From NCBI RefSeq assembly GCF_000160875.1, contig NZ_GG700805.1:186001-250000 (forward strand): a stretch of DNA of 64,000 nucleotides, given 5' to 3'. Shown one piece after another: positions 1-64,000 of the stretch. This stretch comes from Lactobacillus iners DSM 13335 (GTDB lineage: Bacteria; Bacillota; Bacilli; Lactobacillales; Lactobacillaceae). Position numbers and translations under genes: made by a program. Numbering within the stretch: position 1 is the stretch's first letter; the number at the start of each line of letters is the position of its first letter. A model generated the notes under the pieces. The model worked only from the letters and a program-made list of their open reading frames with translations. It was not told where the DNA came from and did no database searches.

Positions 1-214
1 CAAAAAAGGCGATGTTGTTAAAGCAGTTATTGTTAGAACTAAATCAGGTGCACGTCGAGAAGATGGTTCTTACATTAAGTTTGATGAAAATGCTGCAGTT
101 ATCATTAATGCAGATAAGAGCCCTCGTGGTACTCGTATTTTTGGACCAGTTGCTCGTGAATTGCGAGAACACGATTTTATGAAGATCGTGTCACTTGCTC
201 CTGAAGTATTATAA
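1..214 (+). CDS. rplN: 50S ribosomal protein L14 (uL14), C-terminal part
   Basis: The first 70 visible codons, read from base 2, encode the C-terminal half of uL14, an rRNA-binding protein at the L14/L19 bridge of the large subunit. The stretch ends in the typical [12 protein letters not shown] tail before TAA. The family is about 122 residues long, so roughly 50 are outside the window. It is followed by rplX after 20 nt, the canonical spc operon order. Identification is by direct recognition of the conserved C-terminus. Confidence 0.96.
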
Positions 215-234
215 AGATATAGGGAGGTGCACTG

Positions 235-477
235 ATGTTTGTAAAAACAGGTGACAAAGTTAAGGTTATTGCCGGCAACGACAAAGGCAAGGAAGGTATT
301 GTTCTTTCAGTTAATGCTAAGACTAACCGAGTTGTTGTTAAGGGCATCCACAAGGTAAAGAAACATGAAAAGCCATCACAAACTAACGCCAATGGTGGTG
401 TAGTTGAAAAAGAAGGTTCAATTCATGTTTCAAATGTAAAAGTTATTGAAAAAGCTAAAAAAGAAGATAAGAAATAG
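235..477 (+). CDS. rplX: 50S ribosomal protein L24 (uL24)
   Basis: An 80-residue protein with an N-terminal KOW motif ([16 protein letters not shown]), the RNA-binding signature of uL24, an early assembly initiator of the 50S subunit. The length is slightly below the usual 100-105 residues, as is common in lactobacilli. ATG is preceded by an AGGGAGGTG Shine-Dalgarno site. It sits between rplN and rplE in the spc operon. Confidence 0.97.
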
Positions 478-491
478 GGAGGAGGACTCAA

Positions 492-1034
492 ATGGCAAAT
501 ACATTATTAGAAAAATACAAAAAAGAAATAGCACCAGCATTGAAGGAAAAATTCAATTACTCATCAACTATGCAAATTCCAAAGATTGAAAAGATTGTGT
601 TGAACATGGGTGTCGGTGATGCTGTTTCTAACGCAAAAAATCTTGATGAAGCTGTTGAAGAATTAACTTTAATTTCAGGTCAAAAACCTCTAATTACTAA
701 AGCTAAAAAATCAATTGCCAACTTCCGTTTACGTGAAGGTATGTCTATTGGTGCTAAGGTAACACTTAGAGGAGATAGAATGTATGACTTTTTATATAAG
801 TTAATTAATGTTTCACTCCCACGAGTTCGTGACTTCCGTGGTGTTAGTTCTAGATCATTTGATGGTCGTGGTAACTATACTCTAGGTGTCAAAGAACAGT
901 TAATTTTCCCTGAAATCGATTATGATAAGGTTAATCGTGTTAGAGGGTTAGATGTTGTTATTGTAACTACTGCCAAATCAGATGAAGAAGCACATGAACT
1001 TCTTGCACAATTTGGTATGCCTTTTAGTAAATAA
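492..1034 (+). CDS. rplE: 50S ribosomal protein L5 (uL5)
   Basis: A 180-residue protein matching uL5, which binds 5S rRNA and contacts the P-site tRNA in the central protuberance. Recognisable segments are VLNMGVGDA near residue 36, the [14 protein letters not shown] block, and [11 protein letters not shown]. Full family length with an intact C-terminus. A GGAGGA site precedes the ATG, and rpsN follows after 15 nt. Confidence 0.98.
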
Positions 1035-1049
1035 TTTGGAGGACAATTA

Positions 1050-1235
1050 ATGGCTAAAACATCTCAAATCGTCAGAAATCATCGTCCTGCTAAGTTTTCT
1101 TCACGTGAATACACACGTTGTGAAAGATGTGGACGCCCACATTCTGTATATCGTAAATTTAAATTATGTCGTATTTGCTTGAAAGATTTAGCACACAAGG
1201 GTCAAATTCCTGGTCTTAAAAAGGCAAGTTGGTAA
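1050..1235 (+). CDS. rpsN: 30S ribosomal protein S14, zinc-binding type
   Basis: A 61-residue uS14 of the short zinc-ribbon class: CERC and CRIC cysteine pairs at about residues 24-27 and 40-43 would bind one zinc ion. It assembles late in the 30S head. Firmicutes often carry a second, zinc-independent S14 elsewhere that is used under zinc limitation; none is seen in this window. Standard operon position between rplE and rpsH. Confidence 0.97.
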
Positions 1236-1261
1236 TTAACGATAAAGGAGGCAATTTTTAA

Positions 1262-1660
1262 ATGGTCATGACAGATCCGATTGCAGATTACTTAACTAGA
1301 ATCAGAAATGCTAACATGGCAAAGCATGAATCAGTTGTAATTCCTGCATCATCAATGAAAAAATCACTTAGTGAGATTTTAAAGCAAGAAGGCTTCATTC
1401 GTGATTACCAAGTTGAAGAAGACAATAAACAAGGATTAATTACAGTCTTCTTGAAATATGGTCCTAACAATGAGCGTGTTATTTCAGGCTTGAAACGTAT
1501 TTCAAAACCTGGATTAAGAAATTATGTGAGTGCAGAAAACTTACCTAAAGTTCTCAATGGATTAGGTATTGCCATCATCTCAACTTCTGCTGGTATTATT
1601 ACCGATAAAGAAGCAAGAGAAAAGAATGTTGGTGGCGAAGTTATCGCATATGTTTGGTAA
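1262..1660 (+). CDS. rpsH: 30S ribosomal protein S8 (uS8)
   Basis: A 132-residue uS8, a primary 16S rRNA binder in the central domain. The N-terminus [17 protein letters not shown] and the C-terminal block with ISTSAGI and GGEVIAYVW are diagnostic. Two start codons are possible; ATG 1262 and the in-frame ATG 1268 share the AAAGGAGG site at about 1245-1253, and the second gives the more usual MTDPIADYL start. Confidence 0.97.
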
Positions 1661-1684
1661 TTAGGACAGAGAGGAGAACTATTA

Positions 1685-2215
1685 ATGAGCCGTATTGGTT
1701 TAAAGGTTATTAACGTTCCTGAAAGCGTCACAGTTACCAAAAATGGTGACAATATCACTGTTAAGGGACCAAAGGGTGAACTTACTAGATATTTTGATCC
1801 ACGCATCATTTTTGAACAAAAAGATGGCGAAATAACTTTCAGTCGTTCTAGTGAGTCAGATAAAGCTCTTCATGGTACATCAAGAGCTAATCTTGCTGCA
1901 ATGATTGAAGGTGTTAATACAGGCTACGTTAAGAAATTAACATTAGTAGGTGTTGGATACCGTGCAAATGCACAAGGTAAAAAATTAACATTAAATGTTG
2001 GTTATTCACACCCAGTTGAATTTGAAGCACCAGAAGGTGTAACAGTTACTACTCCAGCAGCAACTACTATTCAGATTGAAGGTATTTCAAAGCAAGTTGT
2101 TGGTCAATTTGCTGCAGAAATCCGTGATGTAAGACCACCTGAGCCATATAAAGGTAAAGGTATTCGTTACGAAGATGAATATGTACGCCGCAAGGAAGGT
2201 AAAACAGGTAAATAA
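1685..2215 (+). CDS. rplF: 50S ribosomal protein L6 (uL6)
   Basis: A 176-residue uL6 with the duplicated L6 fold. The start MSRIG and the C-terminal signature [16 protein letters not shown] are characteristic. The protein sits near the GTPase-associated centre of the 50S subunit. Normal family length. It follows rpsH after 24 nt with a GAGGAG site. Confidence 0.98.
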
Positions 2216-2241
2216 TAAATAGAAATTTTTGAGGTGAAATT

Positions 2242-2601
2242 GTGATTTCAAAACCAGATAAAAACAAGTTGCGCGCAAAGCGCCACAGACGTATTCGTGG
2301 TAAAATTTCTGGTACTGCAGAGCGCCCACGCTTAAGTATTTTTAGATCAAACAAAAACATCTATGCTCAATTAATTGATGACGTAGAGGGTGTAACGCTC
2401 GCAAGTGCCTCAACAAATGATAAAGCTATTACAGCTGAAGGTTCTAAGATTGAACAGGCAGCTCAAGTAGGTAAGGCTTTAGCTGAAGCAGCATCTAAGA
2501 AGAACATTAAGACAGTAGTTTTTGATAGAAGTGGTTACTTGTATCATGGTCGTGTTGCCGCTCTTGCTGAAGCAGCTCGTGAAAACGGATTAGAGTTTTA
2601 G
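2242..2601 (+). CDS. rplR: 50S ribosomal protein L18 (uL18)
   Basis: A 119-residue uL18, a 5S rRNA-binding protein with a basic N-terminus ([21 protein letters not shown]) and the C-terminal [20 protein letters not shown] block. Translation starts at GTG 2242 behind a TTTTGAGGTG site; no in-frame ATG fits better. Lies in the usual rplF-rplR-rpsE order. Confidence 0.97.
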
Positions 2602-2618
2602 GAAAGGAGAATTAACTA

Positions 2619-3131
2619 ATGGCAAACCACAACGATTCTCGTAAAGATCGTAAAAAAGACGATATTGAAGATCAATTAGTAGCTATTAACAGAATCACCA
2701 AGGTTGTTAAAGGTGGACGTCGCATGAGATTTGCAGCCGTGGTTGTTGTCGGCGATAGAAAAGGTCATGTTGGCTTTGGTACTGGTAAGGCTCAAGAAGT
2801 TCCTGAAGCAATTCGCAAGGCTGTAGAAGCTGGTAAGAAGAGAATGATTGAAGTACCTGTTGTTGGTACTACTATTCCACATGATGTTTTAGGACACTTT
2901 GGTTCAGGTAGCATTATGCTTAAGCCCGCTGAAGCTGGTTCCGGTGTAGCAGCTGGTGGTGCTGTACGTATTGTTATGGATTTAGCTGGTATCTCTGATG
3001 TTACTTCTAAATCATTGGGATCAAACACTCCAATCAATGTAATTCGTGCTACTATGGACGGTTTAAAGAAGTTAAAGACTCGCGAGGAAGTATTAAAACT
3101 TCGTGAATCTGCAAAGAGCTTAGAAGATTAA
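2619..3131 (+). CDS. rpsE: 30S ribosomal protein S5 (uS5)
   Basis: A 170-residue uS5, important for decoding fidelity and mRNA unwinding. The double-stranded RNA-binding N-terminal domain contains [21 protein letters not shown]. The glycine-rich loop [18 protein letters not shown] follows, and the C-terminal domain ends with [10 protein letters not shown]. Full length; a GGAAAGGAG site precedes the ATG. Confidence 0.98.
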
Positions 3132-3143
3132 GGAGAATAGAAT

Positions 3144-3329
3144 ATGACTGAATTAAAAGTTACCTTAATTAGAAGTGCCGCTCACCGTCTTCCTAATCAA
3201 AGAAAAGTTGTTAAGGCTTTAGGATTAGGAAAAGTTAGCAGCAATGTTGTTTTACCTGATAACGCTGCAACTCGTGGTGCTTTACTGAAGATTGCACATT
3301 TAATCTCAGTTGAAGAGGTTAGTAAATAA
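3144..3329 (+). CDS. rpmD: 50S ribosomal protein L30 (uL30)
   Basis: A 61-residue uL30 with the typical start [19 protein letters not shown] and the alpha-beta fold motif [20 protein letters not shown]. Only bacteria use this short form. It follows rpsE after 12 nt and precedes rplO. Confidence 0.97.
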
Positions 3330-3359
3330 TTATATAGAATCTAAGGAGGTGCTCGATTA

Positions 3360-3800
3360 ATGAAGCTTAATGAATTAAAAGCTACAGAAGGTTCTCGTCG
3401 CAATAGAAAACGTGTTGGACGTGGTACTTCTAGTGGTTATGGTAAGACATCAGGTCGTGGTCAAAAAGGACAATTAGCACGTTCAGGTGGTAAAACTCGT
3501 TTAGGTTTTGAAGGTGGACAAATGCCTTTGTACAGAAGAATGCCAAAACGTGGTTTTAACAACATTAACCGCAAAGAATATGCAATTATTAATTTAAACG
3601 ATCTTAACAAATTTGAAGCTGGTAGTGAAGTGACTATCGATTCATTAAAAGAAGCAGGTATTGTTAAAAAAGAACTTGCTGGTGTCAAATTGTTAGCTAA
3701 CGGTAAATTAGATGTTAAATTAACTGTTAAAGTTAATAAAGTATCAGAATCAGCTAAGAAGGCTGTTGAAACTGCTGGCGGAACTGTTGAGGTGATTTAA
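3360..3800 (+). CDS. rplO: 50S ribosomal protein L15 (uL15)
   Basis: A 146-residue uL15, a late-assembly protein with a long basic N-terminal extension ([20 protein letters not shown]) and the [20 protein letters not shown] core. The stop codon overlaps the secY start by one base (TAATG), so secY is probably translationally coupled to it. An AAGGAGGTG site lies before the ATG. Confidence 0.98.
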
Positions 3801-5104
3801 TGTTCACTACCTTGAAGAACGCTTTTAAAGACAAAGAAATAAGAGGTAAGATTTACTACACTTTGTTTATCCTTTTACTTTATCGTATAGGAGCTAACAT
3901 TGCTGTCCCTGGTATTAATGCAAAGGCTTTAGCTATATTAGCTAATAGTTCTGCTAAAAACTTGATACCTATGCTTGATACTATAAGTGGTGGTGGGTTA
4001 GATACATTTTCCATTTTTGCTTTGGGTGTATCTCCTTACATAACAGCCCAGATTGTTATTCAACTTTTGCAAATGGATATTGTTCCTAAGTTAGTTGAAT
4101 GGGGCAAACAGGGTGAAGTTGGACGTCGAAAGACCAATCAGGTTACTAGATATTTAGCTTTAGTCGTTGCATTTATCCAAAGTATCGGTATTACATTAGG
4201 TTTTAACGTATTAACGCAAATGGGCTTGGTTCGCACACAAACTGTTGAGACATATGTACAAATAGCAATTATTATGACGGCCGGTACAATGTTATTAACA
4301 TGGTTGGGTGATGAAATTACTGACAAAGGGTTAGGTAATGGAGTATCTGTGTTGATTTTTGCTGGTATTATCGCCAGATTACCTCATGGTCTATACAAGT
4401 TGTTTAATGATAGTATTATTAATACATCTTCTAGTGATAGGATTAATGGTATTTTGTTCTTCATTGGTATGCTCATTATTATCTTTTTAGTAGCTAAATT
4501 TGTTACATGGTTTCAGCAAGCAGATTTACGAGTACCAATACAATATACTCGTAGAGCAACTTTGAGTGGATCTGAAAGTTTTCTACCATTAAAAATAAAT
4601 GTATCTGGTGTTATTCCTGTTATCTTTGCCAGTTCTTTCATTGTGACGCCTGCAACAATTTTGGAAGCGTTCAGACTAAATCATGGTGGAGATCAGTGGT
4701 TCCAAGTTTGCCAAGAGATATTTAGCTTACAAACTACATATGGTGCATTGATATACACATTTTTGATTGTTTTGTTTACATTTTTCTATGCTTTTGTTCA
4801 AGTTAATCCAGAGAAATTATCTGAAAATTTGCAAAAGCAAGGTGCATATATACCTAGTGTTTGGCCAGGTAAGGATACTCAGAAATATGTATCTCAAATT
4901 CTTATGCGTATTTCAACTGTTGGTGCCATATTTTTAGGATTGGTAGCTCTCTTGCCTCAGTTAGCAACTAATATGTGGAACTTACCGCAATCTATTGGAT
5001 TAGGTGGTACTAGTTTATTAATTGTTATTGGTGTAGTGCTTGAATTATCTCGCCAAATTGATGGTCTGTTAATGAAGCGTGAATATGTTGGATTTATTAG
5101 ATAG
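3800..5104 (+). CDS. secY: Preprotein translocase subunit SecY
   Basis: The 434-residue channel-forming subunit of the Sec translocon, with ten predicted membrane segments. Family signatures include GGGLDTFSIFALGVSPYITAQ in the second membrane segment and the cytosolic loops used by SecA and ribosomes. The start overlaps the rplO stop. With secE (34516) and nusG elsewhere in this window, two of the three core SecYEG genes are visible. Confidence 0.98.
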   Translation: MFTTLKNAFKDKEIRGKIYYTLFILLLYRIGANIAVPGINAKALAILANSSAKNLIPMLDTISGGGLDTFSIFALGVSPYITAQIVIQLLQMDIVPKLVEWGKQGEVGRRKTNQVTRYLALVVAFIQSIGITLGFNVLTQMGLVRTQTVETYVQIAIIMTAGTMLLTWLGDEITDKGLGNGVSVLIFAGIIARLPHGLYKLFNDSIINTSSSDRINGILFFIGMLIIIFLVAKFVTWFQQADLRVPIQYTRRATLSGSESFLPLKINVSGVIPVIFASSFIVTPATILEAFRLNHGGDQWFQVCQEIFSLQTTYGALIYTFLIVLFTFFYAFVQVNPEKLSENLQKQGAYIPSVWPGKDTQKYVSQILMRISTVGAIFLGLVALLPQLATNMWNLPQSIGLGGTSLLIVIGVVLELSRQIDGLLMKREYVGFIR

Positions 5105-5113
5105 GATAAAGAA

Positions 5114-5764
5114 ATGATTAATTTAATTCTTTTAGGCTTGCCTGGTGCAGGAAAAGGAACTGCATCAGAGCGTATTGTAGATGAATTTCATTTAGCACAT
5201 ATTTCGACTGGTGATATGTTTAGAGAAGCGATTGCTAATGAAACACCAGTAGGTCTAGAAGCTAAAAGTTATATTGATAATGGTAATTTAGTTCCTGATG
5301 AAGTTACAGCCAAATTGGTTGAAGAAAGACTTCAACAGAAGGACACAGAAAAAGGATTTATTCTAGATGGATTTCCTCGTACTACTGTTCAAGCTGAATT
5401 ATTGGAAGATATTACTAAGCGTTTAGATAAGAGACTTACTAATGTTATTTCTATTGATGTTAGTGAAGATGTTTTGATTAAGCGTTTATCAGCTAGATAT
5501 ATGTGCAAGGCCTGTGGAGCAACCTACAATAAAATTTCTAATCCTACAAAGGTTGAAGGTAAATGTGATCGTTGCGGTGGTTCAGAGTTTTATCAGCGTG
5601 ATGATGACAAACCTGAGGTAGTAAAGAATCGTTTAGAGGTTAACAAGAAAATGAATACGCCTTTAAAGGATTTCTACGATAAAAAAGGAATATTGTCATC
5701 AGTAAATGGTGAGCAAACCCCCGACAAGGTATTTGAAGAAATATATGATATTCTGAAGAAATAG
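5114..5764 (+). CDS. adk: Adenylate kinase
   Basis: A 216-residue cytosolic enzyme catalysing ATP + AMP = 2 ADP. The P-loop GLPGAGKGT is at residues 8-16 and the AMP-site block DGFPRT at about 84-89. The LID domain carries the four-cysteine zinc site CKAC...CDRC of the Gram-positive long form. Its place between secY and infA is standard in Firmicutes. Confidence 0.98.
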
Positions 5765-5839
5765 GATCTCTCATTGTTTTTTTTGATATCCGTGTTATAA
5801 TTCCTTAGTGTGGCTAGTTGTCAATTTGGAGGAACAATT

Positions 5840-6061
5840 TTGGCTAAAGAAGACGTCATAGAAGTTGAGGGTAAAGTAATAGATACTTTGCCTAATGCTA
5901 TGTTTAAAGTTGAATTAGAGAATGGTGCTACAATATTAGCCCATGTTTCAGGTAAGATTAGAATGCATTACATTAGGATCTTACCTGGTGACAGAGTTAC
6001 TGTAGAATTATCCCCTTATGATTTAACAAAGGGTAGAATTACTTATCGTTTTATCAAATAA
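5840..6061 (+). CDS. infA: Translation initiation factor IF-1
   Basis: A 73-residue S1-fold OB protein that blocks the ribosomal A site during initiation. The start chosen is TTG 5840, placed after TTTGGAGGAAC, and gives [13 protein letters not shown], the universal IF-1 N-terminus. An upstream in-frame GTG (5810) would add ten unconserved residues and lacks a Shine-Dalgarno site. Spacer upstream (5765-5839) contains a T-rich tract but no convincing hairpin. Confidence 0.96.
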
Positions 6062-6075
6062 TTACGGAGGCAAAC

Positions 6076-6192
6076 ATGAAAGTTAGACCATCTGTTAAGC
6101 CAATGTGTGAGCATTGCAAAATTATTAAAAGAAATGGTCGTGTTATGGTTATTTGCTCTGCAAATCCAAAACACAAACAACGTCAAGGTTAA
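6076..6192 (+). CDS. rpmJ: 50S ribosomal protein L36 (bL36)
   Basis: A 38-residue protein, the smallest ribosomal protein. Begins [20 protein letters not shown] and ends NPKHKQRQG. Cysteines at 11, 14 and 27 and a histidine near 33 form the zinc site. A TACGGAGGC site precedes ATG 6076. Between infA and rpsM, the standard order. Confidence 0.97.
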
Positions 6193-6224
6193 TATAATTA
6201 CTAAAGAAATAGGAGGTGCAATTA

Positions 6225-6575
6225 ATGGCACGTATTGCTGGTGTTGACTTACCAAGAGATAAAAGAATTGTTATCGCATTAACTTATATTTATGGTATTG
6301 GTGAACCTACTGCTAAAGTTATTTGTGAAGCAGCAGGAGTATCTGAAGATGTTCGTACAAGTGACTTAACTCCAGAACAACAAGAAAAGCTTCGTAGTGA
6401 AGTAGATAAGTTCCGCGTTGAAGGTGATCTTCGTCGTGAAGTTAACTTAAATATTAAGCGTTTGGTCGAGATAGGTTCTTACCGTGGTATCCGCCACCGT
6501 CGAGGATTACCTGTTCGTGGACAAAATACTAAAAATAATGCTCGTACTCGTAAGGGTTCAAAGGGCAAGAGATAA
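6225..6575 (+). CDS. rpsM: 30S ribosomal protein S13 (uS13)
   Basis: A 116-residue head protein contacting P-site tRNA through its basic C-terminal tail ([18 protein letters not shown]). The correct start is ATG 6225 ([14 protein letters not shown]), eight bases after AGGAGG; an in-frame GTG at 6216 lies inside the Shine-Dalgarno site itself. First gene of the alpha-operon block rpsM-rpsK-rpoA-rplQ. Confidence 0.98.
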
Positions 6576-6595
6576 AATAATAGGAGGTTAAGTTA

Positions 6596-6985
6596 ATGGC
6601 TGCAAAGAAAACAGCACGTAAGCGCCGTGTAAAGAAACATGTCGAAAGCGGCGTAGCTCATATTCATTCAACGTTTAATAACACGTTGGTAATGATTACT
6701 GACGTACAAGGAAATGCAGTTGCATGGTCTTCAGCTGGTGCATTAGGCTTTAAGGGTAGTCGTAAATCTACTCCATTTGCTGCACAAATGGCTGCAGAAG
6801 CTGCTACTAAGACTGCTATGGACCAAGGTATGAAACATGTTGAAGTTTCTGTTAAAGGTCCTGGTGCTGGACGTGAAGCTGCTATTAGAGCACTTCAAGC
6901 TACTGGTCTTGAAATTACTGCTATTCGTGATGTGACTCCGGTTCCGCATAACGGTTCTAGACCACCAAAACGTCGTCGTGTCTAA
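6596..6985 (+). CDS. rpsK: 30S ribosomal protein S11 (uS11)
   Basis: A 129-residue platform protein. Recognised from [17 protein letters not shown], the [14 protein letters not shown] block and the C-terminal [15 protein letters not shown]. It interacts with the Shine-Dalgarno/anti-Shine-Dalgarno duplex region of the 30S subunit. Follows rpsM after 20 nt. Confidence 0.98.
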
Positions 6986-7030
6986 TATTATCCTGCGTGC
7001 AGGACATTCCGTTTTGAAAGGGGCCCAGTA

Positions 7031-7969
7031 ATGATTGAATTTGAAAAACCAAATATAACCGTTATAGATCAAGAAGAATCATATGGTAAGTTTGTTGTCG
7101 AACCTTTAGAACGCGGTTTTGGGACTACTTTAGGTAACTCACTCCGTCGTGTCTTATTAACTTCAATTTCAGGTACGGCACTTTCTTACATTATGATTGA
7201 TGGTGTTTTACATGAATTTTCAACAATTCCAGGCGTAAGAGAAGATGTAACCAAAATAATTCTTAATTTAAAGAAATTGGAATTAAAGCTCTTAGTTGAT
7301 GAAGAAAAAATGGTTGAAATTGATGTTGAAGGACCAGCAGTTGTTACAGCTGCAGATCTTAAAGTCGATGCTGATGTTGAAATATTAAACCCTGATCAGT
7401 ATATTTGTACTATTGCTGAAGGTGGTCATTTGCATATGAGCATCGCAATTAAAAATGGTCGTGGTTATATTCCGGCAAGTGAAAATAAATCTGATGATAT
7501 GCCTATTGGTGTAATTCCAGTTGATTCGCTTTTTTCACCTATTAAAAAAGTTAATTATCAAGTTGAAAATGCACGTGTGGGTAAGAGAGATGATTATGAC
7601 AAACTCACTTTAGAATTGTGGACGGATGGTTCAATCACACCTAATGATGCCCTTAGTTTTGCCGCAAAGATTCTTGAAGAACACTTTAAAGTATTTATGT
7701 CTGCAGATATGAGTGATCAATTTGCTAATGTTATGATTGAAAAAGAAGACAAATCTAACGAGAAAAAGCTTGAGATGACCATTGAAGAATTAGATCTTTC
7801 TGTAAGATCCTATAATTGTTTAAAGCGTGCGGGAATTAATACCGTTCAAGAATTGAATAATAAATCTGAAGCAGATATGATGCGTGTACGTAACTTAGGA
7901 CGTAAATCATTAGAAGAAGTAAAGAATAAACTTACCGAACTTGGTCTTTCCTTTAGTAAGGAAGATTAG
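7031..7969 (+). CDS. rpoA: DNA-directed RNA polymerase subunit alpha
   Basis: A 312-residue RNAP alpha. The N-terminal dimerisation domain contains [19 protein letters not shown]; an acidic linker follows at about 235-245; the C-terminal domain ([15 protein letters not shown], helix-hairpin-helix with LGRKSLEE) binds UP elements and activators. Normal length. Placed between rpsK and rplQ as in other Firmicutes. Confidence 0.99.
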
Positions 7970-7993
7970 GTTGTGTATTAAGGAGGGAAATTC

Positions 7994-8377
7994 ATGTCAT
8001 ACCGTAAATTAGGCTGTGATAGTGCTCATAGAAAAGCAATGCTTAGAGCATTGACTACTCAGTTGATTATGAATGAACGTATTGAGACTACTGAAACTCG
8101 CGGTAAAGAGATCCGTAAGACAGTTGAAAAAATGATTACATTAGGTAAGCGTGGAGACTTGAGTGCTAGAAGACAAGCTGCCGCATATGTACGTAATGAG
8201 ATTGCAGATATTCATGAAGAAAAAGATGGATTAGTTGTTAAAACTGCATTACAGAAATTGTTCAGTGATGTAGCACCTCGTTACAAAGACCGTAATGGTG
8301 GATATACTAGAATGTATAAATTAGCAATGCCTCGTAAAGGTGACGCTGCACCAATGGTAATTATTGAATTAGTTTAA
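7994..8377 (+). CDS. rplQ: 50S ribosomal protein L17 (bL17)
   Basis: A 127-residue bL17, last ribosomal gene of this operon. Start [18 protein letters not shown] and end MVIIELV are characteristic. An AAGGAGG site precedes the ATG. Its 3' untranslated region carries the L17 downstream element described at 8402-8497. Confidence 0.98.
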
Positions 8378-8401
8378 ATATAAATATATCATGATATAAA
8401 T

Positions 8402-8497
8402 CTTTCACGAAAGCGAGAATAAGTGTGATGATGGTGGCTTATGCCTAGTCTAGCTTAGATGTTTATCGACATCCCTCTTCGTGGATGATTTTTTTTT
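8402..8497 (+). ncRNA. L17 downstream element (structured 3' UTR)
   Basis: Immediately after rplQ lies a compact structured stretch. Visible pairings are ATAAG/CTTAT, then GATGT (8458-8462) with ACATC (8469-8473), and CATCC (8470-8474) with GGATG (8483-8487). The last two exclude each other and the latter is followed by nine T, like a terminator. CACGAA (8406-8411) can also pair with TTCGTG (8478-8483). A conserved RNA called the L17 downstream element is known directly 3' of rplQ in lactic acid bacteria; position and structure fit. Its function is not established. Confidence 0.72.
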
Positions 8498-8561
8498 GCC
8501 TTTTTTTTGGTAAAATAGTTTCAGTATATGTTTTTTTATTGAGAAGGAGCTGTTAAGCAAA

Positions 8562-9410
8562 ATGGGATATAAAATTGTAGATGTTAATAATATATCATAT
8601 CAGTATTATGATAGCTCCCAGCTTGCACTAGATCATGTTTCATTTACTGTAGATTCAGGAATGTGGGTGTCAGTAGTAGGTCCTAATGGTAGTGGTAAGT
8701 CAACTTTAACTAAAATCTTAGATGGTTTATTAGTGCCAAAATCTGATAAAGATAGTCATATTATTATAGATGGTATTAAATTGTCAGATAATACTTTATA
8801 TGATATTCGAAACAAAATAGGTATTGTTTTTCAAGATCCAGAAAATCAATTTGTAGGTGCTACAGTGGCAGATGATGTTGCTTTTGGCCTAGAAAATAGA
8901 AACATAGACAGAAATCAAATGATAGGCATTGTAACTGATTCATTGAAACAAGTTGATATGTTAAAGTTTGCAGACAAAGCACCAAATATGTTATCAGGTG
9001 GGCAAAAGCAAAGAGTTGCTATAGCAGGTGTACTAGCCATTAAGCCTAAAATAATAATATTAGATGAAGCAACAAGTATGTTGGATCCCGATGGTAAAAA
9101 TATAATATTAAAATTAATAAAAAAATTACAAAAGCAAAATAATTATACTGTTATTTCTATTACACATGATTTGGAAGAAGCCATATATTCAGATAAGTTA
9201 TTAATTTTAAAAGCAGGAAAAGTTTTAAGATATGATCATCCTAGAAAAATATTTAATGACGTGCAATTATTAGAAAGATCGGGATTAGATTTACCATTTG
9301 TTTTTAAAATTAAAAGTCAACTTTCACAAATGGGTGTCAATATTCCAGAAGAAATCATAGGTCAAAAGGAGTTGGTAAATTATTTATGGCAATTAAGTTC
9401 GAAAAAGTAG
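8562..9410 (+). CDS. ecfA1: ECF transporter ATPase EcfA1
   Basis: A 282-residue ABC ATPase of the energy-coupling-factor module that powers uptake of vitamins through exchangeable S components. Walker A is GPNGSGKST near residue 41, the Q loop FQDPENQ, the signature LSGGQKQR and Walker B IIILDEATSMLDP. ATG follows GAGAAGGAGC. Its end overlaps ecfA2 by 25 nt. No S component gene lies here, as is usual for the shared group II module of lactobacilli. Confidence 0.95.
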   Translation: MGYKIVDVNNISYQYYDSSQLALDHVSFTVDSGMWVSVVGPNGSGKSTLTKILDGLLVPKSDKDSHIIIDGIKLSDNTLYDIRNKIGIVFQDPENQFVGATVADDVAFGLENRNIDRNQMIGIVTDSLKQVDMLKFADKAPNMLSGGQKQRVAIAGVLAIKPKIIILDEATSMLDPDGKNIILKLIKKLQKQNNYTVISITHDLEEAIYSDKLLILKAGKVLRYDHPRKIFNDVQLLERSGLDLPFVFKIKSQLSQMGVNIPEEIIGQKELVNYLWQLSSKK

Positions 9411-10237
9411 GATATACTTATGGAAGAGAAACTGCCTTTTCGTCTATGGGATTGAATGATATTAATACTGTTATTGAAAAAAATACATTCAATTCAGTAA
9501 TAGGTCATACTGGTAGTGGTAAAACAACCTTATTACAAGCATTAGATGGTCTGATTAAGATATCCACGGGAACGATATCATTAAAAAATATGGTTATTAA
9601 TGTTAATTCTGATGAAAAAAAGTTATTTATTCTTAGAAAGCATATAGGATTAGTTTTTCAATTTTCGGAAAATCAACTATTTGCAGATACTGTACTAAAA
9701 GATGTAATGTTTGGGCCAATTAATTTTGGAATTAGTGTTGATAAAGCAAAACAGTTAGCTGAAAAATGGTTGCGGTTTGTTGGTATTGGTTCAGAATTAT
9801 TTGATAAATCGCCATTTGATCTCTCAGGAGGTCAAATGAAACGAGTTGCTATAGCAGGTGTGTTGGCTTTTGAACCAGATATTTTATGTTTAGATGAGCC
9901 AGTATCTAGTTTAGATCCACAAGGTAGAAAATTAATAATGCAATTATTCAAAAAGTATCAACAAGATGGTCATACTGTAATTTTAGTTAGTCATAACATG
10001 GATGAGGTATATCATTATTCAGATAATATTATTGTTATGGAAAATGGCACAATTATTAAACAAGGTAGTCCTAGGAAAATATTTGAGGATAAAAATTGGT
10101 TAGACAAACATAAATTAGTTAGACCTAGCATCTTAAAATTTATTGATGATTTGGAAAAAGTGGGATTTAAAGTCACCAAAACAAATGATTTGTCTAATTT
10201 ATTAGGTGATATTTTACAACAGATAGGAGTAAAATAA
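9386..10237 (+). CDS. ecfA2: ECF transporter ATPase EcfA2
   Basis: A 283-residue partner ATPase forming the EcfA1/EcfA2 heterodimer. Walker A GHTGSGKTT, signature LSGGQMKR and Walker B CLDEPVSSLDP are visible, and the Q-loop FSENQL is typical of EcfA proteins. It starts inside the 3' end of ecfA1 (25-nt overlap) and abuts ecfT, so the three products are probably made in step. Confidence 0.95.
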   Translation: MAIKFEKVGYTYGRETAFSSMGLNDINTVIEKNTFNSVIGHTGSGKTTLLQALDGLIKISTGTISLKNMVINVNSDEKKLFILRKHIGLVFQFSENQLFADTVLKDVMFGPINFGISVDKAKQLAEKWLRFVGIGSELFDKSPFDLSGGQMKRVAIAGVLAFEPDILCLDEPVSSLDPQGRKLIMQLFKKYQQDGHTVILVSHNMDEVYHYSDNIIVMENGTIIKQGSPRKIFEDKNWLDKHKLVRPSILKFIDDLEKVGFKVTKTNDLSNLLGDILQQIGVK

Positions 10238-11035
10238 TTGAATAATATTCTAATAGGTAGATATATTCCAGGTACTTCGTTAATTCATAAAATGGATCCA
10301 CGTGGTAAATTAATTACTTCATTTTTATTTGTAATGATAATTTTTTTGGCTAATAATTGGTCAACATATGCGGTACTTTTTGTTTTTGCATTGTTAGCTG
10401 TATGTATGACTAAGATTAGTTTCAAATTTTTTTGGCGAGGCATCAGACCCTTAATCTGGCTAATATTATTTACTGTTATAATGCAACTGCTATTTACAGG
10501 ATCAGGTAAGGTTTTGTGGCGTGTTGGATTTTTAAAAGTGACTGATTATGGCATTATTTCGTCAATATATATGTGTATTAGATTAATTACTATAATCGTT
10601 GTGTCTACAGTGTTTACTTTAACTACGACGTCATTACAAATTGCCGACGCAATTGAATGGTTAATACATCCTCTTAAGTATTTAAAAGTACCAGTTGGTG
10701 AAATAGCTTTAGTTTTGTCTATTGCATTAAGGTTTGTTCCTACGTTAATGGATGAAGCTACTAAAATTATTAATGCTCAAAAAGCAAGAGGATCAGATAT
10801 TAGTACAGGAAAATTTATTGAGAAAATTAAAAAGATTGTTCCCATATTAGTTCCCTTATTCATAAGATCACTAAGCATTGCTTTAGATTTAGCTGTGGCT
10901 ATGGAAGCAAGAGGCTATAGAGATGGAATGCCAAGAAGTAGATATAGACAACTTGCATGGCATATTATAGATATATTAAATTTAGGAAGTTTAGCAATAT
11001 TGATTGGATTATTATTGCTTTTGAGAAGATATTAG
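10238..11035 (+). CDS. ecfT: ECF transporter transmembrane subunit EcfT
   Basis: A 265-residue membrane protein with about six hydrophobic segments, start TTG directly after the ecfA2 stop. The two cytosolic coupling-helix motifs typical of EcfT (KARG at about residue 187 and MEARGYR near 225) are present; they dock on the ATPases. It completes the ECF core A1-A2-T. Confidence 0.95.
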   Translation: MNNILIGRYIPGTSLIHKMDPRGKLITSFLFVMIIFLANNWSTYAVLFVFALLAVCMTKISFKFFWRGIRPLIWLILFTVIMQLLFTGSGKVLWRVGFLKVTDYGIISSIYMCIRLITIIVVSTVFTLTTTSLQIADAIEWLIHPLKYLKVPVGEIALVLSIALRFVPTLMDEATKIINAQKARGSDISTGKFIEKIKKIVPILVPLFIRSLSIALDLAVAMEARGYRDGMPRSRYRQLAWHIIDILNLGSLAILIGLLLLLRRY

Positions 11036-11818
11036 ATGCAGAGATATAAATTAATTTTGGCTTATGATGGCACCTTATTTCACGGATTTCAAAAACAGCC
11101 AAATCAACGTACGATACAAGGCGTTATTGAAGATGCATTATTAAAAATGACAAAGGGGAAGCATGTGATAGTACATGGCTCTGGTCGCACAGACGCTGGT
11201 GTTCATGCCAAAGGGCAGGTGATACATTTTGATTATCCAGGTAATGTAATCCCAGCTAAAAATATGCTTCTGGCTTTAAATGCTTTAATGCCACGAGATA
11301 TTATTTTCTTAGATTCTGAACTGGTTAATGATGATTTTCATGTGCAATATTCGACTAAAGCCAAATGGTATAGGTATATTATTAATCAAAGTAGATTTAC
11401 GGACCCTTTTAGACGTAATTATACAGGACATTGCCCTTATAAATTAGATATGCTAAAAATGAAGAAAGCCGCAACATATTTATTAGGAAAGCATGATTTT
11501 ACAAGCTTCGCTGCAAGTGGTGGTCAAATAGTTGATAAAGTAAGAACTATTTTTTATATTAATCTAGAGCAAAATGGTGATGAAATAGTTTTAGATGTCA
11601 TTGGTGATGGTTTTTTATACAATATGGTAAGAATTATTACCGGATTGCTAATTGATATTGGTCATGGTCAAAAAGATGTTGAAGATGTAGAAAAAATAAT
11701 TTTAGCTAAGGATCGACAAAAAGCTCGAAATACTGCACCAGCCAGCGGATTGTATCTATATCATGTTTTTTATGATGATTTACCTAAAAAGTATAATCTT
11801 ATTGCTAAAAGAGATTGA
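11036..11818 (+). CDS. truA: tRNA pseudouridine(38-40) synthase TruA
   Basis: A 260-residue enzyme that isomerises uridines 38-40 in the anticodon arm of tRNAs. The catalytic aspartate is D53 in [13 protein letters not shown]. The C-terminal DGFLYNMVR block is the second family signature. ATG immediately follows the ecfT stop; the same gene order is common in Lactobacillales. Confidence 0.97.
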
Positions 11819-11844
11819 CATTTGCACAAAAAGGACGTAAATTA

Positions 11845-11919
11845 TTAATTGTATGTTTGTCCACGATAGGCCCCGGAAACTTATTGTATGTCAAACACAA
11901 GAAAACGGAGGAATTAAAA
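11845..11919 (+). promoter_or_regulatory. Probable L13-type ribosomal leader
   Basis: The 100 nt between truA and rplM contain TGTTTG (11854-11859) that can pair with CAAACA (11892-11897) around a GC-rich loop (GGCCCCGG), just before the GGAGGAATT ribosome-binding site. An autoregulatory L13 leader upstream of rplM-rpsI is known in low-GC Gram-positives; location and shape fit. An in-frame TTG at 11815 would read through this leader and is rejected as the start. Confidence 0.5.
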
Positions 11920-12363
11920 TTGCGTACTACCCCATTAGCAAAAACTAGTGATATTAAACGTAAGTGGTATGTTATTGATGCAACTGATGTTGCACTTGGT
12001 CGTTTATCTGCTGCAGTAGCAACGATTTTGAGAGGTAAAAATAAGCCTCAATACACACCTAATGTAGATACTGGTGATAATGTAATTATCATCAACGCAG
12101 CTAAGTTGAAGTTGACTGGTAGAAAGTCAACTGATAAGATTTACTACCACCATTCAGATTATCGTGGTGGTTTGAGAGCAACAGCAGCAGGTGAGTTGCT
12201 TGCTAACAATCCTGTAAGATTAGTTGAGTTATCTGTTAAAGGCATGTTACCTAAAAATACTCTTGGACATCAAGAATTTTTAAAGATGCATGTATATGCT
12301 GGTGAAGATCACAAGCATGCAGCACAAAAGCCTGAAACATTGGACATTAATAAATTAATCTAG
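11920..12363 (+). CDS. rplM: 50S ribosomal protein L13 (uL13)
   Basis: A 147-residue uL13, the usual family length. The start chosen is TTG 11920, eight bases after CGGAGG, giving [20 protein letters not shown]. Conserved features include [15 protein letters not shown] and the MLPKNTLG block. It is followed by rpsI after 13 nt, the conserved two-gene operon. Confidence 0.97.
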
Positions 12364-12376
12364 GAGGTTTTGATAA

Positions 12377-12772
12377 ATGGCACAACAAGCAGCATATGCC
12401 GGCACTGGTCGTCGTAAGAATTCGGTTGCTCGCGTTCGTTTGGTACCTGGTAATGGTAAGATTACTGTTAACAAGGAAGACGTTACGGAATATATTCCAT
12501 ATCCAAACTTGGTTAAAGATTTGAAGCAACCTTTAGCATTAACTGAAACAGAAGGTCAATATGACGTTATTGTTAATGTTAATGGTGGTGGTTTCTCTGG
12601 TCAAGCAGGTGCAATTCGCCATGGAATTGCTAGAGCACTTTTAGAAGTTGATCCTGATTTTCGTGGTAGCTTGAAAAAAGCTGGGTTATTGACCCGTGAT
12701 CCAAGAATGAAGGAAAGAAAGAAGCCTGGTTTGAAGAAAGCCAGAAAAGCTTCCCAATTCTCTAAGCGTTAA
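12377..12772 (+). CDS. rpsI: 30S ribosomal protein S9 (uS9)
   Basis: A 131-residue uS9 whose C-terminal SKR tail reaches the P-site t[21 protein letters not shown] at the N-terminus and [12 protein letters not shown] at the end are diagnostic. TAGGAGG precedes the ATG. Last gene of the rplM-rpsI operon, closed by a terminator at 12796. Confidence 0.98.
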
Positions 12773-12792
12773 TATTGGATATATGTATGAAG

Positions 12793-12823
12793 AAAAGCGT
12801 TTGCGTTTGCAAATGCTTTTTTT
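12793..12823 (+). terminator. rpsI terminator
   Basis: AGCGTTTGC (12796-12804) pairs with GCAAATGCT (12809-12817) around a 4-nt loop and is followed by seven T. Classic intrinsic terminator closing rplM-rpsI. Confidence 0.9.
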
Positions 12824-12917
12824 ATAGCCTTATTATTTCAAATATGTATCAAAATATGTTAGCATGGACAAATCAAGACGTGGTACCCTTGGGGATAGAA
12901 GTAGGAGAGGTTTATCT

Positions 12918-15900
12918 ATGAAAAAATGCCATAATACAAAGTTAACATCCACAATTTATTTAGCTTCCTTATTAGCTGGTGGAATATATTATAATAATGC
13001 CCAGGTGCATGTTTATGCATCTGTGGAAAATCCAAAATTTGATCAACCAATAAAAGTGGATCAATATCTGGAAGATATTCCTTTTGTACAAGCTCCTAAA
13101 GTTGGTTGGGGTAGTTATAAGGTAGATCAAACCCTTGATGGCAAAAAAATAAAGTTAAAAATTAATGGCCAGGAACATGAATTTGCTAAGGGAATAACAG
13201 CTCATGCAGATGCATGTTTGATCTATGATTTATCTAAGATAAAATCTAATATTTTTGAAACTTATTTAGGAATTGATGATACCAAAACTGGTGAGGTTGA
13301 ATTTAGAATCTATTTAGATGATGAATTATATTATGCTAGTGGAAAAGTGAACCGTAATAATACCCAACATATTCTGATGAATATCGCCGGTAAAAAACAA
13401 TTAAAGATAATTGTTGATTCATTAGGATATAATGGCTCAGATCACTCTATTCTCGCAGATCCTAAGTTTTATTTCTTAGATTTAAAAGATAAAAAAATAC
13501 CAGACCTTGCCAATGAAAATCCCGGTTTTTCATATAACAAAATCAATGATGCACCCTATAACCTTAATTTTGAACAATATTATTTTTTAAAACGTATGGG
13601 TAAAGCTCGATTATTTTCGTATATGATGACGGATAAATCCAATATTAAGTATTTGAATTGGCTTTTTAATAATTTGTCATTATTGCACAGCTATAATACA
13701 GCTTCTTTACCAAGAGGCGGCAATCAGATTGGCTTTTTGAAAGTGTTTAAAGAATTATTGGATCATGATCCAGACCTAAAAAGCGATTCTGAAAAGCAAA
13801 AAATTGCCATGGCTGTGGCACTTGAATATGCTAATGGCAATATAAATTTTTGGGCTAATTCCAATTTAAAAAGTGATCCAATTAAAAGATATGATATTTA
13901 TAGTACACTAAATAATACTCCCGGTGCTTTGAGACCGATTTTTAAAACTTTATCTGTTGAATTATTGCGGCATGTAGTCAATGCGGAAATTTCTGATGAA
14001 GATATTATTTGGATTAGAGATAAGATTAAACGTGAAAATCCCCAGTTGTTGTTTAATAATGATGAATTATCTAATGCAACTTATAAATATATAGCATATA
14101 ATCCTTTTAATAAATATGGAGATGATGTGCAAAAGGGTGGCTTTTATGGTGATAATCCTACGTTGGAAAAAGTTGTTGAACTAGGTGGAGTTTGTGGATC
14201 TGTCTCAAAGTTTGATGTTGTGGTTTTAAAGTCTTTTGGTGTACCTGCTAATGTTATTGGTCAGCCTGGTCACGCTGCAGTTACGTATATGAGGGATGAT
14301 GGCAGTTGGACGCGTAGGAATGAAATTTATTCATGGGGTAGATCGCAGGGAGGTACAGCAACTCTTTTAGCGGGTGGATCTAGTGGTTATAATACGACTT
14401 ATAATATTTTAGCTAGTGATATTTTAAAAGATAAGGGTAATTATCAACAAGCTTTGAAGTATTATGAATTTTATAAAAATGTACAGCCTGGTTTACTTAA
14501 AAACTCATTGGCTGAAAAAATTACTACCCTGGTTCCGTGTTTTGTACCTGTTTATCGCGATCAAATTAATGAATTAAAAGATAATCGTTCCGCAACAGCC
14601 AAGGACTATTATGAATTGTCAAAAAAGATATTAAGTACATTTAAAAATTATCCTAAAGTAATGCTTGATCTTTTGAGTCCGTTAAAGAAGGGATTTGCAC
14701 AAGATAGATATTTATTGACTGATTTTGCTATTAATTATATTCAACAAGTAGATTCTGTTACTAATTCCATTGCACGTGATGTTATGAAAGAGGATGAATA
14801 TCAAAAGGAATATAACTCATATAATAGTGTATTGGGTGATTTTTCTTTTAGTGGTAAGAATAGATATAATTTGAAAAATGTACATCCAGATACAGAATAT
14901 TCTTTTGATGGAGGTATTACTTGGCATAGTTCAATTACAAATTCGCCATCATTAACATCAAGTGAAATAGCACAATTAAATACAAAATATGGAATATTAC
15001 TTCGACTTAAAGGAATGAAAAAGGCAATTCAAATTAAGTTAGCTAAACAGGTGTTACCTAGTTTTGTACGGGCTGATGATCAAGAAAATATTATTGTTGG
15101 ATTAAATCACAATATGGAATATTCTTTAGATAATGGTCAAAACTGGATTGATGGTAACGTGGTTCCTGATTTGAGTGGTAAATGCACTGTGTTAGTGCGT
15201 GAAAAAGCAGCCAATAAGAGTTTTGCTAGTGATGTTAAAAAATTGGAATTTACGAATGATAATCAAATTGCAGATGACATAATGCTGGGTAATATGAAAG
15301 TTGTTCAATATTCGTCACAACAAAATGATACTAATCAAGCTGCTGTAAATACAATTAATGGAACTGGTACAGCTAATAATTTTTGGCATACTAAATGGGC
15401 TGGAGATAGTAATAGATATATAACTATTGGATTTAATAAAGAATATACTCTTAAAAAATTTTATTATACACCTAGGTTGGATAATGGTGAAAATGGAAAT
15501 ATTTTGAAGTATGAGATCTACATTAGTAATGATGGAAAACAATTTACCAAAGTTAAGGCGGGTGAATTTACTTATAGCTCACCTAATTACAAATCTCCTA
15601 AGGTTGTTGAACTACCTGATGGTACAAAAACAAAGTATTTCAAATTAAAGATTATATCTGCTAAGGGAACAGGTTCTTATGCAGCCGCTACCAAATTTGC
15701 TTTTGAAATTCCTCATGAAGAAGCTGTTGCCGCTTATCAAGAAAAGCAACAAAAAGCAAAACAGCAATTTAATTATGAGTTAGTTGAAGATTTGAAAAAA
15801 TTTAAGAATAATATTGAATCTTTATCTCAATTAGATCAAGCAAAATTATGTCTTGGTGATCTTAATTTACTTAAAACTGATATTAATAAATTAGATCCAA

Positions 15901-18900
15901 AAAATATTAATTATATTCAAGAATTAAATAAGGCTAAAAAAAGGTACGATCTTCTTCGTGACGAAATTATTATCAAAAACACTATATATCAAAAACAAAA
16001 TGATAGTAAATTATTAGAAACGTTTAATAAGAATAATCAGCAAATTTTGACAAAGAGTATATCTGATGTTACTGATAAAGATATCAATATTATTACAAAT
16101 GCTCTTAAGCAATTGAAAGAAAAACCTGAATATTCACAAATAAAAACGAACAACTCCGAAATAATATTAGGTTTAGAGAGAAAGTTACTAAGGGCTCAAG
16201 ATAAGAAACTAGCGAATGAATTTAAGCAACAGTTTAAGACAGAACTCGAACTAAATGAAAAGAATGTATCTTTGAATGATTATAATAATATTGTTGTAGC
16301 TTATTATAATTTATTAGCTTTATCTAGTGAGGTTCAAGGCGATTTAACCCACGAAAAGACGCATTTATATGACTTATTACAATTTTTAGAGAAAAATGCA
16401 TTATCTATGCAAAATGATATTGAATTTAAGAAAAATAATAATGAAATTTTGAGTTTGTCTGTCGATAAGATAACATTAGAAAATTTGGATAAAGTAACAG
16501 AACAGGTCAATAATGCATTTTATCAATATAATTTTTTGAATAGTTTTGATAAAGCAAGGCTTAAGGCATCAAAAGAGCACTTAGACGCATTGCAAAGCAA
16601 AATTTTAACTTTTGAAAATATTAAAGCCAAAGAAAATTTACTTAGCCAATTACAACAATTTAAAAATAGTTTTGTTAATGAATCGGATGAAATTAAACAT
16701 TCATGGTTACAAGAATATGATTTCGCAAAATCTGTAGCTACAAGAGCAGTAGCAACAAATGTATATTATCAAGCTAGTGCTATCTTACTAGAAAAATATG
16801 AAGAGTTAAGCAGAACAGTTTATTTGCAAAAAGATAATTTCGCTAAAGCTAATAAATTTAAAGAAAGATTTAGCACTTTGCTTAATAAAGATATCTCCAA
16901 AATATCTATAGATGATAAGAAATTATTAGTTTCTGCAAACGATCAATGGCGAAGACAAAACGCAGCTACGTTAGCTTTACTAACTGATGAAAGAGCTAAA
17001 TTAGATGCCATAGAAGATAAGATAGAATCAACTCAAGCAAACTATCATACTGTGATTGATGATAATATTAATAAATTAATTACGCAGTTAAAAAAAGATA
17101 GGAATAATTCATATTCAATTTATAAAACAGACATAGATAACATTTTACAAGAATCAGAACAAGCTAAAAAAGAGCCTGATTTAATTAAGCAACGTGAATT
17201 GCTTTTGGACATAAAAAAGAAGAGATCGAGCATTTTAGCCAAGCAGGCTAATTTAAAAGATAAAGTAACAATAATACATAATTCATTATTACCTACGTTA
17301 AATATATCAACAAATTTAGTAACACCTGCTGATCGAGATCGGATTAATTCACAATTAATTTATCTTAATACATTGACTCCTGATATTAAGGCATCTTTAG
17401 GCGATGAAAAATCAACTTTGGAAAACCTTATAAACAAAATCAATGAAATTGAACAATCTCCAAATAAAGATAAAATTTTAAAATTGATTGATCAAAAAAT
17501 TAAGGCAGAACATGAGATTAGGGCATATGCTTATTTATCATATAAAGAAATCCAAAATTATTTAAAAGCAATTGACAAAGCTTCAGATTCTACTACCGTT
17601 GTGACTCAATTACAAGGTGCTCAAAAGTTGCATAATCAAAGGGATGCCAGTGCTAAGCAGGAGTTAGTAATTCTCAAAAATAAGATCAAGAGTATATTAA
17701 ATGATGATAATTTGTCTAAAATGGAACCAGATAATCAAGCTCAGATCAAAAAAATTAAGATTGATGATGTTAAGTTAGATGGTATGACTTTAGGTGAATT
17801 AAGTGAATTATTTAAATATATAAATAATGAAATTAGTTTGTTAAAATCTAAGGATCAATCAGAAAAAGAGTTTAAACAAAATAAAATAAATTACGATGAA
17901 AAAATAAAAGATATTAATCAAAAGATATCAGAAATAAACCGTAAGATAGTTAAGTTGAAAGAACGTGATATTAATTATCAAAAGCAATTAGCAGATATTT
18001 CCAACAAGGTAGATTTTGGCTTAGGATTAAATGAAATAGATAGTACAATAAAAAGTTTAGAGCAACTAAGTACAAATGTTGATGCTAGTTTAGAAAAACA
18101 AGCTAAAGTAGAAAAAGAGAAATTGAGCTTGTCTATAAGTGTTGCTAAGCAAAAGATCAATTCTATGAATTATTTAACGAATGAAGAAAAAGCTGATTAT
18201 TTAGCAAAAATTGATCTTGCAGTGTCTGATGATATGGTTAATAAAATTGTTAGTGACGCCGTTAATAAAAATCATGAAAAATCGATTGCAGTCAAACCAG
18301 TAACACCAGAAAAGCCCAAGACACCGAGTGTGCCAAAAGTTCCAGTGAAACCAGAGCAGCCAAAGACCCCAAGTGCACCAGAAGTTTCAGTAAAACCAGA
18401 GAAGCCCAAGGCTCCGAGTGTACCTGAAACTCCAGTAAAACCAGTAAAGCCTAAGACGCCGAGTGTGCCAAAAGTTTCAGTAAAACCAGAGCAGCCACAG
18501 ACGCCGAGTGTACCAGAAGTTCCAGTAACACCAGAGAAGCCAAAGACGTCGAGTGTGCCTGAAACTCCAGTAAAACCAGAAAAGCCCAAGACGCCGAGTG
18601 TGCCAAAAGTTTCAGTAAAACCAGAAACACCGAAGATACCAAGTAAACCTGAAGTTTCAGTAACACCAGTAAAGCCTAAAACTCCGAGTGTGCCTGAAAC
18701 TCCAGTAACACCAGAAAAGCCCAAGACGCCGAGTGTGCCAAAAGTTTCAGTAAAACCAGAAAAGCCAAAGACCCCGAGTGTGCCAGAAGTTTCAGTGAAA
18801 CCAGAAACACCGAAAACTCCGAGTGTGCCAAAAGTTTCAGTAAAACCAGAAACACCGAAGATACCAAGTAAACCTGAAGTTCCAGTGAAATCAGTAAAGC

Positions 18901-19589
18901 CTAAAACGCCGAGTGAACCTGAGGTTACAGTAACACCAGAGAAGCCAAAGACATCAAGTGTACCAGAAGTTCCAGTAAAACCCCAGACCCCAAGTGCACC
19001 AGAGGTTACAGTAACACCAGAAACACCGAAGATACCAAGTAAACCAAAAGTTCCAGTGACACCAGAGCAGCCCAAGACCCCAAGTGCACCTAAGGTTACA
19101 GTGAAACCAGAGCAGCCCAAGACGCCGAGTGTGCCAGAAGTTCCAGTAACACCAGAAACACCGAAAACGCCGAGTGTACCTGAAACTCCAGAAACACCAG
19201 AGAAGCCCAAGACCCCAAGTGCACCTGAAGTTTCAGTAAATCCAGAGAAGCCAAAGATGCCGAGTGTGCCAGAAGTTTCAGTGAAACCAGAGAAGCCCAA
19301 GACCCTAAGTGTACCAGAAGTTACAGTAACACCAGAGAAGCCAAAGACTCCAAGTGCACCAGAAGTCCCAGCTAAAAAAGCCAACGCAAGTACTATAGTT
19401 AAATCTCATATTACTAAGAAAAATAAAAACAATATAGTAAAGAAAAAATCAAAATCTATATTTAGTAAAGTTAAGTCAATGAAAAGACATGTACAGAAAA
19501 ATAAAAAAATGCCTATAACAATTGTAAGTACTGCAGTATTATTTTTAGTGTCTTTGATTGCTTTTTGGATTCGTAAAAAGAAAAAGTAA
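12918..19589 (+). CDS. Giant multidomain surface protein (NPCBM, transglutaminase-like, F5/8C, coiled coil, PEKP repeats, TM anchor)
   Basis: 2223 residues from ATG 12918, chosen because AGGAGAGG precedes it; an in-frame ATG at 12864 has no such site. An N-terminal signal or anchor segment is followed by an NPCBM-like carbohydrate-binding domain (about 13060-13480). Next is a transglutaminase-like segment with GGVCGSVSKFD (Cys 426) and GQPGHAAV (His 452). A discoidin-like F5/8C domain lies at about 15290-15720, a long charged coiled coil at 15720-18290, and 24 tandem proline-rich 15-mers at 18306-19376. One membrane helix with a KKKK tail ends it. No LPXTG motif is seen, so membrane rather than sortase anchoring is inferred. 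Glycan binding or adhesion is likely; enzymatic activity is speculative. Confidence 0.85.
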   Translation: MKKCHNTKLTSTIYLASLLAGGIYYNNAQVHVYASVENPKFDQPIKVDQYLEDIPFVQAPKVGWGSYKVDQTLDGKKIKLKINGQEHEFAKGITAHADACLIYDLSKIKSNIFETYLGIDDTKTGEVEFRIYLDDELYYASGKVNRNNTQHILMNIAGKKQLKIIVDSLGYNGSDHSILADPKFYFLDLKDKKIPDLANENPGFSYNKINDAPYNLNFEQYYFLKRMGKARLFSYMMTDKSNIKYLNWLFNNLSLLHSYNTASLPRGGNQIGFLKVFKELLDHDPDLKSDSEKQKIAMAVALEYANGNINFWANSNLKSDPIKRYDIYSTLNNTPGALRPIFKTLSVELLRHVVNAEISDEDIIWIRDKIKRENPQLLFNNDELSNATYKYIAYNPFNKYGDDVQKGGFYGDNPTLEKVVELGGVCGSVSKFDVVVLKSFGVPANVIGQPGHAAVTYMRDDGSWTRRNEIYSWGRSQGGTATLLAGGSSGYNTTYNILASDILKDKGNYQQALKYYEFYKNVQPGLLKNSLAEKITTLVPCFVPVYRDQINELKDNRSATAKDYYELSKKILSTFKNYPKVMLDLLSPLKKGFAQDRYLLTDFAINYIQQVDSVTNSIARDVMKEDEYQKEYNSYNSVLGDFSFSGKNRYNLKNVHPDTEYSFDGGITWHSSITNSPSLTSSEIAQLNTKYGILLRLKGMKKAIQIKLAKQVLPSFVRADDQENIIVGLNHNMEYSLDNGQNWIDGNVVPDLSGKCTVLVREKAANKSFASDVKKLEFTNDNQIADDIMLGNMKVVQYSSQQNDTNQAAVNTINGTGTANNFWHTKWAGDSNRYITIGFNKEYTLKKFYYTPRLDNGENGNILKYEIYISNDGKQFTKVKAGEFTYSSPNYKSPKVVELPDGTKTKYFKLKIISAKGTGSYAAATKFAFEIPHEEAVAAYQEKQQKAKQQFNYELVEDLKKFKNNIESLSQLDQAKLCLGDLNLLKTDINKLDPKNINYIQELNKAKKRYDLLRDEIIIKNTIYQKQNDSKLLETFNKNNQQILTKSISDVTDKDINIITNALKQLKEKPEYSQIKTNNSEIILGLERKLLRAQDKKLANEFKQQFKTELELNEKNVSLNDYNNIVVAYYNLLALSSEVQGDLTHEKTHLYDLLQFLEKNALSMQNDIEFKKNNNEILSLSVDKITLENLDKVTEQVNNAFYQYNFLNSFDKARLKASKEHLDALQSKILTFENIKAKENLLSQLQQFKNSFVNESDEIKHSWLQEYDFAKSVATRAVATNVYYQASAILLEKYEELSRTVYLQKDNFAKANKFKERFSTLLNKDISKISIDDKKLLVSANDQWRRQNAATLALLTDERAKLDAIEDKIESTQANYHTVIDDNINKLITQLKKDRNNSYSIYKTDIDNILQESEQAKKEPDLIKQRELLLDIKKKRSSILAKQANLKDKVTIIHNSLLPTLNISTNLVTPADRDRINSQLIYLNTLTPDIKASLGDEKSTLENLINKINEIEQSPNKDKILKLIDQKIKAEHEIRAYAYLSYKEIQNYLKAIDKASDSTTVVTQLQGAQKLHNQRDASAKQELVILKNKIKSILNDDNLSKMEPDNQAQIKKIKIDDVKLDGMTLGELSELFKYINNEISLLKSKDQSEKEFKQNKINYDEKIKDINQKISEINRKIVKLKERDINYQKQLADISNKVDFGLGLNEIDSTIKSLEQLSTNVDASLEKQAKVEKEKLSLSISVAKQKINSMNYLTNEEKADYLAKIDLAVSDDMVNKIVSDAVNKNHEKSIAVKPVTPEKPKTPSVPKVPVKPEQPKTPSAPEVSVKPEKPKAPSVPETPVKPVKPKTPSVPKVSVKPEQPQTPSVPEVPVTPEKPKTSSVPETPVKPEKPKTPSVPKVSVKPETPKIPSKPEVSVTPVKPKTPSVPETPVTPEKPKTPSVPKVSVKPEKPKTPSVPEVSVKPETPKTPSVPKVSVKPETPKIPSKPEVPVKSVKPKTPSEPEVTVTPEKPKTSSVPEVPVKPQTPSAPEVTVTPETPKIPSKPKVPVTPEQPKTPSAPKVTVKPEQPKTPSVPEVPVTPETPKTPSVPETPETPEKPKTPSAPEVSVNPEKPKMPSVPEVSVKPEKPKTLSVPEVTVTPEKPKTPSAPEVPAKKANASTIVKSHITKKNKNNIVKKKSKSIFSKVKSMKRHVQKNKKMPITIVSTAVLFLVSLIAFWIRKKKK
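18306..19376 (+). repeat. 24 tandem 45-bp repeats encoding PEKPKTPSVPEVSVK-like units
   Basis: Twenty-four consecutive units, each 15 codons except unit 16 with 12. The core pattern is P-E-K/T/Q-P-K-T-P-S-V/A/K-P-E/K-V/T-x-V-K/T. Variation is mostly at fixed positions, so the array probably expands and contracts by recombination. The encoded rigid, extended stalk would lift the upstream domains through the cell wall from the C-terminal membrane anchor. Confidence 0.95.
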
Positions 19590-19626
19590 ATCATATAAAA
19601 AATAAAAGCATTAGAGGTTAAAATAT

Positions 19627-19950
19627 ATGGGTTATGTTGAATTGATATTAGCAATTATTTTTGAAATAATTGCGACTGCTTTTTTAAAATTATCAAATAA
19701 TTTTACTAATGTGTGGTATTCTTTTGGAACAATCATATCGTATTGCTTGTGTTATTATTTGTTTTCGCTATCATTAAAGTCTATAGCATTAGGTGTAGCA
19801 TATGCTACATGGTGTGGTGTAGGTATTATTTTTACAGGTATTGTTTCATATTTGTTATGGCATGAATCTTTTCCGCTGCCTAAGTTAATTGGAATAATAT
19901 TAATAATTATTGGTGTCGTACTTTGTAATTTAGTATCATCACATCATTAA
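19627..19950 (+). CDS. Small multidrug resistance (SMR/EmrE-SugE family) transporter
   Basis: A 107-residue protein with four membrane helices. The membrane-embedded glutamate of SMR proteins is E13 in AIIFEIIAT, and the signature GVAYATWCGVG lies near residue 58. It should act as an antiparallel dimer exchanging cationic compounds or guanidinium for protons. A lone gene, so a homodimer is expected. The substrate cannot be told from sequence. Confidence 0.9.
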   Translation: MGYVELILAIIFEIIATAFLKLSNNFTNVWYSFGTIISYCLCYYLFSLSLKSIALGVAYATWCGVGIIFTGIVSYLLWHESFPLPKLIGIILIIIGVVLCNLVSSHH

Positions 19951-19982
19951 AAAAGCAGAGATGGTTAATCTCTGCTTTTTTT
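19951..19982. terminator. Bidirectional terminator between SMR gene and DJ-1 gene
   Basis: AGCAGAGA (19954-19961) pairs with TCTCTGCT (19969-19976), flanked by A and T tracts on both sides, so it can stop transcription from either strand. The stop codon of the minus-strand DJ-1 gene (19965-19967) lies in the hairpin loop. Confidence 0.9.
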
Positions 19983-20543
19983 CAATAAATAAGTATAAAG
20001 CATATTTGATTCAATCTCTGCTGTTTTGCATTGCAAAGTTTGGGCAATAGCATATGCAAAGGACATTGCAGTGGCAGGACCTCTGCTTGTAATAAGCTTG
20101 TTTTTATTGTCTATGACGGTTAAATCATCAACAAAAGTAGCTTGTGGGTTTTCCCGGGAAATATTTTTTTCAAATCCAGGATAGCAGGTATAATTTGCTT
20201 GCTTTAATAAACCAAATTTGCTGAAAGCTAAAGGAGCTGCACACATTGCTGCATTCCACTTTTTATTTGCAAATCTTTTTTTCATGATGTTTTGTAGATC
20301 AATATTAGAGGCTAGTAATTGCGTACCTCCCATACCTCCAGGTAAAGCTACCATATCATAATTTAATAAGTCATTTGATATTAATTTGTCACATTTAAAT
20401 CTGATATTATGACCACCAGTGATATCTAAAGAATCTAGTCCGATCATGTCACATTCAATGTTCAACCTTCTTAATATATCAACAATCGACAAACCTTCAA
20501 TTTCTTCACAACCATTTGCAAAAATTACTGCAGTTCTAACCAT
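19965..20543 (-). CDS. DJ-1/PfpI family protein
   Basis: 192 residues with the class I glutamine amidotransferase-like fold. The nucleophile elbow is AAMCAAPLAF with Cys 101, the partner glutamate lies in GCEEIEG (residues 11-17), and LPGGMGG near residue 68 supports the family. YajL/DJ-1-like proteins protect against oxidative and carbonyl stress; protease or glyoxalase activity is also claimed for relatives. Single gene, TTAGCATGATAGGAGTGAT leader. Confidence 0.88.
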   Translation of the reverse strand: MVRTAVIFANGCEEIEGLSIVDILRRLNIECDMIGLDSLDITGGHNIRFKCDKLISNDLLNYDMVALPGGMGGTQLLASNIDLQNIMKKRFANKKWNAAMCAAPLAFSKFGLLKQANYTCYPGFEKNISRENPQATFVDDLTVIDNKNKLITSRGPATAMSFAYAIAQTLQCKTAEIESNMLYTYLLKKSRD

Positions 20544-20686
20544 ATAATCACTCCTATCATGCTAATATTGTACTCTTATGGTAAATTATATGTAATATGT
20601 TAAACAAGTATAAAATATAGTTTTTTAACTTTCAAAAATTTGTTAACATTGATATAACATAATAAATATTGAAGAAAGGAGCATAT

Positions 20687-21376
20687 ATGTATACTGAAAT
20701 ATATTTGATTCGTCATGGAGAGACGATGTTTAATCAATTAAATAAGGTGCAAGGATGGGCTGATTCTCCATTAACTGTTAAAGGTATTAATGATTTACGG
20801 GTAACTGCATCTAATTTGTCGCAAATTCACTTTGATAGAATGTATAGTTCTGATTTGAAACGTGCAATTGATACTGTACATTTGATTAAAGACTATAATA
20901 TGGTTTCTCAAATTGGAAAAATCAAAAAATTACCTGCATTTCGAGAGGTCTTTTTTGGAGGCTTTGAAGGCGATGATATTTATGAGACGTGGCGACAGGT
21001 TTCTATTGCTGGTGGAATGAAGCCAGAAACAAATGTATGTAAAATTATCGACACTTTGGGGATTAAAGAATTTAGAAATGCAACCAAGAAAGCTGATGAA
21101 CGTCATTTAGCTGAAAATGCAAAAGAGTTAGACGACCGAATTATGCGAGCGGTTCATCAAATTAAAGAGGAATCAGACGGATTAAATAGGGTTTTGTTAG
21201 TCACACACGGAGACTTCATTAAAAGTCTAGGTATTAAATATTGGACACAGTATTCAGGAAAAGGTGATATCGAATTCCCTACCAATGGTAGCATGACACG
21301 TGGAATTTTTAATCAGTCAGGTAAGTTTGAAATTGTTGATTATAATATAAATAATAGCGATTTAATTAATATATAA
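20687..21376 (+). CDS. Histidine phosphatase family protein (phosphoglycerate mutase-like)
   Basis: 229 residues with the RHG catalytic motif (LIRHGET, residues 7-13) and the second histidine in LLVTHGDFIKSLG. ATG 20687 follows GAAAGGAGC; an in-frame TTG at 20669 is less likely. It lacks the insert of true dPGM enzymes, so a general phosphatase acting on small phosphate esters is the safer call. The substrate is unknown. Confidence 0.88.
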   Translation: MYTEIYLIRHGETMFNQLNKVQGWADSPLTVKGINDLRVTASNLSQIHFDRMYSSDLKRAIDTVHLIKDYNMVSQIGKIKKLPAFREVFFGGFEGDDIYETWRQVSIAGGMKPETNVCKIIDTLGIKEFRNATKKADERHLAENAKELDDRIMRAVHQIKEESDGLNRVLLVTHGDFIKSLGIKYWTQYSGKGDIEFPTNGSMTRGIFNQSGKFEIVDYNINNSDLINI

Positions 21377-21390
21377 ATAGGAGTTTGTCA

Positions 21391-22278
21391 TTGAAAAAAG
21401 ATTATACATCAGTTAAATTGATATGGATTACCATATTGAATTTGATCATTACTATTGCCGAGATAATAGGTGGAATTGCTTGTGGCTCATTAGCCTTACT
21501 TTCTGATGCTTTGCATAATTTAAGTGATACAGGAGCTATTATAATGTCATTTATAGCTCATCGAATAAGTCGTAAAAATAAAAGTAATACCAAAACTTTT
21601 GGCTATGACCGTGCAGAAATAATAGCTGCATTTGCAAATGGAATTACTTTGATAGCGATTTGTATAGTCTTGTTTGTAGAAGCTTTATTGAATTTGAAAA
21701 ATCCTGAGCCTATAAAAGGAAATATGATGTTAATAGTTTCTATTATAGGATTAATGGCAAATATTTTATCAATGTTTGCAGTGCACAATGATACTAAAAA
21801 AAATATCAATATTAAATCAACATTTGTACATATGTTATCTGATGCTTTATCTAGTGTGGTAGTAGTTATTGCAGCATTGATTATAAAATTTTGGAATTGG
21901 CGTTGGATTGATCCAGTGTTAACAATTCTGGTTTCCATTTTTATTTTAATTGAAGCTTTGAAAATTACTTATAAAGCAGCAAATATTTTAATGGAATCTA
22001 ATCCTTGCATTGACTTAGAACAAGTTAAGCAACGAATATTGAAAATTAATGAAATAGAACATGTACATCATGTTCATTTGTGGCAGTATTCTGATAAACT
22101 AATAATGATGGATGCTCACATCAATGTTTCTGCAGATATGAAGATTGAAGATCTAGAAAATATTTATGTGAAAGTGGGTCAAGAATTATTACCACTTGGC
22201 ATTAATCATATTACTTTACAAGCCGAACGTAATCGCGGTTTAAATAATAATATGATTTCGAATAATAATTTGGACTAG
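21391..22278 (+). CDS. Cation diffusion facilitator (CzcD/ZitB-type) metal exporter
   Basis: About 295 residues: six membrane helices and a cytosolic C-terminal domain. Metal-site motifs LLSDALHNLSD in helix 2 and HMLSDALSSV in helix 5 are both intact, as expected for zinc/cadmium/cobalt-proton antiporters. TTG 21391 is preferred (AATAGGAG seven bases upstream); TTG 21385 is also in frame. Follows the phosphatase gene after 14 nt. Confidence 0.92.
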   Translation: MKKDYTSVKLIWITILNLIITIAEIIGGIACGSLALLSDALHNLSDTGAIIMSFIAHRISRKNKSNTKTFGYDRAEIIAAFANGITLIAICIVLFVEALLNLKNPEPIKGNMMLIVSIIGLMANILSMFAVHNDTKKNINIKSTFVHMLSDALSSVVVVIAALIIKFWNWRWIDPVLTILVSIFILIEALKITYKAANILMESNPCIDLEQVKQRILKINEIEHVHHVHLWQYSDKLIMMDAHINVSADMKIEDLENIYVKVGQELLPLGINHITLQAERNRGLNNNMISNNNLD

Positions 22279-22302
22279 TTTTTTTACAAAGAAGGTATAA
22301 AT

Positions 22303-22539
22303 ATGAAATTAGATTCAGAAATTTTTTCCAAGGAATTGGCTTTATTGAAGAATAAAACAGTTACACTTTCTAAAAAAATACAAGAAAAAGAATGGCCTCT
22401 TATTAGACAAAAAACAACAAAATTAGTTAACCAGACCAAGAAATTTACTGTACAAAAATCAAAAGATATATATCATATTTCAAAGAAAACATTGGATAGA
22501 ACTATTATTGATTTGAGTAAGAGGTGTAAGAAAAAATAG
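22303..22539 (+). CDS. Small basic coiled-coil protein, unknown
   Basis: A 78-residue, lysine-rich, helical protein without cysteines, a signal peptide or membrane segments. It resembles no family I can name. An AGAAGGT site precedes the ATG. It is followed after 2 nt by a small membrane protein gene, so the two may be co-translated; no function is proposed. Confidence 0.7.
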   Translation: MKLDSEIFSKELALLKNKTVTLSKKIQEKEWPLIRQKTTKLVNQTKKFTVQKSKDIYHISKKTLDRTIIDLSKRCKKK

Positions 22540-22541
22540 AT

Positions 22542-22742
22542 ATGAAGGTTAGTATTTGGACTGCAATTATTGTCATTATTGTTGGTTTATATGATTTAGC
22601 ATATGCATTTAATCGTAGACAAGATTTACAAGATAAATCAAGTTGCTTTAAAAAAAGAAGGATGGGCATAATAGGTTTTATAATTTTGGGTATTATTTTT
22701 GTTTTATTAGGCGTATTTTTGCTATTTGTAGGTGAACGTTAA
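22542..22742 (+). CDS. Small two-helix membrane protein, unknown
   Basis: 66 residues with a hydrophobic N-terminal helix (about 5-20), a polar cytoplasmic-type loop rich in basic residues, and a second helix (about 43-62). No known domain is recognised. It overlaps the region of the next gene start, so it is probably part of the 22303-23421 transcript. Confidence 0.7.
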   Translation: MKVSIWTAIIVIIVGLYDLAYAFNRRQDLQDKSSCFKKRRMGIIGFIILGIIFVLLGVFLLFVGER

Positions 22743-22743
22743 A

Positions 22744-23421
22744 TTGGTTAAGTTGGTTTTAGTACGACATGGTGAAAGTATTGCCAATGCTAATAATACA
22801 TATACTGGTTGGGATGATGTTGCTCTAAGTCCATTAGGAATTAAGCAAGCTCAACAAGCAGGTTATAAATTAAAAAAGGTAGATAACTTTTTGCCGACTG
22901 CTATACATACGTCAGTTTTGTCGCGGGCAATCGTTACCGCCAATATAATAGCAGATATTTGTAATTTCCTATATTTACCCATTTATAAAACATGGCGTCT
23001 TAATGAACGGCATTATGGTGCTTTAAGAGGGATGAATAAACAAATAAGTAAAAGAGTTTATGGCACTAAACAAGTTTTGAGTTGGCGTAGGGGATTTGAA
23101 AGTATACCACCGCTTTTAGCTACTCCATCAAACGATCGTCGGTATCAAATAGGTGATTTAAAAAATATTCCACGAGGTGAAAGCTTACATCAAACACAGA
23201 ATCGTTTAATGCCTTATTATTATGATCATATAGCTTCTAAACTTTTGCTAGGGCAAGATCAGTTGATTGTTGCACATGGTTCCAGTTTGCGTGCACTTAT
23301 CAAAAAAATAGAAAATATAAATGATCAAGATATTGTAAAGGTAGAAGTTGCGAATGCTGAACCAATCATTTATACCTTAGATGCTAATTTGAAAATTATT
23401 GATAAGAATATTTTAAGATAG
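22744..23421 (+). CDS. Phosphoglycerate mutase (2,3-bisphosphoglycerate-dependent type), GpmA-like
   Basis: 225 residues with LVLVRHGES at the N-terminus, the dPGM signature LNERHYGALRG near residue 85, WRRGFESIPP and the second catalytic histidine in VAHGSSLRALIK. This is the full dPGM architecture, interconverting 3- and 2-phosphoglycerate in glycolysis. TTG 22744 is the best start (AGGTGA eight bases upstream); GTG 22732 is in frame. Lactobacilli often carry several paralogues, so it may not be the main glycolytic enzyme. Confidence 0.85.
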   Translation: MVKLVLVRHGESIANANNTYTGWDDVALSPLGIKQAQQAGYKLKKVDNFLPTAIHTSVLSRAIVTANIIADICNFLYLPIYKTWRLNERHYGALRGMNKQISKRVYGTKQVLSWRRGFESIPPLLATPSNDRRYQIGDLKNIPRGESLHQTQNRLMPYYYDHIASKLLLGQDQLIVAHGSSLRALIKKIENINDQDIVKVEVANAEPIIYTLDANLKIIDKNILR

Positions 23422-23484
23422 ACTACATTTTATGGTAAACTTTTAACGAGTGTATATTTAATTTTTAGTTAGTTGGGAGACAAC

Positions 23485-24420
23485 ATGCGTAAAATATTTT
23501 TATTAAGAGGAGCACCTGGATCAGGTAAATCATCTCTTATTTCTCGTAATCATTTACAACCGTATGCTATTTCTCGTGATGCAATTAGGCTTTTGTTAGC
23601 AAATTTAACTTTTTATCATGATCAGGAGACCGATACTTTACACCAAGTTATTCGTCATAGTGTCAGTGATGAAGAAGAACAAATATTAGATAGCTTAGTT
23701 GAGAGAAAGATGCAATGGGGCGAAACTATTATTGTCGATGGTACTCATATTACACCAGATAAGATAGAACATTTTAAACCGTGGGTAGATAAGTACCGAT
23801 ATGATTTGTTCGTTATTGATTTAATGTATAATAATACCTTAGAAGGTTTGTTAAAAAGAAATAAGGTACGAGCTCAATATGATTGGGTAAGGCCAGAAAT
23901 CATTACTTGGATGTATAATCAATATGTTGAACATCGAGCAGTGCCAGATTGGGCTATTGAAATATCACCATTAGGAATTGAACGGGCATTAAGCCAGAAG
24001 GAAAAAAATTTAGATGCATTCAATCATGTAATATGTGTTCCTAATGAAGTGCCTGAAGAAGATTTTCCACATGTGCATATTTCTAATTTCTATTTTTCAT
24101 TTAATGATAAATTTACTGAAAAATATGGTACTTATCGAAATGTTGTTAATTTAGCAAAGACTGAACAAGAAGCTATTGAACAATTCAAATTACCATTTTT
24201 TGTGTTTAAATTTCATCATAAGCATTTTTTGATTTCTGCTAAACCAATTAGAAATGAAATGTTAGATCCTATCAAAAAAGTTAAGGGAACATGGATATAT
24301 ACAACAGGTTTGTATAATGTTGCTGACTTTTTGAAAGATTATCCAGTTAATGAGCAATCTCATGTTCATCAGTTTAATTTAGACCATATTGATGCTAAAC
24401 GTCTTTTATATATTTGGTAA
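23485..24420 (+). CDS. P-loop kinase (polynucleotide kinase-like) with unknown C-terminal domain
   Basis: 311 residues. The first half is a small-molecule/polynucleotide kinase fold: Walker A RGAPGSGKSS at about residues 8-17, SRDAIR after it, and IIVDGTHITPDK as Walker B region. The second half (from about 190) is an aromatic-rich domain with several His (HVHISNFYFSF, FHHKHF, HVHQF) that I do not recognise. T4 Pnk and related RNA-repair kinases share the first half only. ATG 23485 follows GGGAG. Substrate unknown. Confidence 0.75.
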   Translation: MRKIFLLRGAPGSGKSSLISRNHLQPYAISRDAIRLLLANLTFYHDQETDTLHQVIRHSVSDEEEQILDSLVERKMQWGETIIVDGTHITPDKIEHFKPWVDKYRYDLFVIDLMYNNTLEGLLKRNKVRAQYDWVRPEIITWMYNQYVEHRAVPDWAIEISPLGIERALSQKEKNLDAFNHVICVPNEVPEEDFPHVHISNFYFSFNDKFTEKYGTYRNVVNLAKTEQEAIEQFKLPFFVFKFHHKHFLISAKPIRNEMLDPIKKVKGTWIYTTGLYNVADFLKDYPVNEQSHVHQFNLDHIDAKRLLYIW

Positions 24421-24456
24421 AAAAAACAGTAGTAATTTATTTACTACTGTTTTTGA
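24421..24456. terminator. Bidirectional terminator between kinase gene and pepC
   Basis: ACAGTAGTAA (24426-24435) pairs perfectly with TTACTACTGT (24441-24450), with A and T tracts at both ends. It separates two convergent genes. Confidence 0.9.
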
Positions 24457-24460
24457 TTTA

Positions 24461-25807
24461 TTAGAATTTTGCTAATGCTCCCATAGGATCCCAAGGTAAT
24501 AATTGAATTGGTGCTTTGGAACCATCTTCGAAGATTTCTTTAAGTTCAGCTGATAAATGTTTTTTATTAACTACTGCTTGATATACGAATGAATCAAACC
24601 ATGCATCGCTCATAACGAAGTATCCTTTAAAGCCTGGTTTTTCGCCCCATGAATTTTCAATTTTCCATTTGGTTGGTTTACCATCTACCAAATCCACACC
24701 AGTAATTACCATAGCGTGATCCATTAATGATTCACCAGAGTTTAATGCATCGGCTTTAGATAAATTCAAATCAATATCAAATAACTCATTACGTTTGTAT
24801 AATTCAGTATCTAATAACCCTTCTTGGCGTTCAGAGTTTTTGACAACATTAGAACCGAACCAAACAACTTCACCTGATTTTAATTGCTTAATAATTAGAT
24901 CTTTCATTTCATCTATTGGTAAGTTTAGATGACGTACTTGACGACCATCGACTACATTACCTAAATATTCTACTGAAAATACTTTGTGGAAAGGCTTATC
25001 AGCAGTAGGTGCATTTATTGTTGAAATATATTGACTTAGATCCCAACCTACATATTTTTTGAAAAATTCTTTCGGTGTTAAATTTGCATCACGGTGATAT
25101 TGATTGTCGTCATCTTTATATTCAAAATCAAAAGTTTTTGGCGGTACACCTAATGATATAGCTAATACACGATATACTTCTTTAAGCATTTCATCTTTAC
25201 GAGTTTGTACATCTTGGGAACTTGTGCCATTTTGTACTAACTTACGTAATTCTAAACCGTGTTTACGTAATAATGTATTCAATGTATCATTTAATGCACT
25301 TGAAGCAGTTGCACTGAAAGTTTCAGGATAAATATATTTAGGCACAATACCATATTTTTCAATTATTCCACATAACATATCCCATTGACCACCATCTTGT
25401 TGAGGAGTGCCGAAAAGGAATGAAACTTTACGATCACCTAAGTCGTCATTTGCAGTGCTAATGACATTTTCGAAAAACCAATTAGCTTTTTCAAATTTGT
25501 CCCAGAAGTTAGTATAGTTTTGAGATAATTCGAAATCTTTGATTTTGAAATTCTTTTGTAATGGATGACGCATAGTATTTAATGCACTAAACATCCAGCA
25601 ACGACCTGATGCTTTTTGATTAGCAACTTTACCTGTTTCAATCTCAATTGAAAATGTAGGATCTAAATTAACTTTTGTTTGTAAATTTTGGCTTGCTTTA
25701 AAAATACCATTTTGTTGCACAGCACGAGCGGCAATTTGTGAATCTTTGCGTGAAGCAAAATCTTTTTCAAAGTTGTCAATAATCGCAGAAGTAATTTCTT
25801 TTGTCAT
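24461..25807 (-). CDS. pepC: Aminopeptidase C (bleomycin hydrolase family, C1B)
   Basis: A 448-residue cytosolic cysteine aminopeptidase. The nucleophile is Cys 70 in SGRCWMFSALN; the catalytic histidine is in LMDHAMVITG and the asparagine in IENSWGEKPGF. The family forms a hexameric ring and trims peptides during growth on protein. Length and C-terminus match PepC; the endopeptidase paralogues PepE/PepG cannot be fully excluded. A GGAGG site and a promoter lie upstream (25846-25873). Confidence 0.95.
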   Translation of the reverse strand: MTKEITSAIIDNFEKDFASRKDSQIAARAVQQNGIFKASQNLQTKVNLDPTFSIEIETGKVANQKASGRCWMFSALNTMRHPLQKNFKIKDFELSQNYTNFWDKFEKANWFFENVISTANDDLGDRKVSFLFGTPQQDGGQWDMLCGIIEKYGIVPKYIYPETFSATASSALNDTLNTLLRKHGLELRKLVQNGTSSQDVQTRKDEMLKEVYRVLAISLGVPPKTFDFEYKDDDNQYHRDANLTPKEFFKKYVGWDLSQYISTINAPTADKPFHKVFSVEYLGNVVDGRQVRHLNLPIDEMKDLIIKQLKSGEVVWFGSNVVKNSERQEGLLDTELYKRNELFDIDLNLSKADALNSGESLMDHAMVITGVDLVDGKPTKWKIENSWGEKPGFKGYFVMSDAWFDSFVYQAVVNKKHLSAELKEIFEDGSKAPIQLLPWDPMGALAKF

Positions 25808-25845
25808 TTTTTTCCTCCAAAAAATAATAATTATATATTAATCAT

Positions 25846-25873
25846 TTTATAACATAAAATATATTTAGTCTAA
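25846..25873 (-). promoter_or_regulatory. pepC promoter
   Basis: On the minus strand TTAGAC, a 16-bp spacer and TATAAA precede pepC by about 40 nt. A plausible sigma-A promoter in an AT-rich leader. Confidence 0.6.
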
Positions 25874-25954
25874 TAATCAGTATGATTAAAATTAATGATT
25901 TTTGCGTAATAAGTATGTAGAATAAGTATCAAAGAGCAGTTAAGGAGAGATCAA

Positions 25955-26506
25955 ATGAAAAAACGTGGATTTGAAGTTGTTTCAAAATATAGGGATGCCA
26001 ATATTAACTTACCAAAAAGGCAAACTAAAGGCAGTGCAGGTTACGATTTTGAAGCTGCTGTTGATATGACTATTCCCTCTATTTGGAGTTTGAATTTTGT
26101 TAGAATTTTTAGATTGATTAGAAATCAACATATACTTAATGAATTTGACTTTGAAAAAGCTGAAAAAATTATCAAGCCATTTTTAGTACCTACAGGTATT
26201 AAGAGTTATATGGGGGATGATGAAGTTTTAATTTTAGCTAATCGATCTTCGAATACATTTAAACGTAATTTGTCATTACCAAATGGAATAGGTGTGGTTG
26301 ATAGCGATTACTATAATAATGACAATAATGAAGGGGAAATTTTCTTTCAATTTATTAATTATGGTGTTCGTCCTTTTAAAATAAAAAAAGGTGATCGAAT
26401 TGGACAAGGAATTTTTATGCCATTTTTGAAGGCGGATGAGGATGGCGATTTATTAGTTAAACGACAAGGTGGCTTTGGCTCGTCTGGTTTTGGTGGAGAA
26501 AAATAA
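25955..26506 (+). CDS. dut: dUTP diphosphatase
   Basis: 183 residues of the trimeric dUTPase family, hydrolysing dUTP to dUMP and keeping uracil out of DNA. Motifs in order: GSAGYDF, NRSSN, GVVDSDYYNNDNNEG, IKKGDRIGQGIF and the C-terminal P-loop-like GGFGSSGFGG. An extra segment of about 35 residues after motif 1 is usual for the Lactobacillus form. Its TAATG stop overlaps the radA start. Confidence 0.93.
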   Translation: MKKRGFEVVSKYRDANINLPKRQTKGSAGYDFEAAVDMTIPSIWSLNFVRIFRLIRNQHILNEFDFEKAEKIIKPFLVPTGIKSYMGDDEVLILANRSSNTFKRNLSLPNGIGVVDSDYYNNDNNEGEIFFQFINYGVRPFKIKKGDRIGQGIFMPFLKADEDGDLLVKRQGGFGSSGFGGEK

Positions 26507-27885
26507 TGGCAAAATTAAAAACTCAATATCGTTGTAAGAATTGCGACTATGTATCAGCTTCTTATTTAGGCCGTTGTCCAAATTGTGGTGCATGGAATCA
26601 ATTGGAAAAAGAGACTGAAGTTGCTAAAACTACTTCCAATCTGCTTACTGCTAGTAGATTAATTACATCTATAGGTAATAATGAGCCTAAAAAATTAAGT
26701 GAGATAGACATTAAAAAGCAAATTCGTATTACTACTCCATTTTCTGAATTAAATCGTGTGCTGGGTGGCGGAATAGTTCCTGGATCTTTAGTGCTTGTTG
26801 GTGGTGATCCTGGTATAGGTAAATCAACTTTAATGCTACAAATTATGGGGAGTATTGCCAATTCTCATAAGGTTTTATATGTTTCAGGTGAAGAATCTGC
26901 AAGTCAAATTAAAATGCGTGCAGAAAGGCTACATATTAGTGATACAGAATTACTTTTATATTCTGAAACTAATATGGAAAATATTAGAGAACAGATAGTT
27001 GATCTTAAGCCGGAATTTTTAGTCATCGATTCAATTCAGACAATGAATGAGCCATCGCAAGATTCGATGGTAGGATCTGCTACTCAAGTTAGAGAAGTTA
27101 CAGCGGAATTACTTAAAATTGCTAAAATTGATAAGATAACAGTTTTCGTTATTGGCCATGTGACCAAAGAAGGTGCTATTGCTGGACCTAAAATCTTAGA
27201 ACATATGGTTGATACAGTGTTATATTTTGAAGGTGATAAGCACCATTCTTATAGAATTCTGCGTTCTGTTAAAAATCGTTTCGGTGCTACCAACGAAATA
27301 GGAATGTTTGAGATGAAGGAGGAAGGACTGAGTGAGGTAACTAATCCTTCTGCCGTTTTCTTAGATGAAAGATTACCTAATTCTACTGGTTCGGCTATTG
27401 TTGTATCACTTGAAGGAACTAGGCCTATTTTAGCTGATATTCAGGCACTAGTGACTCCTACCGCTTTTGGCTATGCTAAGAGAACAACATCTGGATTAGA
27501 TTATAATCGAGTGGCTTTATTACTAGCTGTTTTAGAAAAAAGGGGTAATTTGATGTTACAAAATCAAGATGCTTTCTTGACTGCTACAGGAGGAATTAAA
27601 CTTAATGAACCAGCTATTGATTTAGCTATTTGTATGGCAGTAGCTTCTAGTTATAAGAATAAAGAAATAGCAGTTACTGATTGTTTCGTTGGTGAGGTAG
27701 GACTTACTGGTGAGATTAGACGAATTAATAATATTGAAGCTCGTGTCAAGGAGGCTGCTACTAGAGGATTTAAACGCATTTTTGTTCCGAAATATAATGT
27801 ATCAGCCAAATTACAATCACACACAACTATTGAAATTGTAGGTGTAATTAGTTTAATGGAAGCATTGAAGATTGAGTTTACATAG
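26506..27885 (+). CDS. radA: DNA repair protein RadA
   Basis: 459 residues: an N-terminal zinc finger (CKNC...CPNC), a RecA-like ATPase with Walker A GGDPGIGKST, the RadA-specific KNRFG motif, and a C-terminal Lon-protease-like domain. It promotes branch migration in recombination. Start overlaps the dut stop by one base, so the two are coupled. The order dut-radA-gltX-cysS is common in lactobacilli. Confidence 0.97.
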   Translation: MAKLKTQYRCKNCDYVSASYLGRCPNCGAWNQLEKETEVAKTTSNLLTASRLITSIGNNEPKKLSEIDIKKQIRITTPFSELNRVLGGGIVPGSLVLVGGDPGIGKSTLMLQIMGSIANSHKVLYVSGEESASQIKMRAERLHISDTELLLYSETNMENIREQIVDLKPEFLVIDSIQTMNEPSQDSMVGSATQVREVTAELLKIAKIDKITVFVIGHVTKEGAIAGPKILEHMVDTVLYFEGDKHHSYRILRSVKNRFGATNEIGMFEMKEEGLSEVTNPSAVFLDERLPNSTGSAIVVSLEGTRPILADIQALVTPTAFGYAKRTTSGLDYNRVALLLAVLEKRGNLMLQNQDAFLTATGGIKLNEPAIDLAICMAVASSYKNKEIAVTDCFVGEVGLTGEIRRINNIEARVKEAATRGFKRIFVPKYNVSAKLQSHTTIEIVGVISLMEALKIEFT

Positions 27886-27886
27886 A

Positions 27887-27915
27887 TTGAACTTTTTGAT
27901 GGAAACGAGTAAACT
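27887..27915 (+). promoter_or_regulatory. Candidate gltX promoter
   Basis: TTGAAC (27887-27892), 17 bp, TAAACT (27910-27915), about 50 nt before the gltX start. The -10 match is moderate. Confidence 0.45.
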
Positions 27916-27964
27916 ATCATAGGTGTATAGTAATAATTTTTTTAATTGAAAGAGGCGTTTGGAT

Positions 27965-29464
27965 TTGGCTAAAGAAAAAATTCGTGTACGTTATGCCCCT
28001 AGTCCAACGGGACATTTACATATTGGTAATGCACGTACAGCATTGTTTAATTACTTATTTGCTCGCCATAATAAGGGAACTATGGTTTTGCGAATTGAGG
28101 ATACTGATCAAAAGCGTAATGTTGAAGGTGGATCTAAATCACAGATGGAAAATCTACATTGGCTAGGAATCGATTGGGATGAAGGCCCTGATGTAGGTGG
28201 TGAATATGGACCATATAGACAATCTGAAAGAAAAGATATCTATAATAAGTATATTCAACAACTTTTAGATGAAGGTAAAGCATATTATTCATATACTACT
28301 TCTGAGGAATTAGAAGCACAACGTGAAGAACAACGTGCGATGGGTATAGCACCTCATTATACTTATGAATATGAAGGAATGACAGCAGATGAGATTAAGC
28401 AAGCACAAGCAGCTGCAGAAGCTAAAGGGTTAAAGCCTGTTGTTAGAATTCACATACCAGAGCGTCGGACATATGCTTGGGATGATATGGTTAAAGGTCA
28501 CGTATCTTTTGAGTCTGATACCATTGGTGGCGACTTTGTTATTCAAAAACGTGATGGTATGCCTACTTACAATTTTGCAGTAGTAATTGATGATCATTTG
28601 ATGGAAATTACTCATGTTTTACGTGGTGATGATCATGTCGCAAATACTCCAAAACAGTTGGTAGTTTATGAAGCCTTTAATTGGACACCGCCTAAATTTG
28701 CCCATATGACTTTGATAATCAATGCAGCTACTGGTAAAAAGCTTTCTAAGCGTGATGAATCTGTGCTTCAATTTATTGAACAATATCGTGATCTTGGATA
28801 TTTACCAGATGCAATGTTTAATTTTATTACTTTGTTAGGTTGGTCCCCTGTAGGTGAAAGTGAACTATTTGGACGCAAAGAGTTGATTAAGTTATTTGAT
28901 CCCAAGAGATTATCCAAATCTCCAGCTGCTTTTGATAAAAAGAAGCTTGAGTGGGTAAATAATCAATATGTCAAGAATGCTGATCGTGATACATTGTTGG
29001 ATTTATCTTTAAATAATTTGCAAGAAGCAGGATTAGTAGAGCAGGATCCTAATCCAGAAAAAATGGAGTGGATACGTCAATTAGTAAATATTTATTCTGT
29101 TCAGATGTCTTATACTAAACAGATTGTAGATTTGGGACGAATTTTCTTTGAAGAGGAACCTAAGTTAACTGAAGCTGAACTTGATGAAATTAAGAATGAT
29201 GATGCTCGCCCAGTGATTGAAGAATTTAAAAAACAATTATCACAGGTGCCACGTTTTACTGCTGTGCAAGCTATGAATGCAATTATGGCAACTAGAGCTG
29301 CTACAGGAGTTAAAGGTAGAAAACTATTTATGCCAATAAGAATAGCTGCTACTCGTTCTATGATTGGACCTGGTATTGGAGAAGCAATTGAATTGATGGG
29401 TAAAGAAAGAGTTATGCATCATTTGGAACTTACTTTAACCGAGTTGAATGAAGCTAATATTTAA
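27965..29464 (+). CDS. gltX: Glutamate--tRNA ligase
   Basis: A 499-residue class I synthetase. The HIGH motif reads HIGNART near residue 19 and the KMSKS equivalent is KKLSKRDES near 260. TTG 27965 is chosen ([16 protein letters not shown], nine bases after AAAGAGG); TTG 27959 is too close to the ribosome-binding site. In bacteria lacking GlnRS it also charges tRNA-Gln with glutamate; that cannot be decided from this window. Confidence 0.97.
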
Positions 29465-29488
29465 AAAGTATGGTTGCTTTTTTACAGT

Positions 29489-29540
29489 TAAAAATAGGAT
29501 GCAAGTCGTATGTATACGGGTTGGATTCTATTTTTTTTTT
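29489..29540 (+). terminator. gltX terminator
   Basis: AATAGGAT at about 29492-29499 pairs with ATTCTATT at 29525-29532; inner CAA/TTG and CGT/ACG pairs extend the stem, and ten T follow. An imperfect but long hairpin ending the gltX transcript just before the cysS promoter. Confidence 0.75.
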
Positions 29541-29566
29541 GTTAAAATAAATAATAAGAATATACT
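29539..29566 (+). promoter_or_regulatory. cysS promoter
   Basis: TTGTTA (29539-29544), 16 bp, TATACT (29561-29566), 18 nt before the cysS start. The leader is too short for a T-box. Confidence 0.65.
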
Positions 29567-29584
29567 GCAGAAAGAGGTACATTG

Positions 29585-30997
29585 GTGAAAATATTTAATA
29601 CATTATCCAATAAAAAGGAAGAATTTAAGCCGCAAATTGCGGGTAAAGTCAATATGTATGTATGTGGACCGACAGTTTATAATTACATTCATATTGGTAA
29701 TGCACGTAGTGTTATTGCTTTTGACACCATCCGCCGGTATTTGGAATATCGTGGTTATGAAGTAAAGTATATTTCTAATTTTACTGATGTAGATGACAAA
29801 ATGATTAATCAAGCACGAAAAGAAAATGTTAGTGTGGCTGATTTAGCAGATAGATATATTAAGGCATTTGTTGCTGATACTACAGCCTTAAATATAAAAC
29901 CAGCTACATTTAATCCTCGTGCTACGGAAGAAATTACTGATATCATTAGCTTTATTAAAGTATTAATAGCTAAAGGATACGCTTATGTAGTAGATAATGA
30001 TGTATATTTCAGAGCTAAAAAATTTACCAAATATGGTTGTCTGAGTGGTCAAAATATTGATGAATTAGAAGAAGGTGCTTCGCAACACATTAGTGTAGAA
30101 GAACAAAAGAAAAAAGAAGATGCGATTGATTTTGCATTATGGAAAGGTCAGAAGACTTTAGATGAGATTGCTTGGAATTCTCCTTGGGGCAAAGGAAGAC
30201 CAGGATGGCATATAGAATGCTCTGTTATGAGTACTAAATATTTGGGCAATACAATTGATATTCATGGTGGTGGACAAGATTTGCAATTTCCACATCATGA
30301 AAATGAATTGGCTCAAAGTGAAGCTAAAACTGGGCAAAAATTTGTCAATTATTGGTTACACAATGGCTTTGTTACCGTAGGTGAGAAGCAAGAAAAAATG
30401 TCTAAATCATTGAATAATTTTATTACGGTACATGATTTATTAAAAAAGGTTGATCCGCAAGTATTACGTTTTTATATGTCTAGTGTTCAATATAGAAAAC
30501 CTATTAATTATACAGAAGATGGATTAAAACAAGCAGAAGCAGTATTAAAACGCTATAAAAATATTTTGCGTAATATCAAAGAACGCTTGTCCGAGAAAAA
30601 TGATGTCTCAGATTCTGATTTAGCAGAGCGACTAATTGATGCCAAGAAAAAATTTATAGCTGCAATGGATGATGATTTTAATGTGCAAAATGCATTAAGT
30701 GTGATGCATGAATTGACTTTGCATGTAAATGTTCACTTGAATAACGATTTCATTGATCATAAAAATTTACATGATTTTGTTCAATTAATGGATGAGTGGT
30801 TGCTGATTTTTGGTGTAAAAATTACTACTGAAATGGAAAATGATGATACTATTCAAAAATTGGTAGATCAACGAAATCTTGCACGACAAAACAAAGATTG
30901 GGCGACTAGTGATCAAATTCGAGATGAATTATTAGCGAAGGGAATTATTTTAGAAGATACTCCACAAGGAACTAGGTGGCATCATGTTAAAGCCTAA
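29585..30997 (+). CDS. cysS: Cysteine--tRNA ligase
   Basis: A 470-residue class I synthetase. The zinc/cysteine-site residue lies in [10 protein letters not shown], followed by the HIGN motif; further zinc ligands are in WHIECSVMS and [16 protein letters not shown] is the KMSKS loop. GTG 29585 ([14 protein letters not shown]) fits the Shine-Dalgarno spacing better than TTG 29582. Overlaps mrnC by 14 nt, giving the conserved cysS-mrnC-rlmB cluster. Confidence 0.97.
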
Positions 30998-31427
30998 AAA
31001 AATAGTTGAAAAAGATATTGATCCTAATACCATAGGTTCACTAGCCTTAGCTTATTTAGGAGATGGTGTTTATGAGGCAGCCATTAGGCAACATTTAGTA
31101 AAGGGTGGGATTGTTCGCCCTCAGCATTTGCAAGGTTACGCTACTCATTATGTCTCTGCTAAAGCTCAAGCAGGATTAATCACTAAGATGAAAGAGCTAA
31201 ATAAATTAACTGCTGAAGAAATAGCCATCTTTAAACGGGGAAGAAATGCTAATAGTTATACACATGCTAAAAACACGAGTATTAGCACATATAAACTTTC
31301 AACTGGATTTGAAGCAATGATTGGTTATCTATATCTATCAAAGCAATATGATCGTTTGGATAATCTCATCGCTTGGTGTATTGAACAAGTGGAAAATGGA
31401 GAAAATAATGAAAAGCGATTCGAATAA
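30984..31427 (+). CDS. mrnC: Mini-ribonuclease III
   Basis: 147 residues: a catalytic RNase III domain without the dsRNA-binding domain. The acidic signature is [17 protein letters not shown] at about residue 20. In Bacillus it matures 23S rRNA ends. Starts within the 3' end of cysS and overlaps rlmB by 20 nt. Confidence 0.95.
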
Positions 31428-32184
31428 TGTTGATTTTGTCTTTGGCAGACATGCAGGGTTAGATTTTTTGAGAACGCAGGATGCAAGCTTGATTAATAAG
31501 ATTTTTTTGCAAAATGGTGTGCAGGCAAGTATAGCTGATCAAGTGTATCAATTAGCTAAAAAGAAAAAAATAATAGTTCAAAGTGTTCCCAAAAGCAAAT
31601 TAGATAAGTTAGTTGATCAGCAAAATCATCAAGGTCTTGTTTTGGCAATTACGCCTTTTGAATATACTGATTTGAATGATTTACTAAAAAGCATTGAAGA
31701 AAAAGCTGATCCATTTTTATTAATGCTGGATTCAATTGAAGATCCACATAATTTGGGTTCAATTTTAAGAACAGCAGATGCTACTGGCGTTGATGGTATT
31801 ATTATTCCACAGAGACGGGCTAGTGGATTAACTTCCGTTGTAGCTAAAACTTCAACTGGTGCGATTGATTATGTCCCTGTAGTCCGTGTTAACAATTTGG
31901 TACAAACCGTTGATACCTTAAAAGATAAAGGTTATTGGTTTTTTGGTACAGCGATGTCAGGTGATAATTATACTAATTGGGATGCACGTGGAAAATGTGT
32001 ATTGGTTATCGGTAATGAAGGTAAAGGAATATCACCATTGCTACTTAAACAAATGGACCAAACATTAACTATTCCGATGACAGGACACGTGCAATCTTTG
32101 AATGCTGGTGTTGCTACTGGAATTTTGTTATATCAAATGTTTAATAGCAGACAAGCTGTCAAAAATGGACAAATTAAGCAATAA
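31408..32184 (+). CDS. rlmB: 23S rRNA 2'-O-methyltransferase RlmB (TrmH family)
   Basis: 258 residues from ATG 31408 ([17 protein letters not shown]). N-terminal L30e-like substrate-binding domain, then the SPOUT domain with LDSIEDPHNLGSILRTADATG, IGNEGKGIS and the knot motif IPMTGHVQSLNAGVATGI. It methylates a guanosine in the peptidyl-transferase centre. An in-frame upstream ATG (31321) reads through mrnC and is not used. Confidence 0.94.
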   Translation: MKSDSNNVDFVFGRHAGLDFLRTQDASLINKIFLQNGVQASIADQVYQLAKKKKIIVQSVPKSKLDKLVDQQNHQGLVLAITPFEYTDLNDLLKSIEEKADPFLLMLDSIEDPHNLGSILRTADATGVDGIIIPQRRASGLTSVVAKTSTGAIDYVPVVRVNNLVQTVDTLKDKGYWFFGTAMSGDNYTNWDARGKCVLVIGNEGKGISPLLLKQMDQTLTIPMTGHVQSLNAGVATGILLYQMFNSRQAVKNGQIKQ

Positions 32185-32222
32185 TTATTAATTTTGATTG
32201 ACATAAATTATATAGTGTTTGC

Positions 32223-32250
32223 TTGAATAAATGTTCGCTTAAAAGATAAT
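32223..32250 (+). promoter_or_regulatory. Candidate promoter of the sigma factor gene
   Basis: TTGAAT (32223-32228), 16 bp, GATAAT (32245-32250), 47 nt before the GTG start. It suggests the sigma gene is transcribed apart from rlmB. Confidence 0.5.
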
Positions 32251-32296
32251 ATTTTAACTACTAATCTGATATAAAAAAGTGAAAGAGGAATTTTTT

Positions 32297-32842
32297 GTGT
32301 CAGATAGTGAGTTAATTATGAGGGTGAAACAAAAAGATAATGATGCTTTACAGCAGTTGTTTGTGCGATACAAACCTGTAGTAAATAAAATCAAAGCCCA
32401 ATATTATGTTAGAAATTATGATTATCAGGATTGGGATCAAGAAGCAATGATAGTTTGTTATGAAGCTTGCTGTTTGTACGATTTTGAAAGAAATAGTCAA
32501 TTTGGAGCTTTTTATAAAACTAAATTTACGAATCGTGTTCGGTCTTTATTACGTTATGAATTAGCCAAAAGACGTGAAGCTAATAGAACTGCTATATCTT
32601 ATGAATATGGCAATGATATTGGTATCATAATGGAAAAGTTTACTAATGATTATAAATTGCCAATTAGTGAAATTTATTCTCAATTTTTAAGCAATTTAAG
32701 TGAATTGGAGTTACTATCCATTTTAGTTTATTTAGGAAAATTATCGCATCAACAAGCTTGTAAAATTGGACGTTGTGATCGACTTAAACTTTTGCAGGCT
32801 AAAGCACGGTGTAAAAGGAAATTAAAAGATGAATTATTTTAA
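32297..32842 (+). CDS. SigH/ComX-like alternative sigma factor
   Basis: 181 residues. Region 2 is visible: ELIMRVKQKDNDALQQLFVRY, then DYQDWDQEAMIVCYEACCLYDFERN and FGAFYKTKFTNRVRSLLRYE (-10 recognition helix). The C-terminal part is a weak region 4. Position after mrnC-rlmB matches sigH in Bacillus and the ComX/SigH genes of lactobacilli, which switch on late competence genes. GTG 32297 fits GAAAGAGGA. Whether the strain is transformable is unknown. Confidence 0.82.
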   Translation: MSDSELIMRVKQKDNDALQQLFVRYKPVVNKIKAQYYVRNYDYQDWDQEAMIVCYEACCLYDFERNSQFGAFYKTKFTNRVRSLLRYELAKRREANRTAISYEYGNDIGIIMEKFTNDYKLPISEIYSQFLSNLSELELLSILVYLGKLSHQQACKIGRCDRLKLLQAKARCKRKLKDELF

Positions 32843-32925
32843 TTTGATCTGTTGAAAGAAATCAAGCACTTTTAGCTTGAGTGATGCGGATGTAACTGTT
32901 AGAACAGCGATATTGAATATCATAA

Positions 32926-32961
32926 AAAAAATGTAGCCTGATGACAGGCTACATTTTTATT
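32926..32961. terminator. Bidirectional terminator
   Basis: AATGTAGCCTG (32930-32940) pairs perfectly with CAGGCTACATT (32945-32955), with A and T tracts outside. It ends both the sigma factor gene and the convergent MFS gene. Confidence 0.92.
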
Positions 32962-34177
32962 TTTTATTTGGATAATTTTTAAGCGTCAAGGCTAGTAAGA
33001 TAAAACTGATCAAAAAGGCCAAGATATTAAGATACCAACCAATATTATAAGAATTTGTAGTATCAAATAAAAAGGCATCGATTAAAATAGCAAATGATAA
33101 AGCTAAAGCCCCGACCATATTGATAATTGATAAAATGTTACTATAGTCTTTAACACCGAATTCTTTTTTAATTAAATATGGTAAAGCAACCAAGCAGATT
33201 CCTTGCCCTAATCCTAGAATAAATGCTGATAAAACTAGGCTTAAGCCATTTTTTAATATAATTTGTCCATACCAGCCGCTTATTCCAAATAAAGCAAAGA
33301 ATAGTAAAACAACTTTGGCATTGAAATAGTCTAATAAAAAACCGATAGATATTTTACCTAATGCTGCTCCAAACATGATTCCTGATACTACCAATCCGGC
33401 AGTTTGTATAGAAAAACCAATGTGGAGGATAGAGCCTGATACGTGTTGAACAGATCCTGATACAAATTGCAATAAAAACATAGCTATTGTTAAAGAGTAA
33501 AAGACTATTGTTTTTCGAGCTTGTTTTAATGTTAATCCTGACTCGTTTCCTGGTTTTACATGATCAACCTCGCTAGGTTCGCCATATGCATGATGTTTAT
33601 CATTAGGTTGAGGAATAATGGTTAATGATGCTGGCACTAGTATTAACAAAATTAATAGGGCCTCAAAAATAAAACCGCCTCGCCAGCCAAAAGATTTAAT
33701 AACATCAGCAACTAGCGGATTAAATATTGTACCACCGATACCTGATAAGCCTAAAGCAATTCCCATTACTGTTCCTAATTTAGCATTAAACCATTTTTGT
33801 AGTAATACTGGTATAGATAGGATAAAAGCTCCAGGCTGACAGATACCAATAATGATATATACTATGTAAAACCAACCTAAATTATTAGCAATGCTTAAAC
33901 TTAAAAAGCCAATTCCAATGATTGCAAATAAAATCGTTAGTAACCATTTTAAGTTAACTTTAGACATAATTTTTCCAGCAATTAGCAAAGTGATTGCTGA
34001 AGCTAAATTTTGTAAGGTAACCATTAGTGAAATACTTGATTTGTTAACATGTAATTCTTTGCATAAAGGAATAAAAAATAAACCTACCGTATTAACAATT
34101 AGTCCAAATCCAATTAGTGATATGAGACAGCTTACTATAAAAATCCACCAGGCATATATACTGCGTTGATTTGTCAC
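32957..34177 (-). CDS. MFS transporter, OFA (oxalate/formate antiporter-like) type
   Basis: About 406 residues with twelve membrane segments and a central hydrophilic loop. The N-terminal pattern AWWIFIVSCLISLIGFG and the SGIGGTIFNPLVADVIKSFGWR segment are typical of the OFA group of monocarboxylate transporters. GTG at 34177-34175 follows GAAAGTAGG; an upstream in-frame ATG (34222) is less likely. The substrate is not predictable. Confidence 0.85.
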   Translation of the reverse strand: MTNQRSIYAWWIFIVSCLISLIGFGLIVNTVGLFFIPLCKELHVNKSSISLMVTLQNLASAITLLIAGKIMSKVNLKWLLTILFAIIGIGFLSLSIANNLGWFYIVYIIIGICQPGAFILSIPVLLQKWFNAKLGTVMGIALGLSGIGGTIFNPLVADVIKSFGWRGGFIFEALLILLILVPASLTIIPQPNDKHHAYGEPSEVDHVKPGNESGLTLKQARKTIVFYSLTIAMFLLQFVSGSVQHVSGSILHIGFSIQTAGLVVSGIMFGAALGKISIGFLLDYFNAKVVLLFFALFGISGWYGQIILKNGLSLVLSAFILGLGQGICLVALPYLIKKEFGVKDYSNILSIINMVGALALSFAILIDAFLFDTTNSYNIGWYLNILAFLISFILLALTLKNYPNKK

Positions 34178-34308
34178 AATAAATAACCTACTTTCTAACA
34201 AAATATAATCAATAAATATCATAAACTAAAAAAGTACAAGATATCTCTTAAATTGGTAAGTTTAAGTTTTTTTTATAAAATATAAGCAAATCTTTAGTAA
34301 ATAATAAA

Positions 34309-34337
34309 TTGAAAAAAGTGCATTTATTTGTTAAGAT
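34309..34337 (+). promoter_or_regulatory. rpmG-secE promoter
   Basis: TTGAAA (34309-34314), a 17-bp spacer and TAAGAT (34332-34337), 24 nt upstream of rpmG. Confidence 0.7.
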
Positions 34338-34360
34338 AGTTTAAGCTTAGGAGTGATTGT

Positions 34361-34510
34361 ATGGTAGTAAAGAAAGCATCACTTGCATGTACAATATGCG
34401 GATCACGTAATTATTCAATTGCAGCAAGTAAAAGTAGAACTCAGAGATTGGAATTAAATAAATTCTGCAAATATTGCGGTAAGAAGACTTTGCATAAAGA
34501 AACGAGGTAA
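34361..34510 (+). CDS. rpmG: 50S ribosomal protein L33 (bL33)
   Basis: A 49-residue zinc-ribbon L33: cysteine pairs CTIC (residues 10-13) and CKYC (36-39). Start [18 protein letters not shown], end [17 protein letters not shown] precedes the ATG. Heads the rpmG-secE-nusG cluster, its standard place. Confidence 0.96.
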
Positions 34511-34515
34511 TTTAA

Positions 34516-34683
34516 ATGTTTAAATTTATCAAAGAAGTTATAGCTTCTATGAAAAAAGTAACTTGGCCTACATTAGAGCAAAATAGGCGTGATACTTCTA
34601 CTGTTGTATGGTGTTCAATTTTATTTGCTGCTTATTTGGGCGTGTTGGATTTTATATTCCAACAATTAGTTAAATTATTGTAA
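34516..34683 (+). CDS. secE: Preprotein translocase subunit SecE
   Basis: A 55-residue single-helix SecE. The conserved amphipathic helix ends in MKKVTWPTLEQNRRDT, followed by one membrane helix (about 30-50). It clamps SecY halves together. Five nt after rpmG. Confidence 0.96.
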   Translation: MFKFIKEVIASMKKVTWPTLEQNRRDTSTVVWCSILFAAYLGVLDFIFQQLVKLL

Positions 34684-34685
34684 AA

Positions 34686-34740
34686 TCTATGGTATAATTT
34701 CTTATATCTTATTGTGGCCTCCATTGGAGGTTTTTTATTT
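34686..34740 (+). promoter_or_regulatory. secE-nusG spacer: TATAAT box and hairpin with T run
   Basis: A TATAAT (34693-34698) lies after secE. CCTCC (34718-34722) then pairs with GGAGG (34726-34730), followed by six T. This looks like a weak terminator or attenuator that would lower nusG transcription from the rpmG promoter and give nusG its own start. Confidence 0.55.
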
Positions 34741-34760
34741 GCTTAATTAAGGAGAAATAA

Positions 34761-35312
34761 ATGGTAGAAAGCAGTAAAAAACAATGGTATGTATTGCATA
34801 CTTATTCAGGATATGAAGAGAAAGTAAAAAAAGATGTATTATCACGTGCTCAATCTATGGGGATGCAAGATTATATTTTTAGAGTAATCGTTCCCGAAGT
34901 TAAGAAAAATGAAGTGGTACGTGGTCAGGAACAAAAAGTTGATGAAAAAGTATTTCCTGGTTATGTTTTAGTAGAGATGGTTATGACTGATGAAAGCTGG
35001 TTTGTAGTTAGAAACACGCCTAATGTTACTGGTTTTGTTGGTAGTCACGGTGGTGGTTCTAAGCCTTCTCCATTGTATGACGATGAAATAAAACGTATTC
35101 TAGCTGATCAAAATAAAGAAGCCGCACCTCAAAGTTATGATTTTGAGGTAGGAGAAACTGTTACTATTACTGAAGGTCCATTTAAGAATATGGAAGGTAA
35201 GATTAATAGTATCCAAACAGATAAAGAAAAATTACTTGTTTCTATTGACATGTTTGGTAGAGAAACTAATGCAGAGTTAGACTTCACACAAGTTAAAAAA
35301 TTTGAGGCTTAA
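34761..35312 (+). CDS. nusG: Transcription termination/antitermination factor NusG
   Basis: 183 residues: the NGN domain (KKQWYVLHTYSGYEEKVK, VFPGYVLVEM) binds RNAP and the C-terminal KOW domain (VGETVTITEGPFKNMEGKI) binds S10 or Rho. Full length. AAGGAG precedes the ATG. Upstream of the rplK-rplA genes as usual. Confidence 0.98.
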   Translation: MVESSKKQWYVLHTYSGYEEKVKKDVLSRAQSMGMQDYIFRVIVPEVKKNEVVRGQEQKVDEKVFPGYVLVEMVMTDESWFVVRNTPNVTGFVGSHGGGSKPSPLYDDEIKRILADQNKEAAPQSYDFEVGETVTITEGPFKNMEGKINSIQTDKEKLLVSIDMFGRETNAELDFTQVKKFEA

Positions 35313-35342
35313 GCTGATTTATAAAATTAGTTACAACATTTG

Positions 35343-35371
35343 TTGAAATTAATTGTAAAAGATGATATTAT
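35343..35371 (+). promoter_or_regulatory. rplK-rplA promoter
   Basis: TTGAAA (35343-35348), exactly 17 bp, TATTAT (35366-35371). A strong-looking promoter 83 nt before the rplK start. Confidence 0.75.
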
Positions 35372-35390
35372 ACTGTAGTATCTTTATTAT

Positions 35391-35428
35391 TGTGGGAGGA
35401 GAGAAAGGAAATCTCCATTATAACCACA
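35391..35428 (+). promoter_or_regulatory. L1-binding-site-like hairpin in the rplK leader
   Basis: Outer stem TGTGG (35391-35395) / CCACA (35424-35428) and inner stem GGAGA (35398-35402) / TCTCC (35412-35416) are joined by an asymmetric loop, GA on the 5' side and seven bases on the 3' side. Ribosomal protein L1 represses its operon through such a two-helix site that mimics its 23S target. A second copy lies before rplA. Confidence 0.55.
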
Positions 35429-35453
35429 TCACGGAATCAAGGAGGTATTGACC

Positions 35454-35879
35454 GTGGCAAAGAAAGTAATTAACGTAGTTAAACTACAAATACCAGCTGG
35501 TGCAGCTACTCCTGCACCTCCAGTTGGTCCTGCATTGGGACAAGCCGGCATTAACATTGTTGGTTTTACAAAGGATTTCAATGCACGTACCGCAGATCAA
35601 AAGGGTATGATTATCCCTGTTGTTATTACAGTATATGAAGATCGTTCATTTGACTTCATTACTAAGACTCCACCTGCAGCAGTTCTTTTGAAAAAAGCTG
35701 CTAAAGTTGAAAAAGGATCTGGCGAACCTAATACTAAGAAGGTTGCGAAAGTAACTAAAGCTCAAGTTAAGGAAATCGCTGAAACCAAAATGCAAGATCT
35801 AAACGCTGCAGACGTTGAAGCTGCTATGCGCATGATTGAAGGTACTGCTAGAAGCATGGGCTTCGAAGTAGAAGATTAA
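35454..35879 (+). CDS. rplK: 50S ribosomal protein L11 (uL11)
   Basis: A 141-residue uL11 of the GTPase-associated centre, the target region of thiostrepton. GTG 35454 ([23 protein letters not shown]) lies eight bases after GGAGG; GTG-less upstream ATT/TTG alternatives at 35448 are poorer. Motifs [14 protein letters not shown] and [11 protein letters not shown] are present. Confidence 0.98.
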
Positions 35880-35926
35880 TCCATTTTCTAGAATGTCGGA
35901 TCGTTAATCAAAGTTAACGAATCAGC

Positions 35927-35955
35927 GTGGGAGAGTTGAAGACTCGTTTGACCAC
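35927..35955 (+). promoter_or_regulatory. L1-binding-site-like hairpin in the rplK-rplA spacer
   Basis: GTGG (35927-35930) pairs with CCAC (35952-35955), and inside it GAGT (35933-35936) pairs with ACTC (35942-35945). The asymmetric loop is again GA on the 5' side and six bases on the 3' side. Same architecture as the site before rplK, 20 nt upstream of the rplA start. Confidence 0.5.
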
Positions 35956-35975
35956 ATTTGCAAGGAGGAAATCAC

Positions 35976-36668
35976 ATGCCAAAGCATGGAAAGAAATATT
36001 TAGAAGCAGCAAAACTTGTTGAAGCTGGCAAGTTTTATACTGTTGATGAAGCTATGGAGTTAGTTAAGAAGACTTCATACGCAGGCTTCGATGCAACTGT
36101 TGAAGTTTCATTTAATTTATCAGTAGATCCAAAGCAAGCTGATCAACAAATTCGCGGATCACTTGTTCTTCCAAATGGAACAGGAAAGACCCAAAAAGTA
36201 ATTGTTTTTGCTGAAGGACCTCAAGCTGAAGCTGCTAAAGCAGCAGGTGCTGATGAAGTTGGATCAGATGACTTAGTAGAAAAAGTTCAAAATGGCTATT
36301 TTGACTTTGATGTTGTTGTTGCTACACCAATGATGATGGCTAAGGTTGGTCGCTTAGGTCGTGTATTAGGACCTAAGGGTTTAATGCCTAACCCAAAGAC
36401 TGGAACTGTAACAATGGATGTTGCTAAGGCTGTTGAGAATGTTAAAGCTGGACAAGTTGAATACCGTGTTGATAAACAAGGTTTGATTCATGCACCTATC
36501 GGTAAAGTTTCATTTGAAAGTGCAAAACTTGCTGAAAACTTTAATGCTTTACGTGAAGTTATTTTACGTGCTCGTCCTGCAGCAGCTAAGGGACAATACA
36601 TGAAGTCAGTTGCAGTATCAGCAACATTTGGCCCTGGTATCTATTTAGATCCAATGACTTTAATGTAA
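35976..36668 (+). CDS. rplA: 50S ribosomal protein L1 (uL1)
   Basis: A 230-residue uL1 of the mobile L1 stalk that guides E-site tRNA. Start [18 protein letters not shown], signature [21 protein letters not shown]-terminus [18 protein letters not shown] 35976 follows AAGGAGG. Probably represses its own operon via the two leader hairpins. Confidence 0.98.
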
Positions 36669-36679
36669 TTGAATAAGAA

Positions 36680-36710
36680 AGAAGTCATATCATAAATATG
36701 ACTTTTTTTA
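36680..36710 (+). terminator. rplA terminator
   Basis: AAGTCATAT (36682-36690) pairs perfectly with ATATGACTT (36696-36704) around CATAA, followed by seven T. Confidence 0.92.
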
Positions 36711-36722
36711 TGCCAATATATG

Positions 36723-36751
36723 TTGACAAAAAAAATTATAGTTGTTATTAT
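36723..36751 (+). promoter_or_regulatory. rplJ-rplL promoter
   Basis: Consensus TTGACA (36723-36728), 17 bp, TATTAT (36746-36751). Confidence 0.85.
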
Positions 36752-36757
36752 ATCAAA

Positions 36758-36862
36758 GGATGAAAGTTCTACCGAAGACTCGGGTGGCGTAAAGCCTTAA
36801 TATCCCGCCGAGGCCAAGAAAGAATGGATATTTAATGCCACGTCTTTTTGGCGTGGTTTTTT
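36758..36862 (+). promoter_or_regulatory. Ribosomal protein L10 leader with terminator
   Basis: The segment with ACCGAAGACTCGGGTGGCG followed by TAAAGCCTTAATATCCCGCC is the conserved L10 leader of Gram-positive rplJ-rplL operons, which binds the L10/L12 complex. It ends in CCACG (36838-36842) / CGTGG (36852-36856) and six T, a terminator that allows autoregulation by premature termination. Confidence 0.88.
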
Positions 36863-36910
36863 GATTCTTACAGTAGAATTTATCTTAAAAAAATTTTGGA
36901 GGTGAATTCA

Positions 36911-37411
36911 TTGAGTAAAGCTGCTATTGCTGCTAAAGAGAAATATGTTGATGCCTTTTCTGAGGAGTTAAAAGCTGCTAAGTCACTTTTAGTAGTTGAC
37001 TACCTTGGCTTGACTGTTGACGAAGTAACAAGTTTACGTAAGGAATTACGTGAATCTGATGTTAAGATGAAAGTAGTCAAGAATACTTATTTAAAGCGTG
37101 CTGCTGAAAAAGCTGGCATTGAAGGCTTAGACGAAACTTTCTCAGGACCATCAGCTGTTGTTTATACCGATAACGCAGATGATATTACTGAACCTGCTCG
37201 TATTGTTTCAAAATATGCTAAGGATATTGAAGCATTATCAATTAAGGGTGGATTGCTTGAAGGTAGGGTTACCAGCGAAGAAGAGATCAAGCAAATCGCT
37301 TCCATTCCAGGTCGTGAAGGATTGCTTTCAATGCTTGTTTCTGTATTGCAGGCACCTGTTCGCAATGTTGCATATGCTGTTAAGGCTGTTGCTGAATCAA
37401 AGGGCGAATAA
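36911..37411 (+). CDS. rplJ: 50S ribosomal protein L10 (uL10)
   Basis: 166 residues. Base of the L10-L12 stalk that recruits translation GTPases. The correct start is TTG 36911 (MSKAAIAAKEKYVDAF) after TTGGAGGTG; an in-frame ATG at 36848 lies in the leader terminator and is rejected. Motifs VVDYLGLTVDEVTSLRKELR and VKNTYLKRA are present. Confidence 0.97.
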   Translation: MSKAAIAAKEKYVDAFSEELKAAKSLLVVDYLGLTVDEVTSLRKELRESDVKMKVVKNTYLKRAAEKAGIEGLDETFSGPSAVVYTDNADDITEPARIVSKYAKDIEALSIKGGLLEGRVTSEEEIKQIASIPGREGLLSMLVSVLQAPVRNVAYAVKAVAESKGE

Positions 37412-37455
37412 GATATCGTTCTATATATAATTAATTATTTTGGAGGAAAGTTATA

Positions 37456-37818
37456 ATGGCTTTAGAAACTGATAAGATTATTGAAGCTTTAAAAGGTGCT
37501 TCAATTCTTGAATTGAATGACTTAGTAAAAGCAATTGAAGAAGAATTTGGCGTAACTGCTGCTGCTCCTGTTGCAGCTGCTGCTACTGCAGATGCAGCTG
37601 CAGCTAAGACTGAATTTGATGTTGAATTAACAGAAATTGGTCAAGAAAAAGTTAAGGTTATCAAGGTTGTTAAGGAAATCACTGGCCTTGGTCTTAAGGA
37701 TTCAAAAGACCTTGTTGATGGTGCACCAAAGAACATCAAAGAAGGCGTTTCAGAAGCAGAAGCTAACGATATCAAGGCTAAACTTGAAGAAGTTGGTGCA
37801 AAAGTTACTGTTAAGTAA
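37456..37818 (+). CDS. rplL: 50S ribosomal protein L7/L12 (bL12)
   Basis: 120 residues: N-terminal dimerisation helix ([13 protein letters not shown]), alanine-rich hinge at about 35-50, and the GTPase-binding C-terminal domain ([23 protein letters not shown]). Present in four or more copies per ribosome. Follows rplJ after 44 nt. Confidence 0.98.
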
Positions 37819-37851
37819 TTTATTAAATCTGTATTTGCTGCCTTTAAATAC

Positions 37852-37886
37852 GAAAAAAAACCTGACCATTCGGTCAGGTTTTTTAT
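37852..37886. terminator. Bidirectional terminator between rplL and pbuX
   Basis: AACCTGACC (37859-37867) pairs with GGTCAGGTT (37872-37880), flanked by eight A and six T. Serves both convergent transcripts. Confidence 0.93.
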
Positions 37887-37896
37887 TTTGTAATAA

Positions 37897-39180
37897 TTAC
37901 TTGTTTTTATTTCTTTTACTAAATAATAAATTTAACATTGTGGCACTAAAACTTGCTACTACAATACCATTACCTAAGAAAAGTTGTAATGTTTTTGGTA
38001 ATTGTTGAAAAATTTGTGGATAGACACTTACGCCTAAACCTAAGCCAATTGAAGTGGCTATAATTAATATATTTTCTGATTTACTAATATCTACTTGGGA
38101 AAGCATGTTAACACCTTGAACGACCACAATGGCAAACATAATTAACATAGCTCCTCCGAGTACTGAAACAGGAATGATCGAAACTAATGCTCCTATTTTT
38201 GGTAATAATCCCATTAGCATTAAAAATCCTGCAGCCCAGTAAATTGGCTTTTTGGAAGTAATGCCAGATAATTCTAAGACACCAACATTGTTAGAAAAAG
38301 TAGTGTAAGGAAATGTGTTAAAAATCCCACCTAAAATTTGAGCTAAACCTTCAGCACGGTATCCTTTGGTTAAGTCTTGTTTAGTTATATCTTTATTAAT
38401 AATATTACCGATTGCTAAGAAAACACCAGTTGATTCCACCATGGAAACCACTGCGATAATAATCATAGTAATACATGATGAGATTTCAAACGATGGAGCA
38501 CCAAAGTAGAAAGGTTGTGGTAAGTGGAACCATGAAGCTTGAGCTACGGGTTCTAATGAAACCATACCAAGTGTACTTGCAATCATTGTACCGAAGATCA
38601 AACCTAAGAGAATGGAAATTGATTTTAAAAATCCTTTACCAAATGCTTGGAAAGCTAAAATTATTAAAACGGTTGCAAATCCAGTGGCTAAACATTTAAT
38701 ATCACCAAAGTTTTTAGCAAGACTATTGCCACCACCAATATTTTGAAAAGCAATTGGAATTAAAGATAGACCAATGACTGTAATTAAACTACCTGTAACT
38801 ACTGGTGGAAATAGTTTCTTAATCCTTGCAAATTGACTGGAAATTAAGACTACAAAGATACCAGCAACGATGATTGCACCATACATAGTAGTTATAGAAA
38901 AATGTTGACCAATCATTTGTAGGGGAGCTACTGCCTGAATAGCACATCCTAAAACAACAGGCAAGCCTATACCAAAGTATTTGTTTCTGAAAAGTTGTAC
39001 AGCAGTTGCTAAACCACACATGAAAATATCTATAGATATTAAATATGTCATTTGTGCACTGTTAAAATGTAATGCGGTACCGATTAACATTGGTACTGCA
39101 ACAGCACCGGAGTACATAGCTAATAAATGTTGTAAACCTAAAATAGCTTGTTTTCCTAAATTTGTATTTTGTTTATCCAT
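37897..39180 (-). CDS. pbuX: Xanthine permease (NCS2 family)
   Basis: 427 residues with about 14 hydrophobic segments of the nucleobase/cation symporter 2 fold. Typical motifs are GQHLLAMYSGAVAVP-like at the N-terminus (here LGLQHLLAMYSGAV) and VVSMVESTGVFLAIGNI. Its start overlaps the xpt stop by one base (minus strand), and the pair is governed by the guanine riboswitch, which fits purine salvage. Confidence 0.95.
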   Translation of the reverse strand: MDKQNTNLGKQAILGLQHLLAMYSGAVAVPMLIGTALHFNSAQMTYLISIDIFMCGLATAVQLFRNKYFGIGLPVVLGCAIQAVAPLQMIGQHFSITTMYGAIIVAGIFVVLISSQFARIKKLFPPVVTGSLITVIGLSLIPIAFQNIGGGNSLAKNFGDIKCLATGFATVLIILAFQAFGKGFLKSISILLGLIFGTMIASTLGMVSLEPVAQASWFHLPQPFYFGAPSFEISSCITMIIIAVVSMVESTGVFLAIGNIINKDITKQDLTKGYRAEGLAQILGGIFNTFPYTTFSNNVGVLELSGITSKKPIYWAAGFLMLMGLLPKIGALVSIIPVSVLGGAMLIMFAIVVVQGVNMLSQVDISKSENILIIATSIGLGLGVSVYPQIFQQLPKTLQLFLGNGIVVASFSATMLNLLFSKRNKNK

Positions 39181-39758
39181 TATTCTTCTCCCACAAAATG
39201 AACCGTGTTGTTGTCAAAATTTGCAATGCGTGCCAATGATTCTAAATGATAACCGTTATCGACAATCCATTTACTGCCTCCCTGAAATGTTTTTTCAATT
39301 ACAATACCAACTCCAGCTACTTTAGAGTTAGCTTTTTTGGCTATATTGATTAGCCCCTTAACAGCTTCACCATTAGCTAAAAAATCGTCAATGATTAAAA
39401 CTGAATCATCTTTGCTTAAAAACTTTTTATCCACATTTATTTTGTTAGTAACTTGTTTGGTATAAGAAAAAACTTCTGTTTCATAACATTCCTTATTTAA
39501 AGTGGATGGCTTAGATTTGCGAGCAAAAACTACAGGAACGTGAAAAATTAAGCCTGTAGTTAAAGCTGGTGCAATACCAGATGCTTCACATGTTAATATT
39601 TTTGTGATTTTTTCTCCGGTAAATAGTTTGCCAAATTCTTGCCCGATGGCAAACATTAAATCTGGATCTATTTGATGATTTAAAAACGAATTAACTTTTA
39701 ATACGTTTCCCGGTAATAGTTCACCATCTTGGCGAATACGCTTTTCTAAAATTTCCAC
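39180..39758 (-). CDS. xpt: Xanthine phosphoribosyltransferase
   Basis: 192 residues. Converts xanthine plus PRPP to XMP. The PRPP-binding loop is SVLIIDDFLANGEAVKG near residue 122; N-terminal MEILEKRIRQDGELLPGNVLKVNSFLNHQIDP is the family start. First gene of xpt-pbuX; TAGGAGGAT precedes the ATG. Confidence 0.97.
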   Translation of the reverse strand: MEILEKRIRQDGELLPGNVLKVNSFLNHQIDPDLMFAIGQEFGKLFTGEKITKILTCEASGIAPALTTGLIFHVPVVFARKSKPSTLNKECYETEVFSYTKQVTNKINVDKKFLSKDDSVLIIDDFLANGEAVKGLINIAKKANSKVAGVGIVIEKTFQGGSKWIVDNGYHLESLARIANFDNNTVHFVGEE

Positions 39759-39773
39759 AATATCCTCCTAATA

Positions 39774-39821
39774 CAAAAATAAGGACTTTTTACCCAAGCT
39801 ATAGGTAAAAAAGCCCTTATT
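39774..39821 (-). terminator. Riboswitch expression-platform terminator
   Basis: On the minus strand a long hairpin pairs 39804-39821 with 39778-39795 (AATAAGGGC... with ...GTCCTTATT), then T-rich sequence. Placed between the purine aptamer and xpt, as in the known transcription-terminating guanine switches. Confidence 0.88.
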
Positions 39822-39839
39822 ACAGAGAATATTAGCTTA

Positions 39840-39908
39840 AAACCTATAGTCCAAAATTTACGGTTTTGGGTAGAAACTATCAACCTTATTATGACAATAT
39901 ATAAGTTT
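39840..39908 (-). promoter_or_regulatory. Purine (guanine-type) riboswitch aptamer
   Basis: Read on the minus strand: P1 AAACTT/AGGTTT, core GTTTCTACCC, P3 CCAAAA/TTTTGG with the CCGTAAA loop, and J3/1 GACTATAG. The specificity base corresponding to position 74 is C, the guanine/hypoxanthine class (adenine switches have U). Ligand binding should favour the terminator at 39774 and turn off xpt-pbuX. Confidence 0.93.
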
Positions 39909-40095
39909 ATTTTTTTGATTTCGATTTTAATTCTAGCAAAATAACAACGATAAAACAATAAAAATAAAAAACTTTAATAGGATACTCGAATGCATTATCA
40001 AAAAAATATCTAAAATATTCGTATTTTATATTTGACGAAAGCCAAAATTATTAGTAATCTTTAGAGGATAGGAAAGCTGAAAAAGGAGTAAAAAG

Positions 40096-41649
40096 GTGAC
40101 GAAAAAAATTTTGAGAGATTTTGATAAAATTATTGTGCTAGATTTTGGTAGCCAATATAATCAATTAATCACAAGACGACTACGTGATTTTGGTATTTAT
40201 TCTGAATTGTTATCACATGATCTTTCAGCAGAAAAGATTAAGGAAATTAATCCTAAGGGGATAATTTTTTCTGGTGGTCCTAATAGTGTTTATGATCAAG
40301 ATGCAATGAGAATAGATTCTGATATTTTTAAATTAGGAATTCCTGTATTAGGAATTTGTTATGGAATGCAGCTTATTTCGCATGTATTTGGTGGCAAAGT
40401 AGAGCGTGCTGAAAATTCTGAATATGGACGTGCAGATATTTCTGTTGCAGATGCCACTGAAGGCTTATTTGCGGGACTGCCTGTTAAACAAACCGTATGG
40501 ATGAGTCATGGTGATTTAGTTACTCAAGTACCAGCAGGTTTTACAACTATAGCTTCTAGTGTAAACTGTCCAATTGCTGCGATTGCCAATGCTGAAAAAA
40601 ATATTTATGGTATTCAATTCCATGCCGAAGTTCGTAACTCTGAATACGGTTTGGATATCTTGAAGAATTTTGCTTTTAATATTTGTCATGCTGAAGCTAA
40701 CTGGACAATGGACGATTTCATTGGTATGGAAATTGAAGATATTCGTCAAACTGTTGGCAACAAAAAAGTTATTTTAGGATTATCTGGTGGTGTAGACTCT
40801 AGTGTAACTGCAACCTTATTACATCGAGCAATCGGTGATCAATTAACTGCTATTTTTGTTGATCATGGTATGTTGAGAAAAAATGAAGCTGAGCAAGTAA
40901 TGGCAGCTTTAAATAAGGAATTGGGTATTAACATCATCAAAGTTGATGCTGCTGACAGATTTTTATCTAAATTAGCAGGTGTTACTGAACCTGAAAGAAA
41001 ACGGAAGATTATCGGCAAAGAATTTATTGAAGTATTCAATGAAGAAGCTCAAAAATTGAAGGATATTGATTTTCTTGCTCAGGGAACTTTATATACAGAT
41101 GTGATTGAAAGTGGTACTAATACTGCCAAAACTATCAAATCCCACCACAACGTAGGTGGTCTTCCTAAAGATATGCACTTTAGCTTGATTGAACCATTAC
41201 GCAAATTATTTAAAGATGAAGTACGTGTTTTAGGTGAAAAATTAGGTTTGCCACATGATTTAGTATGGCGTCAACCATTTCCGGGCCCAGGTCTAGGTAT
41301 TAGGGTAATTGGCGAAATTACAGCGGAAAAATTAGCCATAGTACGTGAAAGTGATGCAATTTTACGTGAAGAAATTAAGAATGCTGGCTTGCAAGAAGAT
41401 ATTTGGCAATACTTTACAGTTTTACCAGGTATTCGTTCAGTTGGTGTTATGGGTGATGGTCGTACATACGATTACACAATTGGTATTAGAGCAGTTACAT
41501 CAATAGACGGTATGACTGCTGATTTTGCTCATATTCCATGGGAAGTTTTGCAAAAAATTTCTACTAGAATTGTTAATGATGTCGATCATATTAACCGTGT
41601 AGTCTATGATATTACTTCTAAGCCACCTGCAACTATCGAATGGGAATAA
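40096..41649 (+). CDS. guaA: GMP synthase (glutamine-hydrolysing)
   Basis: 517 residues. N-terminal glutaminase domain with Cys 88 in GICYGMQL and the catalytic HAEV; ATP-pyrophosphatase domain with LSGGVDSS; C-terminal dimerisation domain ending [12 protein letters not shown] 40096 follows AAAAGGAG. The extreme 3' end is a well-known integration site for genomic islands, and here it starts a direct repeat (41642) and an accessory region. The gene itself is intact. Confidence 0.98.
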
Positions 41650-41802
41650 AAGGATAATGTTAGTTAGTATTGGAACACTGATATAACAGCATTTAGCAAG
41701 AATAAAAACTGCTTAAAAGGGTTTCTTTTGACATGAAAGTATGCCAAAAGTATGCCAGAATATAAACAGAACTCTTAGCTCTTTATGGCTAAGAGTTTTT
41801 TA
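41642..41802 (+). repeat. Direct repeat copy A at the guaA 3' end (att-like)
   Basis: Begins with GGGAATAAAA on the last codons of guaA and continues TTAGTTAG..TTGGAA, AGCATTTA, AAAAACT.CTTAAAA, TTGACAT..AA.TATGCCAAAA and a hairpin with T run. The same series of blocks recurs at 43269-43410. Copy A also carries a 19-nt stretch (41739-41757, GTATGCCAAAAGTATGCCA) found exactly at the end of the integrase gene (54847-54865). Interpreted as integrase attachment/arm-site sequence. Confidence 0.75.
41770..41802 (+). terminator. Terminator downstream of guaA
   Basis: AACTCTTAGC (41770-41779) pairs perfectly with GCTAAGAGTT (41788-41797), followed by six T. It lies just upstream of the HEPN gene start. 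Confidence 0.88.
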
Positions 41803-41821
41803 TTGGGAAAGAAGACTAATA

Positions 41822-43186
41822 ATGAATAAAGTAAAAAATCTTCCTAATTTAGCTAAAAAAATTAAACGTATCATTGGTAAAATGGTAAGAGAAAATAATA
41901 AATTACTAAAAAAGTCAATGTCAGAAGATTATGATATGAGAAAAGATCCCAACTTATATGCAGTAAAATTTGGTAATAGATTATTATTCATTACTAAAGG
42001 TGCACATGAAGATTTTGTTAATCTTTTGGAAAATGTTGAGATAGTATTCAATGCTGAAAATATAGAGTACGATATTGATCAAATATCTTCTAAGCTTGAG
42101 AAATTCGTTGATAACATTGTTTCTAATAATGAGCCTTATAATCTGGATATGATAAATAGTTTTATTGATAGTATTAAAAAACCCAATTATAAGATTTATT
42201 TCTTTAGATTATTTGATTTTGCATATAAAGGAAAAATTAGTCTTGGTCAAAACATTATAATTATTAGTGGTCAGGAACTGTTGAAAGAAATACCTGAAGC
42301 TGAAGATTTGAACCGTAAAGCGGAAGAAAATCCAAAATATGAAAAATTAATTCAGCCAGAAGATATTTTATTAGGAGTATCCGTAATAGATTCAGGGAAA
42401 AGCGATAAAAGCTATTATCGTGCTTTAGCTTCTGCTAATTATATAAATAATATTATTAATTTCCTAAATGGTTTTAATCATAAACCTAGCCGGGTATTAG
42501 AACTAAGTCAACATATTATTCAAGAAGACGGATTGTATCAATTTACTAATAAAAGTGGGCATTTTTCAACTAAACAAACGCCTGGAATTTTGGAAGACGG
42601 TTGGAGTACATCAACAGGCATAAATCCAGATAATAGAAAAAAAGCAAATATGAATTTTGATAAACGTTGGTTGCCAATAATTTCCTTAATTGTTGAAGAC
42701 TCAAATAAATTAACACCATTGCAAAAACAATGTGCAAGAGCCATTGATTGGATTGGTGATGGGATAGTTAACTCTAATCAAACTAAACAATTTTTGCAAA
42801 TTATGATCTCGCTTGAAACAATAGTTGAACAAGATCCGGATAAATTAAAAGATAAATTAGAGAAGGATAAGCTTTGGAAAGAGGGATTATCCGTTTCAAT
42901 TGAAGATCAATTAGTATCAATAATTAATTTAACTTGTTATCAGGGAGTTAAACCGCAGCAACTTAAGAAAAGCGATGCAGCCATTAAAAGAGCGTATGGA
43001 TTAAGATCGAGAATTACGCATGATGGGGAGAAATTTCCGCAGGTTGATGCGACTGAAATGCTTAATACGTGGTATGGTTTAATATATACAATTATTACTG
43101 ATGTTATGTTTACTAGTCGTTGGAATAATGTTTATGATTTGTGGAAAGCTGCAAATTTAAATATAAAAAACAATAAGAAGAATTAA
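41822..43186 (+). CDS. HEPN-domain protein, probable abortive-infection effector
   Basis: 454 residues from ATG 41822 (GGGAAAGAAG upstream). No signal peptide or membrane segment. The C-terminal quarter is helical and contains R395-S-R-I-T-H400, the R-x4-H ribonuclease motif of HEPN domains, in YGLRSRITHDGE. The N-terminal two thirds match nothing I can name. Such large N-terminal/HEPN proteins occur among anti-phage RNases (ApeA-like). The gene is alone between two att-like repeats and its own terminator, so it looks like a separately acquired module. Function inferred. Confidence 0.6.
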   Translation: MNKVKNLPNLAKKIKRIIGKMVRENNKLLKKSMSEDYDMRKDPNLYAVKFGNRLLFITKGAHEDFVNLLENVEIVFNAENIEYDIDQISSKLEKFVDNIVSNNEPYNLDMINSFIDSIKKPNYKIYFFRLFDFAYKGKISLGQNIIIISGQELLKEIPEAEDLNRKAEENPKYEKLIQPEDILLGVSVIDSGKSDKSYYRALASANYINNIINFLNGFNHKPSRVLELSQHIIQEDGLYQFTNKSGHFSTKQTPGILEDGWSTSTGINPDNRKKANMNFDKRWLPIISLIVEDSNKLTPLQKQCARAIDWIGDGIVNSNQTKQFLQIMISLETIVEQDPDKLKDKLEKDKLWKEGLSVSIEDQLVSIINLTCYQGVKPQQLKKSDAAIKRAYGLRSRITHDGEKFPQVDATEMLNTWYGLIYTIITDVMFTSRWNNVYDLWKAANLNIKNNKKN

Positions 43187-43191
43187 AGTAG

Positions 43192-43223
43192 AAACTGCTA
43201 ATTATCTAGATTAGCAGTTTTTG
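43192..43223 (+). terminator. Terminator of the HEPN gene
   Basis: AAACTGCTAAT (43192-43202) pairs with ATTAGCAGTTT (43210-43220) and T follows. Confidence 0.88.
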
Positions 43224-43268
43224 TATGATCAATTAGATATAATATATTTATCAAGTATTGAAGGGACA

Positions 43269-43410
43269 GGGAATAAAACCATTATATTAGTTAGAGTTGG
43301 AATGCCGATATATCAGCATTTAACAGGAACAAAAACTACTTAAAAAGGTATTAATTGACATAGAAATATGCCAAAAAGAAGGAGCTCTTAGTGTGATAAC
43401 TAAGGGCTTT
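43269..43410 (+). repeat. Direct repeat copy B (att-like)
   Basis: Starts GGGAATAAAA (43269-43278) like the guaA end, then follows the same block order as copy A at roughly 75-80 percent identity by eye, including TTGACATAGAAATATGCCAAAA. It ends with a hairpin AGCTCTTAG (43383-43391) / CTAAGGGCT (43400-43408) plus T run. The surrounding 43187-43491 spacer holds nothing else apart from the upstream region of the methyltransferase gene. Confidence 0.72.
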
Positions 43411-43491
43411 TGTCATGTTTGAAGTATTGAGTTAGATGTTAGATTCAACGATAATAGTATTAATGAATATTATTTATGTGAGGAAAGTAAT

Positions 43492-46212
43492 ATGGCTATA
43501 ACTGAAATAGAAGATGAGATATCAAATATTATTGAAAAAAATGATAAAGATAGTTTCATTTATGACTTCTTAGGAGTGTACGACATCCCTAAAGCAACAA
43601 TTACTAAATTGAAGAAAGGCATCAATAACTTAGCTGATGTTGCTGGTGAAGTTTACTTGAAGAATAAACTTTATTATAAGCAGACGGATAAGAATTTAAT
43701 GCAGTCTTTTACTGATGTTAAGGCTAAAGTAGATGAGTTAGGTACCAAGCCACGTTATATTTTTGTAACTAATTTTAAAGAAGTCTTAGCATATGATACT
43801 AAAACAGATAATACATTGAGCATTCCTTTTGAAAGATTGCCACAGAAGTTTGAATTCTTCTTAGCATGGAATGGAATTGAAAAGGCGGACTTTGATAAAG
43901 AGAATCCAGCTGATATTAGAGCGGCTGAAAGATTTGCTAAATTATACGACGTTATCGTTAAAGATAACCCAAATGCTACGAGAAAAGGTTTGAATCTTTT
44001 CTTAATTAGAGTACTATTTTGTCTTTTTGCAGAAGATACAGATATTTTTGAAAAGAATCTTTTTACTAATAGATTAAAGGAATTAACTCGACTTGATGGC
44101 AGTGATTTAGATAATTTTATTGGTCAGTTATTCAGTGTTTTAGATGTTAGAAAAGAAGATCGTCCAGTTGATACACCAAGTTGGTTAGCAGATTTTCCAT
44201 ACGTTGACGGTGATTTGTTTAAGGATCCGCATGAATCATTGAAGTTTACAGTTAAGTCTAGAAAGCTAATTATTGATGCTGGTGAGAAACTAGAATGGGA
44301 TCAGATTAATCCTGATATTCTGGGATCTATGCTTCAAGCTGTTGCAAGTGAAGACAGTCGTAGTCATTTGGGGATGCACTATACTTCAGTACCAAATATT
44401 ATGAAGGTTATTAAGCCTTTGTTCCTTGATGAGTTAATAAATGAATTTGATAAGAGGAAAGGAAGTTACAAGAAACTTCAACATCTTTATGAGCGTATTG
44501 GCAAAATTAAGTTTATGGATCCTGCTTGTGGTTCAGGTAATTTCTTGATTGTTACTTACAAGCAATTAAGACAATTAGAAATTGATATTTTGAAAGAGCA
44601 AAATAAAATTCTTGCTGAAGAAGGTAGCGGTAAAGCTATGATGTATTTACCTTCTGTAACGCTTGACCAGTTCTACGGAATTGAAATTGATGACTTTGCT
44701 TGTGATACTACACGTCTTTCATTATGGATTGCGGAACACCAGATGAATATTAAGCTTAGGGATGAAATTAATAATGCTGTGCGCCCTACTTTACCTTTGC
44801 AACATGCAGGAGCTATTGTCTGTGGGAATGCATTGAGACTAGATTGGGAGAAGATTTTACCTCATAAGAAAGATGATGAGGTTTATTTGTTTGGTAATCC
44901 ACCTTATTTGGGTTCACATGGAGCAAAGCAGAAAAAGACACATAAAGAAGATATTAAAGTGGTATTTGCTAACTTAAATGGAAATTATAAGGGGCTAGAT
45001 TATATTTCAGGATGGTTCATGTTAGGGGCGGAATACATTAATAATACTAATGCGACCTTGGCTTTTGTTGCCACGAGTTCTATCACACAAGGACAACAAG
45101 TTTTTGATTTATGGAATAAAATTTTAAATCTGAATATTGAAATATCATTTTGTTGGGAACCATTTACTTGGAATAATAATGCAAAAAACAATGCTAAAGT
45201 AACAGTTAACATTATAGGATTAACGAGTTTAAAAAAAGCAAACAATAAGAGAATATATACAGATAATTCGTTTAATAATACTTTTGAAAAAGTTGACAAC
45301 ATTTCACCATATTTAACCAATCATTCTACAATTTTTATTAAAAGTATTGGATCATCAATTAGCAATCTACCAGAAATGGATATGGGTGATATGGCTAATG
45401 ATGGAGGCAATAAAGCACCAGGTTTATTATTTACAATAGATGAGTATAAAAAGATTATTGAGCAGCATCCAGAAACAAAACAATATTTTAAAAGACATGT
45501 AGGAACTAAAGAATATATGTCTAGTACATGTCGTTACTGCCTTTGGATTGAAAAAAAAGAATATAATCTTTTAAATAAAATACCAGTATTTAGAAATCGT
45601 TTTATAAATGTATATAATCATCGACAATCAAGCTCAGATAAGGGTACTAATAATTTAGCCATAACTCCGTTTAAATTTAGAGATACTAAGATTGCGAAAG
45701 AATATACTATTGTAGTACCTAAAGTAAATACTGTTGGGAGATTATATATTCCAGCAGGTTTATTGACTAAAGATTACATTATTTCTGATTTGATGTTTGG
45801 CATTTATGATGGCCCAATTTGGGTATTAGGGTTGATTCTATCAAGATTACATTATGTTTGGATCAAGGCTTCATGCGGAAAGGAAGGAAAGAGCTATAGA
45901 TATTCTAAGAATTTAGGCTATAATACCTTCCCTGTTCCTCGCTTGTCTAGTCGTAGAAAAAAAGAAATTGAGGGGCTGGTTTTAAAAATATTGGATATAA
46001 GAGACGAAGAAGAAGGCACATTGAATGATTTATATGGTTCACCACTTGCTGAAAAAAATCCTAAGCCAATGAATCCTAGATTATTAAAAGCTCATCAAGA
46101 ACTTGATGAAGTGGTGGATCGAGCATATAAGTCGAATGGCTTTAAAGGTGATAATGATAGATTAGCTTTATTATTAGATATGTATAGTAGGAAAATAAAA
46201 AATGAAGAATAG
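43492..46212 (+). CDS. MmeI-like class I DNA adenine methyltransferase (type IIG/ISP-like)
   Basis: 906 residues. SAM motif I FMDPACGSGNF lies near residues 340-350 and the catalytic motif IV GNPPYLG near 468-474, the order of amino-methyltransferases. An N-terminal domain of about 320 residues (with YIFVTNFKEVLAYDT) and a C-terminal target-recognition-like region with YRYSKNLGYNTFPVPRLS are as in MmeI/type IIG enzymes. A clear PD-(D/E)xK nuclease motif is not obvious to me in the N-terminus. First gene of a four-gene operon; overlaps the next by 11 nt. Probably the modification and specificity component. Confidence 0.85.
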   Translation: MAITEIEDEISNIIEKNDKDSFIYDFLGVYDIPKATITKLKKGINNLADVAGEVYLKNKLYYKQTDKNLMQSFTDVKAKVDELGTKPRYIFVTNFKEVLAYDTKTDNTLSIPFERLPQKFEFFLAWNGIEKADFDKENPADIRAAERFAKLYDVIVKDNPNATRKGLNLFLIRVLFCLFAEDTDIFEKNLFTNRLKELTRLDGSDLDNFIGQLFSVLDVRKEDRPVDTPSWLADFPYVDGDLFKDPHESLKFTVKSRKLIIDAGEKLEWDQINPDILGSMLQAVASEDSRSHLGMHYTSVPNIMKVIKPLFLDELINEFDKRKGSYKKLQHLYERIGKIKFMDPACGSGNFLIVTYKQLRQLEIDILKEQNKILAEEGSGKAMMYLPSVTLDQFYGIEIDDFACDTTRLSLWIAEHQMNIKLRDEINNAVRPTLPLQHAGAIVCGNALRLDWEKILPHKKDDEVYLFGNPPYLGSHGAKQKKTHKEDIKVVFANLNGNYKGLDYISGWFMLGAEYINNTNATLAFVATSSITQGQQVFDLWNKILNLNIEISFCWEPFTWNNNAKNNAKVTVNIIGLTSLKKANNKRIYTDNSFNNTFEKVDNISPYLTNHSTIFIKSIGSSISNLPEMDMGDMANDGGNKAPGLLFTIDEYKKIIEQHPETKQYFKRHVGTKEYMSSTCRYCLWIEKKEYNLLNKIPVFRNRFINVYNHRQSSSDKGTNNLAITPFKFRDTKIAKEYTIVVPKVNTVGRLYIPAGLLTKDYIISDLMFGIYDGPIWVLGLILSRLHYVWIKASCGKEGKSYRYSKNLGYNTFPVPRLSSRRKKEIEGLVLKILDIRDEEEGTLNDLYGSPLAEKNPKPMNPRLLKAHQELDEVVDRAYKSNGFKGDNDRLALLLDMYSRKIKNEE

Positions 46213-46915
46213 AATACCGCTTGTTTTATTAAATGATGTTGAAGATCAAATATCACAACATTTTTCTGCAAATGAACTTATTGATTTAACTTATCAGTTT
46301 GCTCAAAGTTTTAATAAGCATATTCCTATTGAAGTACCAGATTATGCTTTATTTAATAATAAAAAAGAACTTTTATCAAAAAACTTAGATGCACTGTCTG
46401 ATGAACAAAAGGTAGATTTTCTTTCACAAATAAAATATCATAGTCGACTTTCTGAAGATGATTTTCTTCGCGATGAAATTGATTTACTTGTAAAAGATGC
46501 GAGCGATGGGGTAATAAAAGCCCGAAATTCGGTTTCAACATTATTGGAGACTTATTCAATTGATTTAAAAAATCAATGGCAGAGAACCTATAGATTTTAT
46601 GATCATTTAGATTATCGGAATGCTTTAGATAATATGCGTCTAACCATTGAATTATTAATAAAACGAATTACTGGTTCAGAAGCTTCACTTGAAAATCAGA
46701 AAAGTGCATTAGGTAAGTTCTTTGAAGATAAAGATATAAGTAAAGAAGTTAGAAATTTGTTTTTTAAAATGTTAGACATGTATGAAAAAATTCAAAATCA
46801 TGAAGCTAAGCATAATCTACCTCAAAATTTGAATTCTAAAGAAATAAAGTTTTTAATGAATCAATCAACAGTAATAATAAAGTTTTTAATAGATTGTGAT
46901 AAAGGAATCTCTTAA
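46202..46915 (+). CDS. Unknown helical protein, Abi/HEPN-like C-terminus
   Basis: 237 residues, all-helical, starting inside the methyltransferase 3' end. The C-terminal part (IELLIKRITGSEASLENQKSAL... then KIQNHEAKHNLP... and a final hydrophobic helix) resembles the C-terminal domain of abortive-infection proteins, which often read xxGKHG before a last helix. No enzymatic motif is certain. Lying between methyltransferase and helicase with only 2 nt to the latter, it is presumably a system-specific subunit. Confidence 0.55.
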   Translation: MKNRIPLVLLNDVEDQISQHFSANELIDLTYQFAQSFNKHIPIEVPDYALFNNKKELLSKNLDALSDEQKVDFLSQIKYHSRLSEDDFLRDEIDLLVKDASDGVIKARNSVSTLLETYSIDLKNQWQRTYRFYDHLDYRNALDNMRLTIELLIKRITGSEASLENQKSALGKFFEDKDISKEVRNLFFKMLDMYEKIQNHEAKHNLPQNLNSKEIKFLMNQSTVIIKFLIDCDKGIS

Positions 46916-46917
46916 CC

Positions 46918-48867
46918 ATGCAAGATAAAAATGTAGTTGAAGTAAATTACCATCAAACTGGTAAAAGCACAAATACCGATGAATTAGGAATGCGTGAAAT
47001 GCAGGCACGTGTTTATCAACACCGCAATTCGCAATATCTTTTAGTAAAAGCTCCACCGGCTTCAGGTAAATCTAGAGCTTTAATGTTTGTTGCACTTGAT
47101 AAATTAGCTAATCAAGGTGTTAAAAAGATTATTGTAGCAGTTCCAGAAAGATCGATTGGTAGATCATTTAAGAATACCGAATTGGTCAAATATGGCTTTT
47201 ATGAAGATTGGAAGGTTGACCCACAATATGATTTAACCCTTCCAGGTGGGGATGAAAGTAAAGTACAAAAGCTAGTGGACTTTCTTAATTCTTTAGAAAG
47301 TAGAATTTTAATTTGTACGCATGCTACCTTAAGATTTGCCTATGAAAAAGTAGCTGATGATCGTGCTTTTGACAATGTAATGGTTGCTATTGATGAATTT
47401 CACCATGTTTCATCTAATGATAGTTCTGTTCTAGGCACTGCTTTGAAGAATATCATGCATAATTCTTCTGCTCATATTATGGCTATGACGGGTTCTTACT
47501 TTAGAGGAGATTCAGAGCCGATTCTTTCTCCAGAAGATGAACAACTATTTGATAAGGTAACTTATACCTATTATGAACAACTTGATGGTTATCAGTATTT
47601 GAAGTCTTTCGGCATTGACTATAAGTTTTATCAAGGTTCGTATTTGGACGCTTTACCAGATGCGATTGATACAACTAAGAAGACAATTATTCATATTCCA
47701 AGTATTAATTCTAGTGCATCAACTAAGGATAAATACAATGAGGTTGATGCTATCTTTGATGCAATTGGTACTCTCGTTGATAGAGATGATAAAACTGGTA
47801 TTTATACAATTAAAAGTAAGCAGACTGGTAAATTATTGAAGGTTGCTGATCTTGTTAATGAGGATGGACGAGAAAAGGTTCAAGAATACTTAAGAAATAT
47901 CAGTAGTGCTGATGACTTGGATATTATTGTAGCTCTTAATATGGCTAAAGAAGGTTTTGATTGGCCATGGGCTGAACAAGCTTTGACTATTGGGTATCGT
48001 CATTCGTTAACAGAAATTGTTCAAATTATTGGTCGGGTTACTCGTGATAGTTCTAATAAAACACATGCACAGTTTACCAATATGATTGAACAACCTGATG
48101 CTAAAGATGATGCAGTACAGTACGCAGTTAACCAGATATTGAAGGCTATTACTGCATCCCTTTTGATGGAACAAGTCCTTGCACCTGAAATTCATTTGAA
48201 GAGAAGAAATCACAAGTCTGATACTCCTTCTGGGGATGCAGATATTTTAATAAAAGGCTTAAAAGAGCCAACTACTAAGAGAGCTCAAAGTATTATTGAA
48301 AATGATTTACCTGATCTTAAAGCAGCTATTTTGCAAGATAATGATGTGAAAAACGGTATTGCTGCTAATGTAGATGCAGAGGTAATGAATAAAGAACTAA
48401 TTCCCAAAGTTATTATGACTCGTTACCCAGATTTGAACAATGATGAAGTAGAACAAGTTAGTCAATATGTTGTGGCCGATACTGTTTTGCGTCATGCTAA
48501 GGTTGATTCTTCAGTTGATCAGGAAGGCAATACAAACGAATTTCTTAAAATGGCGGATAAGTTTATTAATGTTCATGATCTAGATATTAACTTGATTGAG
48601 TCAATCAATCCATTCCAAAGAGCATATGACGTAATGTCGCAAAATATTGATAGCAACACTCTTAGAATTATTGAACGTTCCATCGATGCGAAGAAATATG
48701 ACTTCTCTAATGAAGAATTGATGCAATTATTTATGAATGCCAAAGCCTTTGTAGAAAAGACAGGACGTCGACCAGACAAAAACTCTAACAATGAAGAAGA
48801 AGTTAGAATGGCTTATGCATTGGCTACGTTAAGTGATATGAGGGCTAGACGAAATGAAAATAGATAA
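46918..48867 (+). CDS. DExH-box superfamily 2 helicase of a defence operon
   Basis: 649 residues. Walker A PPASGKS near residue 47, DEFHH (motif II) near 159, MTGSYFRGDS as motif III, and the arginine-finger motif VI QIIGRVTRDS near 367. A C-terminal extension ends in FVEKTGRRPDKNSNNEEEVRMA, a helicase-associated-like motif also seen at the N-terminus of the next protein. Likely an ATP-driven translocase for restriction. Overlaps the nuclease gene by 14 nt. Confidence 0.85.
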   Translation: MQDKNVVEVNYHQTGKSTNTDELGMREMQARVYQHRNSQYLLVKAPPASGKSRALMFVALDKLANQGVKKIIVAVPERSIGRSFKNTELVKYGFYEDWKVDPQYDLTLPGGDESKVQKLVDFLNSLESRILICTHATLRFAYEKVADDRAFDNVMVAIDEFHHVSSNDSSVLGTALKNIMHNSSAHIMAMTGSYFRGDSEPILSPEDEQLFDKVTYTYYEQLDGYQYLKSFGIDYKFYQGSYLDALPDAIDTTKKTIIHIPSINSSASTKDKYNEVDAIFDAIGTLVDRDDKTGIYTIKSKQTGKLLKVADLVNEDGREKVQEYLRNISSADDLDIIVALNMAKEGFDWPWAEQALTIGYRHSLTEIVQIIGRVTRDSSNKTHAQFTNMIEQPDAKDDAVQYAVNQILKAITASLLMEQVLAPEIHLKRRNHKSDTPSGDADILIKGLKEPTTKRAQSIIENDLPDLKAAILQDNDVKNGIAANVDAEVMNKELIPKVIMTRYPDLNNDEVEQVSQYVVADTVLRHAKVDSSVDQEGNTNEFLKMADKFINVHDLDINLIESINPFQRAYDVMSQNIDSNTLRIIERSIDAKKYDFSNEELMQLFMNAKAFVEKTGRRPDKNSNNEEEVRMAYALATLSDMRARRNENR

Positions 48868-50077
48868 TGCTCGTCCTATTCGTTCACTAGATGATATATT
48901 TAATGATCCAGCCGCTAATGAGTTATTAGCCAAACCCAAGAAAAAACGGGTAACTTATGACCCAGAAGTTGAAAAATTTAAAGAAATTGAGAATTGGGTA
49001 AAAGAGCATAATGGCAAAGAACCTGAAAAGACCACTGATCTTAGTAGACTAGGTGAAAGAAAATTAGCTAGCAGATTAAAGGGAATTCGAGAGGATCTAG
49101 AAAGAATAGAATTACTTAAACCCTATGATGAATTAGGTTTATTAAAGACAGAAAATCAAAATGTTTCTTTGAAAGAAAAAGTCAGTCAAGAAAAAAAGAC
49201 CTTTAATTCTCTTGATGATATTTTGAATGATGATTCTGCTTTATTTGATAATTCTGGTCAATCATTAAATTCTAAATTATTTGATACTGGTTCACTCAAT
49301 GCCTATAAAAAATCTCAAGAGAATGTTGCCAAAAATAAATCTAAGAGAAAAGCAATGGATGATTTTAATAAATATCGTCCATTATTTAAGCAGGTGCAAG
49401 CAGAATTAACTTCTGGCAAGCGTCATTTAATAAGGTATGGTAATAATAAACTCAAATTGCATGGATTTTATGTTCTAAAGGGTCAACTAATGTACATTGA
49501 ATCTATTGGTGCAGAGTTTAAGAATAATAATCGTAGCGATACTGATACTGATGCACGTTTACACGTTATTTATGATAATGGAACCGAGAATTTTCCTTTA
49601 AGAAATGGCTTAATAGCTTCCTTATATGGATCTAAACAACGTGGTGGCGGTGGAAAGATAGTCACTGAACCAGATGATAAATTTGAATTTGGTGAAGACG
49701 ATCAGGTAACTGGCTATATTTACGTATTAAAGTCACTCAGTAATAATGCAGATGTAAAGAGGATTCAAGAAGATCATCCTTTGTATAAGGTAGGTTTTAC
49801 TTCTGGAACCGTTGAAAGAAGAATTGCCAATGCAGAAAATGAATCAACTTATTTATATGGTCCGGTTAAAGTAGTAGCAGAATATCAAGTTATAAACCTG
49901 AATCCAGAGGCTTTAGAAACAGCTCTGCATCATGCTTTAGTCCAATACCGCTTAGACGTAGATATTAAAGCTGGTAATGGTAGGATTATCCATCCTAGAG
50001 AGTGGTTTGTAGTTGATTTGAATACGATCACGGATATCGTTAATGAGATTATGAGTAAGTTGCAAATGAGTAAATGA
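48854..50077 (+). CDS. GIY-YIG (T5orf172-type) nuclease of a defence operon
   Basis: 407 residues. The C-terminal domain (about 285-400) has GYIYVLKS as GIY strand, YKVGFTSGTVERRI as YIG strand with the catalytic arginine, and PEALETALHHAL with a candidate metal-binding glutamate. The N-terminus repeats a short acidic motif, SLDDIFNDPAANELL at about 10-24 and SLDDILNDDSALFD near 123. A motif EHNGKEPEKTTDLSRLGERKLA resembles the helicase C-terminus. Probably the DNA-cleaving subunit. No terminator directly follows; the structured RNA region begins 36 nt downstream. Confidence 0.8.
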   Translation: MKIDNARPIRSLDDIFNDPAANELLAKPKKKRVTYDPEVEKFKEIENWVKEHNGKEPEKTTDLSRLGERKLASRLKGIREDLERIELLKPYDELGLLKTENQNVSLKEKVSQEKKTFNSLDDILNDDSALFDNSGQSLNSKLFDTGSLNAYKKSQENVAKNKSKRKAMDDFNKYRPLFKQVQAELTSGKRHLIRYGNNKLKLHGFYVLKGQLMYIESIGAEFKNNNRSDTDTDARLHVIYDNGTENFPLRNGLIASLYGSKQRGGGGKIVTEPDDKFEFGEDDQVTGYIYVLKSLSNNADVKRIQEDHPLYKVGFTSGTVERRIANAENESTYLYGPVKVVAEYQVINLNPEALETALHHALVQYRLDVDIKAGNGRIIHPREWFVVDLNTITDIVNEIMSKLQMSK

Positions 50078-50112
50078 AAATATTAAGCAATTATAAAGTT
50101 TTATGAATCAAA

Positions 50113-50141
50113 TTGATTTATTAATTTTCTAATGGTATAAA
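50113..50141 (+). promoter_or_regulatory. Promoter of the structured non-coding region
   Basis: TTGATT (50113-50118), exactly 17 bp, TATAAA (50136-50141), with no coding sequence downstream for 500 bp. Confidence 0.65.
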
Positions 50142-50147
50142 ATAATT

Positions 50148-50496
50148 GTATCAAATATTTATAGGTTTGATATTTAGGTTCCTCAATTAACGTCAAGTTA
50201 CGCATTGCGCCAACCTGGTGTGGTAATGTTAATTTGAGAGTGGGTTGGATATATGTTGTAGAACAATGCTATCGTTGCTGCAGGTCTATAGCTGAATTAA
50301 TAACTAAATGTAACGGCACCTCCGTGGGCGTCCATGCTAGCGGATACATAGGTGGTAGCGTGGTTGAATTTTTTAAGTATTTAAAGGTATTTTTTTACTT
50401 AATCTTCTAATTACACTACCAGTCTGCCCTTTTAGAGGTTGAAAAACTGAATGTGTAACTAAGAAGTATATGTTTTAAAAGCATATACTTTTTTTG
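50148..50496 (+). ncRNA. Candidate structured non-coding RNA, about 350 nt
   Basis: Between the promoter at 50113 and the terminator at 50464 no gene is seen, but pairings are dense. CTCAATTAAC (50182-50191) pairs with GTTAATTTGAG (50228-50238), enclosing GTTAC/GTAAT and CGCCA/TGGTG to give one long extended hairpin. CAATG/CGTTG follows (50264-50277), and then a GC-richer block (about 50310-50362) with alternative ACGG/CCGT and CACCT/AGGTG stems. The GC content is clearly above the flanks. Family not recognised. Could instead be an origin of transfer of the element. Confidence 0.55.
50464..50496 (+). terminator. Terminator of the structured region
   Basis: AAGTATATG (50464-50472) pairs with CATATACTT (50482-50490), followed by seven T. 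Confidence 0.85.
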
Positions 50497-50524
50497 ATAC
50501 ATAATTTAGGTTAGAAAATCAGCA

Positions 50525-50571
50525 AAAGCGGATTATCACTGGTCAATTCCAATAGATAATCCGCTTTTTTT
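50525..50571 (+). terminator. Second strong terminator
   Basis: AAAGCGGATTATC (50525-50537) pairs over 13 bp with GATAATCCGCTTT (50555-50567), then T. It insulates the following mobility genes from the defence operon. Confidence 0.9.
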
Positions 50572-50650
50572 GGTTTATTAACCAAAATTCAAAAATGTTG
50601 TTGATGAGTAGTAGTACTCATGTTTTTTAAGTACCAAGGAGGTACATAGA

Positions 50651-51016
50651 ATGGCTCTTAAAGGTCTAAGAGATTTCGTCAAGTTTGATGCTAAGGGTTT
50701 CCTTGCAGGTAAGCAATTGCTTCTTATGCAAGAGAGTGAGTTGAAGGATTTTGACTCTGGCAAAGTAATCGGAGCTAAGCTCAAGGTTACTATCTGGACA
50801 GATGACACGCAATACAAGAAGGATGAAACTTCAAATGAAGGTTCAGAATTAGATGTTAAGATTTTAGGATTGACCGCTGAAAAAGTTGATCGAAATAATC
50901 GTGGGTTTATTAAATTAAAGAACCCATCAGGTGTAGTTTTTGGTGATTTTCAAAATCAACTATCCCTTAAAGCGGATGGATTTGATTTTGTTAAAGAAAG
51001 AGGAGGTGAGAATTAA
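50651..51016 (+). CDS. YdcP-like conserved ICE protein
   Basis: 121 residues, resembling the small YdcP-type proteins at the head of Tn916/ICEBs1-like transfer modules. Start MALKGLRDFVKFDAKGF behind AAGGAGG. No catalytic motif is seen; the role in such elements is unknown. The stop overlaps the next gene by one base (TAATG). Confidence 0.7.
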   Translation: MALKGLRDFVKFDAKGFLAGKQLLLMQESELKDFDSGKVIGAKLKVTIWTDDTQYKKDETSNEGSELDVKILGLTAEKVDRNNRGFIKLKNPSGVVFGDFQNQLSLKADGFDFVKERGGEN

Positions 51017-51573
51017 TGCCAACTCGAACACGTAAGCCACAAGAAGGTGGAACTCCTGAAAAGGTAATTCCACCGTTGGGCTGGCTATTCTTAGCTTGTG
51101 CAATTGCGCTATTTATTCTGGCATTTCAAGTCCCATGGTTTGGGCAATACTGCATTTTCTTTGGAATTTGTTCTCTAGTGTTGGCTCTGGGATGCTTGGG
51201 CTACTGGGTTTATCTTCATTATGATGAAATTAGATTTGGAGGACTCCTTCACTCTAAAAATGTAGATTTATCGGTAATTTATTCTCCGAAGATGAAAGCT
51301 TTTCTGTATCAAAGTAATACTACTGCTCCAGATCCCTATGATCCTCGGTATCAACAATTACCTCACGTTAGAAAGACTAGGGATGGATTGAGAATAGAGG
51401 CAATAGGTAAGTTACGTCAGTGGTTAATTAGTGACCAATTTAGAGATTCATTAGAAGCATTTCTTAATTACAATAGATGTAATATTTCAATTCAAAATGC
51501 ACAGTACCACTCAGATGGATGGGTTTATTTCACGATTATTCGTGGAATTAAGAACGATCGATTGAGGTGGTAA
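51016..51573 (+). CDS. Membrane protein of the integrative element
   Basis: 185 residues with two N-terminal membrane helices (about 20-38 and 45-65) and a cytosolic C-terminal domain of about 110 residues. Unnamed family. Such a protein regularly sits just before the FtsK-like ATPase gene in small Gram-positive elements and may anchor it at the membrane. It ends 1 nt before the next start. Confidence 0.65.
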   Translation: MPTRTRKPQEGGTPEKVIPPLGWLFLACAIALFILAFQVPWFGQYCIFFGICSLVLALGCLGYWVYLHYDEIRFGGLLHSKNVDLSVIYSPKMKAFLYQSNTTAPDPYDPRYQQLPHVRKTRDGLRIEAIGKLRQWLISDQFRDSLEAFLNYNRCNISIQNAQYHSDGWVYFTIIRGIKNDRLRW

Positions 51574-51574
51574 T

Positions 51575-52414
51575 ATGAGTTACCTTCTAACGCTAAGCAA
51601 ATCGTTATCTATTGATGCATACAAGAAAATTAATTTTCTTGTAGCAGGTGTTAGGGGTAGTGGTAAGACTTATGGCACTTTGATCTTAATTGCTGAACTT
51701 GCTTCTTTTCCAAGGATTAGCCCTTGTGAATTTCTTGGCACCGTGCAATTGCCGACTCAAATTTATTGCGTAGATTTTAAAAATTCTGATCTTGCAAGAT
51801 TAGGTGATATTCTTCCAACTGGAAGGGTAGCAACTAATAAGGAAGATGCTATTAAAGTGGTGTCTGATTACGATGGAAAAATGCATGAACGTCTTGCATT
51901 CTTGAGAGATAAAGAATTTGGTGCAACAGCGGGTGCGTTAGGTATGCCAATGTATTACTTATTAATTGACGAATGGAGTGCTACAAATGCTTCTTTTAAT
52001 CAGGGAATGACTAAAGCGGATAAAGACTTGCGATATAAATGGAATTCTTTGATTACTGATATTTCGATGCTAAATCGCGTTCCAGGTTTTGGTCTAGGAA
52101 TTATAAGTCAGCAAATAAGTGTAGTTAACTCTGGTTTAAATAGTAGTGTTCAGGAAGAGGCTGGTCTTAAGCTTCATTTTGGGGATGCTAATATGAATTC
52201 TTATCGGTTGACTTTTGGCAATGACATTCAAATTCCTGAGATGCGATTAGAAACTGGAGAAGCTTACGCTTGGATTGAAGGTCTGACATCTTCGGGTTAT
52301 GTAATACCCTTTTGTATGCCAGAAATTGAGCCAGATAAATTATGGGACTATTTAAAACAAGCATTAAGTAATACTCAAGATGATAAGAAGTATTTGTTCT
52401 TTACCAGTCAATGA
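51575..52414 (+). CDS. FtsK/SpoIIIE-like DNA translocase (TcpA-type coupling ATPase)
   Basis: 279 residues. Walker A LVAGVRGSGKTYGT near residue 26, Walker B MYYLLIDEWSA near 130, and the downstream sensor GLGIISQQIS. These define an FtsK/HerA ATPase that pumps DNA during element transfer. It is short, with no membrane helix of its own; the preceding protein may supply it. No VirB4-type ATPase or mating-channel gene lies in this element. Confidence 0.8.
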   Translation: MSYLLTLSKSLSIDAYKKINFLVAGVRGSGKTYGTLILIAELASFPRISPCEFLGTVQLPTQIYCVDFKNSDLARLGDILPTGRVATNKEDAIKVVSDYDGKMHERLAFLRDKEFGATAGALGMPMYYLLIDEWSATNASFNQGMTKADKDLRYKWNSLITDISMLNRVPGFGLGIISQQISVVNSGLNSSVQEEAGLKLHFGDANMNSYRLTFGNDIQIPEMRLETGEAYAWIEGLTSSGYVIPFCMPEIEPDKLWDYLKQALSNTQDDKKYLFFTSQ

Positions 52415-52434
52415 TGTTTGAAGTGCCAGCAGGC

Positions 52435-52464
52435 GCGCTAGCGCTGTGGTTGCGTAGCAACCAC
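52435..52464 (+). other. Candidate replication/transfer origin upstream of rep
   Basis: A palindrome GCGCTAGCGC (52435-52444) is followed at once by the hairpin GTGGTTGC-GTA-GCAACCAC (52446-52464). Its position right before the Rep gene is where double-strand origins of rolling-circle initiators or oriT sites often lie. No nick site can be proven from sequence. Confidence 0.5.
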
Positions 52465-52478
52465 TATTAACTTGATTA

Positions 52479-53379
52479 ATGGGTGATTTTAGTACAATGC
52501 ATCAAAAAATAAAGAAAATCAATAAACATGCTGCCGTTAATGTTCATCTTTATGGCGATGTACTAGAAGTGACAGATTATAAACCAAGAAAACAAAGAAT
52601 TAAACCGTTGTCTAAAGATAACTATGTTGACTTAGCAACTGGTGAGGTTAAGGACTATCACAGAAATAGCCAGAGAATTCAATCAACTGAGAACTTACGT
52701 AAAACTTTCAAAAATCTTAGAAGATTAATTATAGGTAACTTCCAAGCTGGCGATATATGAATAACGCTAACTTACAAGCAAGTTAATGGAAAACCAATGA
52801 CTGACACTTCAAGGGTGTACAAGGATTTTAAAGCCTTTTGGCGGCGGTTTATTGCTAAGTATGGTTCTTGTGAGTATCTTAGTAGTCCTTGAGCCACAAG
52901 CTTCTGGGAGTTGGCATTTGCATGGCCTTATTAAAAAGAAAAATGGAAAACTCCCCTATCTTGACAATAATTCTGTAATAGCACCTATGTGGCGTCAGGG
53001 TTTTACTAAAACCAAAAGACTTAAGGACAGTGACAATGTAGCAGCTTATTTGATGGCATATTTAACAGATATGCCTAAGGATGAGATTATGCCTAATGTC
53101 AAAAGTAAATCGATTTTGAAAGGTGCTAGATTACACTTCTATCCTTCAGGGGTTCATATTTATCGTAATTCAAGGGGAATCAAGAGACCTACCAATTTTA
53201 AGGGTTTTAAAGGTCAGGTGCTAAAAGATCTAGGATTATCAGAAGATATAACAGCTGATGCTACTTTTAACCGAAAACAGAAATTAAAAGATGGTAAGCG
53301 GTTGATTCATATAACTGAATTTTATGACAACATTCCGGATAAGAAAAAGACTAATCACGCCCGCCAAGACAATGATTAG
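52479..53379 (+). pseudogene. Rolling-circle Rep/relaxase (HUH), one nonsense codon and one frameshift
   Basis: Reading 52479 onwards gives a Rep protein up to FQAGDI, where TGA (52758-52760) replaces the tryptophan codon expected in the conserved [W]ITLTYK motif; the frame then continues ITLTYKQVNGKP. Near 52886 one extra base in AGTAGTCCTTGAG shifts the frame; removing it restores SVLEPQASGSWHLHGLI, with the HUH metal motif HLH. The remainder is intact to 53379. About 300 residues if repaired. Both lesions look like recent point events or sequencing errors. Confidence 0.82.
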
Positions 53380-53449
53380 CCTTTGATACTGAACAAACCT
53401 ATGCGAGGGATGTTCAGCCTTATTATCTACTAATGTCGAGGTTTTAACA

Positions 53450-53653
53450 ATGAAAAAAGAGTTTGTTAATTATAAAGATCTTCGCCAACTGGGTTTTGGC
53501 GACAACCAAGCTAGAAGAATTATTCGGCTAGCTAAGAAAAAGCTGGTAGAAAAAGGATATGCGTTTTACAATGGAAAACGAGTGGGGCTTGTTCCTGCTA
53601 AAGCTGTTGCTGAAGTTATCGGTGTTCCGTTTAAGGAGGACGATAACTTTTGA
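53450..53653 (+). CDS. DUF3173 small helix-turn-helix protein (excisionase-like)
   Basis: 67 residues: VNYKDLRQLGFGDNQARRIIRLAKK is a helix-turn-helix-like segment, and the protein belongs to DUF3173, usually found directly before tyrosine integrases of Gram-positive elements. A role in excision is inferred from that position. Its stop codon overlaps the integrase start (TTTTGA). Confidence 0.75.
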   Translation: MKKEFVNYKDLRQLGFGDNQARRIIRLAKKKLVEKGYAFYNGKRVGLVPAKAVAEVIGVPFKEDDNF

Positions 53654-54887
53654 AAACGCGTTACCCAAACGTTTACCAAGATAAAAATGGTAAATATTTC
53701 TATCAAATCTTCATTGGCACTGATGCCAATGGTAAAAAGAAGTTAAAAAAGGGTAGAAGGGATGCGTTGAAGCATCCCTTTTCTTCGGCTTATCAAGCAT
53801 ACAAAGAGGCACAACGTGTTCAAGCACTATATGCTAATGTTTCAGCTGATAATATTAGCTATGCTTCTTTTATGAAGGATCGTTATTTACCCAAATACCG
53901 TGGAGATGTTGAAGCAAGTACTTACGATACTCACAATTTAATGATGCTGAAAGGCGTAGATTTTTTAGGAGAAATCAAGCTTAAGGACATTAAAGTAATA
54001 GACTGTGAAAAATATCGTACGTGGTTATTAACGGACTCAGGTTTTTCTAGAAATTATGCTAGTTTGATTTATACTGCATTTCGTCAAAGTCTAGATTATG
54101 CCGTAGAAATCGGGTTAATAGCTTCTAACCCTTCTTTAAAGACTAAATCAATTCCAAAAGGTCGAAATATTGAAAATTATTGGACAATGCCAGAATTTGA
54201 GAAGGTATTAGCTTCTATCAATACTGATACTTTTTATGAAGAGTTAATCTACGTTACTTTTCTTTTCTACTATCGGATTGGATGCCGAGTTAACGAGGGA
54301 TTTGCTTTAAGATGTCAGATATTGATCTAATTAACGGAAAAGTTAGATTTATCAACAATTTGCACTATTCAAGTAAGCTAAACTATGAACTTGTACCATA
54401 TTTAAAGAATGATGCAAGTAGAAGAACGGTTACCATTGATGCTGAATTACTTGAAGTTTTAAAGAAGTGGAAGAAGGAACAGGCTAAATATAATATTCAT
54501 GATTTCGTATTCAGTTGCGATAACTGCCCACTTAATAAGTCTACTTTAAGTGTGTGGCTTAAACGTTATTCTAAATTGGCTGGAGTATCTAGAATCAATG
54601 GCCGAGGATTACGCCACTCTAATGCTTCATATTTGATTGCTGAACTTGGTGCTGATGTCTTAACGGTGAGTCATAGGCTCGGACATAAAACGCCAATGAC
54701 AACGCTTAAGTACTATGCTCACATGTTTAGCAATAATGATATTGAATTAGCTTCTAAGATGGAAGGAAGCATGGATATTCAACCTGCCTCACATTCTAAA
54801 ATTCACTTTAATGGTAACCAGCATATTAAAGGGAATAGTATTACAGGTATGCCAAAAGTATGCCAAAACAAGAAAAAGCCAGCTTAA
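53650..54887 (+). pseudogene. Tyrosine recombinase (integrase) with a 1-nt deletion
   Basis: TTG 53650 starts MKTRYPNVYQDKNGKYFYQI, an arm-type AP2-like domain plus a core-binding domain, and the catalytic arginine in GCRVNEGFALR. At about 54313 the expected TGGTCAGAT reads TGTCAGAT; one missing G shifts the frame. The second frame continues SDIDLINGK and holds RGLRHSNAS, HRLGHKT and the nucleophile TLKYYAHM. About 412 residues if repaired. The last codons carry the TATGCCAAAAGTATGCC repeat. Confidence 0.87.
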
Positions 54888-55062
54888 GTGTTGATATAAA
54901 AGGAACATCCCCTATTCTCGGGGAGTAGTAGCAAAATTTTCAAAAATGCTTGATTACAAGCTATAAAGAGAATGAAAAATGGCTACTGGTACTCAAATGG
55001 TACTGGAAGTAAAAAAGAATACATTGAATAATAGTTCCAAGTGGTTTACATTTGGACAAAAT
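54888..55062 (+). other. Integrase-proximal spacer, probable right boundary of the guaA island
   Basis: No gene is found. It contains a CCCC/GGGG hairpin (near 54911-54927) and ATAAAAGGA (54896-54904), which is also present just past the guaA stop (41646-41654) but is too short to prove an attR. A short open frame (GYWYSNGTGSKKEYIE) near 54980-55030 may be a gene fragment. Confidence 0.4.
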
Positions 55063-55098
55063 ATTAGACCGTAGATTTAAGCTGCGGTCTAATTTTTT
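55063..55098 (+). terminator. Terminator
   Basis: ATTAGACCG (55063-55071) pairs with CGGTCTAAT (55085-55093), followed by six T. It separates the guaA island from the next block. Confidence 0.8.
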
Positions 55099-55201
55099 GT
55101 CCTTAGAAACTCTTATTTATCCACACTCACCCAAAAATAAACACTTGTGTTTTTTTATGATTATAAAAAAGGCTATACTATAAATAACGTTTTAGAAAAC
55201 A

Positions 55202-55237
55202 AATATTAAATAAACCTATATAGGTTTATTTAATATT
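55202..55237. promoter_or_regulatory. 36-bp perfect palindrome, probable operator
   Basis: Two 18-bp arms meet between 55219 and 55220 without a spacer; the centre reads AAACCTATATAGGTTT. It ends 57 nt before the XRE regulator gene and overlaps the expected -35 region of the first TATAAT. Most likely the binding site of that regulator. Confidence 0.75.
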
Positions 55238-55243
55238 AAAAAT

Positions 55244-55279
55244 GGTGTATAATAATTTTAAAAGGGTGTATAATAATTT
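55244..55279 (+). promoter_or_regulatory. Tandem GGTGTATAATAATTT boxes
   Basis: The 15-mer occurs at 55244-55258 and again at 55265-55279, 21 bp (two helical turns) apart. Each contains an extended -10 (TGTATAAT). Either two promoters in tandem or a duplicated operator half. A GAAAGGAGG site follows. Confidence 0.65.
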
Positions 55280-55294
55280 CGAAAGGAGGATATT

Positions 55295-55654
55295 ATGCTT
55301 ACACAACTTGGGATTTTTTTAAGAAAGTTAAGATTAGACTGTGGTGAAATAATGAAAGAAATGGCTACAAAGCTCGACGTCAGCTCATCTTTTTTATCAG
55401 CAGTTGAAAATGGAAAAAAGAAAATGCCAGAGTCTTGGTATGATACGATTGTCAATTTATATAATCTTGATAAAGAAAAACAAGATGAATTAATGACAGC
55501 AATCGAAGAATCTCAGAAGTCTTTGGAAATTAATCTTGAAGATTTAAGTAAAGAAAAGAAAAGATTGGCATTTTCTTTTGCAAGGGAATTAGAAAATATG
55601 AATAAAGAAGAGGTGGACAAAATGAAAATATTTTTCAAGAAGGATGGTGAGTGA
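55295..55654 (+). CDS. XRE-family transcriptional regulator (ImmR-like)
   Basis: 119 residues. The helix-turn-helix occupies about 10-65 (LRKLRLDCGEIMKEMATKLDVSSSFLSAVENGKK), followed by a helical charged tail. Paired with an ImmA-type peptidase gene that overlaps its end region, the arrangement of ICEBs1 ImmR/ImmA and of phage SOS-controlled repressors. It likely binds the palindrome at 55202. Confidence 0.85.
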   Translation: MLTQLGIFLRKLRLDCGEIMKEMATKLDVSSSFLSAVENGKKKMPESWYDTIVNLYNLDKEKQDELMTAIEESQKSLEINLEDLSKEKKRLAFSFARELENMNKEEVDKMKIFFKKDGE

Positions 55655-55655
55655 T

Positions 55656-56189
55656 ATGGGTGGATATATAGCAGACCCTTTATCTAGAAAAGATATAAGA
55701 AAACTGGCTAATAGACTTAGAGAGTTATTTGGTTTTGAAAGGGATATTAATTTTCCAATAGTTCAAGTTATAGAATTTTTATCTAATAAAGGAGAGCTTA
55801 ATTTAGAAATATGCACTTCTGATGATATGGGGTCAAAATTAGGTGAAACTATTTCATCAGAAAATTTAATAAAATTAAGAGAAGACATTTATGATAAGGC
55901 TTGCGAGGATGATGGATTTTCAAGATCGACCTGTAGTCATGAATTATTACATTGGATAAAGCATAGAGAAGAAACAGTTTCTTTTTGTAGAAAAGAAGAA
56001 GACCTAGAAAATAGAAGAGCATACGAAGATCCAGAGTGGCAAGCAAATTGTTTTTCAGGAGAATTGTTAGTTCCTAAGCATTTAGTAAAAGGTATGACCA
56101 TTGATGAAATTGTACAAAAATGTAACGTGACACCTTCTATGGCATATTATCAATATAAAAAGTATGAAGAAGAAGGATGGGAAGAATGA
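55656..56189 (+). CDS. ImmA/IrrE-family metallopeptidase
   Basis: 177 residues from ATG 55656 (MGGYIADPLSRKDIRKLANRLRE), 1 nt after the regulator stop. The zinc motif is H-E-L-L-H in CSHELLHWIKH, with a later acidic ligand region EDPEWQANCFSGELLVP. Members cleave their partner repressor to relieve repression, often after DNA damage. The C-terminal part (IVQKCNVTPSMAYYQYKK) is the usual ImmA tail. Confidence 0.87.
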   Translation: MGGYIADPLSRKDIRKLANRLRELFGFERDINFPIVQVIEFLSNKGELNLEICTSDDMGSKLGETISSENLIKLREDIYDKACEDDGFSRSTCSHELLHWIKHREETVSFCRKEEDLENRRAYEDPEWQANCFSGELLVPKHLVKGMTIDEIVQKCNVTPSMAYYQYKKYEEEGWEE

Positions 56190-56338
56190 ATAGAAAAGAA
56201 AAAAACACACTAAACAGATTTTTGGCACAATCTAAAGTATGTTTTCTAAACTGGATATTGTCTAATAATTCCAAATTAATTATATTAAATCCAGTTTTAA
56301 AAATCAAGAGTTTTAAGCTGGAGGGATATATTGAGTAA
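56186..56338 (+). CDS. 50-residue protein, unknown, coupled to neighbours
   Basis: ATG 56186 overlaps the metallopeptidase stop (ATGA) and the stop overlaps the next start at 56331. 50 residues, basic, with a hydrophobic centre (CFLNWILSNN). No family is recognised. The double overlap argues it is translated, not a spacer. Confidence 0.55.
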   Translation: MNRKEKNTLNRFLAQSKVCFLNWILSNNSKLIILNPVLKIKSFKLEGYIE

Positions 56339-56981
56339 TTATAAATACGCAAATAGTGGATTTAATCCTAAGTTAATAGAAAATGTAAGTTTGGTTGGTA
56401 AATATGATATGCCTTTAATAAAAAAGGAAGAAATAGAGGGAATTAAAGAATTTATCCCTTTTGAAAAAAGAAATTTGCATAATGAGAAGAATGTGGGAAT
56501 TCATTTTTACATTTACGATGGAGCATTCAAGCAAATATTAGACAATCCTCAAAAGTATATGGATGAATTGAAAAAGTTTAATGCTGTTATAAGTCCTGAT
56601 TTTTCAATTTGCTATGACATGCCTATTGTTAGACAAATGTATAGCACTTATATGAATAGAGTTATGGGTGCATACTATCAAAATAATGGTATAAAAGTAA
56701 TACCAAATGTAAGATGGGGCGACTCAAGAAGTTATGAATTTTGTTTTGAGGGATTAGAAAAAGAAGGGACTTATGCAATAGGATCATATGGTCAGATAAA
56801 AAGAAATTCAAATAGATACTATTTTGAAAAAGGATTAGAAGAATTTTTTAAAAGACTAAACCCACAAAAAATATATGTTTATGGTGCAATGCCAGATTCA
56901 ATATTCGGTAATTATATAAACGAAACTAATCTTATTTCCATTGAACCCTATACTTCAAAAATCTATAGGGGTGATATCTAA
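56331..56981 (+). CDS. DUF4417 protein
   Basis: 216 residues from TTG 56331, just after CTGGAGGG. Recognised as DUF4417 from IHFYIYDGAFKQILDNP, FNAVISPDFSICYDMP and VIPNVRWGDSRSYEFCFEGL. The family is common in phages and integrative elements, often beside a toxin-like gene; its activity is not known. Stop overlaps the next start by one base. Confidence 0.8.
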   Translation: MSNYKYANSGFNPKLIENVSLVGKYDMPLIKKEEIEGIKEFIPFEKRNLHNEKNVGIHFYIYDGAFKQILDNPQKYMDELKKFNAVISPDFSICYDMPIVRQMYSTYMNRVMGAYYQNNGIKVIPNVRWGDSRSYEFCFEGLEKEGTYAIGSYGQIKRNSNRYYFEKGLEEFFKRLNPQKIYVYGAMPDSIFGNYINETNLISIEPYTSKIYRGDI

Positions 56982-57394
56982 TGGGTGCCGGTAATAGCAG
57001 ATTATACAAAAACACTAAAGGAGCATTGAAACCAGAGCATTTAATGGATGAACTTAGGCAAAGTGGTGTTAAATTCAATGAAGAAGATGTGGTTATGATT
57101 ACAAAAACAAAGAAAAAAAGGCTTGTATGGCTAGAAAAAGGGAATGAAACAAAAGGTCTTAAGCATATAATTGATGGACATGAAAAGGATTTTAAAAATA
57201 AATTTGGTGTTTCTAAAGAAAATATACCTAGTGCAATAAAAGATATATTTGAAAATGGAACAGAAATAAGTTCTAAGAGAAAGAATAATGGATTAGAACA
57301 AGTTTACCTATATAAAGGAGAATATATCGTAATTACAGGAGTAGGAACAAATGGATTTATAGTATCAGTTTATCCAGGAGGAGGGTCAAGATAA
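56981..57394 (+). CDS. BECR-like RNase toxin candidate
   Basis: 137 residues, no signal peptide. The core WLEKGNETKGLKHIIDGHEKD, followed by a helix and SSKRKNNGLEQVYLYKGEYIVITGVG, resembles phage-associated toxin domains of the Barnase-EndoU-ColicinE5/RelE fold, with paired histidines as likely catalytic residues. It is a free-standing domain rather than the end of a large polymorphic toxin. Overlaps both neighbours by one base. Tentative call based on motif memory. Confidence 0.5.
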   Translation: MGAGNSRLYKNTKGALKPEHLMDELRQSGVKFNEEDVVMITKTKKKRLVWLEKGNETKGLKHIIDGHEKDFKNKFGVSKENIPSAIKDIFENGTEISSKRKNNGLEQVYLYKGEYIVITGVGTNGFIVSVYPGGGSR

Positions 57395-57726
57395 TGAAAA
57401 AATTAATAATAATGTTAGATTATATATCTGGTCCACTTTGGAAGGATATATATGATACAAAAAAGAAAGAATTAGTTACAGGAATAGATGTAGTTGATGA
57501 TGATGAATACATTCAAAATCTAAATGATGTAATTTCTGATTTATATTCATCATATTATAAAATCAATTACAATGATGAACCTGTGTATTTTGACAAGGAA
57601 CAAGAGAAAAAAGATAAATACAAAATGCTTGACCTGCTTGGGAAACTTATAAAAAGACTTGATGAAGTAAATGATGGCTCTTTTGAGATTGATGACAGAG
57701 AAACTGAGAGAGTTAAAAACTTATAA
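57394..57726 (+). CDS. Acidic small protein, candidate immunity factor
   Basis: 110 residues, strongly acidic in the middle (VVDDDEYIQNLNDV, NDEPVYFDKEQEKKDK), cytosolic. No family is named. It directly follows the toxin candidate with a one-base overlap, the expected place and charge for an immunity protein or antitoxin. Inference from context only. Confidence 0.5.
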   Translation: MKKLIIMLDYISGPLWKDIYDTKKKELVTGIDVVDDDEYIQNLNDVISDLYSSYYKINYNDEPVYFDKEQEKKDKYKMLDLLGKLIKRLDEVNDGSFEIDDRETERVKNL

Positions 57727-57911
57727 TGAAAGAATTAGATGTTGTAGGATTGAAAGAAGATTACAAAGAAATAAGTAAGGGAACAAAGGGAACAATTGTT
57801 TTAATTTATGATGATAAAAATTGTGAAGTTGAGTTTTTTGATAAAGATGGAGATACAATAGATGTAGTTATGACTCCTTTAAAAAAACTAGAACTAATAG
57901 AGTCATTCTAA
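57726..57911 (+). CDS. DUF4926 small protein
   Basis: 61 residues of the DUF4926 type: MKELDVVGLKEDYKEISKGTKGTIV then CEVEFFDKDGDTIDVVMTPL, a small SH3-like beta fold. Members are frequent in toxin-immunity arrays. Start overlaps the stop of the acidic protein; last gene of the chain. Confidence 0.75.
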   Translation: MKELDVVGLKEDYKEISKGTKGTIVLIYDDKNCEVEFFDKDGDTIDVVMTPLKKLELIESF

Positions 57912-57933
57912 TAGAATTTAAACTTTTGTAAAA

Positions 57934-57975
57934 AGAGCTTGTAAAAAATGAATCATACAAGCTCTATTCTTATAT
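57934..57975 (+). terminator. Terminator of the toxin-like gene chain
   Basis: AGAGCTTGTA (57934-57943) pairs with TACAAGCTCT (57956-57965), followed by a T-rich stretch. Confidence 0.7.
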
Positions 57976-58477
57976 TTATTTGAAAAAATTAACTTTATTA
58001 AACATCATGTCTTCTATCGTTAAGTTACAAAGGATAGCGTAAATTTACCAAGAGGATTAAGAAAATCTGATTCGTAAATAGAGAAGTTATATTCTGATTC
58101 TTCTTAAGATCAATATTTCTGAAATCACATTTAAATCCGGTACTGGTACTGGGACGAGACTAAAAATCTAAAAACGTCCTACAATTAGGTGAATTTAGTG
58201 ATACTCCAAAAAATAGAACCTAGTATTTTGGATGGTTTGGGATATATCGGACGTTTGGAAAAGAAGGGTGGGAGTAAATTTTTGGTAAAAATGGATAAAG
58301 AATTAAAAAAAGAATAATGCTGTGAATTGTTCTTAGTGGTTTAGAAAAATGCGATAGTCCTGGTATTTAGACTGGGATATTTGTATATTCGAATATTAAT
58401 TAGCTAAAAGCAATGACAATGATCTATATTAAAATAATAGATGTAAGGATTACTTAATAGTAAGGAGGATTAGAGAA
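57976..58477. other. Spacer with gene fragments
   Basis: No complete gene. A 39-codon frame from GTG 58198 to 58317 ends LGYIGRLEKKGGSKFLVKM, which looks like the end of a winged-helix domain and is probably a remnant. A GGACG/CGTCC hairpin lies near 58152-58178. The last 20 bases hold the AAGGAGG site of the next gene. Confidence 0.4.
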
Positions 58478-60772
58478 TTGCCAGAAATAAAATACAAAAA
58501 CTATTTAGACCATGAAATTCATGTTAAATTTGTAGATGGGATATTAAAACATAGTCAGAACTGGCAATGGTTTATTGAATATATTGAAGATAATTATAAC
58601 TTGTTAGACATAAGCTCGTATATTGAATATCAAAATAGAAGTAATTCTTTGATTCGTATCTTAAGCAATTTTATTAACATTTTAGAGATATGTGATTTTA
58701 ACTTTCAATTTAGAACAGTATTGTTACAAGAGATTTATGAAATATCAAAATATTATGTAGGAGCAACAGAAAGAGAGAACTGTGCGAAAAAGGTAAGTAG
58801 CGAGTTTTCTAAAATCCTTTTTTTATCAGTTTGGTTAACTAAATTACAAAATTCAGGAAATAATTCAAATTATATTATTGATAATCGATTCATGAATCAG
58901 AGAAACTTTCATCAAGCACTCAATATGCGAGAATTTGATTATGATAAAGATGAGATAATTTTATATTTAGAAAAAATAAAATTAACAGACTTTGAAAGAA
59001 TAAAACAACACATAGAGGATAACCTGAATAGAGTAGTTTATGGTCTTTCAGAAAATTTCTTTGATATGTATGGTGCTAGATTACTCTCGGGAAACTGTTT
59101 CAATTTTCAATCATTAGATAGAGAAGCAAGCTTAACTTGGCAAGAAAACACTTTATTAGATATGCTTCAGATTTCAATAAGAAATGGAGAAATAATCCCT
59201 ATATATTCAAATGGAGATAGTCTAGTTCCAAACTATAAATGTTGGACTTCAGATTTATTAAAACAGTTAAAAAAACATTTCAACAATCAGATTTCAGATT
59301 TCGTAATAGAATCTGTTGATTTTTTATTAAATCGAAAAGATCCAAATATAAAGACTATAGAGAGTCATTGTAACTTGTTTTTAGAGCTGATTAGGAAAGG
59401 TGAGGACTATGAAATATTGACTTCATCAACATATGAAATTTTGACTAAGTTGTTTGATGAAGGAGTCATGAATAGGATAGAAAAAACAGAAGTAATAAAA
59501 GAATTCTATAAAAATCTACACTCTATAACTTCCGTAAATCTATTAGTGAGACTTAGTTCTTCTTTTTCCCTACGTAAAGACCAAATGCAAAGTGTAAAAG
59601 ATTACATAGAAAATAAATATAGAGCCATTTCGTATATAAATGATATTCCAACTTTGACGCAATACTTAGAAAATACCGATATAGCAAGACATATTAATCA
59701 GTTTTATTATGATGAAACTAAGGATAGGTTCCTGAAGTTAATCAAAGATGTAAATGATATTTCAGTTGCGAATTTATTCTACCAAGCGATGTTATTTCTC
59801 ATATCTGTTAACCAAACTAATCAAATTGTTGATAAAAGAATTGTGAAACAAGATATGATCAATATTCAAGAGTATTGGCAAAAAAATAAATACCAAGAAC
59901 AAGTAAAGAATCTTCAGGAATTTACATATGGTACCCAGATTTCTACAGAAGAAGTAGAAAAATACAATAAAAGTATTATGGAGAATCCCATTATTGTTGC
60001 AAATAGTACTATTCTAGCTAAAGTTGATGACCTAATATCAGTTCTTGAAGAAACGTCTAAACATGCAGTAATACATATGGTTAGTAGAATTACACTGAAC
60101 AATATATTTCCAATTAAAGATACTGGTATAAATTTTGATAGACATGAAACAGACAATATCTTAAAAAAACAGGTGGAGAAAATTATAGAGCGATATGGAT
60201 ATAAATTTATAAATGTTTTAGATGTAGGCATTTATGTTGCTGCTATACATGAGAGATATAAAAATAATGTTTATTCAGTAATTGCTTTATTTAAGAAAGA
60301 AAAAGAATTATATGCATTGTTAGAAGAAATTATTGGAGTTAAGTTAATTCCATTTAATGAACAAATTTCTTTAGGCCACTTAACACAACTCTTTCCTTTA
60401 TTAGAAATTGAGATTAGACAACTTGGAAAGTTATTTGGAATTGTGCCATTTAAAGAGAATGTTGATGAATTTATGAAATTTAAAGATCCAAGTTCTATAT
60501 TAAGGGAGCTAATAGAAGATGTATATGAGGAGTTGGATGGGTTTGAGAGTGCTCCAGATTTATTATTCGTATATCACTTTATGTACAATAGTAATTCTCT
60601 AAACATTAGAAATGAATGTATTCATGGAAGAGATTATTTTGAAGGTTATATGCTTAAATTTGCTTTTAAAGTCACCATGTTAGCATTATATATGATTAGA
60701 TACAGAATTAATTTAATATTGGATAATAGTAGTAGCTACAATGAAGGATTAGTTCAAAAAAAAAAACTCTGA
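58478..60772 (+). CDS. Large HEPN-domain protein (DUF4209-like C-terminus)
   Basis: 764 residues from TTG 58478 after AAGGAGG. The protein is helical, without membrane segments. The C-terminus has R711-N-E-C-I-H716-G, the R-x4-H motif of HEPN ribonucleases, in a context (LNIRNECIHGRDYFEGY) like DUF4209. The first 640 residues are unassigned. A lone gene with AT-rich codons, flanked by mobile-element debris; an abortive-infection or phage-sensing role is plausible but inferred. Confidence 0.6.
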   Translation: MPEIKYKNYLDHEIHVKFVDGILKHSQNWQWFIEYIEDNYNLLDISSYIEYQNRSNSLIRILSNFINILEICDFNFQFRTVLLQEIYEISKYYVGATERENCAKKVSSEFSKILFLSVWLTKLQNSGNNSNYIIDNRFMNQRNFHQALNMREFDYDKDEIILYLEKIKLTDFERIKQHIEDNLNRVVYGLSENFFDMYGARLLSGNCFNFQSLDREASLTWQENTLLDMLQISIRNGEIIPIYSNGDSLVPNYKCWTSDLLKQLKKHFNNQISDFVIESVDFLLNRKDPNIKTIESHCNLFLELIRKGEDYEILTSSTYEILTKLFDEGVMNRIEKTEVIKEFYKNLHSITSVNLLVRLSSSFSLRKDQMQSVKDYIENKYRAISYINDIPTLTQYLENTDIARHINQFYYDETKDRFLKLIKDVNDISVANLFYQAMLFLISVNQTNQIVDKRIVKQDMINIQEYWQKNKYQEQVKNLQEFTYGTQISTEEVEKYNKSIMENPIIVANSTILAKVDDLISVLEETSKHAVIHMVSRITLNNIFPIKDTGINFDRHETDNILKKQVEKIIERYGYKFINVLDVGIYVAAIHERYKNNVYSVIALFKKEKELYALLEEIIGVKLIPFNEQISLGHLTQLFPLLEIEIRQLGKLFGIVPFKENVDEFMKFKDPSSILRELIEDVYEELDGFESAPDLLFVYHFMYNSNSLNIRNECIHGRDYFEGYMLKFAFKVTMLALYMIRYRINLILDNSSSYNEGLVQKKKL

Positions 60773-61174
60773 TTTTCGGTTCAAGAAAGAATGCGAATCT
60801 AATCTTTTTCCTTGGTATCAATTCCAAACTTAATAATGTGACTTTTATCAAGCATCATAGAGATCTGTATTGTTTAAGTTTAAATACTTTCTCTGTACTT
60901 TAATACAAGTATTTATAGTCAAGAATTTGAGAGATAAAATCGAATAATTTAAAACAAGGTGTCGTAGAAATATGGCACCTTTTTAAATGAGGAATTAGGC
61001 TTTATTTGATATAATTATCTTTAATAAGTTGAAGATGATTTAATACAAGTTTAAAGGTAAAATCAATGTAAAAAAATATATTATGAGCAAACAGAATTAG
61101 AAAATTGGTGTAAATGTCAAGAGAAATATGGCATATCCATTCTCTACTGCTTAATAAATCAAAAGAAAGTTCTG
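60773..61174. other. Gene-free spacer
   Basis: No open frame of note. A weak hairpin AAGGTG (60956-60961) / CACCTT (60976-60981) followed by T may terminate the HEPN gene. The rest is AT-rich sequence with scattered stops, leading into the relaxase remnant. Confidence 0.5.
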
Positions 61175-61625
61175 GTGATTAATATAGTAATTACAAAAAT
61201 ATACATTATAAAATCAGCTGTAAATTTGGCAATAGACTATATAATTAAGAGGGAAAAAATCTTGCTATCTTTATTCAAAAGTCACCAATCTACTGACCAT
61301 ATTCAGTTTATAAAAATACGAGAAGACAATGATACTAAAAGTACAGTTCTGCTTGATATTTAATTCAATCACTCAGCTCAATGAGCTAATCAAAAAATCT
61401 GTTGATGATAGACAAAACTTGCTAGATAAAATAAAGAAAATTGAAACTGAAATGAAGAGTTTATCACAAAATATGGAAAATATAAATTCTATAAATAAGT
61501 ATCGTGAAATTTATAAATGTCACAAGAAAAATCCTGAAGATAAGCAATTTGCAGAGGAATATTATAGTGAGCTTTCTGTTTATAAAATAGTCGTTAAAGA
61601 GATATTAGAAAACTATAAAAACTAA
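61175..61625 (+). pseudogene. MobA/VirD2-like relaxase remnant (N- and C-terminal pieces fused by deletion)
   Basis: The first frame (61175-61363) reads VITKIYIIKSAVNLAIDYI and QFIKIREDNDTKSTVL, the start of relaxases of Tn5252/Tn1549-like elements. In another frame (to 61625) LNELIKKSVDDRQNLLDKIKK and NKYREIYKCHKKNPEDKQF belong to the C-terminal coiled coil of the same family. The several hundred residues between, including the catalytic histidines, are gone. The joint lies near 61345-61370. Confidence 0.75.
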
Positions 61626-61752
61626 CAAATATAAAAGAAATACTATTAAATCTCGATAAATTGCAAAATTGCAAGAAAAAAAGAACACCCTTATGCAAGA
61701 GTATTCTTTGAATAAAGAACAATTTTCCGACCTTGTTCAATATAGAAAAACC
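61626..61752 (+). pseudogene. Relaxase C-terminal continuation, frameshifted
   Basis: After a missing base near 61616 the frame continues KLTNIKEILLNLDKLQ, then shifts again to MQEYSLNKEQFSDLVQYRK (from ATG 61693). Homology breaks at 61752. This is the expected continuation of the remnant above. Confidence 0.65.
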
Positions 61753-62163
61753 ACTATCCTTAAATACAAGAAACGGTACTAGTAAAAGAACAGTTAGATC
61801 ATCATATGGACATATAGAATACGAGGCTGGGATCAAATCTTATCCCAATTATCAATATTTTTTGGAGAAAGGTTTTAATTAAGATAATAATTTAGTATGA
61901 AATCGGCTGCAAATTTTCATGAAAATTTTACAGTTTATTAAAGTTGTGTACAATTAAAAAAACTCCATTCCTATAGGAATGACAAATATTGATACATAAA
62001 AAATGTATCAACCCTTACCCTTATATCAGGATTTAGGTTGATACACAAAATTATTTACAGACCCGCAAAAACGGCTATGGGCATTAAACTCATAGCCTTT
62101 CTACTTGCCACCTAAAAGACTCTCTAAATCAGTTTTCTAAAATCCCTAATTCAATGAGCCTTT
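61753..62163. other. Spacer with inverted repeats
   Basis: No gene. A 16-bp palindrome CATTCCTATAGGAATG (61966-61981), a hairpin GATACAT/ATGTATC (61991-62009), and an inverted pair TGTATCAACC (62004-62013) / GGTTGATACA (62036-62045) are visible. They may be terminators or recombination ends between two fused elements. Confidence 0.55.
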
Positions 62164-62259
62164 ATGCAAGAGTATTCTTTAAATAAAGAACAATTTTCTG
62201 ACCTTGTTCAGTATAGGAAAAACTATGAAAATTATTATGGGATAGAAGTGGAGAGATAA
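62164..62259 (+). pseudogene. Second relaxase C-terminus fragment
   Basis: 31 codons, MQEYSLNKEQFSDLVQYRK then NYENYYGIEVER and a stop, the natural end of the relaxase family. Over the 19 shared codons it differs from 61693-61751 only at synonymous positions, so it comes from a related second relaxase gene rather than a fresh duplication. Confidence 0.7.
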
Positions 62260-62307
62260 AAATCTATAAGCGTTGCTTACATTTATTAAAAAGACTTGAC
62301 ATAATTC

Positions 62308-62356
62308 GTTTACAATGGTAAACCTATTTTAAGGATTTTTGTTTACATATGTAAAC
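62308..62356 (+). promoter_or_regulatory. Two CopY operators (cop boxes) in the copY promoter
   Basis: GTTTAC-AATG-GTAAAC (62308-62323) and GTTTAC-ATAT-GTAAAC (62341-62356) are 33 bp apart, three helical turns. The second contains the cop-box consensus TACANNTGTA exactly. TTGACA (62296-62301) lies just upstream. CopY should sit here until copper or loss of zinc releases it. Confidence 0.88.
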
Positions 62357-62374
62357 GACGAGGCGGAAAGGAGA

Positions 62375-62824
62375 ATGAGCACAATAGGACTTAATACTTA
62401 TATCACAGATGCAGAATGGGAAGTCATGCGTGTAGTTTGGGCAAATGATCGAGTAACTAGTAAAAAAGTCATTACCGTATTGCAAGAAAAAATGGACTGG
62501 ACACAATCCACTATCAAAACGATCTTAGGTCGATTAGTTGAAAAAGGCGTACTAAATACAGAGCAAGAAGGTAGAAAGTTTATTTACACTGCCAATATTG
62601 AAGCGACAGAAGCCGTAATGGATTATGCAGAAGATATTTTTAATCGTATTTGCAATAAGAAAGTCGGAAATGTAATAGGAAGCATCATTGAAGATCATGT
62701 TTTAAGCTTCGATGATATAGATCAACTAGAAAAAATATTAGAGATGAAAAAATCTTTCGCAGTAGAAGAAGTGGATTGCAATTGTCCAGAAGGACAATGC
62801 AAATGTCATTTACATCATCATTAA
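62375..62824 (+). CDS. copY: CopY/TcrY-family copper-responsive repressor
   Basis: 149 residues from ATG 62375 after GGAAAGGAG. N-terminal winged helix of the BlaI/MecI/CopY family (ITDAEWEVMRVVWANDRVTSKKVI). The C-terminal C-x-C-x4-C-x-C metal site (CNCPEGQCKC) is the CopY signature. It represses itself and the downstream ATPase gene through the two operators. Confidence 0.95.
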   Translation: MSTIGLNTYITDAEWEVMRVVWANDRVTSKKVITVLQEKMDWTQSTIKTILGRLVEKGVLNTEQEGRKFIYTANIEATEAVMDYAEDIFNRICNKKVGNVIGSIIEDHVLSFDDIDQLEKILEMKKSFAVEEVDCNCPEGQCKCHLHHH

Positions 62825-62843
62825 GAATAAGGAGGAATTTAAA

Positions 62844-64000
62844 ATGAACAATAACAACAAACATTCATCCCACAGTCACCATAATCATGGCGACATGGAT
62901 CATTCAAAACATGAGCATGGAATCACAGATGAACATGGAGACCATAAGGATCAACATCAAGAACATCATGCTGGGCATGATCACAGCGGGCACGGAGGGC
63001 ATGACCACCATCATCACGGAAACTTTAAGGAACTTTTCTTAAAATCATTGCCACTAGGAATCATTATTATGCTCTTATCCCCTATGGCTGGGTTTGACCT
63101 ACCATTCCAGTTTACTTTTCCATATTCTGATATTGTAGTAGCTATTTTATCTACTATATTAATTATTTATGGTGGACGTCCATTCTATCAAGGGGCAGTT
63201 GACGAATTTAAACAAAAAGAACCTGGAATGATGGCACTCGTTTCTTTAGGCTTAAGTGTTTCATATTTATATAGTATTTATACTGTAATAGCAAGCTACG
63301 TAACAGTTGAACAAATTATGGATTTTTTCTTTGAATTTGCTTCATTACTATTAATCATGTTATTAGGTCACTGGATTGAGATGAAAGCAATTGGAGAAGC
63401 AGGAGATGCACAAGAAGAACTGGCTAAGCTAGTACCAAAAGATGCTCATGTAGTATTAGATGACGATTCAATAGAAACACGACCAGTTGCTGACTTAAAG
63501 GTAGGTGATTTAATTCGAGTTCAAGCTGGAGAAAATGTGCCAGCAGACGGAACTATCGAGCGTGGCGAATCACGTGTAAATGAAGCTCTTTTGACTGGAG
63601 AATCAAAAGCAGTTAAAAAAGGTCCTGGCGATGAAGTAATTGGGGGTTCAACAAATGGAGAAGGGGTTCTTTATATTAAAGTACTTGAGACAGGTGATAA
63701 ATCCTTTATATCTCAAGTACAGGATTTAATCAGCCAAGCTCAAAGTCAACCTTCTCGTGCAGAAAATATTGCTCAAAAGGTTGCAGGGTGGCTCTTCTAT
63801 ATTGCGGTAACTGCCGCACTAATAGCTTTTGTAGTATGGACGCTTATAGCGGACATCCCAACGGCAGTAAAATTTGCTATCACAACATTAGTTATAGCTT
63901 GTCCTCACGCTTTGGGTCTAGCTATTCCATTGGTCACCGCTCGTAGCACAAGCTTAGGGGCAAGTCATGGCTTACTAGTAAAAGACCGTGAGGCTTTAGA
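62844..64000 (+). CDS. copB: Copper-exporting P1B-type ATPase CopB-like, 5' part
   Basis: The first 385 codons are visible; the gene runs past the window end. The N-terminus (residues 5-60) is extremely histidine-rich, as in CopB. Membrane helices follow, then the actuator motif LLTGESKA and the intramembrane C353-P-H motif, characteristic of CopB-type pumps (CPC would mark CopA). The DKTGT phosphorylation site is beyond the edge. GGAGGAATTT precedes ATG 62844, 19 nt after copY. Confidence 0.93.
   Translation, partial: MNNNNKHSSHSHHNHGDMDHSKHEHGITDEHGDHKDQHQEHHAGHDHSGHGGHDHHHHGNFKELFLKSLPLGIIIMLLSPMAGFDLPFQFTFPYSDIVVAILSTILIIYGGRPFYQGAVDEFKQKEPGMMALVSLGLSVSYLYSIYTVIASYVTVEQIMDFFFEFASLLLIMLLGHWIEMKAIGEAGDAQEELAKLVPKDAHVVLDDDSIETRPVADLKVGDLIRVQAGENVPADGTIERGESRVNEALLTGESKAVKKGPGDEVIGGSTNGEGVLYIKVLETGDKSFISQVQDLISQAQSQPSRAENIAQKVAGWLFYIAVTAALIAFVVWTLIADIPTAVKFAITTLVIACPHALGLAIPLVTARSTSLGASHGLLVKDREAL

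Follow-up and report, generated by a model that had tools for sequence, protein, structure and literature searches.

The window, a stretch of 64,000 nucleotides from Lactobacillus iners DSM 13335 (contig NZ_GG700805.1), carries four intact open reading frames on one strand, which are designated M, S, H and G here (Table 1). M and S overlap by 11 nt, S and H are separated by 2 nt, and H and G overlap by 14 nt. The ORF coordinates thus agree with the original prediction of four closely coupled genes, and its placement of the operon in a mobile island at guaA is supported by an att-like core sequence that is repeated on either side of the genes. Promoter and terminator scans gave signals no better than those in shuffled sequence.

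Table 1. Features of the operon and its island in the window (att, attachment site; TRD, target-recognition region)
Feature	Coordinates	Strand	Size	Basis or remark
attL-like core GTATGCCAAAAGTATGCCARAA	41739..41760	+		just past guaA 3' end
Imperfect (80%) second copy of guaA-proximal stretch	43269..43376	+		directly upstream of M
M	43492..46212	+	906 aa	ORF call and Pfam
TRD of M	45103..45894	+		blastn: no match to L. amylovorus (L001), flanks 85-87% identical
S	46202..46915	+	237 aa	ORF call and PADLOC
M|H slot	46207..46917	+		blastn: no match to L. kefiranofaciens; similarity returns at first base of H start codon
H	46918..48867	+	649 aa	ORF call and Pfam
G	48854..50077	+	407 aa	ORF call and Pfam
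attR-like core GTATGCCAAAAGTATGCCARAA	54847..54868	+		inside end of second integrase ORF

When compared with the L. amylovorus locus (L001), the genes gave dN/dS pairs of 0.19/0.85 for M, 0.036/0.374 for S, 0.020/0.752 for H and 0.113/2.26 for G, and all four look to be under purifying selection as far as such codon comparisons tell. S has the smallest dS of the operon (0.37, vs 0.75 for H, 0.85 for M and 2.26 for G). Being the least diverged at synonymous sites, the S stretch may have been exchanged recently.

The protein M contains the full set of MmeI domains in Pfam (MmeI_N, _hel, _Mtase with 1.3e-96, _TRD and _C), and its profile aligns to the type IIL enzyme MmeI (PDB 5hr4) with 858 bits. 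All domains of MmeI are thus found in M, but its nuclease motif is missing: the alignment leaves a gap opposite D70..E80-x-K82, the D..IEMK strand, and pattern scans likewise found no D-x(9-11)-E-x-K motif in the N-terminal domain of the window M. Judged by its sequence, M is an MmeI/DnmA-type adenine DNA methyltransferase with a TRD that lacks the nuclease strand, as had been suspected. Weak partial matches of M to PglX, DrmMI and MAD2 all stayed below the NCBIfam cut-offs.

MmeI relatives from genomes with and without H were compared. Among 397 Lactobacillaceae genomes, 47 contain an MmeI-like match at E <= 1e-60, 18 of them together with H and 29 without it. Eighteen of these 29 were used as a control, and 15 of the 18 carry the motif D-x(9-11)-hydrophobic-E/Q-x-K, while the other three read D..IEME. 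The same strict pattern occurs in five of 71 full-length M proteins from H loci. Four of these matches, at residues 100-122, are outside the region of the motif; the one at residue 73 in L038 lies inside it and cannot be dismissed by the pattern alone. A looser pattern matched one of nine M proteins (L005). The motif is thus kept in most of the H-less relatives examined and missing from nearly all M at H loci, and in this sample loss of the internal nuclease goes with possession of H and G.

H is an SF2 helicase by its sequence, with Pfam matches to DEAD and ResIII and with the motifs APPASGKS (Walker A), DEFH and QIIGRVTRD, which were labelled by eye; a sequence search of the PDB yielded no relatives of H at E <= 0.001. 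G matches MUG113 and T5orf172, which confirms a separate helicase and a separate GIY-YIG protein in a restriction-modification (R-M) type set. G consists of a helical N-terminus, an SH3-like middle domain (190-272) and a C-terminal GIY-YIG domain (280-407). The domain call came from a VIA-align comparison of the predicted structure, which covers mainly residues 186-272, and Foldseek returned no row at E <= 0.001 for the same model. Y290, K312, G314, R323, E355 and H359 are invariant in all 93 or 94 rows of the G alignment with a letter at the respective position. PADLOC gave H and G weak partial matches only.

The three genes M, H and G go together. In the 79 evaluable loci among the best 80 of 557 by similarity to H, G follows H directly in every case, with a spacing that never exceeds 91 nt. 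In the 397 Lactobacillaceae genomes, H was found in 20, G in 21 and the nuclease-less M in 18, and the three coincide; a first scan of genome contigs with G alone found no relative. The neighbourhood survey thus argues against genes that rarely co-occur. The order M-H-G recurs across many phyla and S is found repeatedly in one position, so the arrangement is more than a chance assembly. H is also found in viral sequences: four records of a phage collection match it, none reaching 80% coverage, and pattern scans of IMG/VR found it in 43 contigs, with G downstream in 39 and M upstream in 33. Of these 33, eight have an ORF between M and H, although two of the eight look like one element. The same pattern scans found no S in the IMG/VR contigs; a viral origin was considered and rejected, with H in 43 of these contigs and S in 0.

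The set had been proposed as an undescribed system, and in this respect the prediction does not hold for most of it: three of the four genes match a named arrangement. According to the published descriptions, DnmA-YeeB-YeeC of B. subtilis comprises an MmeI-like methyltransferase without nuclease motif, an SF2 helicase and a T5orf172/GIY-YIG protein (PMC9973331, PMC7261158), and the order of these three kinds of protein is reported to be conserved in other species (PMC9973331). The match was judged by the domain descriptions in these papers and by Bacillaceae-type loci, L018 and L019 among them. The window shows the same order of M, helicase and T5orf172/GIY-YIG protein on one strand, with the last two adjacent. 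It differs in that yeeB and yeeC are the first and second genes behind dnmA, whereas S lies between M and H in the window; an empty junction between methyltransferase and helicase is usual in the dnmA survey, although it was not taken as defining. The B. subtilis cluster is described as horizontally acquired (PMC9973331, PMC7261158), and PMC7261158 reports an earlier suggestion by Morgan et al. 2009 that it is Type I-like. S is a candidate already listed by PADLOC, PDC-S32. What is new is the position of this fourth gene in an exchangeable slot between M and H; no account of the slot was found among the matches listed in a literature search, which missed most subscription papers.

Other named systems fit less well. 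Type I R-M was rejected, as the operon proteins include no HsdS, the TRD lies inside M, the nuclease is of the GIY-YIG kind and matches were weak or partial only. For BREX, DISARM and MADS, no PglZ, DrmB or other MAD proteins were detected in the four operon proteins and the upstream ORF.

S gave nothing near the cut-off in a Pfam scan, but it matches the PADLOC model PDLC04998 (PDC-S32) with 111.7 bits over nearly its full length (1-234 of 237). The name “PDC-S32” was not mentioned in the sources reached by our literature search, which missed most subscription papers. S is helical, and its predicted structure shows a HEPN-like region at the C-terminus (about 103-237). By VIA-align, in a comparison that covers mainly residues 103-237, the predicted fold resembles HEPN RNases, while Foldseek with this model returned no row at E <= 0.001. 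The Rx4-6H motif of HEPN/Abi_C ribonucleases is absent from S; at the place expected for it, S carries QNxxxKH (198-204), in which the catalytic Arg is replaced by Gln and Asn, Lys and His are retained. On the basis of the model, a HEPN assignment is plausible. The “Abi-like” label of the original prediction is therefore supported by the predicted fold but not by the Pfam scans of S. Abi_C was rejected on Pfam grounds, as neither the window S nor 23 S proteins matched it. Four relatives do carry a precomputed PF14355 label, and an hhalign comparison between the S profile and the L024 Abi_C protein was weak (24%).

The distribution of S is narrow. Eight matches were found in 75 genomes of the genus Lactobacillus. 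Four are strong (284-342 bits) and all lie in M-S-H-G operons; four are weak relatives (62-93 bits), none of which lies in such an operon and one of which is situated behind hsdM-hsdS. A further two matches (112 bits) among 398 Bacilli genomes, both outside the 75 Lactobacillus genomes, are again in M-S-H-G. Including the window and an L. amylovorus plasmid, eight of eight members (at least 112 bits) occupy the M|H slot, or eight of 12 when the weaker relatives (at most 93 bits) are counted, with a boundary that was set after the surroundings were known. In most members, inside and outside the genus Lactobacillus, S overlaps or abuts both neighbours. The 66 and 73 database proteins obtained in the S searches are sequences only and carry no gene surroundings.

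The slot itself becomes apparent from a comparison with L. kefiranofaciens (L010). M is 84.6% and 75.7% identical on either side of the TRD region, which breaks at 45275-45795; the last block on the M side spans 45796-46206, and a block of 86.9% identity (46918-50098) then begins with the first base of H and runs beyond the end of G. Alignable DNA is thus missing from only two parts of the operon, the slot and the TRD region. L. kefiranofaciens has a 250-aa gene in the slot, which was ruled out as an S homologue because it shows no BLASTP similarity to S. In the best 80 of 557 loci, 71 have M upstream; in 28 of these one or more genes separate M from H (gap 471-4357 nt) and in the other 43 none does, but the loci were picked by similarity to H and the fraction is not an unbiased occupancy rate. 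In the Lactobacillaceae sample, M and H lie on the same contig in 17 loci, and three of these carry a slot gene.

The occupants are diverse. Mechanical ORFs of at least 80 aa were used as slot genes, part of them were scanned with Pfam, and several classes were assigned by BLAST to representatives; on this basis they include RhuM (PF13310), Schlafen AlbA_2 with HATPase_c_4, Fic, Abi_C and AAA_13 proteins as well as several without a Pfam match. The AAA_13 protein matches PDC-S06 and presumably resembles RloC. One Lactobacillaceae genome (G016/L129) holds a pair of genes, SLATT_4 and SMODS/AGS_C. In L086 H itself is split and the gap is overstated, but a Schlafen-type gene is still present. The loci L026 and L060, with YhcG and AIPR proteins ahead of H, were left out of the count because the contig ends before any M. 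On an 87-row tree of H, occupancy switched at least 20 times, against a mean of 27.9 and a minimum of 20 with shuffled labels, and the occupant class at least 26 times (shuffled: mean 34.7, lowest 27). Judged from this tree, the contents of the slot turn over often, with some inheritance and a degree of clustering.

Taken together, we interpret the operon as a split, Type I-like R-M system of the same kind as DnmA-YeeB-YeeC, in which S is embedded as a guard or accessory with a predicted HEPN fold, and we give this reading a probability of roughly two thirds. We take the logic of M-H-G to be Type I-like, in that M would specify and mark the site and H-G would execute. M would recognise a short asymmetric site and methylate one adenine; at an unmodified site it would pass the DNA to the H-G pair, where H would move along or remodel the DNA at the expense of ATP and G would cut it. 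S would stay silent while the complex of M, H and G works, and would act by RNA binding or cleavage when an infection blocks or engages the complex. This role is modelled on PrrC guarding EcoprrI. Methylation, ATP-driven cleavage, complex formation and the guard function are what we infer, as is the HEPN assignment of S, which comes from the predicted structure.

For S we favour a role as a guard, or as an accessory that depends on the complex, because of its position in the slot, its near-exclusive placement there and the PrrC precedent. As reported, EcoprrI with its embedded prrC likewise has a non-R-M gene inside an R-M operon, and the effector encoded by prrC is of the HEPN class (PMC12707154). 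EcoprrI differs in being Type IC, and S has neither the ABC-ATPase part nor the intact HEPN site of PrrC (PMC3710099). DarTG2 is a second case of a toxin-type module between R-M genes, in a Type I system; there the slot lies between hsdS and hsdR, and host system and cargo are different (PMC12255303).

Two other explanations for S have to be weighed, and as both deal with a single component of the system, their likelihoods overlap with that of the main reading. The first, for which the odds are not far below even, is that S is a free-standing defence gene, an embedded cargo that profits from the promoter and the mobility of the operon and stands outside the restriction complex. The slot accepts unrelated genes, even the SMODS and SLATT pair, its occupancy changes often on the H tree, and relatives of S exist outside it. 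PDCs were moreover found by “guilt-by-embedding”, a principle that would fit such cargo (PMC12988326). Against this stands the constant placement of the eight members within and beyond the genus, most of them overlapping or abutting both neighbours. A somewhat lower likelihood is assigned to S being a small non-catalytic subunit that binds RNA or protein and tunes M or H, e.g. by bridging them, and is not a toxin. The exchange of Arg for Gln beside the retained Asn, Lys and His would suit this role, as would the location between both partners and the finding of members only in M-S-H-G operons, but the 43 empty slots and the likely effectors that fill the slot elsewhere speak against it.

The guard or accessory reading must also be held against the possibility that the operon is a relic, in which restriction is dead, M is kept as an orphan epigenetic methyltransferase and S, H and G are carried along. 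A restriction relic has been proposed for the B. subtilis cluster, where phage and transformation tests were negative and no restriction was reported (PMC9973331, PMC7261158), and broken relatives do occur: M has several stops in G025 and is divided into four ORFs in G255/L131, and a remnant of G with stops is present in G200. Still, none of the four window ORFs is broken, the GIY-YIG residues do not vary within the family, each of the four genes has a low dN/dS against L. amylovorus, and deletion of the dnmA and yeeB homologues in V. crassostreae is reported to cause greater sensitivity to some phages (PMC9973331). We thus consider a relic improbable. An ordinary type IIG/IIL enzyme, in which M alone would modify and cut beside S, H and G as mere neighbours, is very improbable, as the PADLOC label REase_MTase_IIG (958 bits) is outweighed by the missing nuclease strand and by the motif-bearing relatives, which in the Lactobacillaceae sample were in genomes without H.

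M-H-G is a widespread and little-studied restriction candidate, which a standard defence tool mislabels by calling M type IIG and scoring H and G weakly. The rigid H-G pair and the open M|H slot offer a direct and testable route to proteins that guard it, and the lack of a slot gene in the B. subtilis version may explain why no defence was seen there. With its plausible HEPN fold and missing catalytic residue, S lends itself to the question whether embedded guards act by cleavage or by binding of RNA. A more general proposal, which we regard as doubtful, is that throughout the DnmA-YeeBC family the M|H junction serves as a docking slot into which different back-up immunity genes can be exchanged, each of which would act when phages defeat restriction, and that in lactobacilli and some other Bacilli one occupant, the Arg-less HEPN-fold PDC-S32, has turned into a dedicated fourth subunit sensing the state of M-H-G. 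As to the island, the stretch next to guaA occurs a second time, imperfectly, directly upstream of M, which points to a nested or tandem element.

The 3' end of guaA appears to be a common insertion site, because this gene precedes the operon of methyltransferase (M), SF2 helicase (H) and GIY-YIG protein (G), or a remnant of it, in several Lactobacillaceae. The operon or remnant lies downstream of guaA in loci L010 (L. kefiranofaciens), L012, L013 and L014, and inspection by eye placed guaA upstream in L129 and L108 too. In the window, the integrase reads as split over two frames, and the element may thus be stuck, or a sequence error may be present.

The 481-aa ORF upstream of the operon, which had no match in Pfam, PADLOC, NCBIfam or PHROGs, carries close to its end the sequence RSRITH, which by eye resembles the Rx4-6H site of HEPN ribonucleases. 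It is possibly a separate abortive gene within a tandem island.

The place between M and H, filled in the window by the gene of a small helical protein (S), has other occupants elsewhere. That of L129 holds a SLATT_4 gene and a SMODS/AGS_C gene, which we take to be a CBASS-type pair. The occupant in L010 gave no match in searches of Pfam and PADLOC. Outside this slot, a weak relative of S was observed directly 3' of Type I hsdM-hsdS genes (read by eye) in a Lactobacillus genome (L190).

Coordinates of the integrase, the upstream ORF, the slot genes and the S relative
Feature	Locus	Position	Remarks
Integrase	window	53650-54887	ORFs of 226 and 191 aa that overlap, each in its own frame
481-aa ORF	window	41741-43186	flanked by two att-like copies
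SLATT_4 and SMODS/AGS_C genes	L129	5118-7001	
250-aa slot protein	L010	9237-9989	RNASSH, an Rx4H match by eye
S relative	L190	5863-6726	

The operon layout also varies. In L134, L135, L006, L021, L022 and L155 the start of G is an ORF of its own, 92-96 aa long; a second ORF for the remainder was seen where inspected, and in L021, L022 and L155 the first ORF alone was seen. The N-terminal domain of G may therefore be a protein of its own in some lineages. Gene order is permuted in L036 (H-G-M), where a RhuM-like ORF precedes H, and the annotated genes of the 7677-bp Pediococcus pentosaceus plasmid pP76 (L009) are just the three M-H-G.
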